A DNA stretch of 64,000 nucleotides, taken from NCBI GenBank assembly GCA_001829005.1, contig MIAG01000005.1:45224-109223 (forward strand), written 5' to 3'. The notes beneath the pieces are model-generated. The model saw nothing but the letters and a program-made list of their open reading frames with translations, did not search any database and was not told the origin of the DNA. Position 1 is the stretch's first letter, and the number at the start of each line of letters is the position of its first letter. The stretch comes from Sphingobacteriia bacterium RIFOXYC2_FULL_35_18 (GTDB lineage: Bacteria; Bacteroidota; Bacteroidia; Chitinophagales; Chitinophagaceae). Below, piece after piece: positions 1 through 64,000 of the stretch. A program made the position numbers and the translations under genes.

Positions 1-107
1 GCAATTGATTCATACAGATTACCTGTTTTCTCTTTTATGGAGATTAGGCTTTTGGTTTCTACCACACTAGCGGTGTTGGCACTCATTTGCCTTCTTAATT
101 TACTCAT
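1..107 (-). CDS. rpoZ: RNA polymerase omega subunit (RpoZ family), 5' part only
   Basis: The first 35 or so codons of a gene that runs off the left edge. The visible peptide starts MSKLRRQMSANTASVVETK and reaches GNLYESIA, which matches the N-terminus of the Bacteroidota-type omega subunit; in that family the NxYE segment precedes the conserved helix that packs on RNA polymerase beta-prime. The ATG lies inside the end of bamD (8-nt overlap, ATGAGTAA), so the two are probably translationally coupled. The bamD-rpoZ order is, from memory, usual in this phylum. Most of the protein is outside the window, so the identification rests on the N-terminus and the neighbour. Confidence 0.75.
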   Translation of the reverse strand, partial: MSKLRRQMSANTASVVETKSLISIKEKTGNLYESI

Positions 108-906
108 TTTTTCCCGTTTTTTTAAGTATGTTAAGGGTTTGTGTTTTATACTTACTAACTTCTTCTAAAAATTTACTATCGGTGAATCTGTCTGCAAATT
201 CATTGCACTCAGAAATCACTTTTTCGTAACGCTCTTTTTGTTTTTCCTCGTAGCTCATTTCAGCATACTTAAAGTATGACTTTATCATGAGCGCCTTATA
301 TTCATCAGACTTTTTAGAATCAGGAAAATTATCTGCTACATTGCTAAACGCGATTGCAGCTGCTTTATAAAATCCCAGATTATAATACAACTCAGCACTT
401 AAAAATTCTTTCCGTTCCAATTTCTCTCTGCACAAATCAATAATATCTGTTGCCTCTTTAACTCTATTAGATGTTGGGTGCGTGCTAATAAATGCCTGCA
501 TTAAACCCATCGTTTTGGTCGTATTCGTTTGATCTAATTCTACCTTAGGAGATTGTTTAAAATAACAGTAAGCCCGCATGTATTCGCAGTCTTGACTTTT
601 GGTGCTTGCAGGAAAATTTTCTACGAAGCTTTTAAACATATTTTCCGCATTCAGGTAATCCTTTATATAGTAATATGAATAAGCGTACTTGTAATACAAA
701 TCTTCATATCGCTGGCTACCTTTTAAGTACGGAAATATATCTTCAAAGAGCCTTAATGCTTCTTGGTATTTTTTGTTTGCATAGTACTGCTCAGCCATTT
801 TGTACTTATACTCATAATCCTTGCTCTTCATTATTTTCGCAAACTTTGTAGTGCAAGACGAAGCCAAGAAAACGGTCAACAATAAAATAGTTACAATTCT
901 ACCCAT
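100..906 (-). CDS. bamD: Outer membrane assembly lipoprotein BamD
   Basis: 268-residue lipoprotein of the BAM complex, which inserts beta-barrel proteins into the outer membrane. The N-terminus is a lipoprotein signal with lipobox LASSC, giving lipidated Cys18. The rest is helical TPR-like repeats rich in Tyr and Lys (KMAEQYYANKKYQEALRLFE, then AENMFKSFVENFPAS), the standard BamD layout at the usual length for this phylum. The stop overlaps the start of rpoZ by 8 nt. A TAATTTCG hexamer-like -7 box is visible at 916-923. Function is by family; no partner is encoded nearby. Confidence 0.88.
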   Translation of the reverse strand: MGRIVTILLLTVFLASSCTTKFAKIMKSKDYEYKYKMAEQYYANKKYQEALRLFEDIFPYLKGSQRYEDLYYKYAYSYYYIKDYLNAENMFKSFVENFPASTKSQDCEYMRAYCYFKQSPKVELDQTNTTKTMGLMQAFISTHPTSNRVKEATDIIDLCREKLERKEFLSAELYYNLGFYKAAAIAFSNVADNFPDSKKSDEYKALMIKSYFKYAEMSYEEKQKERYEKVISECNEFADRFTDSKFLEEVSKYKTQTLNILKKTGKNE

Positions 907-990
907 AGAAGTTGGCGAAATTACGTATAAAATAGCAATTTAAGAAGGGTTTTTCTCAAGTTGACAGAACAGGGCGTTAATTAATAGCTA

Positions 991-1028
991 AAAAGGCCGT
1001 CCAGCGTTTTACAACCGGACAGCCTTTT
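991..1028 (-). terminator. Rho-independent terminator of rpsA
   Basis: Arms 991-1002 and 1017-1028 form a 12-bp stem. On the minus transcript the only imperfect pair is a U-G wobble, while the plus transcript would have a C-A mismatch, so the hairpin favours the minus strand. It ends in CCTTTTC, just after the rpsA stop. Confidence 0.75.
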
Positions 1029-1049
1029 CTATTACAACTTCAGGTGATA

Positions 1050-2942
1050 TTACTTAGTATCACCCTCTCCTTCCTGCAATTTAGCCTTGATTTCAGCAAG
1101 AGCACCTAAATCTCCAAGGGTAGCTTTTTCAACTTTAGCTTGGATATTTTTAACTGCTTTCTTGGTGTTATCAGATTCAGCTTTCGCTTCTTTCTTCGCT
1201 GCTTCTTTTTCTTCAGCAATATGCTGCTCCCAAATACGAGCGTGGCTTAAAACAATGCGCTTCTCGTTGCGATCGAACTCAATTACTACGAATTGTGCAG
1301 TTTCATCAGCTTTAACCTGAGTACCATCTTCTTTGTTTAAGTGACGGTTAGGTGCAAAACCTTCTAAACCATACTGTAATTGAACCAATGCGCCTTTATC
1401 ATCCTTACGGGTAACAGTACCTTCATGGATAGATCCGATAGCAAATGTTTCTTCTAAAGAATTCCAAGGATCTTCTTCTAGTTGTTTGTGACCTAACTGA
1501 AGTTTGCGATTTTCTTTATCAATACTTAAAATGATAATATCAATTTGATCAGCAACTTTAGTGTAGTCAGTTGGGTGATTGAAACGCTTCAACCAGCTTA
1601 AATCGCTGATATGAATCATTCCACCAATTCCTGGCTCCAGCTCAACAAACACACCATAAGGAGTAATGTTTTTAACCAACCCTTTGTGCTTGCTGTTTTC
1701 AGGGAATTTATTTTCAATGGTATTCCAAGGATCCTGAGTCATTTGTTTAATGCTCAAGCTCATTTTACGAGCATCCTTGTCTAGGGTAACCACTTTAGCT
1801 TCATGCTCATCTCCTAACTTGAAGAACTCTTTTGCATTGATAGGTGTATTAGCCCAAGTAATTTCAGATACGTGTACTAAGCCCTCAACACCTGGTTGAA
1901 TTTCTAAGAATGCACCGTAATCTTCAATATTTACTACTTTACCTTTTACCACAGAACCTTCAGCCAATCCTTCTGGTAATACATCCCATGGATGTGGAGT
2001 CAATTGTTTTAGACCAAGGCTGATACGCTTTTTGTCGTCATCAAAGTCTAATACAACCACTTGTAATTTCTGATCCATCTTAACCACTTCACTTGGGTGA
2101 GAAATTCTACCCCAAGAAATATCGGTGATGTATAATAAACCATCTAAACCACCTAAGTCCATGAATGCACCAAAGTCGGTAATGTTTTTAACAATACCTT
2201 CTAGTACTTGACCTTTCTCTAACTTACTCATGATTTCTGCACGCTGTGCTTCAATATCACTTTCAATTAAGGCTTTATGAGAAACAACAGCATTCTTAAT
2301 AGTTTCGTTAATCTTCACTACTTTAAACTCCATTGTTTTACCAACAAACTGATCGTAATCAGTTACAGGCTTCACGTCAATTTGAGATCCTGGTAAGAAT
2401 GTTTCCATACCAAAAACATCTACAATTAATCCCCCTTTTGTTTTGCTGGTAACAGTTCCTGTTACAACTTCTCCAGTTTTGTGAACTTCCACAATTCTTT
2501 CCCAAGCACGGTAAATACGAGCAGACTTGCGGCTTAAATGAAGATTACCTGAACGGTCTTCTTTTTCTACCACCATTACTTCTACTTCATCACCTACTGC
2601 CAATCCTGGCAAATCACGGAATTCATTTAAAGAAACTAAACCATCACTCTTAAATCCAATGTTTACTACAACATCAGTTTTAGTTAAGGCAACAACGCTA
2701 CCGTTGATGATTTCGCCATCTTCAATCTGAATAAAAGTGTTATCATACACTTTGTCATACTTTACACGCTCTGATTCTGCGTAGTGACTAACATTTCTTT
2801 TGTCAATACTCCAATCAAAATCGTCGTGAGCAGTTTCAACTTCAGGTGCATTTGTTGTCGCAGTAGGAACTGTAACGGCTTCTTCTGAAGCGGCAACGTT
2901 CTCCTGAGCATCTGCGTTTAGTTGTTTATTAAATAAATTCAT
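1050..2942 (-). CDS. rpsA: 30S ribosomal protein S1
   Basis: 630 residues from the chosen ATG. S1 binds mRNA on the 30S subunit and helps initiation on leaders that lack a Shine-Dalgarno sequence, the usual case in Bacteroidota. Six S1 (OB-fold) domains can be read in order, beginning near GEIINGSVVAL, GEVVTGTVTS, GQVLEGIVKN, GSVVKGKVVN, NSKHKGLVKN and GSIHEGTVTR; the third to fifth carry the canonical FGAF/YGAF/YGVF motif. The tail is Lys/Glu/Ala rich. I chose MNLFNKQL as start because the 14 upstream in-frame codons lie in the predicted promoter and leader. The gene is monocistronic, between its own promoter and terminator. Confidence 0.95.
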   Translation of the reverse strand: MNLFNKQLNADAQENVAASEEAVTVPTATTNAPEVETAHDDFDWSIDKRNVSHYAESERVKYDKVYDNTFIQIEDGEIINGSVVALTKTDVVVNIGFKSDGLVSLNEFRDLPGLAVGDEVEVMVVEKEDRSGNLHLSRKSARIYRAWERIVEVHKTGEVVTGTVTSKTKGGLIVDVFGMETFLPGSQIDVKPVTDYDQFVGKTMEFKVVKINETIKNAVVSHKALIESDIEAQRAEIMSKLEKGQVLEGIVKNITDFGAFMDLGGLDGLLYITDISWGRISHPSEVVKMDQKLQVVVLDFDDDKKRISLGLKQLTPHPWDVLPEGLAEGSVVKGKVVNIEDYGAFLEIQPGVEGLVHVSEITWANTPINAKEFFKLGDEHEAKVVTLDKDARKMSLSIKQMTQDPWNTIENKFPENSKHKGLVKNITPYGVFVELEPGIGGMIHISDLSWLKRFNHPTDYTKVADQIDIIILSIDKENRKLQLGHKQLEEDPWNSLEETFAIGSIHEGTVTRKDDKGALVQLQYGLEGFAPNRHLNKEDGTQVKADETAQFVVIEFDRNEKRIVLSHARIWEQHIAEEKEAAKKEAKAESDNTKKAVKNIQAKVEKATLGDLGALAEIKAKLQEGEGDTK

Positions 2943-2949
2943 ACAATAA

Positions 2950-2979
2950 CCCGATGGTTTTAATCGGGGTGCAAAGCTA
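2950..2979 (-). promoter_or_regulatory. rpsA -7 element and 5'-leader hairpin
   Basis: TAGCTTTG (2972-2979, minus) matches the Bacteroidota -7 box TAnnTTTG. No good -33 TTTG is seen. A start about 5 nt downstream would put a stem of CCCGAT (2963-2968) with ATCGGG (2950-2955) at the very 5' end of the rpsA mRNA, 8 nt before the ATG. Confidence 0.5.
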
Positions 2980-3083
2980 ATCAATCTTCCGAAATTTTAC
3001 CCTATAAAAGCTCTAAAATACTTGTCATCTGTTGCATTTTTATCAATTTTTCACTATATTAGTACTCCAATGACCATTTTCTT

Positions 3084-3506
3084 ATGAAAATAAAACCGCT
3101 ATTCCTTTTATTAGGGTGTATAATCGGTGTTTCATCTTATGCACAATCCTATGACCCAAGGGTTGAAAAAGCCATGCGAGCCCAGAAAAAAGCAATGGAA
3201 GCCCGAATAATGGCCAATAAGGCAGAAAGAGCCAAGGCAATGTCGATGGGTAAAAAAACTAAAAATACAGGCCCCGTTTTAACAGATGCCGAAAAAGCAA
3301 AGAGAAATAAAGAAAATATGGACCGAATTCGGAAACGAATGCAGTTTCTTCAAAATAATGCAAGCACTACCAACCCAGAAGCTAAATACAAAGCAGGGCC
3401 CGGAGGGGCTGCTATAAGAGAAGGATCCCCAGGTTATAAATCACCTTCTAATAATGTTGAAAGAAAGGAAGCAAGAATAGCTCAAACTTATCCTAAACGA
3501 AATTAA
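3084..3506 (+). CDS. Small secreted basic protein, function unknown
   Basis: 140 residues with a Sec signal peptide (hydrophobic FLLLGCIIGVSSYA, likely cut after SYA before QSYD). The mature protein is strongly basic and low in complexity: Lys/Arg/Met/Ala-rich helix (EKAMRAQKKAMEARIMANKA), then a Gly/Pro/Ser-rich tail with KYKAGPGGAAIREGSPGYK. I do not recognise a family. The charge pattern suggests binding to something acidic such as LPS, peptidoglycan or nucleic acid, but that is a guess. The next gene, 37 nt downstream on the same strand, is also a small secreted basic protein, so the two may be co-transcribed. Confidence 0.7.
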   Translation: MKIKPLFLLLGCIIGVSSYAQSYDPRVEKAMRAQKKAMEARIMANKAERAKAMSMGKKTKNTGPVLTDAEKAKRNKENMDRIRKRMQFLQNNASTTNPEAKYKAGPGGAAIREGSPGYKSPSNNVERKEARIAQTYPKRN

Positions 3507-3543
3507 AAGCATGTTGTATTTTAGGTGATAAAATAAATCACTT

Positions 3544-3873
3544 ATGTTTCGCAATTGCTTATTCTTATTCATTCTCTCCTCGTTTTTCTCCCCGGTACAG
3601 GCACAACAAAAAAGTCAACGGCCTGAAGACATCAAAAAAATTCAATCGCTCCAAAAGGGGATACAACCCAATGGAAAAAATGCAGCCGTTTTGCATCCTA
3701 CTAAATCGGATGGTACCATGGATATGCGCTATAAAGCCAATAAAGCAAAAATGAATGCAATTGCTCCTGGTCCTAGAAAAGCGGATGGAACACCAGATAT
3801 GCGTTATAAAGAGAATCAACAATTGGTCAAACAAAAAGCTATAAAAAAAGAGACTAAAAAGAAAAAACAATAA
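3544..3873 (+). CDS. Small secreted protein with two DGTxDMRYK repeats
   Basis: 109 residues with a signal peptide (FLFILSSFFSPVQA, cut before QQKS). The mature part has two near-copies of one short unit, SDGTMDMRYKANKAK and ADGTPDMRYKENQQL, each after a Lys/Arg-rich stretch, and ends in a poly-Lys tail (KKETKKKKQ). I recall the unit from other hypothetical Bacteroidota proteins but know no function for it. An antisense frame across this gene has no recognisable protein and was rejected. Transcription probably ends at the hairpin at 3921-3952. Confidence 0.65.
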   Translation: MFRNCLFLFILSSFFSPVQAQQKSQRPEDIKKIQSLQKGIQPNGKNAAVLHPTKSDGTMDMRYKANKAKMNAIAPGPRKADGTPDMRYKENQQLVKQKAIKKETKKKKQ

Positions 3874-3920
3874 AGAAAAAAACAAGCTGGGGCAAACAAA
3901 ATAATTCTTTGCTCCAAAAA

Positions 3921-3952
3921 AAATCCCGTCTCAATATATCGAGACGGGATTT
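3921..3952. terminator. Bidirectional terminator
   Basis: A perfect 12-bp stem (3921-3932 with 3941-3952, AAATCCCGTCTC and its complement) with an 8-nt loop, an A-run before it and T-run after it. It separates the convergent genes ending at 3873 (plus) and 3975 (minus) and can serve both. Confidence 0.88.
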
Positions 3953-3974
3953 TTATTTGAAGACATCGATATAA

Positions 3975-6545
3975 TTAATCTACTTTCAAAGCTTTGTCTA
4001 TGATGAACAACAAATGAGCTCTATGCGCTTTTGTATCTTCATTAGGAGATACAGCCGCTGCCAACTTAGTTCTCAATTTTTTCAAAGTATACAAAGTAGC
4101 AGACTTAGAAACATCGTCTAAAGGAGCTGTTGGAGCCAATAAACCAGCAGCACCTTTTACAAAATTGATTTGCAAATATCTACGATATACGTTTACATTG
4201 CTATTGATATCTGCATCAAAAATTCCTTTTACTAAATCACTCATTATATCTACCACACTGTAGTCATTTCCATACAAACGAGTATTATTCACTCTCTGTA
4301 AAGTGATTGGGTTTAAAATATGCGCTAAAGCTCCATTCACTTGCAAACCTAAGAATGTAGTAGACACTTTAAAATCTTCTCCGTTTCCAGGTTGATTAAA
4401 GCCTCTGCGTTGAATTTGTAGGTAAGGAAATAATTGAGTGTCTGCTTCAAAAGCATTGGGTGCAAAAACATATTTATTCAACACATCCATCGCTTTCTTT
4501 TGAGTAGCAAATGGAGTGGGTGTATATGGCTTAGCAGATGAATTTTGTTCAGGGAAACTTCTATCAATATACACTCCGCCAATATAACGGCTAACTGCAT
4601 TAATTTGTCCACTACGTTGACCTTGCAACATTAAGTAGCGATTGCGTAGTTCTGCGTAAGACTGACCAGGCTTGGTATATTTTTGAATTAATTTTCCCAT
4701 TACATTATTGACCAACTTAAATCTTTCTTCTGCATAAGCAACTGCATCGCTACTCATATCATTAACATTAATTCTAGGATCAATTGCTTTTCCGGGTGCA
4801 CGCATATCATCTCCATCGTTTCCAAATGCTAATTTAGGATCGGTACTTCGAGCTAATATTTTATTCAACATGGCTTCTTCCTCCGTTTCATTAAAAGGAG
4901 TATACCCAAATTCAATAGCCCAAATATCATAAGGACCCGCTTTAGTAGTATAATAATCCCCTTGCTTAGATCTATCTAAAGAAATATTAATTGCAGGATA
5001 ATCCATTACAGAACCAATTAAACCAATCTTACGAGTAATTGCAGTGTTATGCACTTCTGTTGGAGACAACATTTGGCTACTCTTCATATTGTGGTTTAAT
5101 CCAAGGGTATGGCCCATTTCGTGCATAATCAAATAAATAAGGAATTGCTGGTGCATTTCCTTTATTTCTGCAGCACTTGCATTCATTGTTTCCAATGTAG
5201 TTAAACCTGCAGTGTATTGCATTTTTAATTCAGCACCGATATTGCAATTGTAAAGGTGTTGATGCTCCATTCCTGGGAAAACCAATTGTGGCATTGATGG
5301 GCCATTAAACAATTCATCATTTATTGGAGTTGCACTTCCAGAGTACCACTCAACAGTGATGTCTGAACCCAAAATTTGACCTGTTCTAGGATTCACAAAA
5401 CTTGGTCCAATAGCGCCATAAGATGGTTGAGCAGAAGATACCCATCTAATTACATTATAGCGAATATCTGCTGGATCCCACTTAGCATCATCAGGCATAA
5501 TTTTCATTTGTACCGCATTTTTAAAACCTGCTTTTTCAAATGCTTCATTCCATTTTAGTCCCGCATCTACAATGGTTTGTCTGTATTCTAATGGAGTAGT
5601 ATTCTCTACCCAAAAAATGATTGGATCTACAGGCTCACTCATTGCAGCTGTTGCGTCTTTCTTTTTCAAAAACCAACGGTTAATCATGTCTTTATAAGGA
5701 GTGACACCAATACTAGTCATATCGGTACGCTGTTGCATAAAGTAGCCTACTCTTGGATCATCTCTTCTTGCCCTAAAATCATTCTTAGGCATTTCCAAAA
5801 AACTATGTTGCATTCTAACGCGAACATATCTAGGATCAACAACATCTGGACCACCAGAAGCTAATGTAGTAGGATTATCATAAGACAGGTCTACTACAAT
5901 ATCAGTGTTGTTTGGATAAGATCGAATGTCTACATATTTAGATTTAGTAGGATTTAACCCTCCTAAATTAAACATAAACATAGTCAACGGACTTGGCGCC
6001 ATTTGTGGCTTAACGGGATCCATTTTTTCACTAAGAAATAAACCATCCACGCTAACTAAATATCCGTTCTCATCTTCAATGCTAAACTTATCATTAAAGA
6101 AAACGGCTTCTGGTTTATCTACATTTGCCGATTTACTTACAGGATTCTTTTGATCGTAATAAAAATTCGTATTAACCTCAGAGAATTCTAGTTTGTCAAA
6201 TGCCTTTTTAATTTTATACACCGCAGTATTTCGATGCATACTTTGATTTAAAAACAAAGTGGTAGGACCACTAATAGAAAAACTTTGATAAATAAATTCT
6301 TTATCTAATTGATCTTTACGAATATACATTTGTAAGCTTCCAGTTACCGTATCTTGGTAAATGGTAAATAAGCCTTCCACTTTTTTAGCCCCTTTAGTTT
6401 TATCTGCAACAGTTTGCTTTTTAGGCGCAGCTGCTTTGGCTGTATCAGCACCAGGCTTTACAGCTGGGGTTGTTGGTTGTTGTGCATGAACCAACGTAGA
6501 AACTCCTACCATGAGCAATGCAGTGCCCAAGAAATATCTTTTCAT
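3975..6545 (-). CDS. Secreted zinc-dependent metalloprotease (DUF5117/DUF5118/DUF4953 type)
   Basis: 856 residues. The signal peptide is MKRYFLGTALLMVGVSTLVHA, cut before QQPT, followed by a Pro/Ala/Lys-rich linker. The zinc site is the metzincin motif HEMGHTLGLNH: His475, His479 and His485 bind zinc and Glu476 is the catalytic base. The beta-rich N-terminal half (GLFTIYQDTVTGSLQMYIRK, later RYVRVRMQHSF) corresponds to the DUF5118/DUF5117 part of this large Bacteroidota family, and the region after the active site is helical. It should act in the periplasm or outside the cell; the substrate is unknown. It stands alone between the terminator at 3921-3952 and a 121-nt spacer. Confidence 0.85.
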   Translation of the reverse strand: MKRYFLGTALLMVGVSTLVHAQQPTTPAVKPGADTAKAAAPKKQTVADKTKGAKKVEGLFTIYQDTVTGSLQMYIRKDQLDKEFIYQSFSISGPTTLFLNQSMHRNTAVYKIKKAFDKLEFSEVNTNFYYDQKNPVSKSANVDKPEAVFFNDKFSIEDENGYLVSVDGLFLSEKMDPVKPQMAPSPLTMFMFNLGGLNPTKSKYVDIRSYPNNTDIVVDLSYDNPTTLASGGPDVVDPRYVRVRMQHSFLEMPKNDFRARRDDPRVGYFMQQRTDMTSIGVTPYKDMINRWFLKKKDATAAMSEPVDPIIFWVENTTPLEYRQTIVDAGLKWNEAFEKAGFKNAVQMKIMPDDAKWDPADIRYNVIRWVSSAQPSYGAIGPSFVNPRTGQILGSDITVEWYSGSATPINDELFNGPSMPQLVFPGMEHQHLYNCNIGAELKMQYTAGLTTLETMNASAAEIKEMHQQFLIYLIMHEMGHTLGLNHNMKSSQMLSPTEVHNTAITRKIGLIGSVMDYPAINISLDRSKQGDYYTTKAGPYDIWAIEFGYTPFNETEEEAMLNKILARSTDPKLAFGNDGDDMRAPGKAIDPRINVNDMSSDAVAYAEERFKLVNNVMGKLIQKYTKPGQSYAELRNRYLMLQGQRSGQINAVSRYIGGVYIDRSFPEQNSSAKPYTPTPFATQKKAMDVLNKYVFAPNAFEADTQLFPYLQIQRRGFNQPGNGEDFKVSTTFLGLQVNGALAHILNPITLQRVNNTRLYGNDYSVVDIMSDLVKGIFDADINSNVNVYRRYLQINFVKGAAGLLAPTAPLDDVSKSATLYTLKKLRTKLAAAVSPNEDTKAHRAHLLFIIDKALKVD

Positions 6546-6666
6546 ATAATTAGTTTAGGTAAAACAAATTATGCATTCTAGTAATAACGGAGAATGAATT
6601 AACAGAATGTTTGATAATTGGTAAAAAACAGCTAATTCAAGTAAATTAGCTTGTACGAATGGGATA

Positions 6667-7095
6667 TCAGGATTGAAGATAATTCTCTAATTGAGTGATG
6701 GTCTCCTTCTGATTTAAAATGGTCTCAGTAACCACGTCATTCATACTAATAATTCCAGCCAATTTATTATCTATCATTACAGGTAAATATCGAATATGTC
6801 TTGCACTCATCAATTGCATACAATGTTCAATAGAGTCGGTTGTTGCAACAGCTGGAAAATCGGAACTCATGATCTCACTAACGGGTGTTTTGGTTGAGTT
6901 CCGACCAAGCAATATGACTTTTCTTGAATAGTCTCTTTCTGTAAGAATGCCTAAAAATTGATCATTCTCCGCAACTACAACAGAGCCAATATTTTTCTCC
7001 GCCATCATACGCAATGCATCTATTACAGAAGTGTCTGGGCTAACAGTGGCAACTTGATTGCCTTTTCTTGCTAGGATATTACTTACTTTACTCAT
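6667..7095 (-). CDS. Two-CBS-domain protein
   Basis: 142 residues made of a CBS pair with no other domain. The first CBS repeat covers roughly residues 10-60 (TVSPDTSVIDALRMMAEKNIG, then GILTERDYSRKV) and the second roughly 75-130 (ATTDSIEHCMQLMSARHIRY, then GIISMNDVVTE). CBS pairs of this type bind adenine nucleotides such as AMP, ATP or SAM and act as energy sensors. No fused effector is present, so the target is unknown. It lies 81 nt downstream of the flavoprotein gene on the same strand and may be the last gene of the map transcript or separate. Confidence 0.85.
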   Translation of the reverse strand: MSKVSNILARKGNQVATVSPDTSVIDALRMMAEKNIGSVVVAENDQFLGILTERDYSRKVILLGRNSTKTPVSEIMSSDFPAVATTDSIEHCMQLMSARHIRYLPVMIDNKLAGIISMNDVVTETILNQKETITQLENYLQS

Positions 7096-7176
7096 AGGGT
7101 AATTTTCTAGCTATAAGTTAAGACTTTTATAAATAATACGCAATAGTTGTTTCCAAAAAAGTATGCTTTTGAAAAC

Positions 7177-8403
7177 TTAGAGAGCAGATTGAGCAATGGC
7201 TGTTGCTGCATTATACCCGCTGGTCCAGGCATGTTGAAAATTAAATCCCCCTGTTATTCCATCTATATCCATTACTTCCCCAGCAAAATACAATCCGGGA
7301 ACCAATTTACTTTCCATGGTTTGTGGATGAATAGTTGACAGCTGTACTCCACCACTAGTAACGAATTCTTCTTTAAATGTTGTTTTACCGTTGATATCAA
7401 AAACATGACCCGTGAGTAGTTGAATCAATTTGTTTTGATTCACTGCTTTAAGTTCACCCCATTTGGTATCTGTTGAAATTCCTGCTTCACCCAATAAAAA
7501 ATGCCATAACCTAGTTGGTAATGTAAAAGGATATTTACTACCCATTTTATTGGCTGAAAATTGCTCACGATAAAATGGCCAATCCAATCTGAGTAATGCG
7601 TCTGTAGTTTCTCCCAACCAATTTACTTGAATTGTAAATTGATAGCCCATATCAGCCAATTGTCTTGCACCCCATGCAGACAATTTTAATACAACCGGAC
7701 CACTTAGTCCCCAATGTGTAATCAATAACGCACCTTGTTCTTTTAATTTGGTGCCACTAATTTTTATTACTGCATTGTTAACAGATAAACCCATTAATGC
7801 AGTAATGGGATGTTTGGGCATATTAAAAGTAAAAAGTGAAGGTACAGGAGATTGAATGGAATGACCCAGCTTACTTATCCAATTAAACATTTCCATTTTG
7901 GGTAAGCCACCACATGCAATACAAATATAATCTGCTTGAATGATCCCTAATTTATTGGTTTCAATCTGAAATTGGGTTTCTTGCTTAGTGATTTTTCTCA
8001 CTTCAGTTTGCATTTCAATTTTCACATGATATTGATCTGCTTCTTTTAATAAACATTCAATGATAGTTGCAGAATTATTACTTACAGGAAACATTCTTCC
8101 ATCCGCTTCAGCATGTAATTGAACGCCACGTTCCGAAAACCATTCTATAGTGTGTAGGGTGTTGAATTGGTAAAAAGCTTTTTTTAAAAACTGTTCTCCT
8201 CTTGGATATTTTTTTATTAGCGCAGGTATTTCAAAAAGTTGGTGTGTTGTATTGCATCTTCCTCCCCCACTTATTTTTACTTTAGATAATAGTTTATTAG
8301 ACTTTTCTAAAATAGTTACACTAAGGAGTGGATTTTTTCTTGCAGCATTCACTGCGCAAAAAAAACCTGCTGCACCTCCTCCAATCACAATCAGTTTTTT
8401 CAT
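7177..8403 (-). CDS. HI0933/YhiN-family FAD-dependent oxidoreductase
   Basis: 408 residues. The N-terminal Rossmann dinucleotide motif is GGGAAGFFCAVNAAR, followed by the family-specific KISGGGRCNTTH, and the C-terminus carries the second FAD-contact segment GEVMDIDGITGGFNFQ. This is the HI0933-like (YhiN, BaiN-related) flavoprotein family, whose cellular substrate is mostly unknown. It starts 3 nt after map, so it sits in the spc-operon transcript where infA and rpmJ would be expected. The cytoplasmic location follows from the lack of a signal peptide. Confidence 0.88.
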   Translation of the reverse strand: MKKLIVIGGGAAGFFCAVNAARKNPLLSVTILEKSNKLLSKVKISGGGRCNTTHQLFEIPALIKKYPRGEQFLKKAFYQFNTLHTIEWFSERGVQLHAEADGRMFPVSNNSATIIECLLKEADQYHVKIEMQTEVRKITKQETQFQIETNKLGIIQADYICIACGGLPKMEMFNWISKLGHSIQSPVPSLFTFNMPKHPITALMGLSVNNAVIKISGTKLKEQGALLITHWGLSGPVVLKLSAWGARQLADMGYQFTIQVNWLGETTDALLRLDWPFYREQFSANKMGSKYPFTLPTRLWHFLLGEAGISTDTKWGELKAVNQNKLIQLLTGHVFDINGKTTFKEEFVTSGGVQLSTIHPQTMESKLVPGLYFAGEVMDIDGITGGFNFQHAWTSGYNAATAIAQSAL

Positions 8404-8406
8404 TCC

Positions 8407-9213
8407 CTATGAATAATAACTAGTATTCAAATTTGGATTGGCTTTTTCAGCTGCTTCAATAATACTGTAATCAGATAAAATAAGGGCTTTATTGCGCTTC
8501 ACACATACATCATGTTCAAAATGAACAGAAGGCTTACCATCTCTTGTTCTTACTGTCCAACCATCTTCATCCGTATATACTTCACGTGAACCCAAGTTAA
8601 TCATCGGCTCAATTGCCAACACTAAATTTTCTTTTAACTTAGGGCCAGATCCTCTCTTACCATAGTTGGGCATTTGAGGATCTTCGTGCAAACTTCTCCC
8701 AAGTCCATGACCTACCAACTCTCTAACAACTCCATACCCATTTTTAATTTCAGTATGCTCTTGGATGGCAAAAGCAATATCTCCAATACGATTGTTTACA
8801 ATTGCTTTTTCAATTCCCTTATATAAAGACTCTTTAGTAATTTTTACTAGTTGGATGGCCGCAGGATCCGCTTCACCTAAAATAAATGTATATGCATGAT
8901 CTCCATGCCAACCATTTAATATTACCCCCATATCAATTGAAACAATATCTCCATTTTGTAACGGAATATCATTAGGGAATCCATGCACTACTACATCATT
9001 CACCGATGCACAAATGGTAAATGGATAACCTCTATAATTTAAAAAAGAAGAAATAGCATTGTGCTGTTTAATAAAATCTGCACATAGTTTATCTATTTGC
9101 AAAGTAGTCATACCTGGCTTAAGCACTTTAGCTACTTCAGTAAGTGTTTTGCTCACCAACATGGCAGCTTCCTTCATTAGTGCAATTTCCGATTCCGTTT
9201 TATAGATGATCAT
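8407..9213 (-). CDS. map: Type I methionine aminopeptidase
   Basis: 268 residues. It removes the initiator Met from nascent proteins. The pita-bread fold and metal site are readable: the Asp pair in SIDMGVILNGWHGDHAYTF, the His of GHGLGRSLHEDP, Glu in LAIEPMI and the terminal Glu in SVHFEHDVCV. It begins MIIYKTESEIALMKEA, the usual Map N-terminus. An ATG seven codons upstream (9234) is possible but would add an atypical basic extension. It follows secY by 89 nt in the spc-type gene order. Confidence 0.95.
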   Translation of the reverse strand: MIIYKTESEIALMKEAAMLVSKTLTEVAKVLKPGMTTLQIDKLCADFIKQHNAISSFLNYRGYPFTICASVNDVVVHGFPNDIPLQNGDIVSIDMGVILNGWHGDHAYTFILGEADPAAIQLVKITKESLYKGIEKAIVNNRIGDIAFAIQEHTEIKNGYGVVRELVGHGLGRSLHEDPQMPNYGKRGSGPKLKENLVLAIEPMINLGSREVYTDEDGWTVRTRDGKPSVHFEHDVCVKRNKALILSDYSIIEAAEKANPNLNTSYYS

Positions 9214-9302
9214 ATCTTTATTCCTTCTGGTCATTTGTAATAAAAAGTAAACCTGTTTAGCATAGCCAAACAGGTTTACAAAGTTCGTTGTTTTATTTGA
9301 TA

Positions 9303-10649
9303 TTAGATAGTAGTACTAGTTACACCTTGTCTTCCTTGAACTCTTCCACTATTCATTAAGCCGTCATACTGACGCATTAATAAATAAGTTTCAATTTGTT
9401 GCAAAGTATCTAGAACAACTCCAACCATAATTAACAGTGAAGTACCTCCAAAGAATGTACTGAATCCTTGTGTAACGCCTAATCTTTGAGCAAAACCAGG
9501 AAGAATACCTACTAATGCTAAGAATATAGCACCTGGTAATGTAATCTTATCCATAATTGCACCAATATAATCTGCAGTTGGTTGGCCTGGTTTTACACCT
9601 GGAACAAAACCATTATTGCGTTTTAAATCTTCGGCAATTTGTTTAGGATTAAAAATTAATGCGGTATAAAGGAACGTGAATCCAATAACCATTACAGAGT
9701 ATATCAACATATACCATGCATTGCTATGGTCATTAAAGATTTTTACTATTCCAGAAGCAGAATCCAAATTAGTGAATGATACCAATGTTGGTAAGAACAT
9801 AATGGCCTGCGCAAAGATGATTGGCATAACCCCTGCACTATTTACTTTAACAGGCAAGAATTGACGTGCACCACCAAATTGTCTACTTCCAATTATTTGT
9901 TTAGCATAGTTAACAGGTATTTTTCTAACACCTTGTACTAAAATGATTAGCCCCATAATAATGGAAACCAATACAGCAATTTCAATCAAGAATATTAATA
10001 AACCACCACCACCGCTTACACCTTTGGCACCAAACTCTTGTATAATGCTTTGTGGAAGACGAGCCAAGATACCAACCATGATAATGATAGAAGTACCATT
10101 ACCTAAGCCTTTATCTTGAATTCTTTCCCCTAACCACATTACAAATAAAGTACCAGCAGTTAAAGTAACAACAGTAGAAAACCAAAAGAATGGTTTATAA
10201 GCTGGTAAGATAGCTTCTGCATAACCAGGACTATTTAAGTAAGCAACATAAGCGCCTGCTTGGAATAGTGTTACAATTACAGTTAAGTAACGAGTCCACT
10301 GGTTAATTTTTTTACGACCGCTCTCACCTTCTTTTTGAACTTTTTGTAATTGAGGAACTAAAATAGTCATCAATTGCATAAAAATAGAAGCAGAGATATA
10401 AGGCATGATACCTAATGCAAGAATAGAAGCTTGAGAAAAAGCTCCTCCAGCAAACATATCAAATATACCTAGCAATCCATTGCTCTTAGCAGAATTGGCA
10501 GCAGCTTCAATTTTATTAGGATCAATACCTGGTAAAACGATGTGCGTACCGAAACGATAAGTTAACACCAATGCAAGGGTTACGATAATTTTATTTCGTA
10601 ATTCTTCAATGGTCCAAATATTCCTAAAAGTTTGAACTAATTTTTTCAC
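9303..10649 (-). CDS. secY: Protein translocase subunit SecY
   Basis: 448-residue channel subunit of the Sec translocon in the inner membrane. About ten transmembrane helices can be read. The N-terminus has IWTIEELRNKIIVTLALVLTY and the plug-region motif GGAFSQASILALGIMPYISA; cytoplasmic loops are basic (VRKIPVNYAKQIIGSRQFGG, then NPKQIAEDLKRNNGFVPGVKP). Length and motif order are normal. It follows rplO after a 75-nt spacer that contains a terminator-like hairpin, and precedes map. Confidence 0.97.
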   Translation of the reverse strand: MKKLVQTFRNIWTIEELRNKIIVTLALVLTYRFGTHIVLPGIDPNKIEAAANSAKSNGLLGIFDMFAGGAFSQASILALGIMPYISASIFMQLMTILVPQLQKVQKEGESGRKKINQWTRYLTVIVTLFQAGAYVAYLNSPGYAEAILPAYKPFFWFSTVVTLTAGTLFVMWLGERIQDKGLGNGTSIIIMVGILARLPQSIIQEFGAKGVSGGGGLLIFLIEIAVLVSIIMGLIILVQGVRKIPVNYAKQIIGSRQFGGARQFLPVKVNSAGVMPIIFAQAIMFLPTLVSFTNLDSASGIVKIFNDHSNAWYMLIYSVMVIGFTFLYTALIFNPKQIAEDLKRNNGFVPGVKPGQPTADYIGAIMDKITLPGAIFLALVGILPGFAQRLGVTQGFSTFFGGTSLLIMVGVVLDTLQQIETYLLMRQYDGLMNSGRVQGRQGVTSTTI

Positions 10650-10686
10650 TTCACTAAATTAAATGGCGTTATAACTTAAAACCAAA

Positions 10687-10707
10687 AGACGCATACTCGA
10701 TGCGTCT
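10687..10707 (-). terminator. Terminator-like hairpin between rplO and secY
   Basis: 8-bp perfect stem AGACGCAT/ATGCGTCT (10687-10694 with 10700-10707), 5-nt loop, followed on the minus transcript by TTTGGTTTT. It lies inside a canonical operon, so it may be a partial terminator (attenuator) or an mRNA-processing or stability element. Confidence 0.6.
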
Positions 10708-10724
10708 GGCAAATTACGTTAAAA

Positions 10725-11174
10725 TTATTTGATAATCTCAACAGTTCCGCCTGCAGCTTCAATAGCAGCTTTTGCTTTTTCGCTGATGGCGTTAATTTTG
10801 AAACTGAGTTTTGTTTTCAGCTCGCCATTACCCAATACTTTAACATTATCTGTACGGCTAATTAAACCATTGATATATAAATTCTCTAAAGAGATTTCAG
10901 TGAAACCGTATTTCTCTACCAACTGATCTAATTGACCAAGATTAAATACTTTGTATTCAACTCTATTGATATTTTTGAAACCACGCTTTGGTATACGACG
11001 CTGAATTGGCATTTGACCACCTTCATGAGCCATTTTACTTTTGTAACCAGCACGGCTTTGTCCACCTTTGTTACCTTTTGTAGAAGTACCACCTTTACCA
11101 GATGCTTCACCACGACCTAATCTTTTTTCTCTTTTTACAGAACCTTCAGCAGGTTTTAAATTGTGTAGTTTCAT
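10725..11174 (-). CDS. rplO: 50S ribosomal protein L15
   Basis: 149 residues. L15 helps assemble the central part of the 50S subunit. The Gly/Lys-rich N-terminal extension that threads into 23S rRNA is clear (LKPAEGSVKREKRLGRGEAS, GKGGTSTKGNKGGQ), and the globular C-terminal domain ends KAAIEAAGGTVEIIK as usual. The gene follows rpmD after an unusually long structured spacer of 122 nt. Antisense and alternate-frame readings through its basic N-terminus are shadows. Confidence 0.97.
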   Translation of the reverse strand: MKLHNLKPAEGSVKREKRLGRGEASGKGGTSTKGNKGGQSRAGYKSKMAHEGGQMPIQRRIPKRGFKNINRVEYKVFNLGQLDQLVEKYGFTEISLENLYINGLISRTDNVKVLGNGELKTKLSFKINAISEKAKAAIEAAGGTVEIIK

Positions 11175-11196
11175 GTTGATTTGATTTTGAACTTAC

Positions 11197-11283
11197 GGGG
11201 TATCACCCCTCGCATTGTTTATAATAAATAAAAGTCAGGAGTAAAGATATCCGCATGAAGTGGTATATCCAAACTACTGACTT
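11197..11283 (-). promoter_or_regulatory. Structured spacer between rpmD and rplO
   Basis: Within the 122-nt spacer, 11232-11283 folds into a tiered hairpin: AAGTCAG (11232-11238) with CTGACTT (11277-11283), AGT with ACT inside it, then GATATCC (11246-11252) with 11262-11269 with one bulged base. A second small hairpin, five G-C or T-A pairs around a 3-nt loop, lies at 11197-11209 just before the rplO start. It is a candidate ribosomal-protein binding site or processing signal; its function is not shown. Confidence 0.45.
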
Positions 11284-11296
11284 GAAAATTTCTTAA

Positions 11297-11479
11297 TTAA
11301 GCAACTTCTTCAACCTTTACCAAGTGGCTAACTTTGTTAACCATTCCTAGTATTTGTGGAGTAGCTTCTACTTCTTTAGAAGCATTCAACTTTTTTAAAC
11401 CAAGTGCAATAAGCGTTTGCTTTTGGCGCTCAGATCTGTCGATGCCGCTTTTTATTTGAGTGATTTTTATCTTTTTCAT
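11297..11479 (-). CDS. rpmD: 50S ribosomal protein L30
   Basis: 60-residue bacterial L30, a small 50S protein. The typical features are the N-terminal KIKITQIKSGIDRSERQKQT, then ALGLKKLNASKEVEATPQIL and GMVNKVSHLVKVEE. It starts 5 nt after the rpsE stop, so it is very probably translationally coupled to rpsE. Confidence 0.96.
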   Translation of the reverse strand: MKKIKITQIKSGIDRSERQKQTLIALGLKKLNASKEVEATPQILGMVNKVSHLVKVEEVA

Positions 11480-11484
11480 AAATA

Positions 11485-12006
11485 TTATCCGTTGAAAACT
11501 TTGCTCAATTTGATGTTACGGCCTTTAGCAACCTGAACTGGTTCTCTTAAAAGGCTTAAAGCTTTAATGGTAGCTTTAACCACGTTATGTGGATTAGCAG
11601 AACCAAGGCTCTTAGCAAGTACGTCGGTAATTCCAGCACTTTCTAAAACAGAACGCATGCTGCCTCCCGCAATTACACCCGCTCCGTGTGCAGCTGGCTT
11701 GATTAGTACTTTAGCAGCACCATCTTTTGCCCACTGTTCGTGAGGGATAGTTCCGTGCATAACTGGTACTTTTACCAAGTTCTTCTTTGCATCTTCAATA
11801 CCTTTAGCAATTGCTTCTTGTACTTCTTTTGCTTTACCAAGACCTTGACCAACAATACCATTTTCGTTTCCTACTACTACAAGAGCAGAGAAACTAAATG
11901 TACGGCCACCTTTTGTGGTTTTTACCACACGGTTAATAGCAACTACCTTATCTTTCAGTTCGATGTCGCCACCCGCTTTTACTTTATTTACGCTTACTTT
12001 AGACAT
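11485..12006 (-). CDS. rpsE: 30S ribosomal protein S5
   Basis: 173 residues. S5 helps form the mRNA entry channel and decoding accuracy of the 30S subunit. The double-stranded-RNA-binding-like N-domain has [20 protein letters not shown] and [18 protein letters not shown]; the C-domain has [20 protein letters not shown] and the closing segment [12 protein letters not shown]. Length is normal. It lies 30 nt after rplR and 5 nt before rpmD. Confidence 0.97.
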
Positions 12007-12036
12007 TTATTGAGCGATTAAATTGATGTTAGTAAT

Positions 12037-12387
12037 TTAGAATACCAAGCCACCTTCTCTTGCTCCGTCTGCAACAGACTTCACACGGCCATGATATAGA
12101 TTTCCACCTCTGTCGAATACACAATTAGTTAATCCGAGAGCTAATGCTTTCTTTGCTACTGCAGCGCCAACCATTTTAGATTTCTCTATTTTAGTTACTT
12201 TTTGTGCAGCAATATCCTTATCTCTTGAAGATGCGGCAACAATGGTAACACCATTATCATCATCAATTAATTGTGCATAGATTTCGGCATTGCTTCTGAA
12301 TACAGAAAGACGTGGCTTTACAGCAGTACCAGCAATCTTTTTACGGATGCGATACCTGATTTTCTGCCTTTGTATTAATTTACCCAT
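12037..12387 (-). CDS. rplR: 50S ribosomal protein L18
   Basis: 116 residues. L18 binds 5S rRNA and joins it to the 50S subunit. The basic N-terminus ([20 protein letters not shown]) leads into [20 protein letters not shown], and the C-terminus has [23 protein letters not shown], all typical of the family. It lies 48 nt after rplF and 30 nt before rpsE in the canonical spc order. Confidence 0.97.
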
Positions 12388-12435
12388 TGTTGTTTATTTT
12401 ATACCTCCGATTCGGCCGGGGGATTGTTAGTTTAA

Positions 12436-12990
12436 TTATTTACCTGCTGATTTACCTGCTTTTCTTCTTAAGATTTCACCTGCGTATTTAACACCTTTTC
12501 CTTTGTATGGCTCAGGCTTACGTAAGCTTCTCAACTTAGCAGCAACCTGTCCGATCAACTGCTTATCAATTCCTTCTAAGAATACTTTTGGGTTTTGACC
12601 TTTTTCAGTGGTAGTTGAAACTTTAAGTTCACTTGGAATCTCAATAATAATATTGTGAGAATATCCTAAAGCAAGATCTAATAAGTTTCCAGTGTTAGCG
12701 GCTTTAAAACCTACCCCTACTAACTCTAATTCTTTTTTATAACCTTCGGTTACACCTTTAACCATATTGTTCACTAATGAACGGTATAATCCGTGCATAG
12801 CGCGATGACGAATTTGATCTGTAGGTCTGGTGAAAACAACTTCACCTTCTTTCACCTCGATAGTGATATCTCTATCAATATTCTGAGTTAATTGTCCTTT
12901 AGGACCTTTAACTGTAAGAACATTCTCCGCACTAACGGTGATTGTTACACCTGCCGGAACTACTACCGGTTGTTTACCAATTCTAGACAT
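12436..12990 (-). CDS. rplF: 50S ribosomal protein L6
   Basis: 184 residues. L6 sits near the factor-binding region of the 50S subunit. It has the two repeated alpha/beta domains of the family: N-terminal MSRIGKQPVVVPAGVTITVS and C-terminal KPEPYKGKGVKYAGEILRRK, the conserved 23S rRNA-binding signature. The 78-nt spacer before it could fold a small stem (agtcg/cgact outside gaaca/tgttc), of uncertain meaning. Confidence 0.97.
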   Translation of the reverse strand: MSRIGKQPVVVPAGVTITVSAENVLTVKGPKGQLTQNIDRDITIEVKEGEVVFTRPTDQIRHRAMHGLYRSLVNNMVKGVTEGYKKELELVGVGFKAANTGNLLDLALGYSHNIIIEIPSELKVSTTTEKGQNPKVFLEGIDKQLIGQVAAKLRSLRKPEPYKGKGVKYAGEILRRKAGKSAGK

Positions 12991-13068
12991 AGTCGATTTT
13001 TATTTTATTATGAACATTGCTCCGTGTTCAGCCACGACTAAGAGGCTTAATTGTCGGAACGGTTTATT

Positions 13069-13467
13069 TTAAGAAATATAACACAACACTTCTCCACCAA
13101 CATTCTGCGCCTTAGCTTGCTTATCGGTTAGAACACCTTTAGATGTACTAAGGATGGCAACACCCAAACCATTGATTACTCTTTTGATTTCAGCAGGCTT
13201 TGCATATTGACGTAATCCTGGACGACTAACTCTTTCTAAAGAACGAATTGCTGGAACTTTTGTATTAGGATCATACTTTAAAGCGATCTTAATTAAGCCT
13301 TGCTTGTTATCGTCTTCGAATTTGTATTTCAAGATATAACCTTGATCATACAAAATCTCTGTTAAACGCTTCTTCAAATTAGAAGCAGGAATTTCAACCA
13401 GTCTATGACCAGCCAACTGAGCATTACGAATTCTAGTTAAGAAGTCTGCTATAGGATCAGTTACCAT
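13069..13467 (-). CDS. rpsH: 30S ribosomal protein S8
   Basis: 132 residues. S8 binds the central domain of 16S rRNA early in 30S assembly and, in well-studied bacteria, represses the spc operon. The N-terminal MVTDPIADFLTRIRNAQLAG and the C-terminal signature GVAILSTSKGVLTDKQAKAQ with GGEVLCYIS are canonical. It lies 47 nt after rpsN and 78 nt before rplF. Confidence 0.97.
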   Translation of the reverse strand: MVTDPIADFLTRIRNAQLAGHRLVEIPASNLKKRLTEILYDQGYILKYKFEDDNKQGLIKIALKYDPNTKVPAIRSLERVSRPGLRQYAKPAEIKRVINGLGVAILSTSKGVLTDKQAKAQNVGGEVLCYIS

Positions 13468-13514
13468 ATTATTATAATTATACTAGTTCTAAATTTTGTT
13501 TATCAAACTGACTA

Positions 13515-13784
13515 CTACCAGCTTGCTTTTTTAACACCTGGAATCATACCGTTTAAAGCCATGTCACGGAACATAATCCTTGACAAACCAAAATAACGCA
13601 TATAACCTTTAGGTCTTCCTGTAAGCTGACAACGGTTCTTTAAACGTACCGGAGAAGCGTTCTTTGGAAGTAGATCTAATCCTGCGTAGTCACCTGCTGC
13701 TTTAAGAGCTGCACGCTTTTCAGCATATTGAGCTACCATTTTCTCGCGCTTTCTTTGTCTGGCTTTGATTGATTCTTTTGCCAT
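13515..13784 (-). CDS. rpsN: 30S ribosomal protein S14, zinc-free form
   Basis: 89 residues, the longer C-minus type. Only one Cys is present ([20 protein letters not shown]), so the CxxC...CxxC zinc ribbon of the short form is absent. The C-terminal [22 protein letters not shown] pattern is canonical. S14 helps assemble the 30S head. It lies 22 nt after rplE in the standard order. Confidence 0.97.
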
Positions 13785-13806
13785 AATGTTTTTGTTCTGT
13801 GTTTAA

Positions 13807-14376
13807 TTAATCTTTCTTGGTTCCTTTAAACGGCATACCCAATTCTTTCAAAAGCTCGTAAGCTTCTTCATTGGTATTTGCAGTTGTTACAAAAGTGATA
13901 TCTAAACCGGTGATTTTATTTACTTTATCAATATCAATTTCAGGGAAAATGATTTGTTCAGTTACACCTAAAGTATAGTTACCTCTTCCGTCAAAAGCTT
14001 TATCGCTGATTCCTTTAAAGTCACGGACACGAGGCAGTGCTACAGAAACCAATCTGTCAAGGAACTCATACATTTTCTCTCCTCTTAAAGTAACGCGAGC
14101 ACCAATTGGCATGCCCTTACGTAACTTAAAGTTAGAAATGTCTTTTTTAGACATAGTAGGAACTGCTTTCTGACCAGTGATCATATTCAATTCGTCTACT
14201 GCTATATCCACTAATTTCTTATCTGTAACCGCTCCATTAACACCACGGTTAATACAGATTTTTTCTAATTTAGGAGCTTGCATTACGGTAGTGTAAGCAA
14301 ACTTCTTCATCAACGCAGGTACAACATCTTTGCTGTACTTCGTTGCTAATCTCGGTGTATATTTTGCTGTACTCAT
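13807..14376 (-). CDS. rplE: 50S ribosomal protein L5
   Basis: 189 residues. L5 binds 5S rRNA and contacts the P-site tRNA and the 30S head. Signatures include [53 protein letters not shown] and the C-terminal [20 protein letters not shown]. Its ATG shares one base with the rplX stop (TAATG), indicating translational coupling. Confidence 0.97.
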
Positions 14377-14714
14377 TATTTGATTACCTCCCCAGATTTT
14401 TTAGATACACGTATTAATTTTCCATTTTCACGGGTACGCTTCACTTTGGTTGGCTCGCCCTTTTTAGCATCCCACAACATTACATTGCTGATATTGATAG
14501 GGGCTTCTACTTTAACAATACCACCTTTGGTATTTTGAGCAGATGGCTTGGTGTGCTTTGTAACGATATTCACTCCTTCTACTACTACACGTCCTTTATC
14601 TACAATCACTTCCAATACTGTGCGAGGCTTTTTCAAATCCTTGTCATCTCCGGCAATAACCACTACGGAATCACCTTTTTTGATGCTGAATTTGGCTTTA
14701 AATCTTGTACTCAT
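14376..14714 (-). CDS. rplX: 50S ribosomal protein L24
   Basis: 112 residues. L24 is an early 50S assembly initiator with a KOW motif near the N-terminus ([19 protein letters not shown]). The following [20 protein letters not shown] and [20 protein letters not shown] are typical of the family. It overlaps rplE by one base and follows rplN by 22 nt. Confidence 0.97.
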
Positions 14715-14736
14715 TTTATTTAGCTTTTAGCTTTTT

Positions 14737-15105
14737 TTATAATACTTCAGGAGCAAGAGAAATAATTTTCATATATCCCTTATCACGCAATTCTCTAGCT
14801 ACAGGTCCAAAGATACGTGTACCGCGAGGCTCGTCTGAATTGTTCAACAACACAACTGCGTTGTCATCAAAACGGATATAAGAACCATCTTTTCTGCGAA
14901 GTTTGTTTTTAGTACGAACAATAACCGCTTTAGATACTGTTCCTTTTTTAACACCACCTGCAGGGATTGCGTCTTTTACCGTAACAACAATTTTATCGCC
15001 GATCTTAGCATAATCCTGACCGCTATTACCAAGTACCTTAATACAAAGTACCTCTTTAGCGCCACTATTGTCAGCTACATTTAACCTGCTTTCTTGCTGA
15101 ATCAT
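14737..15105 (-). CDS. rplN: 50S ribosomal protein L14
   Basis: 122 residues. L14 forms an intersubunit bridge and is the docking site for the silencing factor RsfS. Canonical stretches are [20 protein letters not shown] at the start, [20 protein letters not shown] in the middle, and [20 protein letters not shown] near the end. It lies 75 nt after rpsQ. Confidence 0.98.
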
Positions 15106-15180
15106 TTTATTTAATTTGAAATTTTAAATTTAAGTACAACACCATCTTTTAAGATGAGGTAGTTACTCAAATCAATATTA

Positions 15181-15438
15181 TTATTTCGCTTTTTCTACAA
15201 TTTCAACTAGTCTCCAACGCTTGGTTTTACTAAGCGGACGAGTTTCCATGATCTTCACCACATCACCGATGGTGCACTCTCCTTTCTCATCATGAGCATG
15301 GAACTTAGTAGTCTTCTTTACGAATTTACCGTAGATAGGGTGTTTTACTTTTCTTTCAACCGCAACAGTGATGGTTTTATCCATTTTATCGCTGGTAACG
15401 ATCCCTGTCCTTGTTTTGCGCAAATTTCTTTCAGCCAT
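15181..15438 (-). CDS. rpsQ: 30S ribosomal protein S17
   Basis: 85 residues. S17 is a primary 16S rRNA-binding OB-fold protein. The N-terminal [20 protein letters not shown] and the C-terminal [20 protein letters not shown] are the family signatures. It lies 17 nt after rpmC. Confidence 0.97.
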
Positions 15439-15455
15439 TGTGTTTAATTTATGGT

Positions 15456-15671
15456 TTAAATACCCATTTCTTTTTTCTTCAATTCCGTTTTGATACGGGC
15501 GATGTCTCTACGAAGTCCACGAATAGTCATTGGATTTTCTAGTGGAGAGATAGCGTGAGCAAATTCCAATTTTTTCAAACGTAGTTCGTCTTCTTGGATT
15601 TTTGCTCTAAGATCTGTTACACTGAGATCCTTTAGATTTTTGTTGAATTCGTATGTTTTTTTATTAGCCAT
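15456..15671 (-). CDS. rpmC: 50S ribosomal protein L29
   Basis: 71 residues forming a helical hairpin at the exit of the peptide tunnel, where L29 with L23 docks trigger factor and SRP. The conserved core is [20 protein letters not shown] and [20 protein letters not shown]. It starts 18 nt after rplP. Confidence 0.96.
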
Positions 15672-15689
15672 TGCAATTTCTTTTTTTGG

Positions 15690-16109
15690 TTATGCTTGCA
15701 AATCTCTTCTTACGATGAACTTGGTTGCGATTGGTAATTTTTGTGCTGCAAGACCCATCGCTTCTTTTGCTACAGCTTCAGTAACACCATCACACTCGAA
15801 GATGATACGTCCTGGCTCAACAACAGCAGCCCAATATTCAGGGTTACCTTTACCCTTACCCATTCTCACTTCAGCAGGCTTATGGGTGATAATTTTGTCA
15901 GGGAATACTCTGATCCATACATTTCCCTCACGCTTCATAGCACGGGTCATGGCCTGACGGGCAGATTCGATCTGGCGGTTAGTTAACCAGATGGGCTCTA
16001 ATGCTTTTAAGGCAAATGATCCAAATGATATAGCAGTTCCACGCTTAGCTACTTCGCGAATGCGTCCTTTCTGCTGTTTCCTATGTTTGCTTCTTTTCGG
16101 CTGTAACAT
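15690..16109 (-). CDS. rplP: 50S ribosomal protein L16
   Basis: 139 residues. L16 lies near the A-site and is needed for peptidyl transferase assembly. It starts [16 protein letters not shown], and has the canonical [20 protein letters not shown] and [19 protein letters not shown]. The Arg corresponding to the hydroxylated E. coli Arg81 lies in this last motif region. It lies 78 nt after rpsC. Confidence 0.97.
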
Positions 16110-16187
16110 TTTTTAGTTTTTTGGTCCACGAATTTTATTCGTAGTTATTTAAAACTTTAGTAATTCTGCATTACTAATTTTTGAATA

Positions 16188-16961
16188 TTAGTTTCTGCGT
16201 TCTCCTCTTCCACCACCTCTTCTATCGTCTCTTCTGTCTCCGCCACGACCTCTATCATCTCCACCAGTTCTTTCTCTTCTATCGCTCATATCGTTCTTAC
16301 CACCAACGAAGTTTGGATTCAATTCACGCTTTCCTAGTACTTCACCTTTACAGATCCATACTTTGATACCAATTTTACCGTAAACAGTTTGAGCAAAAAC
16401 ATTGGCATAATCAATATCCATACGGAAAGTATGTAATGGAGTACGGCCTTGTTTAAATTCTTCGCTACGAGCAATTTCAGCACCACCCAAACGACCGCTT
16501 AATTTAACCTTAATACCTTCAGCACCCATACGGAGTGTAGAGGCAATGGCCATTTTAGTTGCACGTTTGAAGTTGATACGGTTTTCAATTTGACGAGCGA
16601 TGGTATCTCCTACGATAGTAGCATCTAGTTCAGGACGACGGATTTCCAAAATATTAATTTGAACATCGTCTTTACCAGTTAACTTCTTCAACTCTTCTTT
16701 AATACGATCTACCTCGTTACCACCTTTTCCGATGATAATACCTGGCTTAGAAGTATGAATAGTTATGATCAATTTACCAAGCGTACGCTCAATAACGATC
16801 TTTGCGATTCCACCTTTGTTGATACGGGCACTCAGGTAGGTACGGATCTTATGATCTTCGATCAGTTTGGATGCGTAGTCTTTTTTACTACCATACCAGT
16901 TACTGTCCCATCCGCGGATGATGCCTAACCTGTTACCAATTGGATTTGCTTTCTGACCCAT
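16188..16961 (-). CDS. rpsC: 30S ribosomal protein S3 with Arg/Gly/Asp-rich tail
   Basis: 257 residues. S3 shapes the mRNA entry tunnel. The KH domain with [18 protein letters not shown] and the C-domain with [20 protein letters not shown] are canonical. After the normal end of the family near GKRELNPNF, about 35 extra residues form an Arg/Gly/Asp low-complexity tail ([18 protein letters not shown]). Such tails occur in other Bacteroidota S3 proteins as far as I recall; its role is unknown. It starts 12 nt after rplV. Confidence 0.97.
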
Positions 16962-16973
16962 ATAATGGTTTTA

Positions 16974-17321
16974 CTAATTAGTTTTAGAATCTACGATTAA
17001 TGTTACATGGTTGCTGCGCTTACGTACTTTGTAGCCACGGCCTTGTGGTGCAGGGCGCATACGCTTTAATACTCTACCGCCATCAACGAATACGGTCTTT
17101 ACAATCAGACTGCTGTCTGCAGCATTTGATCCGCTGTTTTTCTGCTCCCAGTTACTGATAGCACTCTTCAACAGTTTTGCCAATGGAGTGGCATTGTGCT
17201 GAGGATGATGTTCCAGAATAGCCAGGGCTTTCTCCACTTCCATTCCACGGATCACATCGGCTAACAGGCGCATTTTACGCGGACCTGTTGGATAATTGTT
17301 CAGTTTAGCTACTGCTTCCAT
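16974..17321 (-). CDS. rplV: 50S ribosomal protein L22
   Basis: 115 residues. L22 lines the nascent-peptide tunnel with its beta-hairpin. Family signatures are [20 protein letters not shown] at the N-terminus and, in the loop and C-terminus, [20 protein letters not shown]. It lies 39 nt after rpsS and 12 nt before rpsC. Confidence 0.97.
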
Positions 17322-17360
17322 TTCTTTTTTTGTTTGATGTATGGGTGTTAGCCCCTACAG

Positions 17361-17630
17361 TTATTTTTTAGTTCCTGCGTGTCCTCTGAAGTTTCTAGTA
17401 GGAGCAAATTCACCTAATTTGTGACCTACCATGAATTCTGTTACGTAAACAGGGATGAACTTATTTCCGTTGTGCACGGCAAAAGTGTGTCCAACAAAAT
17501 CAGGTGTGATTGTGCTGCGACGACTCCAAGTTTTGATAACGTTTCTCTTTACTTTTCCGTCGTTAATAGCAACTACTTTACCTTCTAAGTTAGCATCTAC
17601 GTAAGGACCTTTTTTAATCGAACGACCCAT
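17361..17630 (-). CDS. rpsS: 30S ribosomal protein S19
   Basis: 89 residues. S19 is in the 30S head and contacts A-site tRNA. It begins [19 protein letters not shown] and carries the signature [20 protein letters not shown] and [20 protein letters not shown]. It lies 56 nt after rplB. Confidence 0.98.
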
Positions 17631-17686
17631 AATTATTTGAGTTTACTGGTCTATTAGTTTATTTATTTATTTTGACTGGTTAGTTA

Positions 17687-18526
17687 TTACTTAGCCAGTT
17701 TTTTACCATTTCTGCGCTGGATGATTAGCTTATCGCTACCCTTACCTTTTGTACGAGTTTTCTCACCTTTTGCATACTTACCTGTTCTGCTACGTGGGTG
17801 ACCACCAGAAGCTCTACCTTCACCACCACCCATCGGGTGATCTACTGGGTTCATGGCAACACCTCTTACACGTGGACGAATACCTTTCCAACGGTTTTTA
17901 CCCGCTTTACCTGCTGTTTCCAAGTTATGATCGCTGTTTGAAACAACACCAACGGTTGCATAACAGTTAATCAATACTTTTCTCAATTCACCAGAAGGCA
18001 TTTTAAGTACTGCGTACTTTTCTTCCTTATTGGCTAACTGTGCAGAAGCACCAGCACTTCTTACCATCTTACCACCTTGACCAGGTTGTAATTCAATGTT
18101 GTGAATGGTTGTACCCAACGGCATATTTTTCATAGCCAATGAATTACCCAATTCAGGAGCAACTGCATCACCTGCAATTACTGTTTGACCAACTTGAATA
18201 CCCTGAGGAGCAATGATGTAACGCTTCTCGCCATCTGTATACTGTACCAATGCAATAAACGCTGTACGGTTTGGATCGTATTCAATAGATACTACAGTTG
18301 CAGCAATATCTCTTTTATTACGCTTGAAATCGATGATACGATAATGTTGCTTATTACCACCGCCCATGTAACGCATAACTCTACGACCTTGGAAGTTACG
18401 ACCAGCAGTATTTTTTTGAGGCTCTAACAAGCTCTTCTCAGGCTTATTAGTAGTGATCTCAGCATAAGCATTACCAATTCTCCAACGTGTTCCTGCTGTG
18501 ATTGGTTTGTACTTTTTTAGTGCCAT
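17687..18526 (-). CDS. rplB: 50S ribosomal protein L2
   Basis: 279 residues. L2 is essential for subunit association and peptidyl transferase activity. The RNA-binding core has [20 protein letters not shown], and the C-terminal signature [20 protein letters not shown] contains the conserved His implicated in activity. Length is normal. It lies 44 nt after rplW. Confidence 0.98.
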
Positions 18527-18570
18527 TGTTTATTTTTTTTGTGCGGATTTTTCAGCTCCGCTGCTATAAA

Positions 18571-18870
18571 TTAAATATTTGCGTAAAGATCAATTGTTTC
18601 ACCTTCTGCTACAGTAACAAATGCTTTCTTGTATGCAGACTTCATTCCCTGAATAAAACCAGCTTTTGTGTAACGGGCTTTATTTTTTCCTGGAGCAACT
18701 GCAGTATTAACATCTACTACATTAACACCATAGAAATCTTCAATTGCTTTCTTAATCTCTAACTTGTTAGCCTTACGGTTTACTTTGAAAGCATATCTTC
18801 TCAACGTATCTTGTTGTGCGTTTGCTTTCTCAGTTAAGATTGGCTTTATTAAAATTTCTGACTGTCTCAT
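18571..18870 (-). CDS. rplW: 50S ribosomal protein L23
   Basis: 99 residues. L23 sits at the tunnel exit and is the main contact for trigger factor and SRP. Typical segments are ILIKPILTEKANAQQDTLRR, YAFKVNRKANKLEIKKAIED and FYGVNVVDVNTAVAPGKNK. It lies 26 nt after rplD. Confidence 0.96.
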   Translation of the reverse strand: MRQSEILIKPILTEKANAQQDTLRRYAFKVNRKANKLEIKKAIEDFYGVNVVDVNTAVAPGKNKARYTKAGFIQGMKSAYKKAFVTVAEGETIDLYANI

Positions 18871-18896
18871 TTTGTATGATTGAAACGTTACTTAAA

Positions 18897-19529
18897 TTAA
18901 GCTACTGCTTCTTCTTCGTTAAAGATATTCACAGTGTTCTCTGTTATTACTAATACATCTGCGTTCATGATTTCATAAGTATTAATGTCGGCTAACAATG
19001 TGCTAGCAACATTTGGTACGTTACGAGTACTTAAGTACAGATTGTCGTTGTATTCTGGTAAAACGATAAGCGCTTTCTTATCAGCAACTTTAAGGTTACC
19101 CATAATATCAACCAGTTGTTTGGTTTTAGGTACATCCATCTTAATTTCTTCAACTACGATGATTGCACTTTCTTTTGCTTTATGACTTAAAGCAGAAATC
19201 TTAGCCAAATCTTTCACTTTACGATTCAATTTGAAATCGTAAGCGTGTGGCTTTGGTCCAAAGATGGTACCACCACCCTTGTATAAAGGGTTACGGATAT
19301 TACCTTTACGAGAACCACCTGTTCCTTTTTGCTTGTGTAACTTGCGGCTAGCACCTTGTACTTCAGCGCGAGTTTTAACTTTGTGCGTTCCAGAACGACG
19401 TGCGGCTAAGTATTGCTTAACAGCTAGATAGATAACGTGGTTGTTTGGTTCAATACCAAAGATTTCCTGTGGTAATTCAACCGTTCTACCGGTTTTCTGT
19501 CCTTTTATATCTAATACATCTACTTGCAT
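18897..19529 (-). CDS. rplD: 50S ribosomal protein L4
   Basis: 210 residues. L4 lines the peptide tunnel, and in E. coli it also represses the S10 operon. The conserved tunnel loop is readable: RSGTHKVKTRAEVQGASRKL, HKQKGTGGSRKGNIRNPLYK and GGGTIFGPKPHAYDFKLNRK. It lies 35 nt after rplC. Whether it regulates this operon cannot be told from the gene. Confidence 0.97.
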   Translation of the reverse strand: MQVDVLDIKGQKTGRTVELPQEIFGIEPNNHVIYLAVKQYLAARRSGTHKVKTRAEVQGASRKLHKQKGTGGSRKGNIRNPLYKGGGTIFGPKPHAYDFKLNRKVKDLAKISALSHKAKESAIIVVEEIKMDVPKTKQLVDIMGNLKVADKKALIVLPEYNDNLYLSTRNVPNVASTLLADINTYEIMNADVLVITENTVNIFNEEEAVA

Positions 19530-19564
19530 GATCTTTCAATTAATCTGTCAATTAAACAGGGTGA

Positions 19565-20182
19565 TTATTTCTGAATTAAAACGATAGAACCGTTGTGACC
19601 TGGTACAGAACCGCTGATCAGGATATAGTTCTTTTCTGAAAATATTTTTACTACTTTCAAACCTTTCATTTTAACACGGTCTCCACCCATACGGCCGGCC
19701 ATTCTCATTCCTTTAAATACTCTTGAAGGATAAGATGATCCACCAATAGAACCTGGTGCACGCTGACGGTCGTGCTGACCATGAGATGCTTCACCCACAC
19801 CAGAGAATCCATGGCGCTTTACAACACCCTGGAAACCTTTACCCTTAGTGGTACCTACAACTTCAACACTGTCACCTTCAGAGAAGATGTCAATAGTTAC
19901 AGTTTCCCCTAAGTTTTTCTCTATAGAGTAATTACGAAATTCTTTTACGAACTTTTTGGCTGGAGTTTGAGCCTTAGCAAAGTGATTGATTTCGGCTTTT
20001 GTAGCGTGCTTTTCTTTCTTATCGCCGATTGCTAATTGAACAGCAGAATAACCATCGGTTTCCTGCGTTTTGATTTGTGTAACGGTATTAGGAGCAACTT
20101 CTACGATGGTACAAGCTGTTTGCTTTCCATCAGCAGCGAAGATGCTGGTCATCCCGATTTTTTTTCCAATAATTCCTTTCAT
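19565..20182 (-). CDS. rplC: 50S ribosomal protein L3
   Basis: 205 residues. L3 starts 50S assembly and reaches to the peptidyl transferase centre. Signatures are [20 protein letters not shown] at the start, and [20 protein letters not shown] with [20 protein letters not shown]. The glutamine in GQHDRQ corresponds to the methylated position of E. coli L3. It is preceded by an unusually long, structured 291-nt spacer after rpsJ. Confidence 0.97.
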
Positions 20183-20473
20183 CGTTTTGCGGTTTATGCC
20201 CCGCTCGGTTATGAGGACATCCCACCGATGAAGCGGGATTCAATCCTAGTTTGCTACCGACCTTTTCCGTTGTTTTCAAAACTTACATTTTGAAGAGGAA
20301 GTACCGGTAGTAAACAAACCTCGAAGGGCCTGTTTATATGTTACTCATTTAATTCATTGTGAATTAAATGATTTATAATTTCTTTATCAGAGCTGCTTTT
20401 TCAGGCCTAGGCCGATTGGCAGATAATTGGGTATATAAGAACTAGTTTCTCTCTTTCTAGAGAAATGGCTTTA
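20183..20473 (-). promoter_or_regulatory. Structured 291-nt spacer between rpsJ and rplC
   Basis: No gene is present. Read on the minus transcript it holds, in order: a 7-bp hairpin after the rpsJ stop (20446-20452 with 20459-20465), a perfect 11-bp hairpin with 3-nt loop (20346-20356 with 20360-20370), a long-range stem (20307-20316 with 20249-20258, one mismatch) enclosing a 7-bp hairpin (20275-20281 with 20289-20295), and a 10-bp stem with a 4-nt bulge close to the rplC start (20200-20209 with 20224-20237). It looks like a cis-regulatory mRNA leader; no TAnnTTTG promoter is evident. Confidence 0.5.
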
Positions 20474-20779
20474 TCAAGCTTTAATTTCAACCTCAACACC
20501 AGACGGCAAGTCTAGCTTGCTCAACGCATCTACTGTTCTAGAAGAAGAAGTGTAGATATCCATTAGACGCTTATGCGTAGCTAATTGGAACTGCTCACGG
20601 CTTTTCTTATTAACGTGTGGTGAACGCAATACAGTAAAGATTTTCTTATGAGTAGGCAAAGGAATAGGTCCTGTTACTACTGCACCTGTACTACGTACTG
20701 TCTTAACGATCTTCTCTGCAGATTTATCTACTAGATTGTGATCGTATGATTGTAATTTGATTCTGATTCGCTGAGACAT
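20474..20779 (-). CDS. rpsJ: 30S ribosomal protein S10
   Basis: 101 residues from [21 protein letters not shown]10 is a 30S head protein and, in E. coli, a NusB partner in antitermination. Other signatures are [20 protein letters not shown] and [21 protein letters not shown] chose the internal ATG: the 11 upstream in-frame codons fall between the predicted start of transcription and this ATG and are not S10-like. It heads the S10 gene order but is separated from rplC by 291 nt. Confidence 0.97.
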
Positions 20780-20809
20780 AGTCAAAAACCAATTTTTACG
20801 TTGGGGTTG

Positions 20810-20841
20810 CAAAGGTAAGGAGCTGTAATTGAATAGACAAG
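20810..20841 (-). promoter_or_regulatory. Promoter of rpsJ and the S10-spc gene block
   Basis: On the minus strand TACCTTTG (20810-20817) is the Bacteroidota -7 box; TTG (20838-20840) 20 nt upstream is a -33 candidate. The predicted mRNA starts about 26 nt before the rpsJ ATG. It follows the fusA terminator, which argues for an independent transcript. The remaining spacer (20842-21034) is AT-rich and shows nothing else. Confidence 0.65.
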
Positions 20842-21034
20842 TTTTTTATCTTTTTTTTAGGTGTTTTTGTGGATTTATTTTTTATTTTTTCCAAAAACCC
20901 CCTGTTTTTCCCCAAAAACGACTTTTGTATTAAATTAAAAAATAATATACCCGCTCTCTAACTTTTCCCCATCCCTTCATTCAGCCATTTTAAATTTAGC
21001 CAGCGGCTATACTCCCACCCCTATTAAAACAAAA

Positions 21035-21056
21035 CGCCCCGAGTAAACTCGGGGCG
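21035..21056 (-). terminator. Terminator of fusA
   Basis: A perfect 9-bp GC-rich stem (CGCCCCGAG, 21035-21043, with 21048-21056) around a 4-nt loop, followed on the minus transcript by GTTTTGTTTT. It lies 24 nt after the fusA stop and separates it from rpsJ. Confidence 0.9.
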
Positions 21057-21079
21057 CGGTATATCAATTAAATGGATAA

Positions 21080-23230
21080 TTAATCATCAGATTTAACCTT
21101 ACCCTTATTCTTTGCCATTACTTCTTCTGCAACGTTATTTGGAGCAGGATTGTAATGAGAGAACTCCATAGTAGAAGTTGCACGACCAGAACTTAAAGAA
21201 CGAAGTTGAGTTACATAACCAAACATTTCGCTCAATGGAACTTTAGCTTTGATAACCTGAAGGTTAGCGCGGCTATCCATTCCTTCTAGCATACCACGAC
21301 GACGGTTTAAGTCTCCAGTAACATCTCCCATGTATTGATCTGGTGTAAGTACTTCTACCTTCATGATTGGCTCTAATAAAGTAGGCTTTGCTTTACGTCC
21401 TGCTTCACGGAAACCTGCTTTAGCACACAATTCAAAGCTCATTGCATCAGAATCCACATCGTGGTAGCTACCATCGAATACACGCACTTTCATATTGTTT
21501 ACAGGATATCCTGCCAATACTCCAGAAGTCATTGATGTTTCAAACCCTTTAAGGATTGCTGGAACAAATTCTTTTGGAATAGATCCACCAAATAAATCAT
21601 TTACAAATTGGAAGCTCTTTCCTTCGTTTTCTTTTAACCACTCTGCATCTGCTGGTCCAATCTCAAATTGAATATCGGCAAACTTACCACGACCACCAGA
21701 CTGCTTTTTCAATACTTCTCTGTGGTTAATAGTAGTTCCAAAAGACTCTTTGTAAGCAACCTGAGGAGCACCTTGGTTTACTTCTACCTTAAACTCACGA
21801 CGCATACGGTCAATGATGATTTCAAGGTGTAATTCACCCATTCCACGTAAGATGGTTTGACCAGTATCTTCATCGGTATTAACACGTAAAGTAGGATCTT
21901 CTTCAACCAACTTTGCAATAGCCATACCCATTTTATCTACGTCTGCCTGAGTTTTAGGCTCAACAGCAATCGCGATAACTGGTTCTGGAATAAACATATT
22001 CTCCAAAGTAATTGGATGATTTTCATCGCAAAGGGTATCTCCTGTTTTGATTTCTTTGAAACCTACTGCAGCAGCAATATCACCCGCTTCAATAAAGTCA
22101 ATTGGATTTTGCTTATTAGCAAACATCTTCATGATACGACTGATACGTTCTTTCTTACCGCTTCTTACGTTCAAAACATAAGAACCAGCATCTAAACGAC
22201 CAGAGTAACAACGAAAGAATGCCAAACGACCAACGAAAGGATCGGTCATGATTTTGAATGCCAATGCAGCAAATGGTTCTTTTGCATTTGGCTTTCTAGT
22301 GATTTGCTCACCAGAATCAGGATCAGTACCTACTGTATCTTCAACATCAACAGGAGAAGGTAAGTAACGACAAACCGCATCTAAAGCAGTTTGTACTCCT
22401 TTATTCTTGAAAGAAGAACCACACATCATTGGAACGATACTTAAATCGATACAAGCTTTGCGGATTGCTTCGTGCACCTCATCTTCAGAAATTGAATCTG
22501 GGTTATCAAAGAATTTCTCCATCAACTTATCGTCGTATTCAGCTACCGCTTCAATTAAGTTTTGTCTCCAATGTAATACGTCTTCCATCATATCTGCAGG
22601 CACAGGAATTTCATCGAAAGTCATTCCTTCTGTTTCAGCATGCCATACAATACCTTTCATTTTAATCAAGTCTACAACGCCCTTGAAATTATCTTCTGCA
22701 CCTATTGGTAATTGCAATGGAACAGCTTTAGCACCCAACATTTCTTTAACCTGTGTTACCACCATTAAGAAGTCGGCACCTGCACGGTCCATTTTATTTA
22801 CGAATCCAATACGTGGAACTTTATAACGGTTAGCTTGACGCCAAACAGTTTCAGACTGAGGTTCTACACCATCTACTGCAGAAAACAACGCAATCAAACC
22901 ATCCAATACACGCATAGAACGTTCTACCTCTACGGTAAAATCTACGTGTCCTGGAGTATCGATGATGTTGAAATAATAATTCTTGGTTTCAGGAGTGGCT
23001 TTACCCAATACAGTTGGGAAATTCCACTGACAGCTAACTGCCGCAGAAGTAATGGTAATACCTCTTTCCTTTTCTTGCTCCATCCAGTCGGTAGTAGCAC
23101 CACCATCATGTACTTCACCAATCTTATGGATCATACCAGTGTAGCGCAAAATACGCTCGGTGGTAGTGGTTTTACCGGCATCAATGTGGGCGGCAATACC
23201 AAAGTTTCGTTGAAATTTCAAATCAGCCAT
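21080..23230 (-). CDS. fusA: Elongation factor G
   Basis: 716 residues from [23 protein letters not shown] is the GTPase that drives ribosomal translocation. The G-domain motifs are visible: [15 protein letters not shown] (P-loop), [16 protein letters not shown] (G3) and NKMDRAG (G4); domains II to V follow, with the domain IV loop [10 protein letters not shown] and the terminal [13 protein letters not shown]. The upstream in-frame 10 codons overlap the predicted promoter, so I rejected them. No tuf gene follows. It is flanked by its own promoter and terminator, uncoupled from rpsL-rpsG. Confidence 0.97.
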
Positions 23231-23257
23231 ATAGTATTCTTGTTTTTTTAGAGGCCG

Positions 23258-23287
23258 CAAAGGTACAGATAATACCGAACCAACAAA
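23258..23287 (-). promoter_or_regulatory. Promoter of fusA
   Basis: On the minus strand TTTG (23284-23287), 18 nt, then TACCTTTG (23258-23265), about 28 nt upstream of the fusA ATG. It matches the Bacteroidota housekeeping promoter well. It lies downstream of the rpsG terminator. Confidence 0.7.
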
Positions 23288-23377
23288 GGGTTCGGCCCGT
23301 TTTATTTAGAATGGGGAAAAATCGTTACCGAATGGGCTTATTAAATAATTGAGTTGCAAGAGTTTGGTCAAAAAAAA

Positions 23378-23401
23378 ACCTCTCCGAAATATTGGAGAGG
23401 T
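23378..23401 (-). terminator. Terminator of rpsG
   Basis: Perfect 8-bp stem ACCTCTCC/GGAGAGGT (23378-23385 with 23394-23401), 8-nt loop, followed on the minus transcript by eight or more T. It lies 22 nt after the rpsG stop, ending the rpsL-rpsG transcript. Confidence 0.9.
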
Positions 23402-23422
23402 CTTGTAAATATTTGTAAGAAA

Positions 23423-23890
23423 TTACACTTTAAAGTGAGAAAAGGCTTTGTTAGCCTCAGCCATACGGTGTGTATCTTCTTTTTTCTTGAATGCAGCACC
23501 TTCACCTTTTGCAGCAGACATGATTTCATTAGATAATTTATCAGCCATTGTACGACCGTTTCTTTCGCGGCTGTAGCGGATTAACCACTTCATGCTTAAA
23601 GAAATTTTACGATCAGGGCGAACTTCAGCAGGAATCTGGAAAGTAGCTCCACCAATTCTACGGCTTCTTACTTCAACAGCAGGCGTTACGTTTGCAATTG
23701 CTTTCTTCCACACTTCGTAACCATCTTCGCCAGTAACTTTTGTTATTTTGTCTACTGCATCATAGAAAATATTGATTGCAGTACTTTTTTTACCATCCCA
23801 CATCAAATTGTTGATGAAACGGGTAACCAACTTATCGTTAAAACGACCGTCTGGTGCTAAGGGTAATTTTTTCGCTTGTGCTTTACGCAT
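23423..23890 (-). CDS. rpsG: 30S ribosomal protein S7
   Basis: 155 residues. S7 nucleates the 30S head and touches E-site tRNA. Signatures are MRKAQAKKLPLAPDGRFNDK, FINNLMWDGKKSTAINIFYD, RSRRIGGATFQIPAEVRPDR and the terminal DTHRMAEANKAFSHFKV. It starts 70 nt after rpsL on the same transcript and ends before a strong terminator. Confidence 0.98.
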   Translation of the reverse strand: MRKAQAKKLPLAPDGRFNDKLVTRFINNLMWDGKKSTAINIFYDAVDKITKVTGEDGYEVWKKAIANVTPAVEVRSRRIGGATFQIPAEVRPDRKISLSMKWLIRYSRERNGRTMADKLSNEIMSAAKGEGAAFKKKEDTHRMAEANKAFSHFKV

Positions 23891-23960
23891 GATTTAATTT
23901 TTAAAGAGACTGATCTTCTTCAAGTATTAAAACTTTACTCAGTCGCAGTTATGAATAGAA

Positions 23961-24341
23961 CTATTTTTTAGCTTTTTCCTTCTTTGTACCGTACTTAGAA
24001 CGGCTCTGCTTACGGTCTTTAACACCAGCAGTATCTAAGCTACCACGTACAATATGGTAACGTACCCCTGGTAAGTCTTTAACACGACCACCACGGATTA
24101 ATACGATAGAGTGCTCTTGTAAGTTGTGGCCTTCACCTGGAATATAGGCAATCACCTCTACTTTATTGGTCAAACGCACTTTCGCTACTTTACGCAAAGC
24201 AGAGTTTGGTTTTTTTGGAGTGGTAGTATATACACGGGTACATACGCCACGACGCTGAGGACATGCATCCAAAGCTCTTGACTTACTCTTAGCCCTGATT
24301 ATTTCGCGGCCTTTTCTAACTAATTGTTGTATTGTAGGCAT
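23961..24341 (-). CDS. rpsL: 30S ribosomal protein S12
   Basis: 126 residues. S12 controls decoding accuracy; streptomycin resistance changes map here. The two decoding loops are intact: [20 protein letters not shown] with the wild-type Lys of PKKPN, and [20 protein letters not shown] with the Asp that is methylthiolated in E. coli. The sequence therefore looks streptomycin-sensitive at these positions. It is the first gene of rpsL-rpsG. Confidence 0.98.
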
Positions 24342-24367
24342 TATAAACCATTTAAAATTTCGGACGG

Positions 24368-24398
24368 CAAAGGTAATGGCTCCAAATGAGAATCCAAA
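24368..24398 (-). promoter_or_regulatory. Promoter of rpsL-rpsG
   Basis: On the minus strand TTTG (24395-24398), 19 nt, TACCTTTG (24368-24375): the closest match to the Bacteroidota consensus in the window. The -7 box ends 27 nt upstream of the rpsL ATG. Confidence 0.75.
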
Positions 24399-24529
24399 AT
24401 GTTTTCAAAAAAAAAGTATTTCTACGGGCAAAAAAAAGGGATTTAGCCCAATTTTTGTCCCCCTATTGTTGGTTTCGGCAACAGTTTGTTGCTTTACACT
24501 CGTAGCCCCGCATACCCCCCTATCCCGCC

Positions 24530-27500
24530 ATGAGGCCACATATTATCCTTTTACTGTTGCTTTTCTTAGTGGCAGATTCAACTGTTTATGCACAATCAGG
24601 TAGTCCAGTAATTTATTCTGAAAAAAATGCGGTTTACCAACAAAATTTTAATGAATTACCCAATGGGGGATCATTTACGCTAATTGGAAAGGGACCTCAT
24701 TTATTTGCGCAATCTCCCTTTGTAATACCCGGATTAAGCGGTTGGGAATTCATGCATAAGTCTGGTACTGGCACAAATGCTGTTTTTATGCAAGGAGCTG
24801 GAACATCAACCTCAAGTGGAATGTATAGCGTAGGCACAAGTGGAAGTACAGATAGAGCATTAGGCTCTTTAGCTGCAGGTACGGGTGTTTATGCTTTTGG
24901 AATCTTATTTACGAACCAAACAGGGGGAAGCTTGAATAAAATAAGTGGTTCTTTCTCAGCAGAGCAATGGAGAAAAGGAGGGTCTGGAAATAGGAATACT
25001 TGGATGGGGAAATATGCCACTGGCACAATGAACAGCATTGATCAACCCAACTTATTGAATCATACTTCAATGAATTTTTCATCTATTCAATTTACAACTG
25101 GTGCGGGAAGTTTAAATGGAAATAGTCCTGAAAACTTCACCAATATTCAATTTACTATAACAGGGATTGATTGGAAAAATGGAGAACAATTATTATTAAG
25201 ATGGGAAGATGTAGACGAAACTGGAAGTGACGATTTAGTTGCAATTGACAATTTTAGTTTTAGTGCCAATTTTGATACATCCAACAATACGGTGAGTATT
25301 GATAGCTTGTATTCACTTGCGCCACAACCAAGCAATGCAGATACGATTCAATACAGCTTTAAAGCGGGTGGAGACATTAGTGGATTAAGCACTGATAACT
25401 TTTCGCTAATAACTGAGGGATTAAGCAATGCTGTAATAACCAGTATTTCAGGAACGGGTAATGAATATTTAATTCATATTTATACAGGAGTGGGTGAAGG
25501 AAAAATGGTGTTAGGAATTAACAATAATAATAACCTAATTCCGGGATTAAGTGGGCTTCCATTTTTCAGTATTGACACCCAACTAATTGATAAAGTTAAA
25601 CCGATTCAAATCAGTTTCAGTTCGCCAAATGATAGCTTATTAAAAACGGGTGATACTTTGCAACTGAATCTATTGTTCAGTGAATCAGTTCATTTAGACA
25701 CTAGCTCTTCTATTAATTATTTACCCATTACTATTAGCAATAACAATAGACAGGCAGTATATAAAAGCGGCAATTACACTAATCAAATTCGCTTCAATTA
25801 TATTATTCAGAAAGGAGAAAAAGATATAGATGGTATTTCCATAGCCAATAATTTTAACCCCAATCAATTGATGATAAAAGACCAAGCAGAAAATCTTGCT
25901 ACTATTAATCTATTGTCTACGGACATTCAATATATAAAAGTAGATGGTAGTAACATACAATTTAGATCCCCTGCTGATACTTTGTTAACGCAATGCAATA
26001 ATCGAGATAGTATTGATATCAGCAATTTGCTTGCGATTGACTCCACTGTTGTAGGGGAAGAATTAAATTGGCAAATCATTCAGGCGCCAATACACTGGTT
26101 TAGCAGTTTCCAAAACTATACTAGTGTTTCCAATGGAAGTATTACCAGCCCTAACGCTTGGAAAATATATTCCCAAATGTCTTCTGTTAAAGATAGTATG
26201 GTTATTCGGGTATCGAATGGTACAACTAGCGCCAACAAAAAATTATTCTTTCATTCTACAAGCTGGTTGGGAAATACAGACAGTAGTTGGCATAATCCAC
26301 AAAACTGGTGCAATGCAACCATTCCTTCTGATAGTGCTATTATAACTATCTCAGCCAACACTGGATATCAACCTGCCATTTCGGGTGTGCACAATGTTAA
26401 ACAGTTGCATCTATTAACTGGGGCTAAATTACAGATAACGGGTACCTTAAAAATAAGCGAAATGATCAATGGTGATTCATTGTCTGTTGATGCAACCCAA
26501 GCAATATTGGAATTGAATGGAAATAAAAATCAATCAATTGATGGTCGATTATTTAAAGAACATCGCATTCAAGGTTTTATTGTAAAAAATAATTCAGGGA
26601 TACAAATTACCCATCGGTTAGTGATAGACGGCTACTTGCAATTAGCAGCAGGAAATTTAATAACCAATGATCAACTTTATTTATCCGAAACAGCTTCCAT
26701 TGCTGCTTCAGCTGCTGGAACCCAAATTCTTGGAAGGGTTCATGCTGCAAATATTTTTGGCAAAAAAGCAGTTGGCAACTATTTGGCAGGTCATCCATTT
26801 AATCAATCAATTTCGTTTAATTCTTGGACCAACAAACCAACTATATTTTATAATAATCCTTTATTAAATTCAGATAGTTACTCCATTGAAACTGGATGGC
26901 AAGCAGTCAATTTTAGTTTGGATAGTGTAAGCAATGATTGGAAGAAATACCAGGGCATCAAATGGACTATTTTACCCAATCAAACGAATATATGGCCAAC
27001 CTACTTAAGTGGCAACATACAATTGGGAACACATCAAATTGCACTCAATAAAATTGGGAATGGTTTTAATGTAGTAGCTAATCCTTACTTAAGCCCTGTT
27101 AATACAGGAACCTTTAATCGATCTACAAAAGTGAGTACATACAAATATATCTGGAATCCACAATTAGGAAATATGGGTGGTTATATGGCACTTCCTTTTA
27201 CACAAAAGCATATACTTAATCCATTTGAAGCTTATATACTTTTAACTGATAGTTCAGCTGCTAATGAAGTTACCATTTCGGAAGCATCTAAATCTAATGA
27301 ATGGAACAAAGGAGTTCTGGAAGACTATCAAGAAGGGACTGGATACTTTTCTACTATTGATTTATTGAGCAACCAAAGGCTTCAAGACAGATTCATCATC
27401 AGAGAACAATCAGGCGCAAGAAATGGCAAAGATTCATTGGATGCCATTAAGTTGATGAATCCTGGAATCAATATGTTCAGTAAAATTTCAGATAGCATTA

Positions 27501-28024
27501 AACTGGCGATTGATAGTAGAATTTTTCAAGAACAAACCATCATTCCAATTGAATTAAACAATACTATTGAAGGCAATTATCGTTTTCAGATTTTTGATGC
27601 CTTCATGCCTAACCAATTCAAATTGGTTTTATATGACCAATACACTAATAAAACATTGAGTCTATCAAAAGACAGCAGCTACGAGTTTAGCATCACTAGT
27701 GATACTTTAAGTAAAGCAAGCAATCGTTTTTACATTGGCAAATTTATTCCCAAAGCAAGCAGCCCTTTAGTGAATTTGCTCACCGTTAAAATTTATCCTA
27801 ATCCAGCAAAAACTGAAATAAAAGTAATTTTCAAATCGTCGGTTACTGCTAATAGTTCAATTAGATTATATCATTTATCTGGCACCCTTATCAAAACAAT
27901 ACAAGTGGGTAGTATGCAACAGGGACTAGTGAGCATACCAATAGGTGATATTAGTAATGGCCAATATTATATTCAAGTAATTAGTGGATCCAATCAACAA
28001 AATATTCCTTTTATTAAACAGTAG
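24530..28024 (+). CDS. Large T9SS-exported surface protein
   Basis: 1164 residues. A signal peptide (MRPHIILLLLLFLVADSTVYA, cut before QSGS) is followed by a region of about 230 residues ending LLLRWEDVDETGSDDLVAID, then Ig-like repeats of the bacterial adhesin type (near residues 262-340, NADTIQYSFKAGGDISGLST; a second near 357-470). A W-N-NW motif region (SWLGNTDSSWHNPQNWCNAT) leads into beta-helix-like sequence. The last 80 or so residues are a T9SS type A sorting domain (VKIYPNPAKTEIKVIF, ending IPFIKQ). It should be exported to the cell surface or medium. The ligand or activity is unknown. Confidence 0.85.
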   Translation: MRPHIILLLLLFLVADSTVYAQSGSPVIYSEKNAVYQQNFNELPNGGSFTLIGKGPHLFAQSPFVIPGLSGWEFMHKSGTGTNAVFMQGAGTSTSSGMYSVGTSGSTDRALGSLAAGTGVYAFGILFTNQTGGSLNKISGSFSAEQWRKGGSGNRNTWMGKYATGTMNSIDQPNLLNHTSMNFSSIQFTTGAGSLNGNSPENFTNIQFTITGIDWKNGEQLLLRWEDVDETGSDDLVAIDNFSFSANFDTSNNTVSIDSLYSLAPQPSNADTIQYSFKAGGDISGLSTDNFSLITEGLSNAVITSISGTGNEYLIHIYTGVGEGKMVLGINNNNNLIPGLSGLPFFSIDTQLIDKVKPIQISFSSPNDSLLKTGDTLQLNLLFSESVHLDTSSSINYLPITISNNNRQAVYKSGNYTNQIRFNYIIQKGEKDIDGISIANNFNPNQLMIKDQAENLATINLLSTDIQYIKVDGSNIQFRSPADTLLTQCNNRDSIDISNLLAIDSTVVGEELNWQIIQAPIHWFSSFQNYTSVSNGSITSPNAWKIYSQMSSVKDSMVIRVSNGTTSANKKLFFHSTSWLGNTDSSWHNPQNWCNATIPSDSAIITISANTGYQPAISGVHNVKQLHLLTGAKLQITGTLKISEMINGDSLSVDATQAILELNGNKNQSIDGRLFKEHRIQGFIVKNNSGIQITHRLVIDGYLQLAAGNLITNDQLYLSETASIAASAAGTQILGRVHAANIFGKKAVGNYLAGHPFNQSISFNSWTNKPTIFYNNPLLNSDSYSIETGWQAVNFSLDSVSNDWKKYQGIKWTILPNQTNIWPTYLSGNIQLGTHQIALNKIGNGFNVVANPYLSPVNTGTFNRSTKVSTYKYIWNPQLGNMGGYMALPFTQKHILNPFEAYILLTDSSAANEVTISEASKSNEWNKGVLEDYQEGTGYFSTIDLLSNQRLQDRFIIREQSGARNGKDSLDAIKLMNPGINMFSKISDSIKLAIDSRIFQEQTIIPIELNNTIEGNYRFQIFDAFMPNQFKLVLYDQYTNKTLSLSKDSSYEFSITSDTLSKASNRFYIGKFIPKASSPLVNLLTVKIYPNPAKTEIKVIFKSSVTANSSIRLYHLSGTLIKTIQVGSMQQGLVSIPIGDISNGQYYIQVISGSNQQNIPFIKQ

Positions 28025-28060
28025 ATGATGCCAGTATAAAAAATAAAAACACGAAATAAA

Positions 28061-28092
28061 AAGCCCCGACTGAAATGATACAGACGGGGCTT
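28061..28092. terminator. Bidirectional terminator
   Basis: AAGCCCCG (28061-28068) pairs with CGGGGCTT (28085-28092); CTG/CAG continue the stem inside after one A-A mismatch. It lies between the convergent T9SS gene and ilvE, with T-runs on both strands. Confidence 0.85.
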
Positions 28093-28144
28093 TCTTTAAA
28101 CTATTCATCTATTGAAAACCGATTTACCTTTTTCGAAAATTGTC

Positions 28145-29209
28145 CTAAACAGAAAGCATCCAACCATGCGTATCTTCAGACTTACCCTGACGAATATCAT
28201 TTAATCTTTTCTTTAATTCTGGGGCAACCGTCCAACTATCGGTGTCAAAAAACATAGATTCATCTTTATAACGCAATTCCTTAATTAAAGAAATAGTTGC
28301 TGCTGTACCAGCTCCAAAAACTTCTCTTAATTGTCCTGCCTTGTACGCAGCCATTAACTCGTCAATCGATATCTTTTTTTCTACTACTTCTAGACCCATT
28401 TCTGCCAAAAGAGTTAAGGAACTCATTCTTGTGATGCCCGCTAAAATAGTTCCTTCTTCTAATGAAGGAGTTACTGCCTGGTTGCCAATGATAAAAAACA
28501 CATTCATCATTCCCACTTCTTGTAAATATTTGTGTTCGTAAGCATCTGTCCACAAAACTTGATCGTAGCCCATTTCTTTAGCTAACTGTGTCGGATACAT
28601 ACTTGATCCATAATTTCCTGCATTCTTAGAATACCCAACTCCACCTGTTACTGCTCTTGTATATTTCTCTTCAACATAAATACGCATTGGCGTACTGAAA
28701 TATGGACCAGTTGGGCTCAGAATAATCATGAATTTATAGGTATCTGAAGGCTTAACACCTAATACTGCATCGGTAGCAAACATGAATGGTCTAATATACA
28801 ATGAATGATCGGGCATGGTAGGGATCCAGTTGCGATCTAGACTGATTAACTCACGCATTCCATCAATAAATATTTCTTCTGGTACAGTGGGCATTTGCAT
28901 TCTTGTAGCAGAGATATTGAAACGCTTAAAATTTTCATAAGGTCTAAATATTGCTGCCTTACCTTCTGCATTTCGATAGGCTTTGATTCCTTCAAAAATA
29001 GATTGGCCGTAATGCAAAGCTGCTAATGATGGATCCATACTCAAAGGTTCGTATGGTTTAATCTCCACATTTTTCCAAACTCCATTGCTGTATTCTGCAA
29101 CCAACATATGATCAGTAAATACTCGTCCAAAAGGTATATTTTCCAAGCTAATGGTATCTAATTTAGATTTATTAGCCTTGGTAATGTTTATATCAAGTAC
29201 TGCGTTCAT
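28145..29209 (-). CDS. ilvE: Branched-chain amino acid aminotransferase
   Basis: 354 residues from MNAVLDINITKANKSK. It transfers the amino group between glutamate and the 2-oxoacids of Leu, Ile and Val, using PLP (fold type IV). The motifs are HYGQSIFEGIKAYRNAEGKA near the N-terminus, the PLP-lysine region GVGYSKNAGNYGSSMYPT, and EVGMMNVFFIIGNQAVTPSL with GAGTAATISL for phosphate binding. This is the larger class-II (eukaryote-like) BCAT type. The nine codons before the chosen ATG are not BCAT-like. It is transcribed alone. Confidence 0.93.
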   Translation of the reverse strand: MNAVLDINITKANKSKLDTISLENIPFGRVFTDHMLVAEYSNGVWKNVEIKPYEPLSMDPSLAALHYGQSIFEGIKAYRNAEGKAAIFRPYENFKRFNISATRMQMPTVPEEIFIDGMRELISLDRNWIPTMPDHSLYIRPFMFATDAVLGVKPSDTYKFMIILSPTGPYFSTPMRIYVEEKYTRAVTGGVGYSKNAGNYGSSMYPTQLAKEMGYDQVLWTDAYEHKYLQEVGMMNVFFIIGNQAVTPSLEEGTILAGITRMSSLTLLAEMGLEVVEKKISIDELMAAYKAGQLREVFGAGTAATISLIKELRYKDESMFFDTDSWTVAPELKKRLNDIRQGKSEDTHGWMLSV

Positions 29210-29270
29210 AGTTTTATATTTGGCGCAAAGAAACAAAAAAAATAAAAACTAACAACTGTTAATATTTTAA

Positions 29271-29834
29271 ATGGACCAAAAAATGCCTGAACAACTACCT
29301 GATTTTGTATTGGCTAACCTTTTTCCGAGCAATTTGGTCATAGTTGAATCAGCCGAAAAAGTACAGCCGATTTCGGCCCCAAAAGCTGTAACAATAGACC
29401 CTCCCATTATTGATGGCCCATTAAAAGAACGTCCTGAAAAATGGTATTTGGGTAATAATGGTAAAAATATTGTCATATTAGTTCAAGAACCTGAATCGGC
29501 ATTTTTAAATGAGGAAAGTTTAGACTTTTTAACCAAAATCTTAGGCGCTTGTAAATTGAATATGGGAGACGTGGCAGTCATTAATATGGCCCGCTACCTG
29601 GCTAATTTTGCCGAAATTAAACAAGAGCTAAATCCTACTAGCTGTTTATTGTTCAATGTAAGTGCAGCAATGGTAAAACTTCCTTTTACTGTTCCTAATT
29701 ACCAAGTTCAACAATACGGCGGATGTACTTTTTTAATGGCCCCTTCGCTTTTGCAATATTATGGTGACAGTGGAGATGCAAAACTAGAAAAGACCAAACT
29801 ATGGGTAAGCCTTAAATTACTTTTTAAACTTTAA
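29271..29834 (+). CDS. Conserved hypothetical protein, possible HolD-like clamp-loader subunit
   Basis: 187 residues with no signal peptide. I do not recognise a named family with certainty. The layout is: N-terminal LPDFVLANLFPSNLVIV; a variable linker; a Rossmann-like strand-helix unit NIVILVQEPESAFLNEESLD then FLTKILGACKLNMGDVAVIN; and a C-terminal CTFLMAPSLLQYYGDSGDAK with a final helix KTKLWVSLKLLFKL. By eye this order resembles the DNA polymerase III psi subunit (HolD), which has a short N-terminal chi/gamma-binding part before the same kind of fold, but the identity is low. It starts an operon with rdgB (3 nt gap) and a thioesterase. Confidence 0.55.
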   Translation: MDQKMPEQLPDFVLANLFPSNLVIVESAEKVQPISAPKAVTIDPPIIDGPLKERPEKWYLGNNGKNIVILVQEPESAFLNEESLDFLTKILGACKLNMGDVAVINMARYLANFAEIKQELNPTSCLLFNVSAAMVKLPFTVPNYQVQQYGGCTFLMAPSLLQYYGDSGDAKLEKTKLWVSLKLLFKL

Positions 29835-29837
29835 TCA

Positions 29838-30428
29838 ATGGCAACAGTTGAAATTATTTTTGCTACGAATAACTCAAATAAAGTAAAAGAAATAAAAGCA
29901 GTAACAGGCAAACTTTTAACAATTCTATCACTTGCCGAAGCAGGCATAGATATTGATATTCCTGAGCCTCACGATACGCTGGAAGCCAATGCCAGTGAGA
30001 AATCTAGCGTTATACATACATTAACAAAAAAGAATTGTTTTAGCGAAGACACTGGATTAGAAATTGATGCACTAAATGGAGAACCGGGCGTTAAAAGTGC
30101 CCGTTATGCTGGTGATGATAGAAATTTCCAAGCCAATATAGACTTAGTACTTTCTAAGCTAATGAATATTAATAACAGAACTGCTCAGTTTAGAACGGTA
30201 ATATCTCTTATTTGGAATGAACAGGAATATTTGTTCGAAGGAATTTGCAAAGGACAGATTATTACTGATCAAAAAGGTACCGATGGATTTGGCTACGATC
30301 CCATTTTTGTTCCAGACGGAGCAAGCAAAAGTTTTGCTGAAATGAGCATGGATGAAAAAAATAAATTCAGTCATAGAAAAAAAGCAATGAGCAAGCTCCT
30401 TGAATTTCTTCTAAACCAAACAAAGTAA
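29838..30428 (+). CDS. rdgB: XTP/dITP pyrophosphatase (Ham1/RdgB)
   Basis: 196 residues. It hydrolyses ITP, dITP and XTP to monophosphates, keeping deaminated purines out of DNA and RNA. The Ham1 motifs are IIFATNNSNKVKEIKAV at the N-terminus, FSEDTGLEIDALNGEPGVKS and ARYAG for substrate and metal binding, and TDGFGYDPIFVPDGASKSFA with SHRKKAM at the C-terminus. It lies 3 nt after the possible HolD-like gene, which fits a replication or nucleotide-hygiene pairing. Confidence 0.95.
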   Translation: MATVEIIFATNNSNKVKEIKAVTGKLLTILSLAEAGIDIDIPEPHDTLEANASEKSSVIHTLTKKNCFSEDTGLEIDALNGEPGVKSARYAGDDRNFQANIDLVLSKLMNINNRTAQFRTVISLIWNEQEYLFEGICKGQIITDQKGTDGFGYDPIFVPDGASKSFAEMSMDEKNKFSHRKKAMSKLLEFLLNQTK

Positions 30429-30463
30429 TATTAGTTATAGCTGACTTGAGTAAATAAACAACA

Positions 30464-30892
30464 ATGAACCGAATTAAAATTCAACTTCCAGATCATTTTA
30501 GCTTTACTACTCAAATGCAAATTCGGGTAACCGATTTGAATTATGGGGGTCATGTAGGTAACGATACGATTTTGTCTTTACTGCAAGAAGCAAGGCAGCA
30601 GTTTTTACAATCAAGGGGATATGCAGAATTGAGTGTTGAATCGTTTGGGCTAATCATGGCGGATGCAATGATTGAATACAAAAAAGAATTGAACCATAAA
30701 GACACAATCGAAATTGCCGTTGTTGCTACCGATTTTGATAAACTTGGCTTTGATATTTACTATCGAGTTACAGTATTAGAAAATGGTGAACATCATTTAG
30801 CTGTTCGAGCTAAAACAGGAATGATGTTATACGATTACACAGCTAAAAAGAAAGTCTCTTTAAGCAAAAATATTATTCAACAGCTGAGCTAA
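30464..30892 (+). CDS. Hotdog-fold acyl-CoA thioesterase (4HBT family)
   Basis: 142 residues with a single hotdog domain. The active-site helix has the 4HBT pattern: VTDLNYGGHVGNDTILSLLQ then EARQQFLQSRGYAE, with the Asp of TDLNY as likely catalytic residue; later MADAMIEYKKELNHKD is the usual second strand. Substrate is unknown; members hydrolyse short to medium acyl-CoA. It is the last gene of the plus-strand trio and directly abuts, tail to tail, aroE with no spacer and no terminator. Confidence 0.85.
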   Translation: MNRIKIQLPDHFSFTTQMQIRVTDLNYGGHVGNDTILSLLQEARQQFLQSRGYAELSVESFGLIMADAMIEYKKELNHKDTIEIAVVATDFDKLGFDIYYRVTVLENGEHHLAVRAKTGMMLYDYTAKKKVSLSKNIIQQLS

Positions 30893-31627
30893 TTAAAGGT
30901 TCCAGATTCTCCAACTTTCTTCTGCTTGCAATACCAACATTTCATATCCATTCTGTACTGTTGCACCTTGTGATTTACCCTTTAGCAAAAATTGGGTTTC
31001 AGTTGGATTATAAATCAAATCGTACAAATGATGCTGAGGACCCAGGAATTCATAAGGAATAAGTGGTGACGCTTCAACATTTGGATATTGACCAACAGGA
31101 CTGGTATTGATGATGAGTTGATATTGTTCGAGTACTTCTTTATTTAATTCAGCATATTGGATTGATTGATTAGCGGTGGTTCTTGAAACATTTAAATAAG
31201 TAATATTAAGTTTCCGCAATACAAATTCTACCGCTGCGGCAGCACCACCTGTACCTAAAATTAATGCATGAGTATGATGCTTTTTTAAAAATGGTTTTAA
31301 TGAATTTTCAAAACCAATGATATCAGTATTGTAACCAATTAATTTTTTATTCTGAATACGAACGCAATTACAAGCACCCATCTCGGCTACTTCAGGTGTT
31401 AGTTGATGAAGAAAAGGAAGTACTTGTTTTTTATAAGGTATGGTAATATTAAACCCCTCTAAGAATTTCTTTTGTATCAGCAAATAGGGCAATTCATCAA
31501 TATCAGGAATAGAGAAGTTTTCGTAAAAGAGCTCCTCACCCAATCCAAGGGATGAAAATTTTTGGCTAAAATAATTTTGAGAAAAAGAGTGCGATAATGG
31601 GTAACCCACCAAACCAAATAAACGCAT
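30893..31627 (-). CDS. aroE: Shikimate dehydrogenase
   Basis: 244 residues, slightly short for the family. It reduces 3-dehydroshikimate to shikimate with NADPH in aromatic amino acid synthesis. The substrate motif is LVGYPLSHSFSQNYFSQKF; the catalytic Lys is in FNITIPYKKQVLPFL and the Asp in GYNTDIIGFENSL; the NADPH site begins ALILGTGGAAAAVEFVLRKL. The C-terminal NGYEMLVLQAEESWRIWN is canonical. It starts one base after the comA-type stop, so the two are coupled. Confidence 0.93.
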   Translation of the reverse strand: MRLFGLVGYPLSHSFSQNYFSQKFSSLGLGEELFYENFSIPDIDELPYLLIQKKFLEGFNITIPYKKQVLPFLHQLTPEVAEMGACNCVRIQNKKLIGYNTDIIGFENSLKPFLKKHHTHALILGTGGAAAAVEFVLRKLNITYLNVSRTTANQSIQYAELNKEVLEQYQLIINTSPVGQYPNVEASPLIPYEFLGPQHHLYDLIYNPTETQFLLKGKSQGATVQNGYEMLVLQAEESWRIWNL

Positions 31628-31628
31628 A

Positions 31629-32393
31629 TTAAGCTTTATCTAAGTAAAGATGAAAAGTATCTCCTCTTAATCCGATTCGCATTGCTTCTAATGGTAAAAC
31701 TTCATTTGGAGCAATATTACCCAAATTTACATTGCACCCGATTAACTCGAGGAAATACAATTGTTGCGCTTTTTGAGGAGCTTCCCAAATTATTTTTTCA
31801 GCAGGAATTTGGGTTAAAATTTCTTGAACCAACCCTTCTCTAACTTCGCCACTTCCTCTATAAATTCCCACATTACCAGCTTCTCTTGCTTCTGCAATTA
31901 CATAAGAGGATCCTGCTTCTAATTCAGCTCGCATCAATTCTATCCATTTGTATGGAGGAATAATATGTGCTGCATCTTTGCTGCCCACTTCGCTTAACAC
32001 GGTTGCATGCTGTGTTAGTTTTTCAATATAGCCGCATTTTTCCGCATGTGGAATAGTAATAGATCCATCAGATACTTCAATATAACTTACGCCATAATCT
32101 TTACAAACTTCAACGTAATCATCAAATTGATTTCGAATTAAAAAGGCTTCAAACAAAGTTCCACCAAAATAAACTGGCATATTCGCCTCTCTATAAACAG
32201 CTAATTTTTCTCTTAAATTAGGCGTTACAAAAGAGGTTCCGAATCCTAACTTAACAATATCTACATGAGGACCAGCAACACTAAGAAAATCTTTTGCCTG
32301 ATTAATGCTTAACCCTTTGTCCATTACCATGGTTAATCCATTTGCCCTAGGTTGCTTTGTTCGTTCTGGTATTTGTGTAAGTCTGTAATTCAT
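31629..32393 (-). CDS. Phosphosulfolactate synthase family protein (ComA/HSA32)
   Basis: 254 residues, a single TIM-barrel of the ComA family, which adds sulfite to phosphoenolpyruvate to give phosphosulfolactate in archaeal coenzyme M synthesis; plant HSA32 is a relative. Family segments include GLTMVMDKGLSINQAKDFL, VDIVKLGFGTSFVTPNLREK, YIEVSDGSITIPHAEKCGYI, and the phosphate-binding end MRIGLRGDTFHLYLDKA. Bacteroidota do not make coenzyme M, so the product probably feeds another sulfonate route, possibly sulfonolipids (inference). It couples to aroE with a 1-nt gap; a TACTTTTG -7 box is at 32414-32421. Confidence 0.85.
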   Translation of the reverse strand: MNYRLTQIPERTKQPRANGLTMVMDKGLSINQAKDFLSVAGPHVDIVKLGFGTSFVTPNLREKLAVYREANMPVYFGGTLFEAFLIRNQFDDYVEVCKDYGVSYIEVSDGSITIPHAEKCGYIEKLTQHATVLSEVGSKDAAHIIPPYKWIELMRAELEAGSSYVIAEAREAGNVGIYRGSGEVREGLVQEILTQIPAEKIIWEAPQKAQQLYFLELIGCNVNLGNIAPNEVLPLEAMRIGLRGDTFHLYLDKA

Positions 32394-32426
32394 TCCTATC
32401 TTATTTATCGGGGCAAAAGTACATAT

Positions 32427-33848
32427 TTAAATTTTCTTTCCCTTCTTATAACGGGCAATGATATCCACTACCTGGTTATTTTGCAAAATATATGGATTCA
32501 ATTCCATGAACTTTTTGAGCAATTTCGGTGCTTTATCCATGGCTGTTTCTAACTTAAGCAATGCTTCTTTGGATTTGCCTAACACAAATAATATAGTACT
32601 TGCATAAAAATAAAATAAGGGCTTTTCTGCCGTTGCAACCAATGCGGCTTGGCACTGGTTATAGGCTTCTTCTAACATTTCAGCTTTAATTAAACAACGC
32701 AATAATGCTTCCCAACCAGCTACAGATTTGGGCTTATGTTTAACTACAGTTCCAAAGTATATGATGGCATCTTTGTACTTATCTAAATTCATCATACACT
32801 CTCCCATTGCCAAATTATACTCTGGTACAGAGCGAGTAATGCGCATTGAGTTTTCCAATTGTTTTGCAGCAGCCTGCCATTGCTCTTCTAACATATAGGT
32901 CACTGCAATCTTATAGTGCAACTTACTATCACCGGCATTTAAGTGAACCGCTTTCTTATAATTAAACCTTGCCTGAGCATATTTACCCATTCTATGATAA
33001 CAATGACCTATTGCTTCATAAATGACATCTTCAGGTCTACTGAGCTCAAGCACTTTTTCTAATACATCAATAGCTTCTTTATACTTACGCAATCTTAAAT
33101 AAGCATCCCCCATATTCCGATAGGCATAGTCAAATTTTTCGTCTATGGCAACTGCATATTGGTATGCATCAATCGCTTTCTCGTATAATTTAAGCCCCTG
33201 ATAAGCTGCTGCCAAATTAAACCAAGCTAATTCACTAAATGGGTGCTCTTCTATGATTGATTGATGAAGCTTAATGCTCTCTTCGTTTCTTCCAGTAAAA
33301 TCTGTCCAAAAACAAATTTTATATAAAGCTTCTTCATTATTTGGATCCTCTTCTAAAATCAATTTTAAACAATCAAATACCTTATCAAATTCTTCATAAT
33401 CATCATATACATCGGCTAACTCAAAAAGCAAGTCTAATCGTTCTTCGCCTTCGAAAAGTAATAAAGCTGCTTCCAATAATTCAACCGCTTTAGCCTGTTG
33501 ATCTAATGCCAAATAAGCATCTGTTTTTAGTATAAATAAATTTAAATCTGTGCTGTCGAATAATTCAGCAGTTTCTAATAAGTTCAGTGCTTCTTGGTAT
33601 TTTCTACTGGCCAATAACAAATCAGCCTTCTTAATCATGAGGTTAGCCGAATAGGGAAACTGCTCCAATCCCAGCTCTGCTGCAATCATTGCTTCTGGCA
33701 AATCATCCTTCTCATCATAATAATCAATAATCCGCTCAAAAGCATCTTCATCTAAAAATGGATGGCTTCTTCCATGCTTAAGGTGTTGATACTGAATGAT
33801 CAACTCCCTTAATTCTTCCTTGTCTTCGCGGTACGGATTTTGGCTCAT
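32427..33848 (-). CDS. Tetratricopeptide repeat protein
   Basis: 473 residues, no signal peptide, composed of at least ten TPR units from about residue 45 to the end (for example PYSANLMIKKADLLLASRKY, then LAWFNLAAAYQGLKLYEKAI and KLHYKIAVTYMLEEQWQAAA). TPR arrays are protein-interaction scaffolds. The acidic composition and absence of an exported signal suggest a cytoplasmic role. I know related Bacteroidota proteins only as hypothetical TPR proteins. It lies 33 nt before comA on the same strand. Confidence 0.85.
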   Translation of the reverse strand: MSQNPYREDKEELRELIIQYQHLKHGRSHPFLDEDAFERIIDYYDEKDDLPEAMIAAELGLEQFPYSANLMIKKADLLLASRKYQEALNLLETAELFDSTDLNLFILKTDAYLALDQQAKAVELLEAALLLFEGEERLDLLFELADVYDDYEEFDKVFDCLKLILEEDPNNEEALYKICFWTDFTGRNEESIKLHQSIIEEHPFSELAWFNLAAAYQGLKLYEKAIDAYQYAVAIDEKFDYAYRNMGDAYLRLRKYKEAIDVLEKVLELSRPEDVIYEAIGHCYHRMGKYAQARFNYKKAVHLNAGDSKLHYKIAVTYMLEEQWQAAAKQLENSMRITRSVPEYNLAMGECMMNLDKYKDAIIYFGTVVKHKPKSVAGWEALLRCLIKAEMLEEAYNQCQAALVATAEKPLFYFYASTILFVLGKSKEALLKLETAMDKAPKLLKKFMELNPYILQNNQVVDIIARYKKGKKI

Positions 33849-33969
33849 GGGGTGATGGTTTACCTAATTTAGGCAAATAATTAAACTTTTTTCGGCGAAA
33901 ACCAAACTTTTACCCCCTTATTAACGTTTGTTAATAAAAATAATTCGTTAAAATATTTAGGATATGTCC

Positions 33970-33977
33970 TACCTTTG
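33970..33977 (+). promoter_or_regulatory. -7 box of the 33982 gene
   Basis: TACCTTTG on the plus strand is an exact -7 box; no -33 TTTG at normal spacing (nearest TTCG at 33944, 22 nt). Transcription would begin almost at the first in-frame ATG (33982), so the mRNA has a very short or no leader. Confidence 0.5.
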
Positions 33978-33981
33978 CCAT

Positions 33982-34335
33982 ATGTTAATGCAAATTAAAT
34001 CCGCAAAAAAAGCCCCGATGGTGATGCTCGTTATGAGTTTGCACTTGGCTATTGCTGCATTTGCATTCACTGGAATTGTTGACGACAAAGCTAAGAATAG
34101 CAAATTTACCTTACGCAGTCTCAATAACTTCTCTAAGAAAGGATTGTCTTTATCTGCTATTAAATCTAACCTACACTACAAAGGATTAACCCTAACTGGA
34201 AATGGTCTAATGCAGCAGAATAACGATAAGAACAGCATGTTGCAATACAATAATGGCAACACTACTTACATTTATCCTTATAAGATTAAAGTGAAAGTAC
34301 CTAAGTTCAAGACACCTCAAGAATCTCGTAATTAA
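33982..34335 (+). CDS. Small secreted or membrane-anchored protein, unknown
   Basis: 117 residues from the first ATG downstream of the -7 box; a later ATG (33988 or 34018) is also possible. The N-terminus is a signal peptide or anchor (SAKKAPMVMLVMSLHLAIA then AFAFTG). The mature part is short and basic (DDKAKNSKFTLRSLNNFSKK), with YNNGNTTYIYPYKIKVKVPK at the C-terminus. I recognise no family. It converges on the 34339 gene with 3 nt between stops. A frame that begins at 33964 would start in the promoter and is unlikely. Confidence 0.6.
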   Translation: MLMQIKSAKKAPMVMLVMSLHLAIAAFAFTGIVDDKAKNSKFTLRSLNNFSKKGLSLSAIKSNLHYKGLTLTGNGLMQQNNDKNSMLQYNNGNTTYIYPYKIKVKVPKFKTPQESRN

Positions 34336-34338
34336 TTA

Positions 34339-34977
34339 TTATTCATTCAATAACCGATAACCGGTTGTTGGTATTTCAAACTTAGCTGCAGAAACAGGAT
34401 TGAAACTTATTTTAGATGCTGTATAAGTTATTTTTTGTGTATACCCGTCTTTAGCTTCATATTCTAAAACAAATCCAGGAATGTCTTTAAATTGATATTC
34501 AAACTCTCGTACTGATGGTATTATTGTACTGGCGTAATAAACAGAGAATGTGCTCCCATCTTTCATCTGCATAATTGCATGCTTGCATTCATACCCGAGA
34601 ATTTGTTTTCTCTCTTCGGTAAATTGAATAAGCATATCACTAAATTTTTCATTCTGCTTTAACCATTTAGGGCCATCAATTTTCGTTAAAAATTTATTGG
34701 CACCAATTTCCCTTAAAATAAATGCGTTCCCATTTGCCTTATTAAAAATAAGGGATTGAGAAAATGAGGGACTGGTTAAATCGGATCGACTATTATTTCC
34801 TTTAATATAAACCGTTTTAACGCTTTGCTTTAATAATGCTACAGCATCTTTATCAATCTGTGATTCATTGTTCACGGTTATTGCATAACTAACTGTACAT
34901 TCCGCCACTACACGTGTTTGTGCAGACGCGCTACTTACCAAACAACAAATAAAGACTATGTTCAATAAGTAGCGCAT
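34339..34977 (-). CDS. Secreted GLPGLI/DUF4412-like protein
   Basis: 212 residues with a signal peptide (MRYLLNIVFICCLVSSASA, cut before QTRV). The mature protein is beta-rich. The order (VAECTVSYAITVNN; VKTVYIKGNNSRSDLTSPSF; LGYECKHAIMQMKDGSTFSV; IPGFVLEYEAKDGYTQKITY) resembles the GLPGLI/DUF4412 family of Bacteroidota periplasmic proteins of unknown function; IPGFVLEYE stands at the place of the family's GLPGLI-like motif. It starts 6 nt after yidC on the same strand, so it is probably co-transcribed with it. Confidence 0.6.
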   Translation of the reverse strand: MRYLLNIVFICCLVSSASAQTRVVAECTVSYAITVNNESQIDKDAVALLKQSVKTVYIKGNNSRSDLTSPSFSQSLIFNKANGNAFILREIGANKFLTKIDGPKWLKQNEKFSDMLIQFTEERKQILGYECKHAIMQMKDGSTFSVYYASTIIPSVREFEYQFKDIPGFVLEYEAKDGYTQKITYTASKISFNPVSAAKFEIPTTGYRLLNE

Positions 34978-34983
34978 TACAAA

Positions 34984-36822
34984 TTATTTTTTAGTGGTTT
35001 TGTTTTTTAGCTCTTGCACTTTTTTCTGACTATCAACCATTTGTTCATAGCGTTCTTGCCATTTACTTTTGGTTTTAGGTGCTTTTCGCTTTGCTTCAAT
35101 CTTCGCCAAAATTTTATCATGATCTATGATATAATTCTGAATTACAAATTGTAATAAAAGGGTTACTACGTTAGAAACCGTATAATACCAAGTTAATGCC
35201 GATGGCAAGCTATTAAATATAAATAACAACATGAAAGGGAAAATATAAGGCATGTATTTTAACGCAGGATTATCCTGAGTTGGTGTCATGCTCATATTGT
35301 AAATGGAAATCAAAAAGCTGGTAATTACTGCAGTAATTGTAAATAAGCTTATATGATTACCAAATGCCGGAATAGTAAAAGGAAGATTGGCTATTGAATC
35401 AAAACTAGATAAATCTTCACTCCATAAAAATGCTTGCCCACGCAATGCAATTTCAGAGTTAAAGAAGCTATATAGTGCAAAGAAGATAGGAATTTGTAAT
35501 AAAGCTGGAATACATCCACCTAATGGATTAACCCCTGCTTCTCTAAACAATTTCATTTGCTCCATTGCAAAGCCTTGTTGATCATCACCCATTTTCTTTT
35601 TTAAGATATCCAATTCAGGACGTAAGGCTTTCATTTTTGCACCACTTAAATAGCTACTATAAGTTAGCGGAGCAGTAACTAGTCTAATAAATAAAGTCAA
35701 CAATAAAATAACCCATCCATAATTCTTAACAAATGAAGCAAAAAAATCAAACACATTCATGATGATGTATTTGTTGATTGGACGAACAAAGGAATACATG
35801 TCTCTGCCCAGATTTACAATCTTATCCATTTCTGGTGCCTGTTTAGCAAGAATTTCATACTCATTAGGACCTACATAAAAATGGAATGGTACAGAAATAC
35901 TAGCTGCTGTAGGAACTTTCATTTGTAAAGTACTAGTAGCAGTAGCCAAATTGCGTGATGAATCTGTTGCCCTAGCCCATTTAATACTTCCACTGTTAAA
36001 AGAGTTATCGGCAATTAGGGTACTATTAAAAAATTGTTGTACTACAGCAACCCATTGTGCAGGCTTTTCAAATGTGTGATCGGTATTAGAAGAGATATAA
36101 TCAAACTCATTATCTTCTGAAAAACAAATATTAGAAACCTGGCGCTCATACTGAGAAGTACGTTCCATTTGTTGGGTAGCGACCGTCCAATTTAAATTGA
36201 GCGCATTATTAGTAAGTAGTTGAGCAGCTCCATTCATTTCTAACTTCCATCCAATTTTATAACTGTTAGGCTGTAGGCTAAACTCATGTGTTATAGACTG
36301 TCCATTCGCTGCAGAAAGTGTATAACGCAATGTTTGAGAGCCATCGGCATTCTTAGTAAGCGCTCCGGGAGTGAAATACAAATTATCAATTGTTGCAGAT
36401 TGAGCTGGTGCAGTATTAATTGCATAAGAAATGCTGCTATTATTAGAAAGCACTACCAATTGATTATTGGCATCTTTATAATTTTTTAATACAACCGATT
36501 TAATTTGACCGCCTTTATTAGTGAAATTTACTTTAACCAATTCATTCTCTATAGCAGTTTCTTGTTCTTGTCCTACAGCTGCATCAGTAAAATTTCCTGC
36601 AACAGCAACCCTAACTGCAGAGTCTCTTTTTAATGAATCTGTTTTTAATGCAACAGTATCCACCAATTTCATTCTTGCAGCAGCTACTTTTGAAAGAGAA
36701 TCTTCTTCTCTTTTCTTCATCTCAATAATTGCATTTTGCTGCTGACTTGTGTACCAGAAATATAGAAACATCAGGATACCCAACAACACAAAACCAATGA
36801 CCGTATTTTTGTCCGTCTTCAT
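34984..36822 (-). CDS. yidC: Membrane protein insertase YidC
   Basis: 612 residues from MKTDKNTVIGFVLLGILMFL. YidC inserts proteins into the inner membrane, alone or with SecYEG. It has one N-terminal TM helix, a large periplasmic beta-domain (about residues 50-340) typical of Gram-negative YidC, then the conserved Oxa1 core of five TM helices with LRPELDILKKKMGDDQQGFA, MEQMKLFREAGVNPLGGCIP and ALLQIPIFFALYSFFN. The tail is Lys-rich. The 39 codons upstream in frame contain the promoter and are not YidC-like. Its -7 box is at 36842-36849. Confidence 0.95.
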   Translation of the reverse strand: MKTDKNTVIGFVLLGILMFLYFWYTSQQQNAIIEMKKREEDSLSKVAAARMKLVDTVALKTDSLKRDSAVRVAVAGNFTDAAVGQEQETAIENELVKVNFTNKGGQIKSVVLKNYKDANNQLVVLSNNSSISYAINTAPAQSATIDNLYFTPGALTKNADGSQTLRYTLSAANGQSITHEFSLQPNSYKIGWKLEMNGAAQLLTNNALNLNWTVATQQMERTSQYERQVSNICFSEDNEFDYISSNTDHTFEKPAQWVAVVQQFFNSTLIADNSFNSGSIKWARATDSSRNLATATSTLQMKVPTAASISVPFHFYVGPNEYEILAKQAPEMDKIVNLGRDMYSFVRPINKYIIMNVFDFFASFVKNYGWVILLLTLFIRLVTAPLTYSSYLSGAKMKALRPELDILKKKMGDDQQGFAMEQMKLFREAGVNPLGGCIPALLQIPIFFALYSFFNSEIALRGQAFLWSEDLSSFDSIANLPFTIPAFGNHISLFTITAVITSFLISIYNMSMTPTQDNPALKYMPYIFPFMLLFIFNSLPSALTWYYTVSNVVTLLLQFVIQNYIIDHDKILAKIEAKRKAPKTKSKWQERYEQMVDSQKKVQELKNKTTKK

Positions 36823-36841
36823 ACAAACTTTTATTGAGCGG

Positions 36842-36849
36842 CAAAGGTA
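36842..36849 (-). promoter_or_regulatory. -7 box of yidC
   Basis: TACCTTTG on the minus strand, 20 nt upstream of the yidC ATG; a -33 match at normal spacing is not clear. The same short spacer also has to hold the control signals of the divergent DUF4407 gene. Confidence 0.5.
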
Positions 36850-36953
36850 ACGTTTGCCTAACAAAAAATACCTTTTCTTTGTCTTTCCAACCAGCCAACC
36901 CCAACCAACCAAAAAACAACCTGTGCCTGCCTTAACCATTAAAAAAAATAGTT

Positions 36954-37922
36954 ATGCAGGAAAATTATCATCCCAACCGCCGAGAACAATTCTTGTGGTG
37001 GTTAAGTACGGCTGAAACCGAGTTATTAAAAGATGCGGTTGTAGACCGTAATAGGCATTCCATTATAGGAATGCTGGTATTAGGCACCTGGGGATTTGCC
37101 ACTTTGGCATGGTCTTACTTTTTTAGCACCGTTGTTTCAGCATGGTGGGTAGCAATTATTTTGGGTTTTTTCATGGGGGGATTGATTCTATTCATAGATC
37201 GGGCATTAATTAAGGGTGTTCAGAAATCAACCGATTTTGGTTGGAAACCACTAGTTTTTCGTTTATTCTTAGCCGTTACCATTGGGCTATTTATGGCTCA
37301 GCCTGCTTTATTGTTTCTTTTTGAAAAAGAGGTAAAAGTGCAGGCATCCATTGACAATGAAATAAGAAAAAAAACAAAAAACATCGCCCTAGTAAAAAGC
37401 TATCAGAATGATAAAGATGAATTGGTGTATCAAAAAAAAATAGCCAATGAAACACTCAATAAATACTATCAAGAAATGGTTTACAATAGAAACCGTTTTA
37501 TCGAAGAAACAGATGGCACAGGTGGGTCTAAAAAAATTGGATTAAAAAATATTGCTTTAGCTAAAAAAGCGGCTGCAGATAAATCGGCCAATGATTATGA
37601 ATTAGTAGTAGAAAAGCTTACTCCTACTATTCAATATGCAGATAGTGCCATTCAATCAATCAATAATATTATTGCTAAAGAACAAGCATCATTTAACCAA
37701 CTTTTGAATACAGGATTTATCACGCAAATAGAAGCATTAGATCATTTAATTCAACAAAACAAGTCAGTCGCTTTTAGATACTATTTATTAATAGTATTGC
37801 TGCTATTAATTGAAATAATGCCATTACTTGCGAAATACTTACTTCCTTCTGGAACTTATAAAGTAAAAGCAGAATTAGTGGAAGAAGAAGAAATTAAGTT
37901 AATTAAATCCACTTACTCGTAA
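36954..37922 (+). CDS. DUF4407 membrane protein
   Basis: 322 residues of the DUF4407 family, unknown in function. The N-terminal segment HPNRREQFLWWLSTAETELL is typical; two TM helices follow (GMLVLGTWGFATLAWSYFFS and WVAIILGFFMGGLILFIDRA), a third is VFRLFLAVTIGLFMAQPALL, then a long helical coiled-coil stretch of about 150 residues in KEVKVQASIDNEIRKKTKNI to FNQLLNTG, and a fourth TM near LLIVLLLLIEIMPLLAKYLL. Topology predicts a coiled coil outside the membrane. The stop overlaps the convergent ExbD-like gene by 10 nt. Confidence 0.85.
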   Translation: MQENYHPNRREQFLWWLSTAETELLKDAVVDRNRHSIIGMLVLGTWGFATLAWSYFFSTVVSAWWVAIILGFFMGGLILFIDRALIKGVQKSTDFGWKPLVFRLFLAVTIGLFMAQPALLFLFEKEVKVQASIDNEIRKKTKNIALVKSYQNDKDELVYQKKIANETLNKYYQEMVYNRNRFIEETDGTGGSKKIGLKNIALAKKAAADKSANDYELVVEKLTPTIQYADSAIQSINNIIAKEQASFNQLLNTGFITQIEALDHLIQQNKSVAFRYYLLIVLLLLIEIMPLLAKYLLPSGTYKVKAELVEEEEIKLIKSTYS

Positions 37923-38293
37923 CGAACCAATTTATAATTTTTAATAGCCGAATTAGCTATCATATCAACTACCCTAATGACGTCCATATAATCAGTTCCT
38001 TTTGCAACAGCAATAGATAGGGTTTGATTATTTAGAGATGACGAATGCTTTTCCAAATAATCATTTAATGAATCATAAGACAAAGAAGTTTCATTCGAAA
38101 ATACATTAGCCACTACTTTATCACTTAATAAAATAAGGCTATGCATCAACTCTTGATCGCTTGCAATGGGTTGATTTTCAACTGGAGAAATGGTAGGAAT
38201 AAATGCCAAAGTTTCTGTTGCCTCCAAGTTGCCCCTAAAATGATAGGTTGCAGAGAGAAGGAGCAAAAAAATGAGTAAAATGGTTTTTTTCAT
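37913..38293 (-). CDS. Small ExbD/TolR-like periplasmic protein
   Basis: 126 residues with one N-terminal TM helix (MKKTILLIFLLLLSATYHF). The C-terminal part, LSIAVAKGTDYMDVIRVVDM and IANSAIKNYKLVRYE, follows the ExbD/TolR periplasmic pattern (strand, helix, strand), where these proteins dimerise and touch TonB or Pal. A membrane Asp normally used for the proton path is not obvious in the TM helix, and no ExbB/TolQ partner is next to it, so it may be an orphan or degenerate member. It follows pyrG on the same strand, after the pyrG terminator. Confidence 0.5.
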   Translation of the reverse strand: MKKTILLIFLLLLSATYHFRGNLEATETLAFIPTISPVENQPIASDQELMHSLILLSDKVVANVFSNETSLSYDSLNDYLEKHSSSLNNQTLSIAVAKGTDYMDVIRVVDMIANSAIKNYKLVRYE

Positions 38294-38391
38294 TTCCGGA
38301 TAAATGATTGATTCTTTAACAATGTTAAATTCGTCAATTCGGAAATGCAGGGGGCGTTTTTTTCACCAATCCCCCCATTTTTTTCACGAAA

Positions 38392-38425
38392 CACCCAAAA
38401 TCCCACCATTTTGGGTGGTGGGATT
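38392..38425. terminator. pyrG terminator with two alternative stems
   Basis: Two mutually exclusive 9-bp perfect stems overlap here: AATCCCACC (38399-38407) with 38417-38425, and CACCCAAAA (38392-38400) with 38409-38417. On the minus transcript both lie just after the pyrG stop; the second ends before a U-containing stretch. It probably terminates pyrG, although the T-tract is interrupted. Confidence 0.6.
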
Positions 38426-38448
38426 CAAGTTTATTTGCAATTTTTTAC

Positions 38449-40137
<1,689 letters not shown>

Positions 40138-40140
40138 TTA

Positions 40141-40186
40141 GACCTGGAAATTTGAACTGATATAGTTCGGAGGTCAAACAAAGCTA
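40141..40186 (-). promoter_or_regulatory. pyrG -7 box and leader hairpin
   Basis: TAGCTTTG (40179-40186, minus) is a -7 box. Right after it the transcript can fold GACCT (40171-40175) with AGGTC (40141-40145), enclosing GAACT/AGTTC. The leader to the ATG is about 75 nt. No clear -33 box. Confidence 0.45.
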
Positions 40187-40290
40187 GCTTAAAAAATGAA
40201 ATAAGAAAAATACCAAAGCAATTTTCAACCAATCTGACGAAAAACTGTTAGTGAAAAGTGAACAAGTCTTTATTTAAACAACCAACATAT

Positions 40291-41166
40291 ATGAAACAAT
40301 TACGATTTTTTGCCCTTTTTGTAGTGGTATTGATTGCCATTCAAGGTTTCCGTTATACCGAAACCAAACAAAACATTCGCTCAGCTGAAGACTATTTGGC
40401 TTGTTATTCAGACATACGTGATCAGTTTAGAGATGAAGCAATGACACCTGAATTTGCAGCCATGCATGAAAATCCATTGCCCTTTAAATTAACCAATGGC
40501 ACTGGAGAAACCATCAGTTTTGATGCACCAGACGGAAATAAAGCGTCAGGTTATTTTATCAAGAGCAAGAAAAAAACCAATAATTGGATTTTTGTAATAC
40601 AAGAATGGTGGGGTTTAAACGACCAAATCAAACAGGAAGCAGAAAAATTAGCTGCAGAATTAGGTAACGTAAATGTTATCGCTTTAGATATGTATGATGG
40701 AAAAGTGGCTGCTACCCCAGACAGTGCAATGAAATTAATGAGAGCGGCTACTAATCTAAGATTGGAAGCGATTGTAAAGGGTGCACTATCTTATGCAGGA
40801 ACAAAAGCAAAAATATTTACAATTGGTTGGTGCTTTGGAGGAATGTGGAGTTTGCAGAGTAGTATATTGGCTGGCAAACAAGCAGCTGGAACCGTTATGT
40901 ATTATGGCAGACCTGAAAACAATTTGGAAAAGCTAAAGTCACTTCAATCTGATGTGATTGGATTTTTTGGAAACCAAGATAGAAGTCCTTCTCCTGAAGT
41001 AGTAAATACTTTTGAAAAAGATATGGCAGCTGCTGGTAAAAAATTAACGCTTCATCGCTATGAAGCCAATCATGGTTTTGCTAATCCAAGCAATCCTTCT
41101 TTTAATAAGGAAGCTACAGATGATGCCCACAAAAAGACTATTGAATTTTTAAAAGCTCGTTTGTAA
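40291..41166 (+). CDS. Dienelactone hydrolase family protein, exported
   Basis: 291 residues from MKQLRFFALFVVVLIAIQGF, which is a signal peptide or membrane anchor; the upstream 11 codons are an unlikely extension. The body is an alpha/beta hydrolase of the dienelactone hydrolase family: oxyanion region FVIQEWWGLNDQIKQEAEKL, nucleophile Cys in TIGWCFGGMWSLQ, Asp in GFFGNQDRSPSPEVV and His in YEANHGFANPSNPSFN. The catalytic Cys-Asp-His set is complete. Its substrate is unknown; with the signal it should act in the periplasm. A terminator follows. Confidence 0.9.
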   Translation: MKQLRFFALFVVVLIAIQGFRYTETKQNIRSAEDYLACYSDIRDQFRDEAMTPEFAAMHENPLPFKLTNGTGETISFDAPDGNKASGYFIKSKKKTNNWIFVIQEWWGLNDQIKQEAEKLAAELGNVNVIALDMYDGKVAATPDSAMKLMRAATNLRLEAIVKGALSYAGTKAKIFTIGWCFGGMWSLQSSILAGKQAAGTVMYYGRPENNLEKLKSLQSDVIGFFGNQDRSPSPEVVNTFEKDMAAAGKKLTLHRYEANHGFANPSNPSFNKEATDDAHKKTIEFLKARL

Positions 41167-41186
41167 AAAGTACTCAACTTAAAAGG

Positions 41187-41218
41187 AAAAGAGGCTGCCT
41201 GCTAAGGCAACCTCTTTT
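41187..41218. terminator. Bidirectional terminator
   Basis: AAAAGAGG (41187-41194) pairs with CCTCTTTT (41211-41218); TGCCT/AGGCA extends the stem after one imperfect pair. T-runs on both strands. It serves the convergent hydrolase gene and hldD. Confidence 0.85.
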
Positions 41219-41228
41219 TTTATTTTAA

Positions 41229-42230
41229 CTAATAATATTTGTTGGTACTTAAATACTGTCTTACATAATCATCTACACCTTCTTCTAAAGAATAAAAAGA
41301 ATTTACATATCCCGCAGTTTGTAACTTCTTCATATTGGCTTCTGTAAAGTATTGGTACTTGTCTCTAATGTCTAATGGCATATCAATGAACTCGATATTG
41401 GGTACCATATCCATCCCAGCATAAGTAGCATTTACTAAATCAATAAATGACCTTGCTTTACCTGTTCCCAAATTGTATAATCCATTATTTGTGCTGGACC
41501 ATTTTGATTGTACCATTTCTTCCATCATCCATAAAATCACCGCTACCACGTCTTTAACATATACAAAATCTCGCAGCTGTTCTCCATCTTTGAAAGCTGG
41601 TTGATGACTCTTAAATAATTTTACTACTCCTGTGTTTTTGATTTGATTATAGGAATGAAAAATAACAGAAGCCATTCTTTTCTTGTGGGCTTCATTAGGA
41701 CCATACACATTGAAGAACTTTAATCCTGTCCAATTAGGAGGCTGAGCAATTTGATGTAATGCCCATTTGTCAAATTCATTCTTACTTACACCATATGGGT
41801 TCAATGGTACTAGCCGATCTACTATAATATGATCATCATTGTAACCATATTCTCCTCCGCCATAAGTAGCTGCACTAGATGCATAAATAAGGGGTATTGC
41901 ATGAATGCAACAATAATTCCAAACATCTTTAGAGTATTCTAAGTTGAGTTCTTCATGTATTGCATAATCGAATTCAGTTGTATCTGTTCTTGCACCTAAG
42001 TGAATGACAACATCTAATTTGGGCTGATGCTGGCTTAACCAATCCAATAAATTATAGCGCTCAATTATAGTGACAAATTGTTTGTTTTGCCAATTGTCTC
42101 TTTTTTCTTCAACACCAAAATCGTCTACCAAATAAATATTCGAATATCCTTGTTCATTCAAGTATTGAACCATGCAACTGCCAATGAAACCAGCTGCTCC
42201 AGTAACCATAATATGCAAGTCTTTACTCAT
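41229..42230 (-). CDS. hldD: ADP-L-glycero-D-manno-heptose 6-epimerase
   Basis: 333 residues of the extended short-chain dehydrogenase family. It converts ADP-D,D-heptose to ADP-L,D-heptose for the LPS inner core. The NADP motif is VTGAAGFIGSCMVQYL, followed by the HldD-specific YLVDDFGVEEKRDNW; the catalytic Tyr-x3-Lys is in LNPYGVSKNEFDKWA, and the heptose signature is FFNVYGPNEAHKKRMASVIF. It starts one base after the purL stop, so it is in the same transcript. Confidence 0.93.
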   Translation of the reverse strand: MSKDLHIMVTGAAGFIGSCMVQYLNEQGYSNIYLVDDFGVEEKRDNWQNKQFVTIIERYNLLDWLSQHQPKLDVVIHLGARTDTTEFDYAIHEELNLEYSKDVWNYCCIHAIPLIYASSAATYGGGEYGYNDDHIIVDRLVPLNPYGVSKNEFDKWALHQIAQPPNWTGLKFFNVYGPNEAHKKRMASVIFHSYNQIKNTGVVKLFKSHQPAFKDGEQLRDFVYVKDVVAVILWMMEEMVQSKWSSTNNGLYNLGTGKARSFIDLVNATYAGMDMVPNIEFIDMPLDIRDKYQYFTEANMKKLQTAGYVNSFYSLEEGVDDYVRQYLSTNKYY

Positions 42231-42231
42231 A

Positions 42232-44436
42232 CTATTGTATCAACTTTTCTATGGCTGTATCATATTTATTTTTCCATTCTTCTATTGATCCCCAATTATT
42301 TCCAGCTACTTCAACTTCGTTTGCAGTAACGGTTCCTAATTGAGTAATGGCAATGCCTTCAGCAGTTGCGGCAGCCTGAACAGCACCCCATTCACTTGCT
42401 GCAATAGAAACAACTACTCTTCCTTGCGCTTCACCAAACCAATAGGCATCTTGTCTTATATCAACAGTTGGATGTACACTAAAACCTTTACCACCACTGA
42501 AACCACTTTCCAATAATGTAATCATTAATCCGCCCTCACTAATATCATGGGCGCTCTTAATTTTTTTATTCCTAATTAGTTTACTAACCAATTGCTGTGT
42601 ATTGTATTCTTCTTCTAAATTAAAATAGGGTGCTGGAGAATATTGTACCCCCTTCAATTTATGCAAGTATTCACTTGAAGCAATATCGTTGTGTTGAGCT
42701 CCTATTAATACAATTATATCACCTGCATCTTTAAAATGCATGGTCATTTTTTGATCAATATTATCTAATATACCCACCATTCCAATTGTTGGTGTTGGAT
42801 AAACTGGACCGTCAGGATTTTGATTATAAAAACTCACATTACCCCCAGTTACTGGCGTGTTGAATTTTTTACATGCATCACCCATTCCGGTAACTGCATG
42901 AACAAATTGAAAATAAACTTCAGGATCATAAGGGTTACCAAAATTTAAACAGTTAGTAACACCAATTGGCTCTCCCCCACTACAAACAATATTTCTTGCA
43001 GCTTCAGCCACTGCAATCATTCCACCAATATAAGGATTAGCAAAAACATATTTACTATTACAATCAACAGTAATAGCCAATGCTTTACCTGTTCCTTTTG
43101 CAAGAACAACAGACGCATCGCTTGGGCTATTGGTACTCGTATTAGCAGCACCAACCATGCTATCATATTGGGTATACACCCATCTTTTGCTGGCAATATT
43201 AGGTAAGGTGATCAAGGCCTCCGCTGTAGCTTTAAGGTCTTGTATATCCGCTAATGCTGTAGAATCAAAGGCATTAATTTTTTCAAAATATTTTGGCTCA
43301 GTATATTCTCTAGTATATTGAGGGGCGCCACCACCTAAAACCAATTCATAAGCAGGTATGCTGGCCTCTAAAGTTCCATTCATGTAAAAATTTAATAAGC
43401 CATCTTCTGTTACATGTCCAATAGTACTAGCACTTAAATCCCATTTCTCAAAAACGGCAACAACTTCTGCTTCTCTTCCTTTTTCAACCACCATTAACAT
43501 ACGTTCTTGACTCTCACTCAACAAGAGCTCCCAAGCTTTCATATTCTGTTGACGGGTAGGCACTTTTTCTAAATCAATATGCATTCCCACTTCACCTTTC
43601 GCACTCATTTCTGCAGTGGAACAAATTATACCAGCTGCACCCATATCTTGCATGCCTACTACAGCACCTGTTTCAAGCACTTCTAAACAGGCTTCTAATA
43701 ATTTCTTTTCTTGAAAAGGATCCCCTACTTGAACCGCAGGTAATTCCTGAACAGAATCATGGGTAATATCGGCGCTTGCAAAGCTTGCGCCGCCAATTCC
43801 ATCTTTACCAGTAGCACTACCCACATAAATTACCGGATTGCCTGTACCCTTTGCAGTTGCACTCACCATTTTATTGGCTTGCATGATTCCTACACTCATT
43901 GCATTCACCAAAGGATTGGTATGATAACAATCTTCAAAATAAACTTCACCACCAACAGTAGGCACACCAAAGCAATTTCCGTAATGTCCAATTCCTTTGA
44001 CCACTCCAGCTAAAAGATGCTGGGTTTTTTTATCTTTTAAATTACCAAAACGTAAACTATTTAATGAAGCAATTGGTCTTGCACCCATAGTGAAAATATC
44101 ACGTTGGATTCCACCAACACCAGTTGCAGCTCCTTGAAATGGCTCAATAGCACTGGGGTGATTATGGCTTTCAATTTTAAATACTACTCCAAAACCATTT
44201 CCCATATCCATGAGACCAGCATTTTCCTCACCTGCAGCAACCAACATTCTACCTCCATCTCTTGGCAGTGTCTTTAGCCACTTAATAGAATTTTTATAAC
44301 TACAATGTTCGCTCCACATACCGCTGAAAGCACAGAGCTCGGTAAAATTGGGGGTGCGACCCATTTTTTGCTTTATCAACTCAAATTCATCTGCAGTTAA
44401 TCTCAACTGCTGGGCTGTTTTTACGGTGATTTCCAT
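42232..44436 (-). CDS. purL: Phosphoribosylformylglycinamidine synthase subunit PurL
   Basis: 734 residues, the small multi-subunit (PurLQS) form. It makes FGAM from FGAR, ATP and ammonia in purine synthesis. Signatures are FTELCAFSGMWSEHCSYKNS, KIESHNHPSAIEPFQGAATG and GVGGIQRDIFTMGARPIASL, and the second AIR-synthase-like half with GGNVSFYNQNPDGPVYPTPT. I chose MEITVKTAQQLRLTADEF as start. A weak TACCTTCG box (44444-44451) precedes it. hldD follows with a 1-nt gap. Confidence 0.96.
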   Translation of the reverse strand: MEITVKTAQQLRLTADEFELIKQKMGRTPNFTELCAFSGMWSEHCSYKNSIKWLKTLPRDGGRMLVAAGEENAGLMDMGNGFGVVFKIESHNHPSAIEPFQGAATGVGGIQRDIFTMGARPIASLNSLRFGNLKDKKTQHLLAGVVKGIGHYGNCFGVPTVGGEVYFEDCYHTNPLVNAMSVGIMQANKMVSATAKGTGNPVIYVGSATGKDGIGGASFASADITHDSVQELPAVQVGDPFQEKKLLEACLEVLETGAVVGMQDMGAAGIICSTAEMSAKGEVGMHIDLEKVPTRQQNMKAWELLLSESQERMLMVVEKGREAEVVAVFEKWDLSASTIGHVTEDGLLNFYMNGTLEASIPAYELVLGGGAPQYTREYTEPKYFEKINAFDSTALADIQDLKATAEALITLPNIASKRWVYTQYDSMVGAANTSTNSPSDASVVLAKGTGKALAITVDCNSKYVFANPYIGGMIAVAEAARNIVCSGGEPIGVTNCLNFGNPYDPEVYFQFVHAVTGMGDACKKFNTPVTGGNVSFYNQNPDGPVYPTPTIGMVGILDNIDQKMTMHFKDAGDIIVLIGAQHNDIASSEYLHKLKGVQYSPAPYFNLEEEYNTQQLVSKLIRNKKIKSAHDISEGGLMITLLESGFSGGKGFSVHPTVDIRQDAYWFGEAQGRVVVSIAASEWGAVQAAATAEGIAITQLGTVTANEVEVAGNNWGSIEEWKNKYDTAIEKLIQ

Positions 44437-44497
44437 GATGCTGCGAAGGTACAAAACCAAGGCAATGTGTCCGAATGAAGTTTTCCATAAAAAATAT

Positions 44498-44515
44498 ATA
44501 CAAATTAGTTGGTAT
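44498..44515. promoter_or_regulatory. Imperfect palindrome shared with 51476-51493
   Basis: ATACAAA (44498-44504), TTAG, TTGGTAT (44509-44515): a dyad with one mismatch per arm. It lies 84 nt before the T9SS gene start. The surrounding 29 nt (44490-44518) agree at 24 positions with 51468-51496, upstream of the paralogous T9SS gene. It is a candidate operator for a dimeric regulator. Confidence 0.55.
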
Positions 44516-44598
44516 TTAATACGTTTTTAGGCCTTTGGAACGTTATTAGGATAGCATATCCTACGATATACAGTAATTTTACATTAAACTCATTAGCT

Positions 44599-47085
44599 AT
44601 GAACCGCCCTATCCTATCCTTATTATTTGCTTTGTTCCTGTTTACAGGTGCCCAGCAGGTTCAGGCACAGAACTATACCTATATGGGAACCTACAATTCA
44701 AGGGGTGTCCCAAACTATTTAGTTACGCCTAGAGATAGTGTAAGTCCATTCTTTAGAACATTAATTGAAATTACTTTACCAGAATACAGACCAGTCCCTG
44801 TTTATAACCCATTATTAATTTCACAAGAAAGAGTAAAAACCATTGGTGTAAACTGTCCTTCTGATGTATGGATTACTTTTATAGATGAAGGTGCCTCTTA
44901 TAGAAACGCATTAGGATATTATACATTTCCTAAAGGAAACCCGCCAACTACCGCTCCCAAGAATAAAGATATTACCATCATTTTCCCAAATGCCTCTAAA
45001 GCCGATTTTGGTGGATCATTGGTTGCTGGCGACAAAGTCTATTTAGGTAATTTTCCTGCCAATACCGAAATAGGATTTGTTTTAATTTCAGATGGATGGG
45101 ATGGTACTGATGTAAAGCAAGGGAATTGGAAAGTATATTCTAATCCTGCATTTAACCCTGAAAACAATGACTCATTAAAACAACATACGGTTATTGTTAG
45201 AGATACAATGACAAATCGATTAGTCATAGGTTTTGAAGATATCTTAAGAGATAGAAATGATTGTGATCAAGACTTTAACGACTTACTATTTTATGCTACA
45301 GTGAATCCAATTTTATGTACAGAAAAATTAGACTCTATTCCCATTTTTACAGAAGATGGTGGGGTCTCTTTTTCAGGTAATACAGGTGGCTTAGAAAGTA
45401 AAGGCCTTGGGAATAAAATTGCCAAGCGTGTAATGAATAAATTAAAAGAAGGCACGAACGGCCCTGTTAATTATGCACGAATGGAGAAACTCGATTTACA
45501 ACACAATCAAATTCGGAGCACTTCTCTAAGCAGAGAACTTACACTAGCCGATGTAATGCCAGATAGAATTCCAGAGGGAGCATATACCGCATTCGTTAGT
45601 ACACCTTCAGATATTCCAGGTATTACCAACGCCGTAGAAGTTAGGGCAATTGACTTTACTGAAAATGATACATGTAAAGCAGTAGCTTTCGCAACTAAAA
45701 CTTTAGGAGACGTTTACGATCATACTAAACCAATTTGCGATAGGCTCAAAGGAGCAGTATTACTCAATATGGACCAATTCAAATTGAGAAACTTAGTATT
45801 TACTAGATACGAATTAAAGCAAGAGAATGGGAATATTGAATATTCAATGAGTTTTTCAATAGGTAAAAAAGCAGGTAGAAATACCTTCTCTTTCCAAAGC
45901 AATTGGCTAAACGCAGATTTTGTAGGAGAAGACACCATGTACAACTACCAAGTATGGGGCGTTGCTCCTTATTTGTGTATTGATATGGCATTAAACGTTT
46001 TAGACAAACTAACGACTATTATGCCGGTAGAACCTATTGCTCCTCCAACTGCTTTACCGAGCACTTATATCCGGTATGGTAATAGAGACGGACTTAAGGT
46101 GAATTTATTGGTGGAAAATGAAACCAGCGCTACTACTGCTTATTTTGAAGTTGAAGAAAAATACAATGAACTTTCTCAACTAGAAACCAAACGTATTATT
46201 CCATTAACATTAAATCCAAATGGCAAAACAAATGTATCATTCCCAATGAATGATACCCATGAAAGCCTTATTTCAATGTACATTAATGGCAAACTCCAAG
46301 ATGTGGTGTACATGAGTGATGGTAGTTGGGATTTAGATTATGACTCTACTAAAACAGTTGTTGAATCCTATTCAATTACAAACGATACTGCTAGAAATTT
46401 CGCAGATACTTATCCAGTTTTTAGAGATGTTCAGTTTAAAGCAAAAACAGACAGTTATATTTCTGCTTACAAACTACTGAGAGGGGCTGCCGCAATGCAA
46501 GACCTTACAGCATACAAAACGATGAGCTTTAAAGCTAAAGGAGAAGGTGCCAGTCTTAAGATTACATTGGTTAAATATTCCATTACAAATTTTGCAAAAC
46601 AATTCAGTTATGTTTTGCCAATTGGTAAGGATTTAAAAGACTATACTATTAATCTATCGGATTTTACAGGCGAAGACCCGCTAGAAAAAATTAATGCGAA
46701 CGATATTACTACTGTGGTATTTGCTTTTGAAAATACGACTGGCATTAGTACTACTATTGATGCTGCAATTGCAGACATATTCTTCTCAAAAAAGCCCAAA
46801 GAATATCTTGAAAACCTAAAACAGGAAAAAATACATATTTTCCCTAACCCTACCACAGGAGGTAAATTCAGTGCAACATTCCGTTCTGATATTGACGCAT
46901 CACTTACGTTAAGGATTATTGATGCAGCAACAGGAAAAACCGTTTATAGCAAAATTGTACAAGCAATAAAGGGAGATAATGTAGTACCAGTTCAGTTTAA
47001 CTCTAAACCAGCTGCGGGAGTATATATGATTTCAGTAGAGGGGGCTGGTGTTAAGTACGGCACCAATAGAATAATTATGAATTAA
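44599..47085 (+). CDS. T9SS-exported protein with DUF4114 domain and shared C-terminal module
   Basis: 828 residues from MNRPILSLLFALFLFTGAQQ, a signal peptide cut before QNYT. A DUF4114-type domain covers about residues 90-240, with VWITFIDEGASYRNALGYYT and the acidic, probably calcium-binding IGFEDILRDRNDCDQDFNDL. From residue 265 (LESKGLGNKIAKRVMN) to about 740 it matches the module found in the 51607 protein, including VYDHTKPICDRLKG at residue 372. It ends in a T9SS sorting domain (HIFPNPTTGGKFSATF, ending RIIMN). The 30 codons upstream in frame are not signal-like. It faces the response-regulator operon tail to tail. Confidence 0.8.
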   Translation: MNRPILSLLFALFLFTGAQQVQAQNYTYMGTYNSRGVPNYLVTPRDSVSPFFRTLIEITLPEYRPVPVYNPLLISQERVKTIGVNCPSDVWITFIDEGASYRNALGYYTFPKGNPPTTAPKNKDITIIFPNASKADFGGSLVAGDKVYLGNFPANTEIGFVLISDGWDGTDVKQGNWKVYSNPAFNPENNDSLKQHTVIVRDTMTNRLVIGFEDILRDRNDCDQDFNDLLFYATVNPILCTEKLDSIPIFTEDGGVSFSGNTGGLESKGLGNKIAKRVMNKLKEGTNGPVNYARMEKLDLQHNQIRSTSLSRELTLADVMPDRIPEGAYTAFVSTPSDIPGITNAVEVRAIDFTENDTCKAVAFATKTLGDVYDHTKPICDRLKGAVLLNMDQFKLRNLVFTRYELKQENGNIEYSMSFSIGKKAGRNTFSFQSNWLNADFVGEDTMYNYQVWGVAPYLCIDMALNVLDKLTTIMPVEPIAPPTALPSTYIRYGNRDGLKVNLLVENETSATTAYFEVEEKYNELSQLETKRIIPLTLNPNGKTNVSFPMNDTHESLISMYINGKLQDVVYMSDGSWDLDYDSTKTVVESYSITNDTARNFADTYPVFRDVQFKAKTDSYISAYKLLRGAAAMQDLTAYKTMSFKAKGEGASLKITLVKYSITNFAKQFSYVLPIGKDLKDYTINLSDFTGEDPLEKINANDITTVVFAFENTTGISTTIDAAIADIFFSKKPKEYLENLKQEKIHIFPNPTTGGKFSATFRSDIDASLTLRIIDAATGKTVYSKIVQAIKGDNVVPVQFNSKPAAGVYMISVEGAGVKYGTNRIIMN

Positions 47086-47087
47086 TC

Positions 47088-47726
47088 TTAGATATTAAAT
47101 TCAACTAAAAATTTTACTAAAGCTGCAGGTGAACTCAACTGCAGCTTTTGCATTATATTCTTTCGATGTGTTTCAACAGTATAAATACTCAAGTGCAATG
47201 TATCTGCTATTTGTTGGTTGGTATAAGTCTGCTTCAAATACAACAAAATTTCTTTTTCTCTTTTCGTTAAATTGTATTTGCGTAAAAAAATATCCATTTT
47301 TTTGAAAGCATCTTCTTGATTAGGTTCATTTTGTAGATCAAAATGAGTCTTCCCGCTCACAACATCCATAATTGCTTTCATCAATTCATCCTTACTGCTA
47401 TTCTTTAAAATATACCCATCAGCTCCAGCCTTTTTAGCCTGTTCAACCACTTTTTCATCACTATAAGCAGAAAGCATTAATACTTTTGAAGAGCCAAAAG
47501 ACTGTTTGATATATTTAATGGTATCTAACCCATTCAAGTTGGGCATATTTACATCTAACAATATGAGGTCAATATTGGGTTGCTGGGTAAGTAAATATAA
47601 AAGCTGTTTGCCATCATTTGCAATACCTGCAATCTGCAAAAGATCGTTGCTACTTAAAATCATCTTTAAGCCCTCTACAAAAAGGGGATGATCATCAGCA
47701 ATCATTGTTTGAATCTTTTTTTCCAT
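47088..47726 (-). CDS. NarL/LuxR-type response regulator
   Basis: 212 residues from MEKKIQTMIADDHPLFVEGL (an ATG 15 nt upstream at 47741 is possible). The receiver has the acidic pair Asp11-Asp12, phosphoacceptor Asp58 in DLILLDVNMPNL and Lys in GYILKNSSKDEL. The LuxR/GerE helix-turn-helix covers the C-terminus: TKREKEILLYLKQTYTNQQI, then STYTVETHRKNIMQKL-type recognition helix (here HLSIYTVETHRKNIMQKL). No histidine kinase is adjacent. It is the last gene of the operon that starts at 51382 and is the natural candidate to bind the palindromes at 44498 and 51476 (inference). Confidence 0.92.
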   Translation of the reverse strand: MEKKIQTMIADDHPLFVEGLKMILSSNDLLQIAGIANDGKQLLYLLTQQPNIDLILLDVNMPNLNGLDTIKYIKQSFGSSKVLMLSAYSDEKVVEQAKKAGADGYILKNSSKDELMKAIMDVVSGKTHFDLQNEPNQEDAFKKMDIFLRKYNLTKREKEILLYLKQTYTNQQIADTLHLSIYTVETHRKNIMQKLQLSSPAALVKFLVEFNI

Positions 47727-47747
47727 ATTATCAGGTTTCAATATAAG

Positions 47748-49514
47748 TTATTTTTGGGGAACAAACATAGGACCAGCAAAACAGGGATACGCTTTTATTT
47801 TATACACCCCATTTTCATAATAGGTTTCTGCCCAACAATATTTTGATCCAGGCCGGTCGTCATTTTTCATTTGAGGTACATACCAAAGCACTAAATCGGT
47901 ATTTGCTGTACTTTCAGGAACAGCATTAATAAATTTTTCAGGACCCTGTTCATGATTGGTATTGCAACACGGACCTATCGTTACTAAATCGGTTTCGCCT
48001 TCATCTTTATTCAAGTGATTTTTGGTAAGATACAAATATGCATTATCTCCTTTACCACCATCATTAAACTGGCCCTTCCCTGGTTCTATGAAATAATTGC
48101 TGCTATTGTTTAAACTAATTTTATATTGATACCCACTAGAGTCATAAAGAGTAGAAGGTTTTTGCAATTGCCAATTTTCTTTGGTCCAGTGTTTCCAACC
48201 CTCTTGTGCATATTCATAAAAATTTTGCTCATTTCCTGCAAAAGAGATTCTAAAGACTGGCCTATACGTACCATTATTTCCACAACCTCTTCCAATACTA
48301 GCACAGGTAATTCTAAACCTTCCATCATTATAAAAAAAATATCGTTGAGAATAACTGTAATTACAAGGCCCCGGCCATAATTCTGAAAAGAATTTTTGTT
48401 CCAACATAAAACCTACAACTGAATCTCCTTCTACTATTTCCGCAATTTTAGGAGGATCGGTAGCCACTACTGCTGCCTGACTGTAAATTGGACAGCCAAC
48501 CGCATCACTGTAACCAAATCCATCTGTTCCAGAATAGCTAACATGCCAATCAACCAATTTGGCACTATTCAATATTCTTTTATCATTGAAACTTACATTG
48601 CTAATCTGCAATCCATCTGAAGCTGTGAGCAAGTAATCCATATTCCACCCATTTTTATTGATTGAATTTACTTTCTCACAGTAACAATCAGCTACTGTTT
48701 CATTCTGCAATTTTCTTTCAGTAACTACTGCTGCATCAGTACCTGTATTGGTCCACCTTAAACCAACCAAGCGATTATCAGTCAAATCTACAATTGCCCA
48801 CAAAGCCCTATTACCCTGAACAAATGTTGGGGCTACGCATAAATGTTGAGAGCGTTCACATTTGGTCCTGTTTAATGCAGTTTTAGTACTGCTCATGATG
48901 GGCTTTTGGGAATTAGGTTTAAACCCTAATGCTTTTTCTACTTCTGGTGCATTAATGGCGATTCTTTCAGCAAGCTGAATCAAAGATGATGGTATATCTG
49001 GCTGCATATCTGGATAATGATCTGCACTGACTAGTTTCAACTTAAAAATATCCACAATACCAATGGTGGTTAAATTATTGGCATAATTGTACATTTCAAC
49101 TCGCATTAAAGAACCGGGCAACGAAGTGATTCCTTTTTTTATATCCCCTGGCCTTGCTGGATAAACCCCAAATATTTCATTCCATAAAGGTTTCTTTGTT
49201 TTTAAATCAAATAAATAACGCGTAAAGAATGGATCAGCTAAGGCAATTTTTTGTGCCAGTATTGCTTGTTCTCCCCCTTTCTCTTTACACCATTTTACAG
49301 GTAAACTATCTTTTAAAATTTGTTCTATTTCTTTTTTTCTTTCAACAATAAACCAATTGGTATCAACTTTTGGTGAACTCATTAAACCTGCTCTATATTC
49401 ATTTAAATAAACAGCAGCTGGTTTTTTAGGCTTCGCTTTTTTTTGTTGTGCAGAAGCAATTATCTGGAACATACTTAACAGCATCACTAATGAAAATATT
49501 TTTATTTTAAGCAT
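47748..49514 (-). CDS. Secreted copper-amine-oxidase-like protein without copper ligands
   Basis: 588 residues; signal peptide MLKIKIFSLVMLLSMFQIIA then SAQQ. By eye the sequence follows the copper amine oxidase fold: an N3-like part (ALWAIVDLTDNRLVGLRW), the catalytic-domain start NGWNMDYLLTASDGLQISNV with HVSYSG, and a Cys-341 stretch resembling the GCDCLG region. The quinone-tyrosine motif is conserved as NYSY (Asn385-Tyr386), followed by RYFFYNDGRFRI. The usual copper HxH is Tyr417-Arg-Pro419, and the third His region (after DLVLW, 540-544) has none, so copper binding looks lost. Thirteen Cys suggest disulfides. It is 3 nt after the peroxidase gene. Family assignment is inference from pattern. 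Confidence 0.55.
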   Translation of the reverse strand: MLKIKIFSLVMLLSMFQIIASAQQKKAKPKKPAAVYLNEYRAGLMSSPKVDTNWFIVERKKEIEQILKDSLPVKWCKEKGGEQAILAQKIALADPFFTRYLFDLKTKKPLWNEIFGVYPARPGDIKKGITSLPGSLMRVEMYNYANNLTTIGIVDIFKLKLVSADHYPDMQPDIPSSLIQLAERIAINAPEVEKALGFKPNSQKPIMSSTKTALNRTKCERSQHLCVAPTFVQGNRALWAIVDLTDNRLVGLRWTNTGTDAAVVTERKLQNETVADCYCEKVNSINKNGWNMDYLLTASDGLQISNVSFNDKRILNSAKLVDWHVSYSGTDGFGYSDAVGCPIYSQAAVVATDPPKIAEIVEGDSVVGFMLEQKFFSELWPGPCNYSYSQRYFFYNDGRFRITCASIGRGCGNNGTYRPVFRISFAGNEQNFYEYAQEGWKHWTKENWQLQKPSTLYDSSGYQYKISLNNSSNYFIEPGKGQFNDGGKGDNAYLYLTKNHLNKDEGETDLVTIGPCCNTNHEQGPEKFINAVPESTANTDLVLWYVPQMKNDDRPGSKYCWAETYYENGVYKIKAYPCFAGPMFVPQK

Positions 49515-49517
49515 ATG

Positions 49518-50426
49518 CTATTGGTATTGAAATGGATTAAGTAATTCCTTATTGCTAAGATAACTGGTATCTGTTAATGCATTAAAAAAAGCAATTAATT
49601 CTTGTTGTTCTTTATCGTCTAAATTCAAGGAATATTTTTTTTCATAATGCTGAAATACTGCAAAAATGTTTTCCAATGAGCCGTCGTGCATATAGGGTGC
49701 TGTTATCATGACATTTCGCAATGAAGGTATTCTTATTCCAGAACTAAAATTTGCAACATTAGTTTCAAATGGTTGCTCCCAAACATGACATTTCATACAA
49801 CCTAATTTATTAGAGCCAAATAATTTCAAACCAGCTATTGCTTGTTGATTCATTACTTGTAAATTACCTTTTAGGTATTGATCATAAGGTGCATTATATG
49901 CAACCAACTGTTCCTCAAATGCAATGATTGCTTCCTGAATATTATGGGTATTGAAAGGATTTTTTTGATTAGGGTAAGCTAATTTGAAAAGTTGCTGATA
50001 ATTTGCATCAGTCGAAAATCGATTAAGTATTATTTGTTCCTGACCTTTCCACCCTAACTCGGTTGGATGTTCATTAAAAAAAGGAAATTGTATTTGCATT
50101 TGTAAACTAACAACTGCAGGGTTTGCCCAAGTATATTTGGTTCTATACTTTACATTTAATAAAGACAACGCGTTGTGCTTAACATTATAGCCATCTGCAC
50201 CTGATGAAGTTCTATAACCATCCGTAAAAGCCAAATAGGGATCGTGACATGATACACAACTCTTGGTTAAATTATAAGAAAGCCTGGTATCATAAAAAAG
50301 ATGACGACCTAAGTTGGCGCGTGCTTTTTCCAAGTTTTGCTTTGCAGCACTTTCTTCATTTATAAGAAAGAGGCCAACACAAACTGCGGCTATAATCAAC
50401 CCAATAATACGCTGCTTTTGTTGCAT
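49518..50426 (-). CDS. Di-heme cytochrome c peroxidase/MauG family protein
   Basis: 302 residues with an N-terminal anchor or signal (IIGLIIAAVCVGLFLI). Two c-type heme sites are present: CVSCH at residues 57-61 in LGRHLFYDTRLSYNLTKSC and CMKCH at 210-214. The family C-terminal motif RIPSLRNVMITAPYMHDGSL holds Met246-His247 near the second heme; PTELG (about 121-125) fits the catalytic Glu loop. Members detoxify peroxide (CcpA) or make protein-derived quinone cofactors (MauG). Lying between a beta-propeller gene (2-nt gap) and the amine-oxidase-like gene (3-nt gap), a maturation role is plausible but unproven. Confidence 0.85.
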   Translation of the reverse strand: MQQKQRIIGLIIAAVCVGLFLINEESAAKQNLEKARANLGRHLFYDTRLSYNLTKSCVSCHDPYLAFTDGYRTSSGADGYNVKHNALSLLNVKYRTKYTWANPAVVSLQMQIQFPFFNEHPTELGWKGQEQIILNRFSTDANYQQLFKLAYPNQKNPFNTHNIQEAIIAFEEQLVAYNAPYDQYLKGNLQVMNQQAIAGLKLFGSNKLGCMKCHVWEQPFETNVANFSSGIRIPSLRNVMITAPYMHDGSLENIFAVFQHYEKKYSLNLDDKEQQELIAFFNALTDTSYLSNKELLNPFQYQ

Positions 50427-50428
50427 GA

Positions 50429-51382
50429 TTAATTATAATTGATTAATCCCCATTTTTTTTCTTTTGCCAACCAAATAAAAGTATACAAGGTTTCAGGTTT
50501 TTCACTAGCCGCTTGTAGGTTATAATTAAATGCAGTTCCACTCACCAATAATTGGCTCCCACTAAATTTTATTTTCCTTGCTTTGTCATCGCCTCTAGGA
50601 CCATACCCTTCTAAACTTAACTCTTTACGAATGGTTTTTTTCTCCATTTTACCTTTTGTATTTACCACTACTGAAAAAATATTCCCAGTTCTAGTACTTC
50701 CATAATACAATCGCTTTTTCCTAGATTCATCTAAAGCAAAACCTAAACCCATTGCATCAAAATTAGTGATTGAATCTATTGTCTTTTTATTCCTTGGATT
50801 AATCATATAAATAACACCACGCTCATTGTATCTGTCTGATCCTGCTACTGTTGACACTACTAAAAAATGGTCTTGGCAGTCATAATTAATTCCCAACAAA
50901 CCATAAGGATTATGAGAACTCGGTTTAGCCGCAAAAGGTAAATTAACCCACTCATTCATTTCACCATTAATAGCATCAATTTTATAAATGGTATTGAGCT
51001 TTTCTGTTTGATTGTATAACATGGAAATCAGTGGTGCAGGAACCGTATAAGCATTACCTAGCTGATCAAAACTGATGGTAGATAAATAACCTGCTGTTTT
51101 CCAACTTGGATGTTGGTATATGTCCATTTTAGGCGTTTGTGCAGTAGGAGTCGCTTGTCCTGTTTTTTTTTCAAAAGCAATTAAACTTATACCGATATAT
51201 GTTTTTTCTGATGTGCTGAGGGCTGTCCATAATGGATCATATCCCAATGTCCTAATAAATGCAGGCTCTTGCTGACAAGGTTTTATTTCTCTTTGCGCGA
51301 ATCCATTATTGGGAAAAATGAACAACCAAAGTACCAACAATTCCATCCACCATTTCATTGTACAAAGTGAATATTTCATCAT
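50429..51382 (-). CDS. Secreted beta-propeller-like protein
   Basis: 317 residues with a signal peptide (MKWWMELLVLWLFIFPNNGF then AQRE). The start could be 51382 or an internal ATG at 51358. The mature protein has repeated beta strand patterns with Tyr-x-Ile and Asp-containing turns (AYTVPAPLISMLYNQTEKLN, NTIYKIDAINGEMNEWVNLP, GVIYMINPRNKKTIDSITNF, KRLYYGSTRTGNIFSVVVNT), like an SMP-30/NHL-type propeller. It is the first gene of the four-gene operon. MauB of methylamine dehydrogenase is also a propeller, which is the reason for the comparison, not a homology claim. Confidence 0.65.
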   Translation of the reverse strand: MMKYSLCTMKWWMELLVLWLFIFPNNGFAQREIKPCQQEPAFIRTLGYDPLWTALSTSEKTYIGISLIAFEKKTGQATPTAQTPKMDIYQHPSWKTAGYLSTISFDQLGNAYTVPAPLISMLYNQTEKLNTIYKIDAINGEMNEWVNLPFAAKPSSHNPYGLLGINYDCQDHFLVVSTVAGSDRYNERGVIYMINPRNKKTIDSITNFDAMGLGFALDESRKKRLYYGSTRTGNIFSVVVNTKGKMEKKTIRKELSLEGYGPRGDDKARKIKFSGSQLLVSGTAFNYNLQAASEKPETLYTFIWLAKEKKWGLINYN

Positions 51383-51475
51383 TAAAATTATTGAATCTAC
51401 GAATGATCTTTAAAGTCAATCTTATCAATTTTGTAAGTCTTGCTTAAAAAATGATACTGATTTGAAGAAAAATAC

Positions 51476-51493
51476 ATACAAAATGGTTGGTAT
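51476..51493. promoter_or_regulatory. Imperfect palindrome in the divergent promoter region
   Basis: ATACAAA (51476-51482), ATGG, TTGGTAT (51487-51493), the same dyad as at 44498-44515. It sits in the 224-nt divergent spacer, 94 nt upstream of the propeller operon and 114 nt upstream of the T9SS gene. TATATTTG (51491-51498) overlaps it and looks like a -7 box for the plus strand. Confidence 0.55.
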
Positions 51494-51606
51494 ATTTGGC
51501 TTCCAGGGCCCATTTTCAGCTATTTTGAGCATTAAAAAGCTGTTTTGTATCTACCTTTAGTATAATATAAAATCGCTTTTTACAACTTATTTATAAATAC
51601 CCGGAT

Positions 51607-54600
51607 ATGGAAGCTATTTACACATTAATCAACCCAAAAGCTAACGCGTCAAAACGTTACATATTGTTCGCTTTGTTGGTTGTTTTGGCTCAATTAGGAA
51701 TAATTGCCAATACTAACGCTCAAGTTAGTGGAACTGTTTACAGAGACTTTAATGCAAATGGCGCTAAGAACAACAATGCATCTTATAATGAGCCTGGTGC
51801 TGCTGGCATCACCATTAAAGCCTATGATAATGCAGGGACTTTGTTAGGAACAACTACTTCAGGAATTAATGGCGCATTTAGTTTTTCTGCGGGTATTATT
51901 CCTGCTGCAACTAAAGTTAGATTGGAATTTAGCGGATGGCAGTCATCAGATTTTACTGCGCCATTCGGTTCTAATAATAAAACAAGTGTTCAATTTGTAA
52001 CCGCACCTTCAACAACTGCAGATTTTGGCATTAACTACCCAGGCGATTATATTGATAATTTAAATGCAAGGATTATACTTCCTACATATGCAAACGGAAA
52101 TAGCCAAGTAGACAATGGCAATTGGTTCGATGCTAAAAATGGAGACGGAAGTTTTGCGTTCAATTATGATGGTGTTGCTGCTGCAAATGTTATTGCAGAT
52201 ATGGGTCAAATTGGTTCTGTTTGGGCTACTGCATACAGCAGAAAAGCAGATAAAGTATTTTATGCTGCATTTGTTAAGCGCCATGTGTCTATGGGCCCTT
52301 TAGGTATGAACGGAATTTATGTAACCAACAATGCAAAAAGTACAACCAATAAAACCAATACAACCAATTTTGTAAACTTAAATGCGGTAAACCCTGCATT
52401 TGATGCAGGAGATATTCCTGGTAGAAGTTTTAGCCCGGGAGATTTTAATAAAACACAACCCAATAACGATCCTTTAGCTTTTACCGAAATAGGAAAAAAA
52501 GGAATTGGCGGAATGGCTATCTCTGATGATGGTCGTTATTTATATTTAATCAATTTAAATGATCGTAAACTTTGGAGAGTTGATATTGGTGTAAATGGAA
52601 CTGCCCCAACGCTTGCAACTCAAATAGTTTCTTACAATGCATTTCCTGTTACAGAAGGCAATAGCAGTTTCAGACCTTTTGCAGTTAAGTTTTATAGAGG
52701 CGCTATTTATGTGGGTGGTGTATTAGATGGTGTTAAACCTGACAACTCAACTGTTGATAGAGCTGAACTGAAAATGGTCGTATTAAAAGTAGATGCAACT
52801 GCAACTCCAGGTGCTGAAACATTTACAACTGTTTTAGATGCTCCTTTAACTTATAACAGAAAAGCCAACATGAATACAGGCTTTAATGTAAACCATAATA
52901 CCGATTATGTAGACCCTAATGGAACCATTCCTGCAGCTACAACAAGCCATGGTTCTTGGCATCCATGGGCAAGAACATTTACTGAATTAACGGTAGTAGG
53001 AAATACTGGTACAGCCATTTATCCTCAACCAATGCTTTCAAGCATCGAATTTAATCCCGCAGATGGGTCAATGATTTTGGGCTTGATGGACCGTACAGGT
53101 CATCAAACAGGTAACCAAAATAGAGGCACCACTGGCACCAGTTTATTTACTGGTAATGCTGCTGGTGATATTTTAAAAGCAAGTAACAACGGAACTTATA
53201 CCAGCTTTACTTTAGAAAATAATGGTTCTGATGGAACCAATACTTCAGCAGGTGCAGGAAATGGTGAAGGCCCTGGTGGTGGAGAATTTTACTTTACAGA
53301 TCGATTTTCTGCTGGTTTAGGTGGCACTTTAGGAATTGGAAATACCTCAACGGGAAAATTATTTATTGACCACGAAGAAACAAGTACTGGTTCTATTCTT
53401 AACTTTCCTGGAAAAGAATTAATAAGCACCGCATTTGACCCAATTACAACCTGGTATACCGGTGGGGTTCGTTATTACAATAACAGCAATGGTGTTGCCT
53501 TAAATGGTAAAGTATTGTATGAAGGAAACGACGTTAGTGTTTTTGGTAAAGCAAATGGTTTAGGTGATTTAGAAATCATTACTGCACCCGCTCCAATTGA
53601 AATTGGAAACAGAGTTTGGTTCGATGTAGATGGAGATGGAATACAAGACGCAGAAGAAATTGGCATAGCTGGCGTTACCGTTAGTTTAGTTCAAGGCTCA
53701 ACTGTAATTGCAACGGCAACTACCGATGCAGAAGGCAACTATATTTTTTCTTCAGATCCAAATGGAGTAAATACCGCATCAGCTATATATAATATTACTC
53801 AAATTCAACCAGGAGCTGCATTAATCATTCGCATAGCAAATGCAACAGGAACAAGCGTTCAAACCCCATTAAGTACATACGAATTAACTGTAATTAATAA
53901 TGGCGGTTTAGATATTGATAATGACTTAAGAGACAGCGATGCAGCCCTTACTGGAAATGATGCAGAAATAAGTATTACAGCTGGAATAGCTGGAGAAAAC
54001 AATCATACATACGACTTTGGATTTGTTACCATTGGCGGTGTTGGTGGTGGTGGTGGTGGTGGAGTTGAAAGCAAAAGCTTAGGTGACGCCATTGCTTACA
54101 GAGTATTTAACAGAGCTGTTAAAAGTGAGCAAGGACCTGTTGACTACACAAAACTTCCAACTCCTGATCAATACAACAGATATGCAGGTGCGTCTGTGGG
54201 AACATCATTAAAACTTCAAGACATTTTACCTACTAAATTGTCTAATGGTTATAAATCTTTTGTTTCTACTCCAAACGATATTATTTCTATCACCAATGCT
54301 AAAGAAATTTTATCTATTGATTTTGTAAGCAATAATATTTCTAAAGCAGTAGCTTTTGGTACTAGAACAGTTGGGCAGGTTTATGATCATACCAAAGCAA
54401 TTTGTGATCGTTTAAAAGGATTTGAATTGATTTCTTTGAAAACAATCAATGTAAAAGGATACGAGTTAGTTCAATACAATTTGAAAAATAATAATGGAGA
54501 AATTGAGTATGCTACCAGCTTTATCATTGGTGCAGAAAGTGGCAGAAATAACTACACTATTCAATCAAATTGGCTAAATAAAGATTATACCTTAGAAGAG

Positions 54601-55767
54601 ATGATGTACAATATTCAGCTTTGGGGTGGGTCTCCTAGCTTAGTGATTGAAATGGCTACCGACATTATTACTCGTTTGAATACAGGATTACCCGTGGTTG
54701 CAATTCCAAATACTGCAGGTTTGCCTAATGCATATTTTACTGCAGGCAAAAGATCTGACGAAAATGTAACATTAACACTTCAAAACAATTTAAGCGCAAC
54801 CACTGGCTACTTTGAAATTAGCGACAGAGCTAATGAGCAGTCTACTACTCAAGTGAAAAGAACAATTCCTTTTACTGCAAAAGCCAATGGAATTACAAGT
54901 GTTTCAATACCAACCAATGATTTATTTGAATCAACCATTAATTTATACATTAATGGAAAATTAGAAGACCAGGTATTCATGGCTGATGGTGCATGGGGCG
55001 TAGATTATAACACCAATACCACTAGTCTTAAAAAGTTTGTAGTAACCAACAGTACTGCTCCAAAAGCAAAAGATGAATTTAGTGTATTTAGAAATGCTGA
55101 AATTGCTGGAACTACTCCTGATTATATTACCGTGTATAAATTACTGAGAGCAGGTGGAACACCACAAGATCTTAGTAGCTTTAAATCTTTAAAATTCACT
55201 GCTACTGGTAATGCTCCAGTGGTAATAACGCTGGTAAAACAATCTATCAAAAATTGGGATGACCAGTACAATATACAGTTACCAATTAGCACCGAAACAA
55301 AAGACTATGCTATTGGGCTAGAAGATTTTAAATCAACTGCATTTAATAGCAACATTGATTTAAAAGATATCAGTTCCATCATTATCACAATTGTTCCTCC
55401 AAATAAGGGGAAAAGTACCGATTTACAGCTTGCGGTAAGTAATATCTCTTTTAGTAAAGAAGATATGAACTATATCAATAGCTTAAAAGAAGTTAGCATG
55501 AGTGCTTTCCCTAATCCAGTTACTGGCAATAAGTTCAATGTTCGCTTTAAAAGCGATAATAGCAAAACGCTACAATTAAAAATAAGCGATGGTGTTACCG
55601 GAAGAGTAATATTAACCAAGCAAGTAAATGCTATTAGAGGAGAAAATATCGTTCCCGTTGAAATGGAAAATAATGGAGCTCAAAAAGTTTTGATTATTAA
55701 TTTAGATGGAACAGGGTTAGACAACACTAAGTACAAAGCAACTAAAATACTAGCTGGTAAATATTAA
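51607..55767 (+). CDS. Large T9SS-exported protein with SdrD-B repeats, propeller and shared module
   Basis: 1386 residues. A long-n-region signal peptide ends near NTNA before QVSG (about residue 39). An SdrD B-type domain follows ([20 protein letters not shown]), then a propeller-like region ([20 protein letters not shown]), a second SdrD B-type domain near residues 664-790 ([19 protein letters not shown]), a Gly linker encoded by GGT repeats (about 810-819), and from residue 820 the module shared with the 44599 protein, with [14 protein letters not shown] at 925. The end is a T9SS sorting domain ([15 protein letters not shown]). It starts divergently from the propeller operon and ends before a hairpin terminator. 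Confidence 0.82.
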
Positions 55768-55810
55768 AAATAAATAGATGTATTAGTTTTTGATTATTTT
55801 ATTCACATTT

Positions 55811-55858
55811 TAAGCCTATTTGCCCCGAAAGAGTAATTTCTAAAGGTAAATAGGCTTA
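55811..55858 (+). terminator. Terminator of the 51607 gene, overlapping the glnN -7 box
   Basis: TAAGCCTATTTGCC (55811-55824) pairs with 55845-55858, 14 bp with one G-U pair, loop of 20 nt, then TTTTTG. The T-run overlaps TATTTTTG (55857-55864), a -7 box (TAnnTTTG) for glnN 22 nt upstream of its ATG. Confidence 0.7.
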
Positions 55859-55864
55859 TTTTTG
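55857..55864 (+). promoter_or_regulatory. -7 box of glnN
   Basis: TATTTTTG, 22 nt upstream of the glnN ATG. A TTTG at 55819 is too far (34 nt) and TTTC at 55837 is close (16 nt) for a -33, so only the -7 is credible. Confidence 0.4.
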
Positions 55865-55885
55865 CCGCAAATAAATCAAAAATAT

Positions 55886-58075
55886 ATGTCTTTAAGATTT
55901 AACGCAATCAGCAGTATTGCCAACGATGCGGAAACTTCTATACCGCAATTCAGTTCTAAGATTACAGGTATTTTCGGAGAAAACGTATTCACGCAAAAAA
56001 CTGCTCGTGAATTTTTAAGTGATGAAGCATATAAAAGTTTAATTACCAGCATTAGAGGTGGTAAAAAAATCGACCGCAGTGTTGCCAGCCAAATTGCCAA
56101 CGGTATTAGAGCTTGGGCTGAAAGCAAAGGGGTGACACACTACACTCACTGGTTTCAACCATTAACGGGTACTACAGCAGAAAAACACGACTCATTTTTT
56201 ACACTAAAGAGTGATGGAACTGCAATTGAAGAATTTGACGGAGCAGCACTAATACAGCAAGAACCAGATGCATCTTCATTCCCTAGTGGTGGATTAAGAG
56301 CCACTTTTGAAGCACGTGGTTATACAGCATGGGACCCCTCCTCTCCAGCTTTCATCATGGAAATTGGAAAAGGTAAAACTTTGTGTATTCCAACCCTATT
56401 TGTTTCATATACTGGTGAATCATTAGACTATAAAGCGCCTTTATTAAAAGCAACTGAAGCTTTAAATAAAGCTGCAGTTGAAGTATGTAATTATTTTGAT
56501 AAAAACGTTACCAAAGTAACTCCTACATTAGGTTGGGAACAGGAGTATTTTGTGATTGATGCAGGCCTAGCTACTGCAAGACCAGATTTGGTACAGTGTG
56601 GTAGAACAGTTTTTGGTGCTGCCCCTGCAAAAGGTCAACAAATGGAAGACCATTACTTTGGCTCTATTCCAGAAAGAGTATATGCGTTTATGAGGGATTA
56701 TGAGCAAGAAGCTTATAAGTTAGGTATTCCATTACGTACTCGTCACAATGAAGTAGCTCCGGCTCAATTTGAGTGTGCTCCTATTTTTGAAGATGTAAAT
56801 ATTGCCGTTGACCACAATATCCTTTTAATGGATGTAATGGAAAGAGTAGCTAAAAGACATAACCTTGTTGTTCTTCAACACGAAAAGCCTTTTGCTGGTA
56901 TAAATGGTAGCGGAAAGCACAATAACTGGAGTTTAGCAACAGACACTGGCGTTAACTTGCTTGCACCAGGTAAAACACCTAAGACCAATTTAATGTTCCT
57001 TACATTCTTTGTAAACACCATTAAGGCGGTTCATGATAATGCAGATATCATGAGAGCAGCAATTGCGTCTGCTTCAAATGATTACAGATTAGGAGCCAAT
57101 GAAGCACCTCCTGCAATTATTTCTGTTTTTGTTGGTCAATATTTATCTAAAGTTTTAGCAGATGTTGAAACAAGAGTAGGAACAAAGTTTGACGAACAAG
57201 ATGAAGCCATTTTGAAATTAGACTTGCATCGCAGTATTCCTGAATTAATGCTAGATAACACAGATAGAAACAGAACTTCGCCTTTTGCATTTACTGGAAA
57301 CAAATTTGAATTCCGTGCAGTAGGTTCATCTGCTAACTGTGCAAATGCAATGACTGTTTTAAATACGATCATGGCTGATACTTTAAAGAAATTTAAAGCG
57401 GAAGTAGATGGCTTAATTGAAAAAGGAGATAAAAAAGAAATTGCCATCATGCATGTAATTCAGCAATATATTGTTTCTAGTAAAAAAGTATTGTTTGAAG
57501 GAGATGGATACAGCGAAGAGTGGCATAAAGAAGCAGAGAAGCGTGGCTTACCAAATCTAAAAACTACCCCTATTGCATTAGATGCAATGGTTACAGAAAA
57601 AGCAATGAAGCTGTATCAATCCAATGGCATCTACTCTCACTCTGAATTAGAAGCAAGATATGAAATTGAATTAGAAAAGTATATTAAGACGGTTCAAATT
57701 GAGGCAAGAGTTATGGGAGATCTAGCCATCAATCATATTCTACCTGCTGCCATTAAATACCAAAATGATTTAATCAAAAATATTACTGGTTTAAAAGAAG
57801 CCGGATTAGATGAGTCTATGTATAGCAGTCAATTAACTATACTAAAATTCATCAGCAAACATATTTCTGTTATTCATACTAAAGTGTATGAAATGGTTGA
57901 AGCAAGAAAAGTAGTGAACAATATTTCACATAGCAGAGAAAAAGCAATTGCTTATGAAAATATTAAGAGCACCTACTTTGATGAAATCAGGTACCATGTT
58001 GACAAACTAGAACATTTAGTGGACGATGAGTATTGGACTTTACCTAAATACAGAGAAATGTTATTCTTACGTTAA
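55886..58075 (+). CDS. glnN: Glutamine synthetase type III
   Basis: 729 residues from MSLRFNAISSIANDAETSIP, normal for GSIII, the large dodecameric form common in Bacteroidota. It makes glutamine from glutamate, ammonia and ATP. Family segments are HYTHWFQPLTGTTAEKHDSF, FEARGYTAWDPSSPAFIME, TPTLGWEQEYFVIDAGLATA (metal Glu), AGINGSGKHNNWSLATDTGV and RTSPFAFTGNKFEFRAVGSS. The eight in-frame codons before the ATG lie in the -7 region. A long hairpin follows the stop at 58112-58150. Confidence 0.96.
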   Translation: MSLRFNAISSIANDAETSIPQFSSKITGIFGENVFTQKTAREFLSDEAYKSLITSIRGGKKIDRSVASQIANGIRAWAESKGVTHYTHWFQPLTGTTAEKHDSFFTLKSDGTAIEEFDGAALIQQEPDASSFPSGGLRATFEARGYTAWDPSSPAFIMEIGKGKTLCIPTLFVSYTGESLDYKAPLLKATEALNKAAVEVCNYFDKNVTKVTPTLGWEQEYFVIDAGLATARPDLVQCGRTVFGAAPAKGQQMEDHYFGSIPERVYAFMRDYEQEAYKLGIPLRTRHNEVAPAQFECAPIFEDVNIAVDHNILLMDVMERVAKRHNLVVLQHEKPFAGINGSGKHNNWSLATDTGVNLLAPGKTPKTNLMFLTFFVNTIKAVHDNADIMRAAIASASNDYRLGANEAPPAIISVFVGQYLSKVLADVETRVGTKFDEQDEAILKLDLHRSIPELMLDNTDRNRTSPFAFTGNKFEFRAVGSSANCANAMTVLNTIMADTLKKFKAEVDGLIEKGDKKEIAIMHVIQQYIVSSKKVLFEGDGYSEEWHKEAEKRGLPNLKTTPIALDAMVTEKAMKLYQSNGIYSHSELEARYEIELEKYIKTVQIEARVMGDLAINHILPAAIKYQNDLIKNITGLKEAGLDESMYSSQLTILKFISKHISVIHTKVYEMVEARKVVNNISHSREKAIAYENIKSTYFDEIRYHVDKLEHLVDDEYWTLPKYREMLFLR

Positions 58076-58111
58076 TAGGAACTGCCGACAATCATTAGCT
58101 TTTGACCGATA

Positions 58112-58150
58112 AACAAATAGTGGATTTAAATAAATCCACTATTTTGTTTA
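58112..58150 (+). terminator. Hairpin after glnN
   Basis: A 17-bp stem with one bulged T: left arm AAACAAATAGTGGATTT (58112-58128), right arm 58133-58150. It is U-rich on the 3' side and lies 37 nt after the glnN stop, 18 nt before the next start. Probably a terminator; a leader role for the 58168 gene cannot be excluded. Confidence 0.6.
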
Positions 58151-58167
58151 ATATAAACTATTAAAAA

Positions 58168-58554
58168 ATGAAAAAAATAATCACAGTAGCCATTTTTGCG
58201 CTAATCTGCTCTCTTAACACAGCACAAGCTCAGGGCGGTGGTCAAATGGATCCTGCACAAATGCTTGAAATGATGAAACAGCGTGTTAAACCGCAATTAA
58301 TTGAAAAAACTAAACTAACCGATGCGCAAGCAGATAAGGTTTTAGAAATTCAATTATGGAGTCAAGGTGAAATGCGTGGCATGCGCGATCTTAGTGAAGA
58401 TGAAAGAGCTGCCAAAATGAAATCTGTTAACGAAGAGAAGACAAAGAAATTCAAAGCCATTCCTTTAACAGATGACCAAATTAAATCGGTAAATGACTTC
58501 TATGAAGAAATGAGAAAAAATCGTCCTCAAAGAGGCGGTGGAGGTTCTAAGTAA
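58168..58554 (+). CDS. Small periplasmic LTxxQ-type protein
   Basis: 128 residues with a signal peptide (KKIITVAIFALICSLNTAQA, cut before QGGG). The mature protein is all helix. It has KTKLTDAQADKVLEI and IPLTDDQIKSVNDFYEEMRK, the LTxxQ repeat pattern of the Spy/CpxP family of periplasmic chaperones and stress sensors, plus a Gly-rich C-terminus (PQRGGGGSK). Function in this organism is not known. A strong bidirectional terminator follows. Confidence 0.7.
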   Translation: MKKIITVAIFALICSLNTAQAQGGGQMDPAQMLEMMKQRVKPQLIEKTKLTDAQADKVLEIQLWSQGEMRGMRDLSEDERAAKMKSVNEEKTKKFKAIPLTDDQIKSVNDFYEEMRKNRPQRGGGGSK

Positions 58555-58576
58555 ATAAGCTTAGAAGAGATTTTTA

Positions 58577-58618
58577 AATAAAGAAGCCCCAATTATTAGT
58601 ATTTGGGGCTTCTTTATT
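58577..58618. terminator. Bidirectional terminator
   Basis: A perfect 16-bp stem, AATAAAGAAGCCCCAA (58577-58592) with 58603-58618, loop of 10 nt. It separates the convergent 58168 gene and accC, with T-runs on both sides. Confidence 0.9.
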
Positions 58619-58664
58619 ACTGGTTTCTGTCCCGTCCTGAAATAGCACTACAGAAACCAAATGA

Positions 58665-60002
58665 TTATTTCATGGTGAATGATTCTAAAAATTTAGTTGT
58701 GAAATTTCCCTTTCTAAAATCTTCATTCTGCATCAACTGCAAATGAAAAGGAATGGTAGTCTTAACACCTTCAATAACATATTCACTCAGTGCTCTATAC
58801 ATGGTATCAATTGCTTCTTCGCGGGTTTGTGCCACAGTAATTAGCTTACCAATCATTGAATCATAATATGGTGGAATTACATACCCAGCATAAACATGGC
58901 TATCTACTCTTACACCATGACCACCTGGTGTAAATAAATTCGTGATTTTTCCTGGAGAAGGTCTGAAATCATTATAAGGATCTTCTGCATTGATTCTACA
59001 CTCAATTGCATGCATGGTTGGCTCATAATTTCTACCAGAAATTTTTTCGCCCATGGCAATTTTAATTTGCTCCTTAATTAGATCAAAACTCACTACTTCT
59101 TCAGTTACGCAATGTTCTACCTGAATACGGGTATTCATTTCCATAAAGTAGAAATTGCGATGTTTATCTACTAAAAACTCAATGGTTCCTACGCTTTCAT
59201 AATTAATAGCAGACGCTGCTTTAATGGCTGCTTCACCCATTTTTGCTCGCAAATCAGCTGTCATAAAAGGAGAAGGAGATTCTTCAACCAATTTTTGGTG
59301 GCGACGTTGAATAGAACAATCTCTTTCACTTAAGTGACAAACATTTCCGTATTGGTCACCTGCTATTTGTATTTCAATATGTCGAGGTTCTTCTACAAAC
59401 TTCTCCATATAAATACCATCGTTCTTAAAAGAAGCTGCGGCTTCCATTTTTGCAGTAGTATACGCTCTTTCAATTTCTTCCTCGTTCCAAACTACTCGCA
59501 TCCCTTTACCACCACCACCTGCGGTGGCTTTCAGAATAACGGGATACCCAACTTCTTTAGCCAATGACTTGGTTTGTTCAACACTTTCTAATAAGCCTTC
59601 CCCACCTGGAACAACAGGAACACCAGCTTTAATCATCGTTTCTTTTGCAGTAATCTTATCTCCCATTTTGTTGATCATATCGGGAGTTGGACCAATGAAT
59701 TTAATCCCATGATCAGCGCAGATTTGGGAGAATCTTGCATTCTCTGCTAAAAAACCATATCCAGGATGAATGGCATCCGCATTGGTAATTTCAGCAGCTG
59801 CCATAATATGGGCAATATTCAAATAAGAATCACTACTCTGAGGTTTTCCTATACAAACAGCTTCATCGGCAAATTTGACGTGAAGACTATCTCTATCTGC
59901 AGTTGAATAAACGGCAACTGTTTTTATGCCCATTTCACGACAGGTTCTGATTACACGCAAAGCAATCTCTCCCCTGTTGGCAATTAGTATTTTCTTAAAC
60001 AT
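58665..60002 (-). CDS. accC: Acetyl-CoA carboxylase, biotin carboxylase subunit
   Basis: 445 residues from [20 protein letters not shown]. It carboxylates the biotin on AccB with ATP and bicarbonate, the first step of fatty acid synthesis. Visible motifs: [20 protein letters not shown], the ATP-grasp loop [14 protein letters not shown], metal-site residues in [20 protein letters not shown] followed by VEHCVTE, and [18 protein letters not shown]. Length is normal. It lies 26 nt after accB, in the same transcript. Confidence 0.95.
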
Positions 60003-60028
60003 GTACAATTTTTTGGGTGAAGAATGAA

Positions 60029-60502
60029 TTAAGCCGGCTCAACTAAGAACAAGGGCTGATCATATTCCACAGGGCTGGCATCTTCTACCAACACTTTTAC
60101 AATAGTACCCTTTACTTCACTTTCAATTTCATTGAACAACTTCATTGCTTCAATTATACAAACTACTTTACCTGGGGTGATTTCAGACCCAACTTCAGCA
60201 AGAATAGGCTTGTCAGGTGAAGGTCTACGGTAAAAAGTTCCGATCATAGGACTTTTCACTGTTATTAAGTTGTCTGCCTTAGGAGCAGGTGCAGCAGCAG
60301 GTGCAGTTGATTGTACCGGAGCAGCAACCGCAGAAGGAGCCGCTGTAGTATACACTTGATGACTAGGGGCAGCGGTAACATTTACAGCAGGTTCTTCTTT
60401 CTGCTTGATGGTTACTTTACCGTCTTTGTCTTCAATACTAATTTCTCCAATATTGCTTTTGTTGATAATCTTGATTAATTCGTGGATTTGCTTTAAGTCC
60501 AT
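60029..60502 (-). CDS. accB: Acetyl-CoA carboxylase, biotin carboxyl carrier protein
   Basis: 157 residues. An N-terminal helix-strand part ([20 protein letters not shown]) is joined by an Ala/Pro-rich flexible linker ([20 protein letters not shown]) to the biotinyl domain, whose biotinylated Lys is in the motif [13 protein letters not shown]. It carries biotin between AccC and the carboxyltransferase. It is the first gene of accB-accC, after the efp terminator. Confidence 0.95.
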
Positions 60503-60602
60503 AAATGGCAGTTTTAGGGGTAAAATCAGTTAGTTTTTGCTGAATTGTGGGGCAAAATAGCCTTTTTTTACTAAAAAACGGGGATTTTCTCGTTATAAGC
60601 AA

Positions 60603-60633
60603 AATGACCTGAAACGGATAGAATCAGGTCATT
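60603..60633 (-). terminator. Terminator of efp
   Basis: AATGACCTGA (60603-60612) pairs perfectly with TCAGGTCATT (60624-60633), 11-nt loop, followed on the minus transcript by TTTGC. A smaller CCGGG/CCCGG hairpin (60638-60651) sits between it and the efp stop. Confidence 0.8.
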
Positions 60634-60657
60634 GTTTCCGGGATTGCCCGGGAGATA

Positions 60658-61224
60658 TTATTCTTTTACGCGTTCAACGTAATCACCAGATTTGGTATTT
60701 ACGCGTATTAATTCGTCTTGATCAACAAACAAAGGCACCATAACTGTGGCACCAGTTTCTATGGTTGCAGCTTTTAGTGCTCTTGTAGCAGTATCACCTT
60801 TAAGACCAGGCTCACAATATGTAACTCTCACCACAATTTTTTCAGGTAATTCAGCTCCTATTGGCAAATCTGTTTCCGTATTAATGAAAACAAATACTTC
60901 AGAACCATCCATTAAAAACTGTGGAGCGTCAATCATTTCCTCAGCTAAGGCAATTTGCTCAAAAGTTTCATTATTCATTAAATTATACCCAGTTTCATCT
61001 TTATAGAGATACTGAAATGCCTTTTTTTCAACTCTTACAGGAAAAATATTTTCACCACTGTTCCATGTCTTTTCAATAGAACGTTTATTGTCTACGCCTT
61101 TCAATTTAGCCCAAACTTTAGCTGCAGCTCTTGCAGTTTTATTTTCACCAAACTCTACAACGGAGTAAAGGTTGCCGTCTAATTTTAGAATCATGCCACG
61201 GCTGATGTCGGAAGTAGTTGCCAT
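60658..61224 (-). CDS. efp: Elongation factor P with arginine tip
   Basis: 188 residues, normal length, three beta-barrel domains. EF-P relieves ribosome stalling at polyproline. The C-terminal signature GLKGDTATRALKAATIETGA is canonical. The tip loop of domain I, which carries a modified Lys in PGKG in E. coli, reads ENKTARAAAKVWAKLK here, with Arg32 at the tip. It resembles the arginine type rhamnosylated by EarP in Pseudomonas. A TACTTTTG box is at 61264-61271. It follows the 61294 gene by 69 nt. Confidence 0.93.
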   Translation of the reverse strand: MATTSDISRGMILKLDGNLYSVVEFGENKTARAAAKVWAKLKGVDNKRSIEKTWNSGENIFPVRVEKKAFQYLYKDETGYNLMNNETFEQIALAEEMIDAPQFLMDGSEVFVFINTETDLPIGAELPEKIVVRVTYCEPGLKGDTATRALKAATIETGATVMVPLFVDQDELIRVNTKSGDYVERVKE

Positions 61225-61263
61225 AAGTAATTTTTTAAATATAAAGTCTGATTAAGACGGCTG

Positions 61264-61271
61264 CAAAAGTA
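61264..61271 (-). promoter_or_regulatory. -7 box of efp
   Basis: TACTTTTG on the minus strand, 40 nt upstream of the efp ATG. No -33 at the usual spacing. Confidence 0.35.
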
Positions 61272-61293
61272 GGTAATAGCAGCGAAATAAAGA

Positions 61294-61800
61294 CTATTTA
61301 ACGAATAAAAAAGCGTGTTTACGAAGCAATCTAAAGCTAATCTGTACATGAATAATTGCGGTAATGCTTATGATAAACATAATTACAGCAACAGTTTTAA
61401 ACATACTCACCATCGTTTCCATTGAAATCTTACCAGCTAATTCTGGTTGTTGCTCCATTACATCGGATAGCATTTGTTGTAACTGTATGTCTCCAAGAAA
61501 AAACACTCCAGTTGAATTTAAAGAGAACATACCGGATATAAACAAAGTTCCGTAAGCATTTACCTTAATCCAATCCTTTAAAGTGGATTTACAAGGACGC
61601 TCATTTCCTATTCCATGTAATAAAAATCTTAAGGAAGCAAAAACATAAATAACTAAACAGGCCATCACAAACGCAATGAATAACATAGCAGGGTTACCAG
61701 ACAACCCCATTATTAAAACGAAAAGGTCTAAAAATCCGATGATTAAGGCAATTGGAACCAAAATAAAAGTGAGAATTCTGTAAATGGTCAGTTGTTTCAT
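61294..61800 (-). CDS. Four-helix membrane protein, unknown
   Basis: 168 residues from MKQLTIYRILTFILVPIALI. Four TM helices are readable: LTFILVPIALIIGFLDLFVL, NPAMLFIAFVMACLVIYVFA, GTLFISGMFSLNSTGVFFLG and FKTVAVIMFIISITAIIHVQ. No motif I recognise. An upstream in-frame start (61842) would place a hydrophilic extension before the first helix, which is less likely. It lies 69 nt upstream of efp on the same strand and divergent from the PadR operon. Confidence 0.65.
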   Translation of the reverse strand: MKQLTIYRILTFILVPIALIIGFLDLFVLIMGLSGNPAMLFIAFVMACLVIYVFASLRFLLHGIGNERPCKSTLKDWIKVNAYGTLFISGMFSLNSTGVFFLGDIQLQQMLSDVMEQQPELAGKISMETMVSMFKTVAVIMFIISITAIIHVQISFRLLRKHAFLFVK

Positions 61801-61973
61801 AAATATGCTTACTAAATGCGGGTAAAGGTAAAGAATAATCAATAGGCGTTCTGCTTCTACGATCCATATGCAGCATACTTTATTTTTTATGCATAATTTT
61901 CTTATGTATATAAAAATGATGTATTATTGCAAATCGAAAAGATGCAAATAAAGCTAAAGAAATATTGAATTCT

Positions 61974-62309
61974 ATGAAGAAATCGTCGCTCTATAAAGGT
62001 TGCCTAGAACCAATCTTGTTAAGGTTATTAAAGGACAATGGCAGAATGTATGGGTATCAAATGACCCAAATGGTAAAGGAGATAACCAAAGGCGAATTGA
62101 ACATCACTGAAGGTGCATTGTATCCATTATTACATAAGCTAGAGGAACAGGGAGTGGTTGAAACGGAAACAGAAATGAATGGCAACCGAATGCGGAAATA
62201 TTATAGCTTAACCAAGGCAGGCAAAAAACATACGGTTAATGCCATGGATGAAATGAAAGCATTTATGCAGAGCCTTGAATTCATTGTAAATCCTAAACCA
62301 ATTGTAGGA
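61974..62309 (+). CDS. PadR-family transcriptional regulator
   Basis: 112 residues from MKKSSLYKGCLEPILLRLLK. It is a winged-helix PadR protein, with the first helix LEPILLRLLKDNGRMYGYQM, the recognition region NITEGALYPLLHKLEEQGVV and the wing YYSLTKAGKKHTVNAMDEM. PadR proteins usually repress their own operon and respond to phenolics, metals or membrane stress. Its stop overlaps the start of the next gene by 4 nt (ATGA), so it forms an operon with the two membrane proteins. Confidence 0.9.
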
Positions 62310-62995
62310 TGATTACAGAAGCCCAATACGAAAGCCTCTTTGCTTTTTGTAGAAAACACTATGTTCATTACTATGACGTGCAAGTTGAACTAGTTGACCA
62401 TTTATCAGAAGCCATTGAAGAAAAAATAAAGCTAAATCCAAAGTTAAGTTTTGAACAAGCATTAGATTCCGTATATGCAGGATTTGGCATCAAGGGATTT
62501 GCAGATATTGTTGCCACTAGAATGGAAATGGTAAGCAAGAAAAGTAGAAAACAGAAATGGAAATTATTTTTTTCTTATTTCACGGTTCCCAAAATTGCAA
62601 TGACGCTTTGTATATATGCAGCTATATTATTGTTGGGTAAATTTTTAACTCAAGATTATTTTAGAGGAGTTTTTCTCGCTGTTTTAGGTGTCTCACTTTT
62701 TGTTTTTGAAATTATTTATTCAATTCATCTAAATAGACTTTTCAAAAAGCAAATAAAAGAAATGATTTTTACTAATGAGCGACTATCTGGAATCATAGAT
62801 ACAGTATTTTTTGTGCAAATTCTCTTTACTAGTAGTGTTTTTGATTTCGCAGAAGCAAAACAAATGCACTTCCTTGCCTATTCCTTGATATCACTATTCA
62901 TGTTAGTAATTTTTGTTTCTATACTTGCACATCGAGACTTTGTAAAGGAACTACACAGTGGTGCCCTGAAATTGTATCCCAAAGCATTTGCCTAA
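62309..62995 (+). CDS. Membrane protein, first of two paralogues after PadR
   Basis: 228 residues. The N-terminal cytoplasmic part, ITEAQYESLFAFCRKHYVHY then YDVQVELVDHLSEAIEEKI, is the same unit as in the next protein; the remainder holds about four TM helices (for example IAMTLCIYAAILLLGKFLTQ, FDFAEAKQMHFLAYSLISLF). I do not recognise a named family. Being in one operon with PadR, it probably is a partner or target of that regulator, a layout seen for DUF1700-like proteins (inference). Confidence 0.7.
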   Translation: MITEAQYESLFAFCRKHYVHYYDVQVELVDHLSEAIEEKIKLNPKLSFEQALDSVYAGFGIKGFADIVATRMEMVSKKSRKQKWKLFFSYFTVPKIAMTLCIYAAILLLGKFLTQDYFRGVFLAVLGVSLFVFEIIYSIHLNRLFKKQIKEMIFTNERLSGIIDTVFFVQILFTSSVFDFAEAKQMHFLAYSLISLFMLVIFVSILAHRDFVKELHSGALKLYPKAFA

Positions 62996-63005
62996 ATAAT
63001 TATTT

Positions 63006-63692
63006 ATGGAACTAACACAAGAACAATATTCCTTAGTGAGTGAATATTGCCGAAAAACTGGAAAACAATTTTATGATGTTGAACTAGAATTGACAGATCA
63101 TATAGTTAATTACATTGAAGATAGATTAACAGATACTAAAAACTTCAGTAGTTTATTTGAAGAAATTAAACAGGATTTCAATACGAAAGCTATTAGTAAT
63201 ATCATTACTGAAAAGGCTACTTCTATTGAAAGAAGTATCAAACTTCAGTTAAGATCTGAATTACTCCAATACCTAAGTCTACCCAAGATTGCATTGACTT
63301 TTTTGCTAGTAGCTTTAGTTATATGGTTAGATCAAAATTATGCTGTTGAAAAAATAGCGGCTTCTTTTATACACCTGATTAATGCTTTAAATATTACATA
63401 CGCTTTTGGAAAGGGGAAATTAGCCAACGATAACATCAGAGATAAAAAGAAAAACTTATTAAGCATGAAAGTCATCCGAGACTTTCATATAATATTCATC
63501 ATCCCCAGTATTTTTTACTTACTGATTTCCTTGGGAATTATTTTTGAAATCACTAACAGCTATTTATTTATTTATAAAATTGCACTTTATCTGCTACCAG
63601 TTGTAATCTTACTCAATTTGGCATGGCAAGAAGTTTACATCAAATCTCAATTGAAAATTAGACAACAATATCCAAATGCATTTGCCCAATAA
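63006..63692 (+). CDS. Membrane protein, second paralogue after PadR
   Basis: 228 residues. N-terminus ELTQEQYSLVSEYCRKTGKQ then FYDVELELTDHIVNYIEDRL, clearly related to the previous protein; four TM helices follow (for example KIALTFLLVALVIWLDQNYA, IIFIIPSIFYLLISLGIIF). The equal length and shared YDVE-LELTDH core indicate a tandem duplication. It starts 10 nt after its paralogue. Function is unknown. Confidence 0.7.
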   Translation: MELTQEQYSLVSEYCRKTGKQFYDVELELTDHIVNYIEDRLTDTKNFSSLFEEIKQDFNTKAISNIITEKATSIERSIKLQLRSELLQYLSLPKIALTFLLVALVIWLDQNYAVEKIAASFIHLINALNITYAFGKGKLANDNIRDKKKNLLSMKVIRDFHIIFIIPSIFYLLISLGIIFEITNSYLFIYKIALYLLPVVILLNLAWQEVYIKSQLKIRQQYPNAFAQ

Positions 63693-63709
63693 AATTGAGC
63701 ATTAAAAAA

Positions 63710-63733
63710 GCCGCTCTGATTGAATGGAGCGGC
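63710..63733. terminator. Bidirectional terminator
   Basis: GCCGCTC (63710-63716) pairs with GAGCGGC (63727-63733), 10-nt loop. A competing outer stem, AAATTGAGC with GCTCAATTT (63692-63700 with 63732-63740), overlaps it. It separates the PadR operon from aspS. Confidence 0.75.
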
Positions 63734-63793
63734 TCAATTTGTATGATTTAATATTCTTAGCGTTTGCCAGCATAAGAAATAAAAAGAAACTTT

Positions 63794-64000
63794 TTATTTC
63801 AAATTCAATTTGATTTGCAATTCATCAAACTGCTTATCGTCAATAGAACTTGGGGCATCTAACATAACGTCTCGGCCACTATTATTTTTAGGGAAGGCTA
63901 TAAAATCGCGTATACTTTCGCTACCACCCAAAATAGAACATAGTCTATCAAACCCAAAAGCAATACCACCATGTGGAGGTGCGCCGTATTCAAATGCACC
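63794..64000 (-). CDS. aspS: Aspartyl-tRNA synthetase, 3' part only
   Basis: The last 68 codons of a gene that enters from the right edge. The peptide reads [20 protein letters not shown], then [20 protein letters not shown] and [20 protein letters not shown] before the stop. This is the class II motif 3 ([10 protein letters not shown], with the ATP-binding Arg) and the C-terminal segment of bacterial AspRS. The rest of the gene is outside the window. Confidence 0.92.

Follow-up and report, generated by a model that had tools for sequence, protein, structure and literature searches.

Copper amine oxidases are the textbook example of enzymes that generate their own protein cofactor and require copper to do so. 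MbnH, a di-heme enzyme, modifies proteins, and its known partner is MbnP. The requirement of copper for the formation of topaquinone is stated in passages of two papers (PMC3382800, PMC6345859). In the open-access literature, no report was found of a bacterial amine-oxidase family without copper or of a trio consisting of an amine-oxidase-like protein, a beta-propeller and a di-heme enzyme, and no word beginning with Bacteroid, Chloroflex or MauG occurs in the main text of a 2025 survey (PMC12058724).

An operon containing such a trio is present in the window, the whole stretch of 64,000 nucleotides that was analysed from Sphingobacteriia bacterium RIFOXYC2_FULL_35_18. Its four genes lie on the minus strand and, in the order of transcription, are named here PROP (50429..51382; 317 aa), encoding an apparently exported beta-propeller protein, HEME (49518..50426; 302 aa), a c-type di-heme enzyme of MbnH type within the CCP_MauG family that is likewise apparently exported, AOL (47748..49514; 588 aa), an apparently exported protein of copper-amine-oxidase fold without copper ligands, and RR (47088..47741; 217 aa), a NarL/LuxR-type response regulator. 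The intergenic gaps are 2, 3 and then 6 (or 21) nt, as the earlier note had described and the gene coordinates confirm; the RR reading frame opens at TTG, with an ATG 5 codons further in. A Pfam scan of six proteins (the four operon products and two neighbours) agreed with the family names proposed before: HEME matched PF03150 (CCP_MauG) with E=3.8e-40, AOL reached 26.2 bits for PF01179 (Cu_amine_oxid), whose gathering cut-off is 27, RR contained the Response_reg and GerE domains, and PROP had no match. Export signals were assessed by eye, and a lipobox-like pattern is present in 47 of 90 AOLs. The description of an uncharacterised, apparently exported system is supported.

AOL is a true relative of the copper amine oxidases, as judged from profiles and the predicted fold. 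Its score for PF01179 rises to 27.3 bits with its neighbours in the frame, and all of the 74 family members scanned matched this model at E<=0.1. Comparison of the AOL family with true amine oxidases by hhalign gave E 1.2e-5 and a probability of 81. The predicted model of AOL matched the Arthrobacter amine oxidase in Foldseek (E 4.2e-19, TM 0.49), and its comparison with 1avk, also the Arthrobacter enzyme, gave a Z of 22.0 over 421 aligned residues at 5.0 A. When the AOL sequence was compared with those of solved structures, all matches were at chance level, so the fold assignment rests on Pfam, the profile-profile comparison and the predicted model. Relatives numbered 171, of which the best 80 were examined, and 78 distinct AOL frames of at least 540 aa were found, by which a decaying pseudogene was rejected. 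The AOL frame set skipped L001, L055, L057, L060, L089, L109 and L115, along with any frames that were short, contained X or duplicated another; by hand, L039, L041 and L051 were then removed from sets A4-A6 and L040 and L046 from A4; set A7 leaves out the matches L035, L036 and L038, and one further analysis leaves out L115, L055, L089, L109, L040 and identical rows. AOL is split in two pieces at L060, and the di-heme and propeller genes are in pieces at L115. A match in G311 was rejected as a relative; the frame is similar to three adjacent ones, which look like membrane permeases. The plasmid collection searched contained no AOL.

At the active site, the residues N385-Y386-S387-Y388 of AOL (codons 48351..48362, minus strand) occupy the position of the topaquinone motif and align with the N-Y-D-Y found in true amine oxidases. 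Among the 85 distinct AOL sequences, C384, Y386 and Y388 are invariant, and N385 is present in 78 and S in the other 7. An acidic residue (D/E) follows the cofactor Tyr in just 3 of the 85, and T stands three places before the N of the N-Y motif, as in the amine oxidase pattern T-x-x-N-Y-D/E, in 17. The helper Tyr, Y327, aligns well with a conserved Tyr of true amine oxidases, and D337 (codon 48504..48506, minus strand; 85/85) is a candidate for the catalytic-base Asp, which sits 10 residues past Y327 versus 14 in true amine oxidases, so that the match needs a 4-residue gap. The position of the H-x-H copper ligands is occupied by G415-T416-Y417 (codons 48264..48272, minus strand; GTYRPVFRI versus HQHFFNFRI, ungapped), with G in 83 and A in 2 of the 85 sequences at position 415, Y in all 85 at position 417, and His at neither. 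At the position of the third copper His stands N551 (codon 47862..47864, minus strand; WYVPQMKN versus WYTMGVTH, ungapped), conserved in 83 of the 84 sequences with a residue there. None of the 85 distinct AOLs (one being gapped at the third position) has His at any of the three aligned copper-ligand positions, and across the whole of AOL just two His columns reach 90% conservation. The residues N-Y-D-Y, D310, H448, H450 and H610 are all retained in seven true amine oxidases of the phylum; an eighth match, L035, is without these residues and was excluded from the seven-sequence set. With its copper ligands absent, AOL was rejected as an ordinary copper amine oxidase. The earlier note had correctly suggested an amine-oxidase-like partner, which keeps the tyrosine motif from which copper amine oxidases form their quinone, but had overlooked the loss of the copper ligands.

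HEME had been described as a MauG-like enzyme. It is no ordinary peroxidase, but the nearest solved enzyme is MbnH rather than MauG: the HEME family profile scored 374 bits for MbnH (6e1c), 184 for peroxidases, by which a plain cytochrome c peroxidase was rejected, and 152 for MauG, and HEME alone also found MbnH 6e1c as its best match among solved structures. For TIGR04039, HEME reached 252.6 bits, below the curated cut-off of 362.85; it is a shortened form common to near relatives, without two segments of longer relatives. The host genome also has an ordinary MbnP-MbnH pair away from the operon, and its single PF20243 match adjoins another MbnH-like gene, not HEME. In a tree that carries long-branch warnings for the host's own MbnP-linked row, L149, L114, L059 and L132, the AOL-type di-heme enzymes form a clade apart from the host's MbnP-linked MbnH. 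Two genomes without a second AOL have a second, solitary AOL-type enzyme, so enzymes of this type may have other targets.

Linkage was assessed in the 45 relatives outside Chloroflexota whose AOL is flanked by 2.6 kb or more of DNA on each side. In 41 of them a propeller gene, and in 39 a di-heme gene, lies no further than 2.5 kb from AOL, and the arrangement is therefore not due to chance; in the neighbourhood comparison suggested in the earlier note, the genes were close together in relatives. Six of the 45 loci have no nearby di-heme gene; in five of these cases the genome encodes an AOL-type enzyme at another place, which falls inside the AOL-type clade in four and at its base in one. The best di-heme match of L096, a MAG, reached just 207 bits. 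The genome-wide di-heme search left out L040, L069, L074 and L089 (non-Chloroflexota, with no visible di-heme gene) and the Chloroflexota loci L091, L097, L102 and L117. At L080, a locus without a propeller, the propeller search was limited to the locus. Co-occurrence was scored in a family and a phylum sample, which overlap, with no more than 10 and 5 candidates, respectively, scored in each genome. Profile A6 is circular here, as the AOL-linked di-heme genes that went into it include most positives of both samples; with it, 8 of the 9 AOL genomes in the family sample reached at least 306 bits (best of 186 others, 264); the ninth, G122, reached 262 bits there and 330 over the whole frame, and the AOL-type enzyme is present in 9/9. 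In the phylum sample, the 306 bits were reached by 5/5 AOL genomes, and the best of 390 others reached 283 bits. A held-out profile of 33 rows, none from the tested genomes, was run over the retrieved loci only and gave 333-487 bits for AOL genomes and at most 279 for 45 loci of AOL-lacking genomes, among which it detected no AOL-type di-heme enzyme.

Starting from the observed families, predicted folds, residue conservation, copper-ligand loss, linkage and co-occurrence, we tentatively propose, at somewhat below an even chance, that AOL is an amine-oxidase-fold derivative that does without copper and that in Bacteroidota the MbnH-type enzyme modifies its tyrosine site by oxidation. On this view, the operon encodes a system of three apparently exported proteins (periplasmic or at the surface), in which AOL keeps the organic-cofactor side of the active site (Tyr386 in N-Y-x-Y, Asn385, the helper Tyr327 and probably Asp337), the copper side being replaced by a fixed set of Gly415/Tyr417/Asn551. 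Copper and oxygen normally make topaquinone, and so AOL should be unable to mature that way; since the cofactor Tyr is kept, the copper residues are lost, and a propeller and a heme enzyme of a protein-modifying type are usual, the cofactor may have a hitherto unknown route. In Bacteroidota, the MbnH-type di-heme enzyme would most likely take over the role of copper: its reaction with hydrogen peroxide would yield a high-valent di-iron state and allow long-range removal of electrons from an AOL residue, most likely one within W380-P-x-x-C384-N-Y386-x-Y388. The product may be a quinone, a link between Cys and Tyr or some similar cofactor, and PROP would serve as a constant structural or substrate-facing partner.

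AOL and PROP form the core of the system in Bacteroidota and Chloroflexota. Sixteen Chloroflexota loci have AOL and the propeller with no di-heme gene alongside; at those with full flanks, the propeller is within 2.5 kb of AOL in 12/12 and the di-heme gene in 0/12. No AOL-type di-heme match was found in the 12 Chloroflexota genomes searched (best 256 bits). In genomes that lack the di-heme enzyme, none of the conserved Tyr, Trp, Cys and His of AOL is changed by the criterion applied; the site is therefore retained in the absence of that enzyme, and maturation by the di-heme enzyme cannot be universal. That the amine-oxidase fold has abandoned copper and self-made topaquinone, with the separate MbnH-type enzyme of Bacteroidota building a novel cofactor from the tyrosine or from a Cys-Tyr pair where topaquinone once formed, and with yet another route in Chloroflexota, is possible though doubtful. 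AOL might instead be a working redox or binding enzyme that matures without the di-heme protein, the latter acting in Bacteroidota as its peroxidase or electron acceptor, by removing hydrogen peroxide or re-oxidising AOL; we consider this rather unlikely. It would fit the three Herpetosiphon genomes, where AOL and the propeller occur with the same conserved residues and no PF03150 match was found. The features of HEME include two CxxCH, Q111, P115, E123, W100 and Y261, the last two at the positions of the inter-heme Trp and the axial-ligand Tyr (as aligned to a peroxidase and MbnH, not MauG). Among 51 AOL-type enzymes, the inter-heme Trp is present in 38 and missing in 13, and the axial-ligand position is Tyr in 39 and Phe in 9, so the MauG hallmarks are not universal in this type, which speaks against the proposed modification; the missing Trp and the Phe fit a less demanding role, and the retained residues of the distal peroxide pocket are also consistent with it. 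However, the di-heme enzyme is nearest to MbnH, a modifier, and not to the peroxidases, and the copper-free origin of the AOL cofactor would be left unexplained.

It is unlikely that AOL is a non-catalytic binder of a metal, an amine or a surface ligand, with its tyrosines structural or ligand-binding and the di-heme enzyme oxidising another residue, e.g., Trp to kynurenine. The fixed residues in place of the copper ligands would suit a binder, as would the ten Cys and ten Trp positions among the columns at least 90% conserved. As described in one paper, MopE, a copper binder, is the partner of a similar di-heme protein and has kynurenine in its copper site (PMC3621798), and plant amine-oxidase relatives without the active-site motif are described in the 2025 survey (PMC12058724). 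Yet Y327, N385, Y386 and possibly D337 are kept together, which goes beyond the needs of a scaffold.

As for the other genes, the AlphaFold model of PROP (pLDDT 92.5) is a confident beta-propeller, as the earlier note had expected, but the predicted fold, though real, appears generic: it resembles many beta-propellers with Z of about 15-16. PROP is found in one copy per genome in 15/16 tested. Methylamine-dehydrogenase (MADH) and QHNDH propellers were not among the 50 matches listed for it in each of two comparisons, which excludes nothing. RR is of the NarL/LuxR type as had been noted, but it adjoins or nearly adjoins AOL in just 18 of 90 loci (window included), all of Sediminibacterium and near relatives, and was rejected as a core part of the system; a surface-protein domain, beside the trio in 23/90 loci, was rejected as a general partner. 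The earlier note's proposal of a MADH-like or QHNDH-like quinoprotein dehydrogenase, which accounts for the same part types (propeller, di-heme protein and presumed quinone protein), is very improbable, given that no Pfam match to the quinone-bearing small subunit was found among the six proteins scanned, HEME reached 115.9 bits for the MauG model TIGR03791 (cut-off 443.85), AOL has an amine-oxidase fold by prediction, and the listed PROP matches are generic.

AOL represents a widespread family that kept the cofactor tyrosine and dropped copper, with an MbnH-type enzyme alongside in Bacteroidota. It would naturally test whether another enzyme can make such a cofactor, with the Chloroflexota AOLs lacking the di-heme enzyme as a built-in control, and through AOL the partners of MbnH-type enzymes would come to include a new kind of protein.

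Compared with copper amine oxidases (PF01179; e.g., Arthrobacter AGAO and the E. coli amine oxidase), AOL has a predicted fold in common (421 residues within 80-588), the N-Y-x-Y cofactor-tyrosine motif and a conserved helper Tyr; unlike them, it has lost all three copper His, has a loop of 29 residues instead of 54-60 from the cofactor Tyr to the ligand site, and shows ten conserved Cys and a propeller gene, often with a di-heme gene, alongside. MbnH with MbnP (TIGR04039/TIGR04052; PDB 6e1c) is nearest to HEME in sequence, and both enzymes are encoded beside an apparently exported partner, which is AOL for HEME and MbnP for MbnH; HEME falls under the TIGR04039 cut-off and into a separate clade from the MbnH of its own genome. 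Bacterial di-heme cytochrome c peroxidases share the two CxxCH and the distal Q/P/E pocket with HEME, whereas AOL-type enzymes mostly have Tyr (39/51) where the aligned peroxidase has Met. MauG with methylamine dehydrogenase, and QHNDH, show the same mix of a propeller, a di-heme protein and a presumed modified protein, but differ in that no homologous small subunit is present in the scanned genes, HEME is far from MauG, and AOL has its own predicted fold, that of the amine oxidases.

The operon lies on the minus strand and begins with the gene of a beta-propeller protein (PROP, 51382-50429), followed by those of a di-heme protein (HEME, 50426-49518), an amine-oxidase-like protein (AOL, 49514-47748) and a NarL/LuxR-type response regulator (RR, 47741-47088). 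The four same-strand genes had been described exactly in the earlier note, with gaps of 2 nt (PROP/HEME), 3 nt (HEME/AOL) and 6 or 21 nt (AOL/RR). The genome of the window is Sediminibacterium-like; its AOL shares 98% identity with that of one Sphingobacteriia MAG, 81-96% with the AOLs in six records bearing the name Sediminibacterium and 67-70% with those in further Sediminibacterium records. The operon is flanked by two large plus-strand genes (44599-47085 and 51607-55767); behind a DUF4114 or SdrD-B front, their products have a C-terminal region in common, about 565 aa long and 42.7% identical between the two. Of 90 loci, 23 have this region near the trio, though some of these represent the same genome twice, and the gene at 44599-47085 gave a weak match to a T9SS sorting tail (22.8 bits, cut-off 23).

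The window AOL scored 26.2 against Pfam Cu_amine_oxid, slightly below the cut-off of 27, and the same model was matched at E<=0.1 by all 74 AOL relatives scanned (best 1.5e-9). Profile-profile comparison with seven true copper amine oxidases gave an E of 1.2e-5 and a probability of 81. The AlphaFold model of AOL (pLDDT 82.4, pTM 0.81) matched amine oxidases in Foldseek with an E of 4.2e-19 and a TM of 0.49, and the Arthrobacter amine oxidase with a Z of 22.0, 421 residues from the stretch 80-588 being aligned at 5.0 A. Taken together, the Pfam, profile-profile and predicted-model matches show AOL to be a genuine, if distant, homologue of these enzymes, at about 15% identity.

In copper amine oxidases, topaquinone arises from the tyrosine of T-x-x-N-Y-D/E by the action of copper and oxygen, the metal being bound by three strictly conserved His (431, 433 and 592 in AGAO); the cofactor accepts a hydrogen bond from a conserved Tyr (Tyr305 in HPAO), and an Asp acts as the base (PMC3382800). 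Copper was also required for topaquinone formation in HarA (PMC6345859). By two methods, N385-Y386-x-Y388 of AOL was aligned with the amine-oxidase N-Y-D-Y. Among 85 distinct sequences from the 90 AOL loci, Y386 and Y388 are invariant, as are C384, D337, C341 and Y417; at N385, 78 sequences have N and the other 7 have S. Y327 aligns with the helper Tyr, and D337 may correspond to the catalytic-base Asp, which needs a four-residue deletion in between (10 vs 14 residues). Ungapped alignments of GTYRPVFRI with the amine-oxidase HQHFFNFRI, and of WYVPQMKN with WYTMGVTH, place G415 (G in 83, A in 2), Y417 (Y in 85) and N551 (N in 83/84) at the copper-His positions; judged from these alignments, the copper ligands are gone. 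Only two His columns, H224 and H324, are at least 90% conserved across the family. An acidic residue directly after the cofactor-Tyr position occurs in 3/85 sequences, and T three places ahead of the N in 17/85. The change looks like a fixed replacement rather than decay.

The entire active site is kept in the seven true amine oxidases. The search that yielded them also returned an eighth full-length hit, a Bacteroidota PF01179 member (L035) in which N-C-D-Y stands for N-Y-D-Y and the H-x-H copper ligands are replaced by W-Q-Q. By its sequence this is a second, different degenerate amine oxidase, so site loss in the superfamily is not unique to AOL.

One scan of GTDB genomes yielded 171 AOL relatives, and the best 80 of these were fetched; by record title, 16 are Chloroflexota (Anaerolineae, Herpetosiphon) and 64 are not, the latter comprising Chitinophagaceae, Ferruginibacter, Saprospiraceae, Dyadobacter and others, among them a single MAG that carries an Acidobacteria label. 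Where at least 2.6 kb was available on each side of AOL, PROP was near it in 41/45 non-Chloroflexota loci and HEME in 39/45 (both in 38); the Chloroflexota counts were 12/12 and 0/12. Two gene orders predominate: the clade of the window has PROP-HEME-AOL, the other loci mainly HEME-AOL-PROP, with HEME last in L093 and on the opposite strand in L110. RR is next to or close to AOL in 18/90 loci, all from Sediminibacterium or near relatives. Window PROP matched no Pfam family; its model is a confident propeller (pLDDT 92.5), alike similar to lactonase, DFPase, LDLR-type and WD propellers (Z 15-16). PROP was single-copy in 15/16 genomes tested, including those where it is unlinked to AOL (L081, L104; in L079 a contig-end fragment), the sole exception being G122, a genome 85% complete. 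It is well supported that AOL is a conserved copperless protein of the amine-oxidase fold with a near-constant propeller partner.

HEME was absent near AOL in six full-flank non-Chloroflexota loci (L079, L081, L090, L096, L104, L116). Five of these six genomes encode an AOL-type HEME at another site, which falls within the HEME clade in four cases and at its base in one; in the L096 genome the best di-heme match reached only 207 bits. AOL was present in 9 of 195 family genomes, and 8 of the 9 scored at least 306 bits with the HEME profile; the ninth, G122, gave 262 bits, under the best AOL-lacking genome (264), and 330 when its whole frame was scored. None of the 186 AOL-lacking family genomes reached 300 bits. 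In a phylum sample of 395 genomes, the five true AOL genomes scored at least 306 bits, a level attained by 0/390 others (best 283). Since most positives had been part of the original profile, it was rebuilt from 33 rows, none of them from these genomes, and whole frames of the fetched loci were rescored: AOL genomes gave 333-487, unlinked and second HEME copies 315-421, and none of the 45 loci from genomes lacking AOL exceeded 279. It is well supported that in Bacteroidota AOL comes with a dedicated MbnH-type enzyme. G044 and G133 each have an additional AOL-type HEME gene that stands alone (408 bits; L207: 8442-9491; L208: 7015-8055), although just one AOL match was found in each.

The HEME family profile scored 374 bits against MbnH (6e1c), 184 against peroxidases and 152 against MauG. 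The residues named for MauG are Gln103, Pro107, Glu113, Trp93 and Tyr294 (PMC6405878), and their counterparts in HEME were matched through alignments to a peroxidase and MbnH plus spacing, not to MauG itself. Of 51 sequences, 50-51 carry the paired CxxCH motifs and the distal Q/P/E residues, the inter-heme position is Trp in 38/51, and the axial-ligand position is Tyr in 39/51 and Phe in 9/51. BthA, which has no such inter-heme Trp, still forms bis-Fe(IV), and this was abolished by replacement of its axial Tyr (PMC6405878). HEME is short (302-310 aa) in the window and its nearest relatives (L039, L041-L046), other relatives being mostly 350-390 aa. In the alignment, window HEME is without two segments of the longer relatives and keeps both CxxCH motifs and the axial Tyr position; as the short form is common to several species, it is not a pseudogene.

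In three Herpetosiphon genomes with AOL and PROP, one of them a complete record, nothing matched the HEME profiles used (A2 for L106; A6, built from AOL-linked genes, for L112 and L113), and a PF03150 search whose positive control gave three matches gave none. In nine other Chloroflexota genomes searched, the best match was 256 bits; six (L128, L141-L145) encode a different type of about 750 residues with an MbnH-like di-heme domain near the start, and the others gave weaker matches. Chloroflexota AOLs form one side of a branch in the AOL tree (SH-aLRT 99), so a single event in that lineage, either the loss or the gain of HEME, would be enough. Only seven AOL positions were at least 93% conserved in HEME-bearing loci and found in fewer than half of the Chloroflexota or in no Herpetosiphon sequence, and none of the seven involves Tyr, Trp, Cys or His. 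It follows that the conserved site does not rely on HEME in every lineage.

The kynurenine in MbnP is made by MbnH. MbnP-MbnH pairs have been described, and a kynurenine has been reported in MopE (PMC3621798). An ordinary MbnP-MbnH-like pair with a one-base overlap is encoded elsewhere in the window's own genome (L147: 5892-7675), its MbnP scoring 131.6 bits. In the tree, AOL-type HEME forms a clade separate from this MbnP-linked row (99/98), which carries a long-branch warning. We infer that the MbnH-type enzyme likely oxidises AOL. The earlier note had proposed an envelope quinoprotein-type system modelled on MADH and QHNDH; that model does not fit, while the quinoprotein idea itself points in the right direction.
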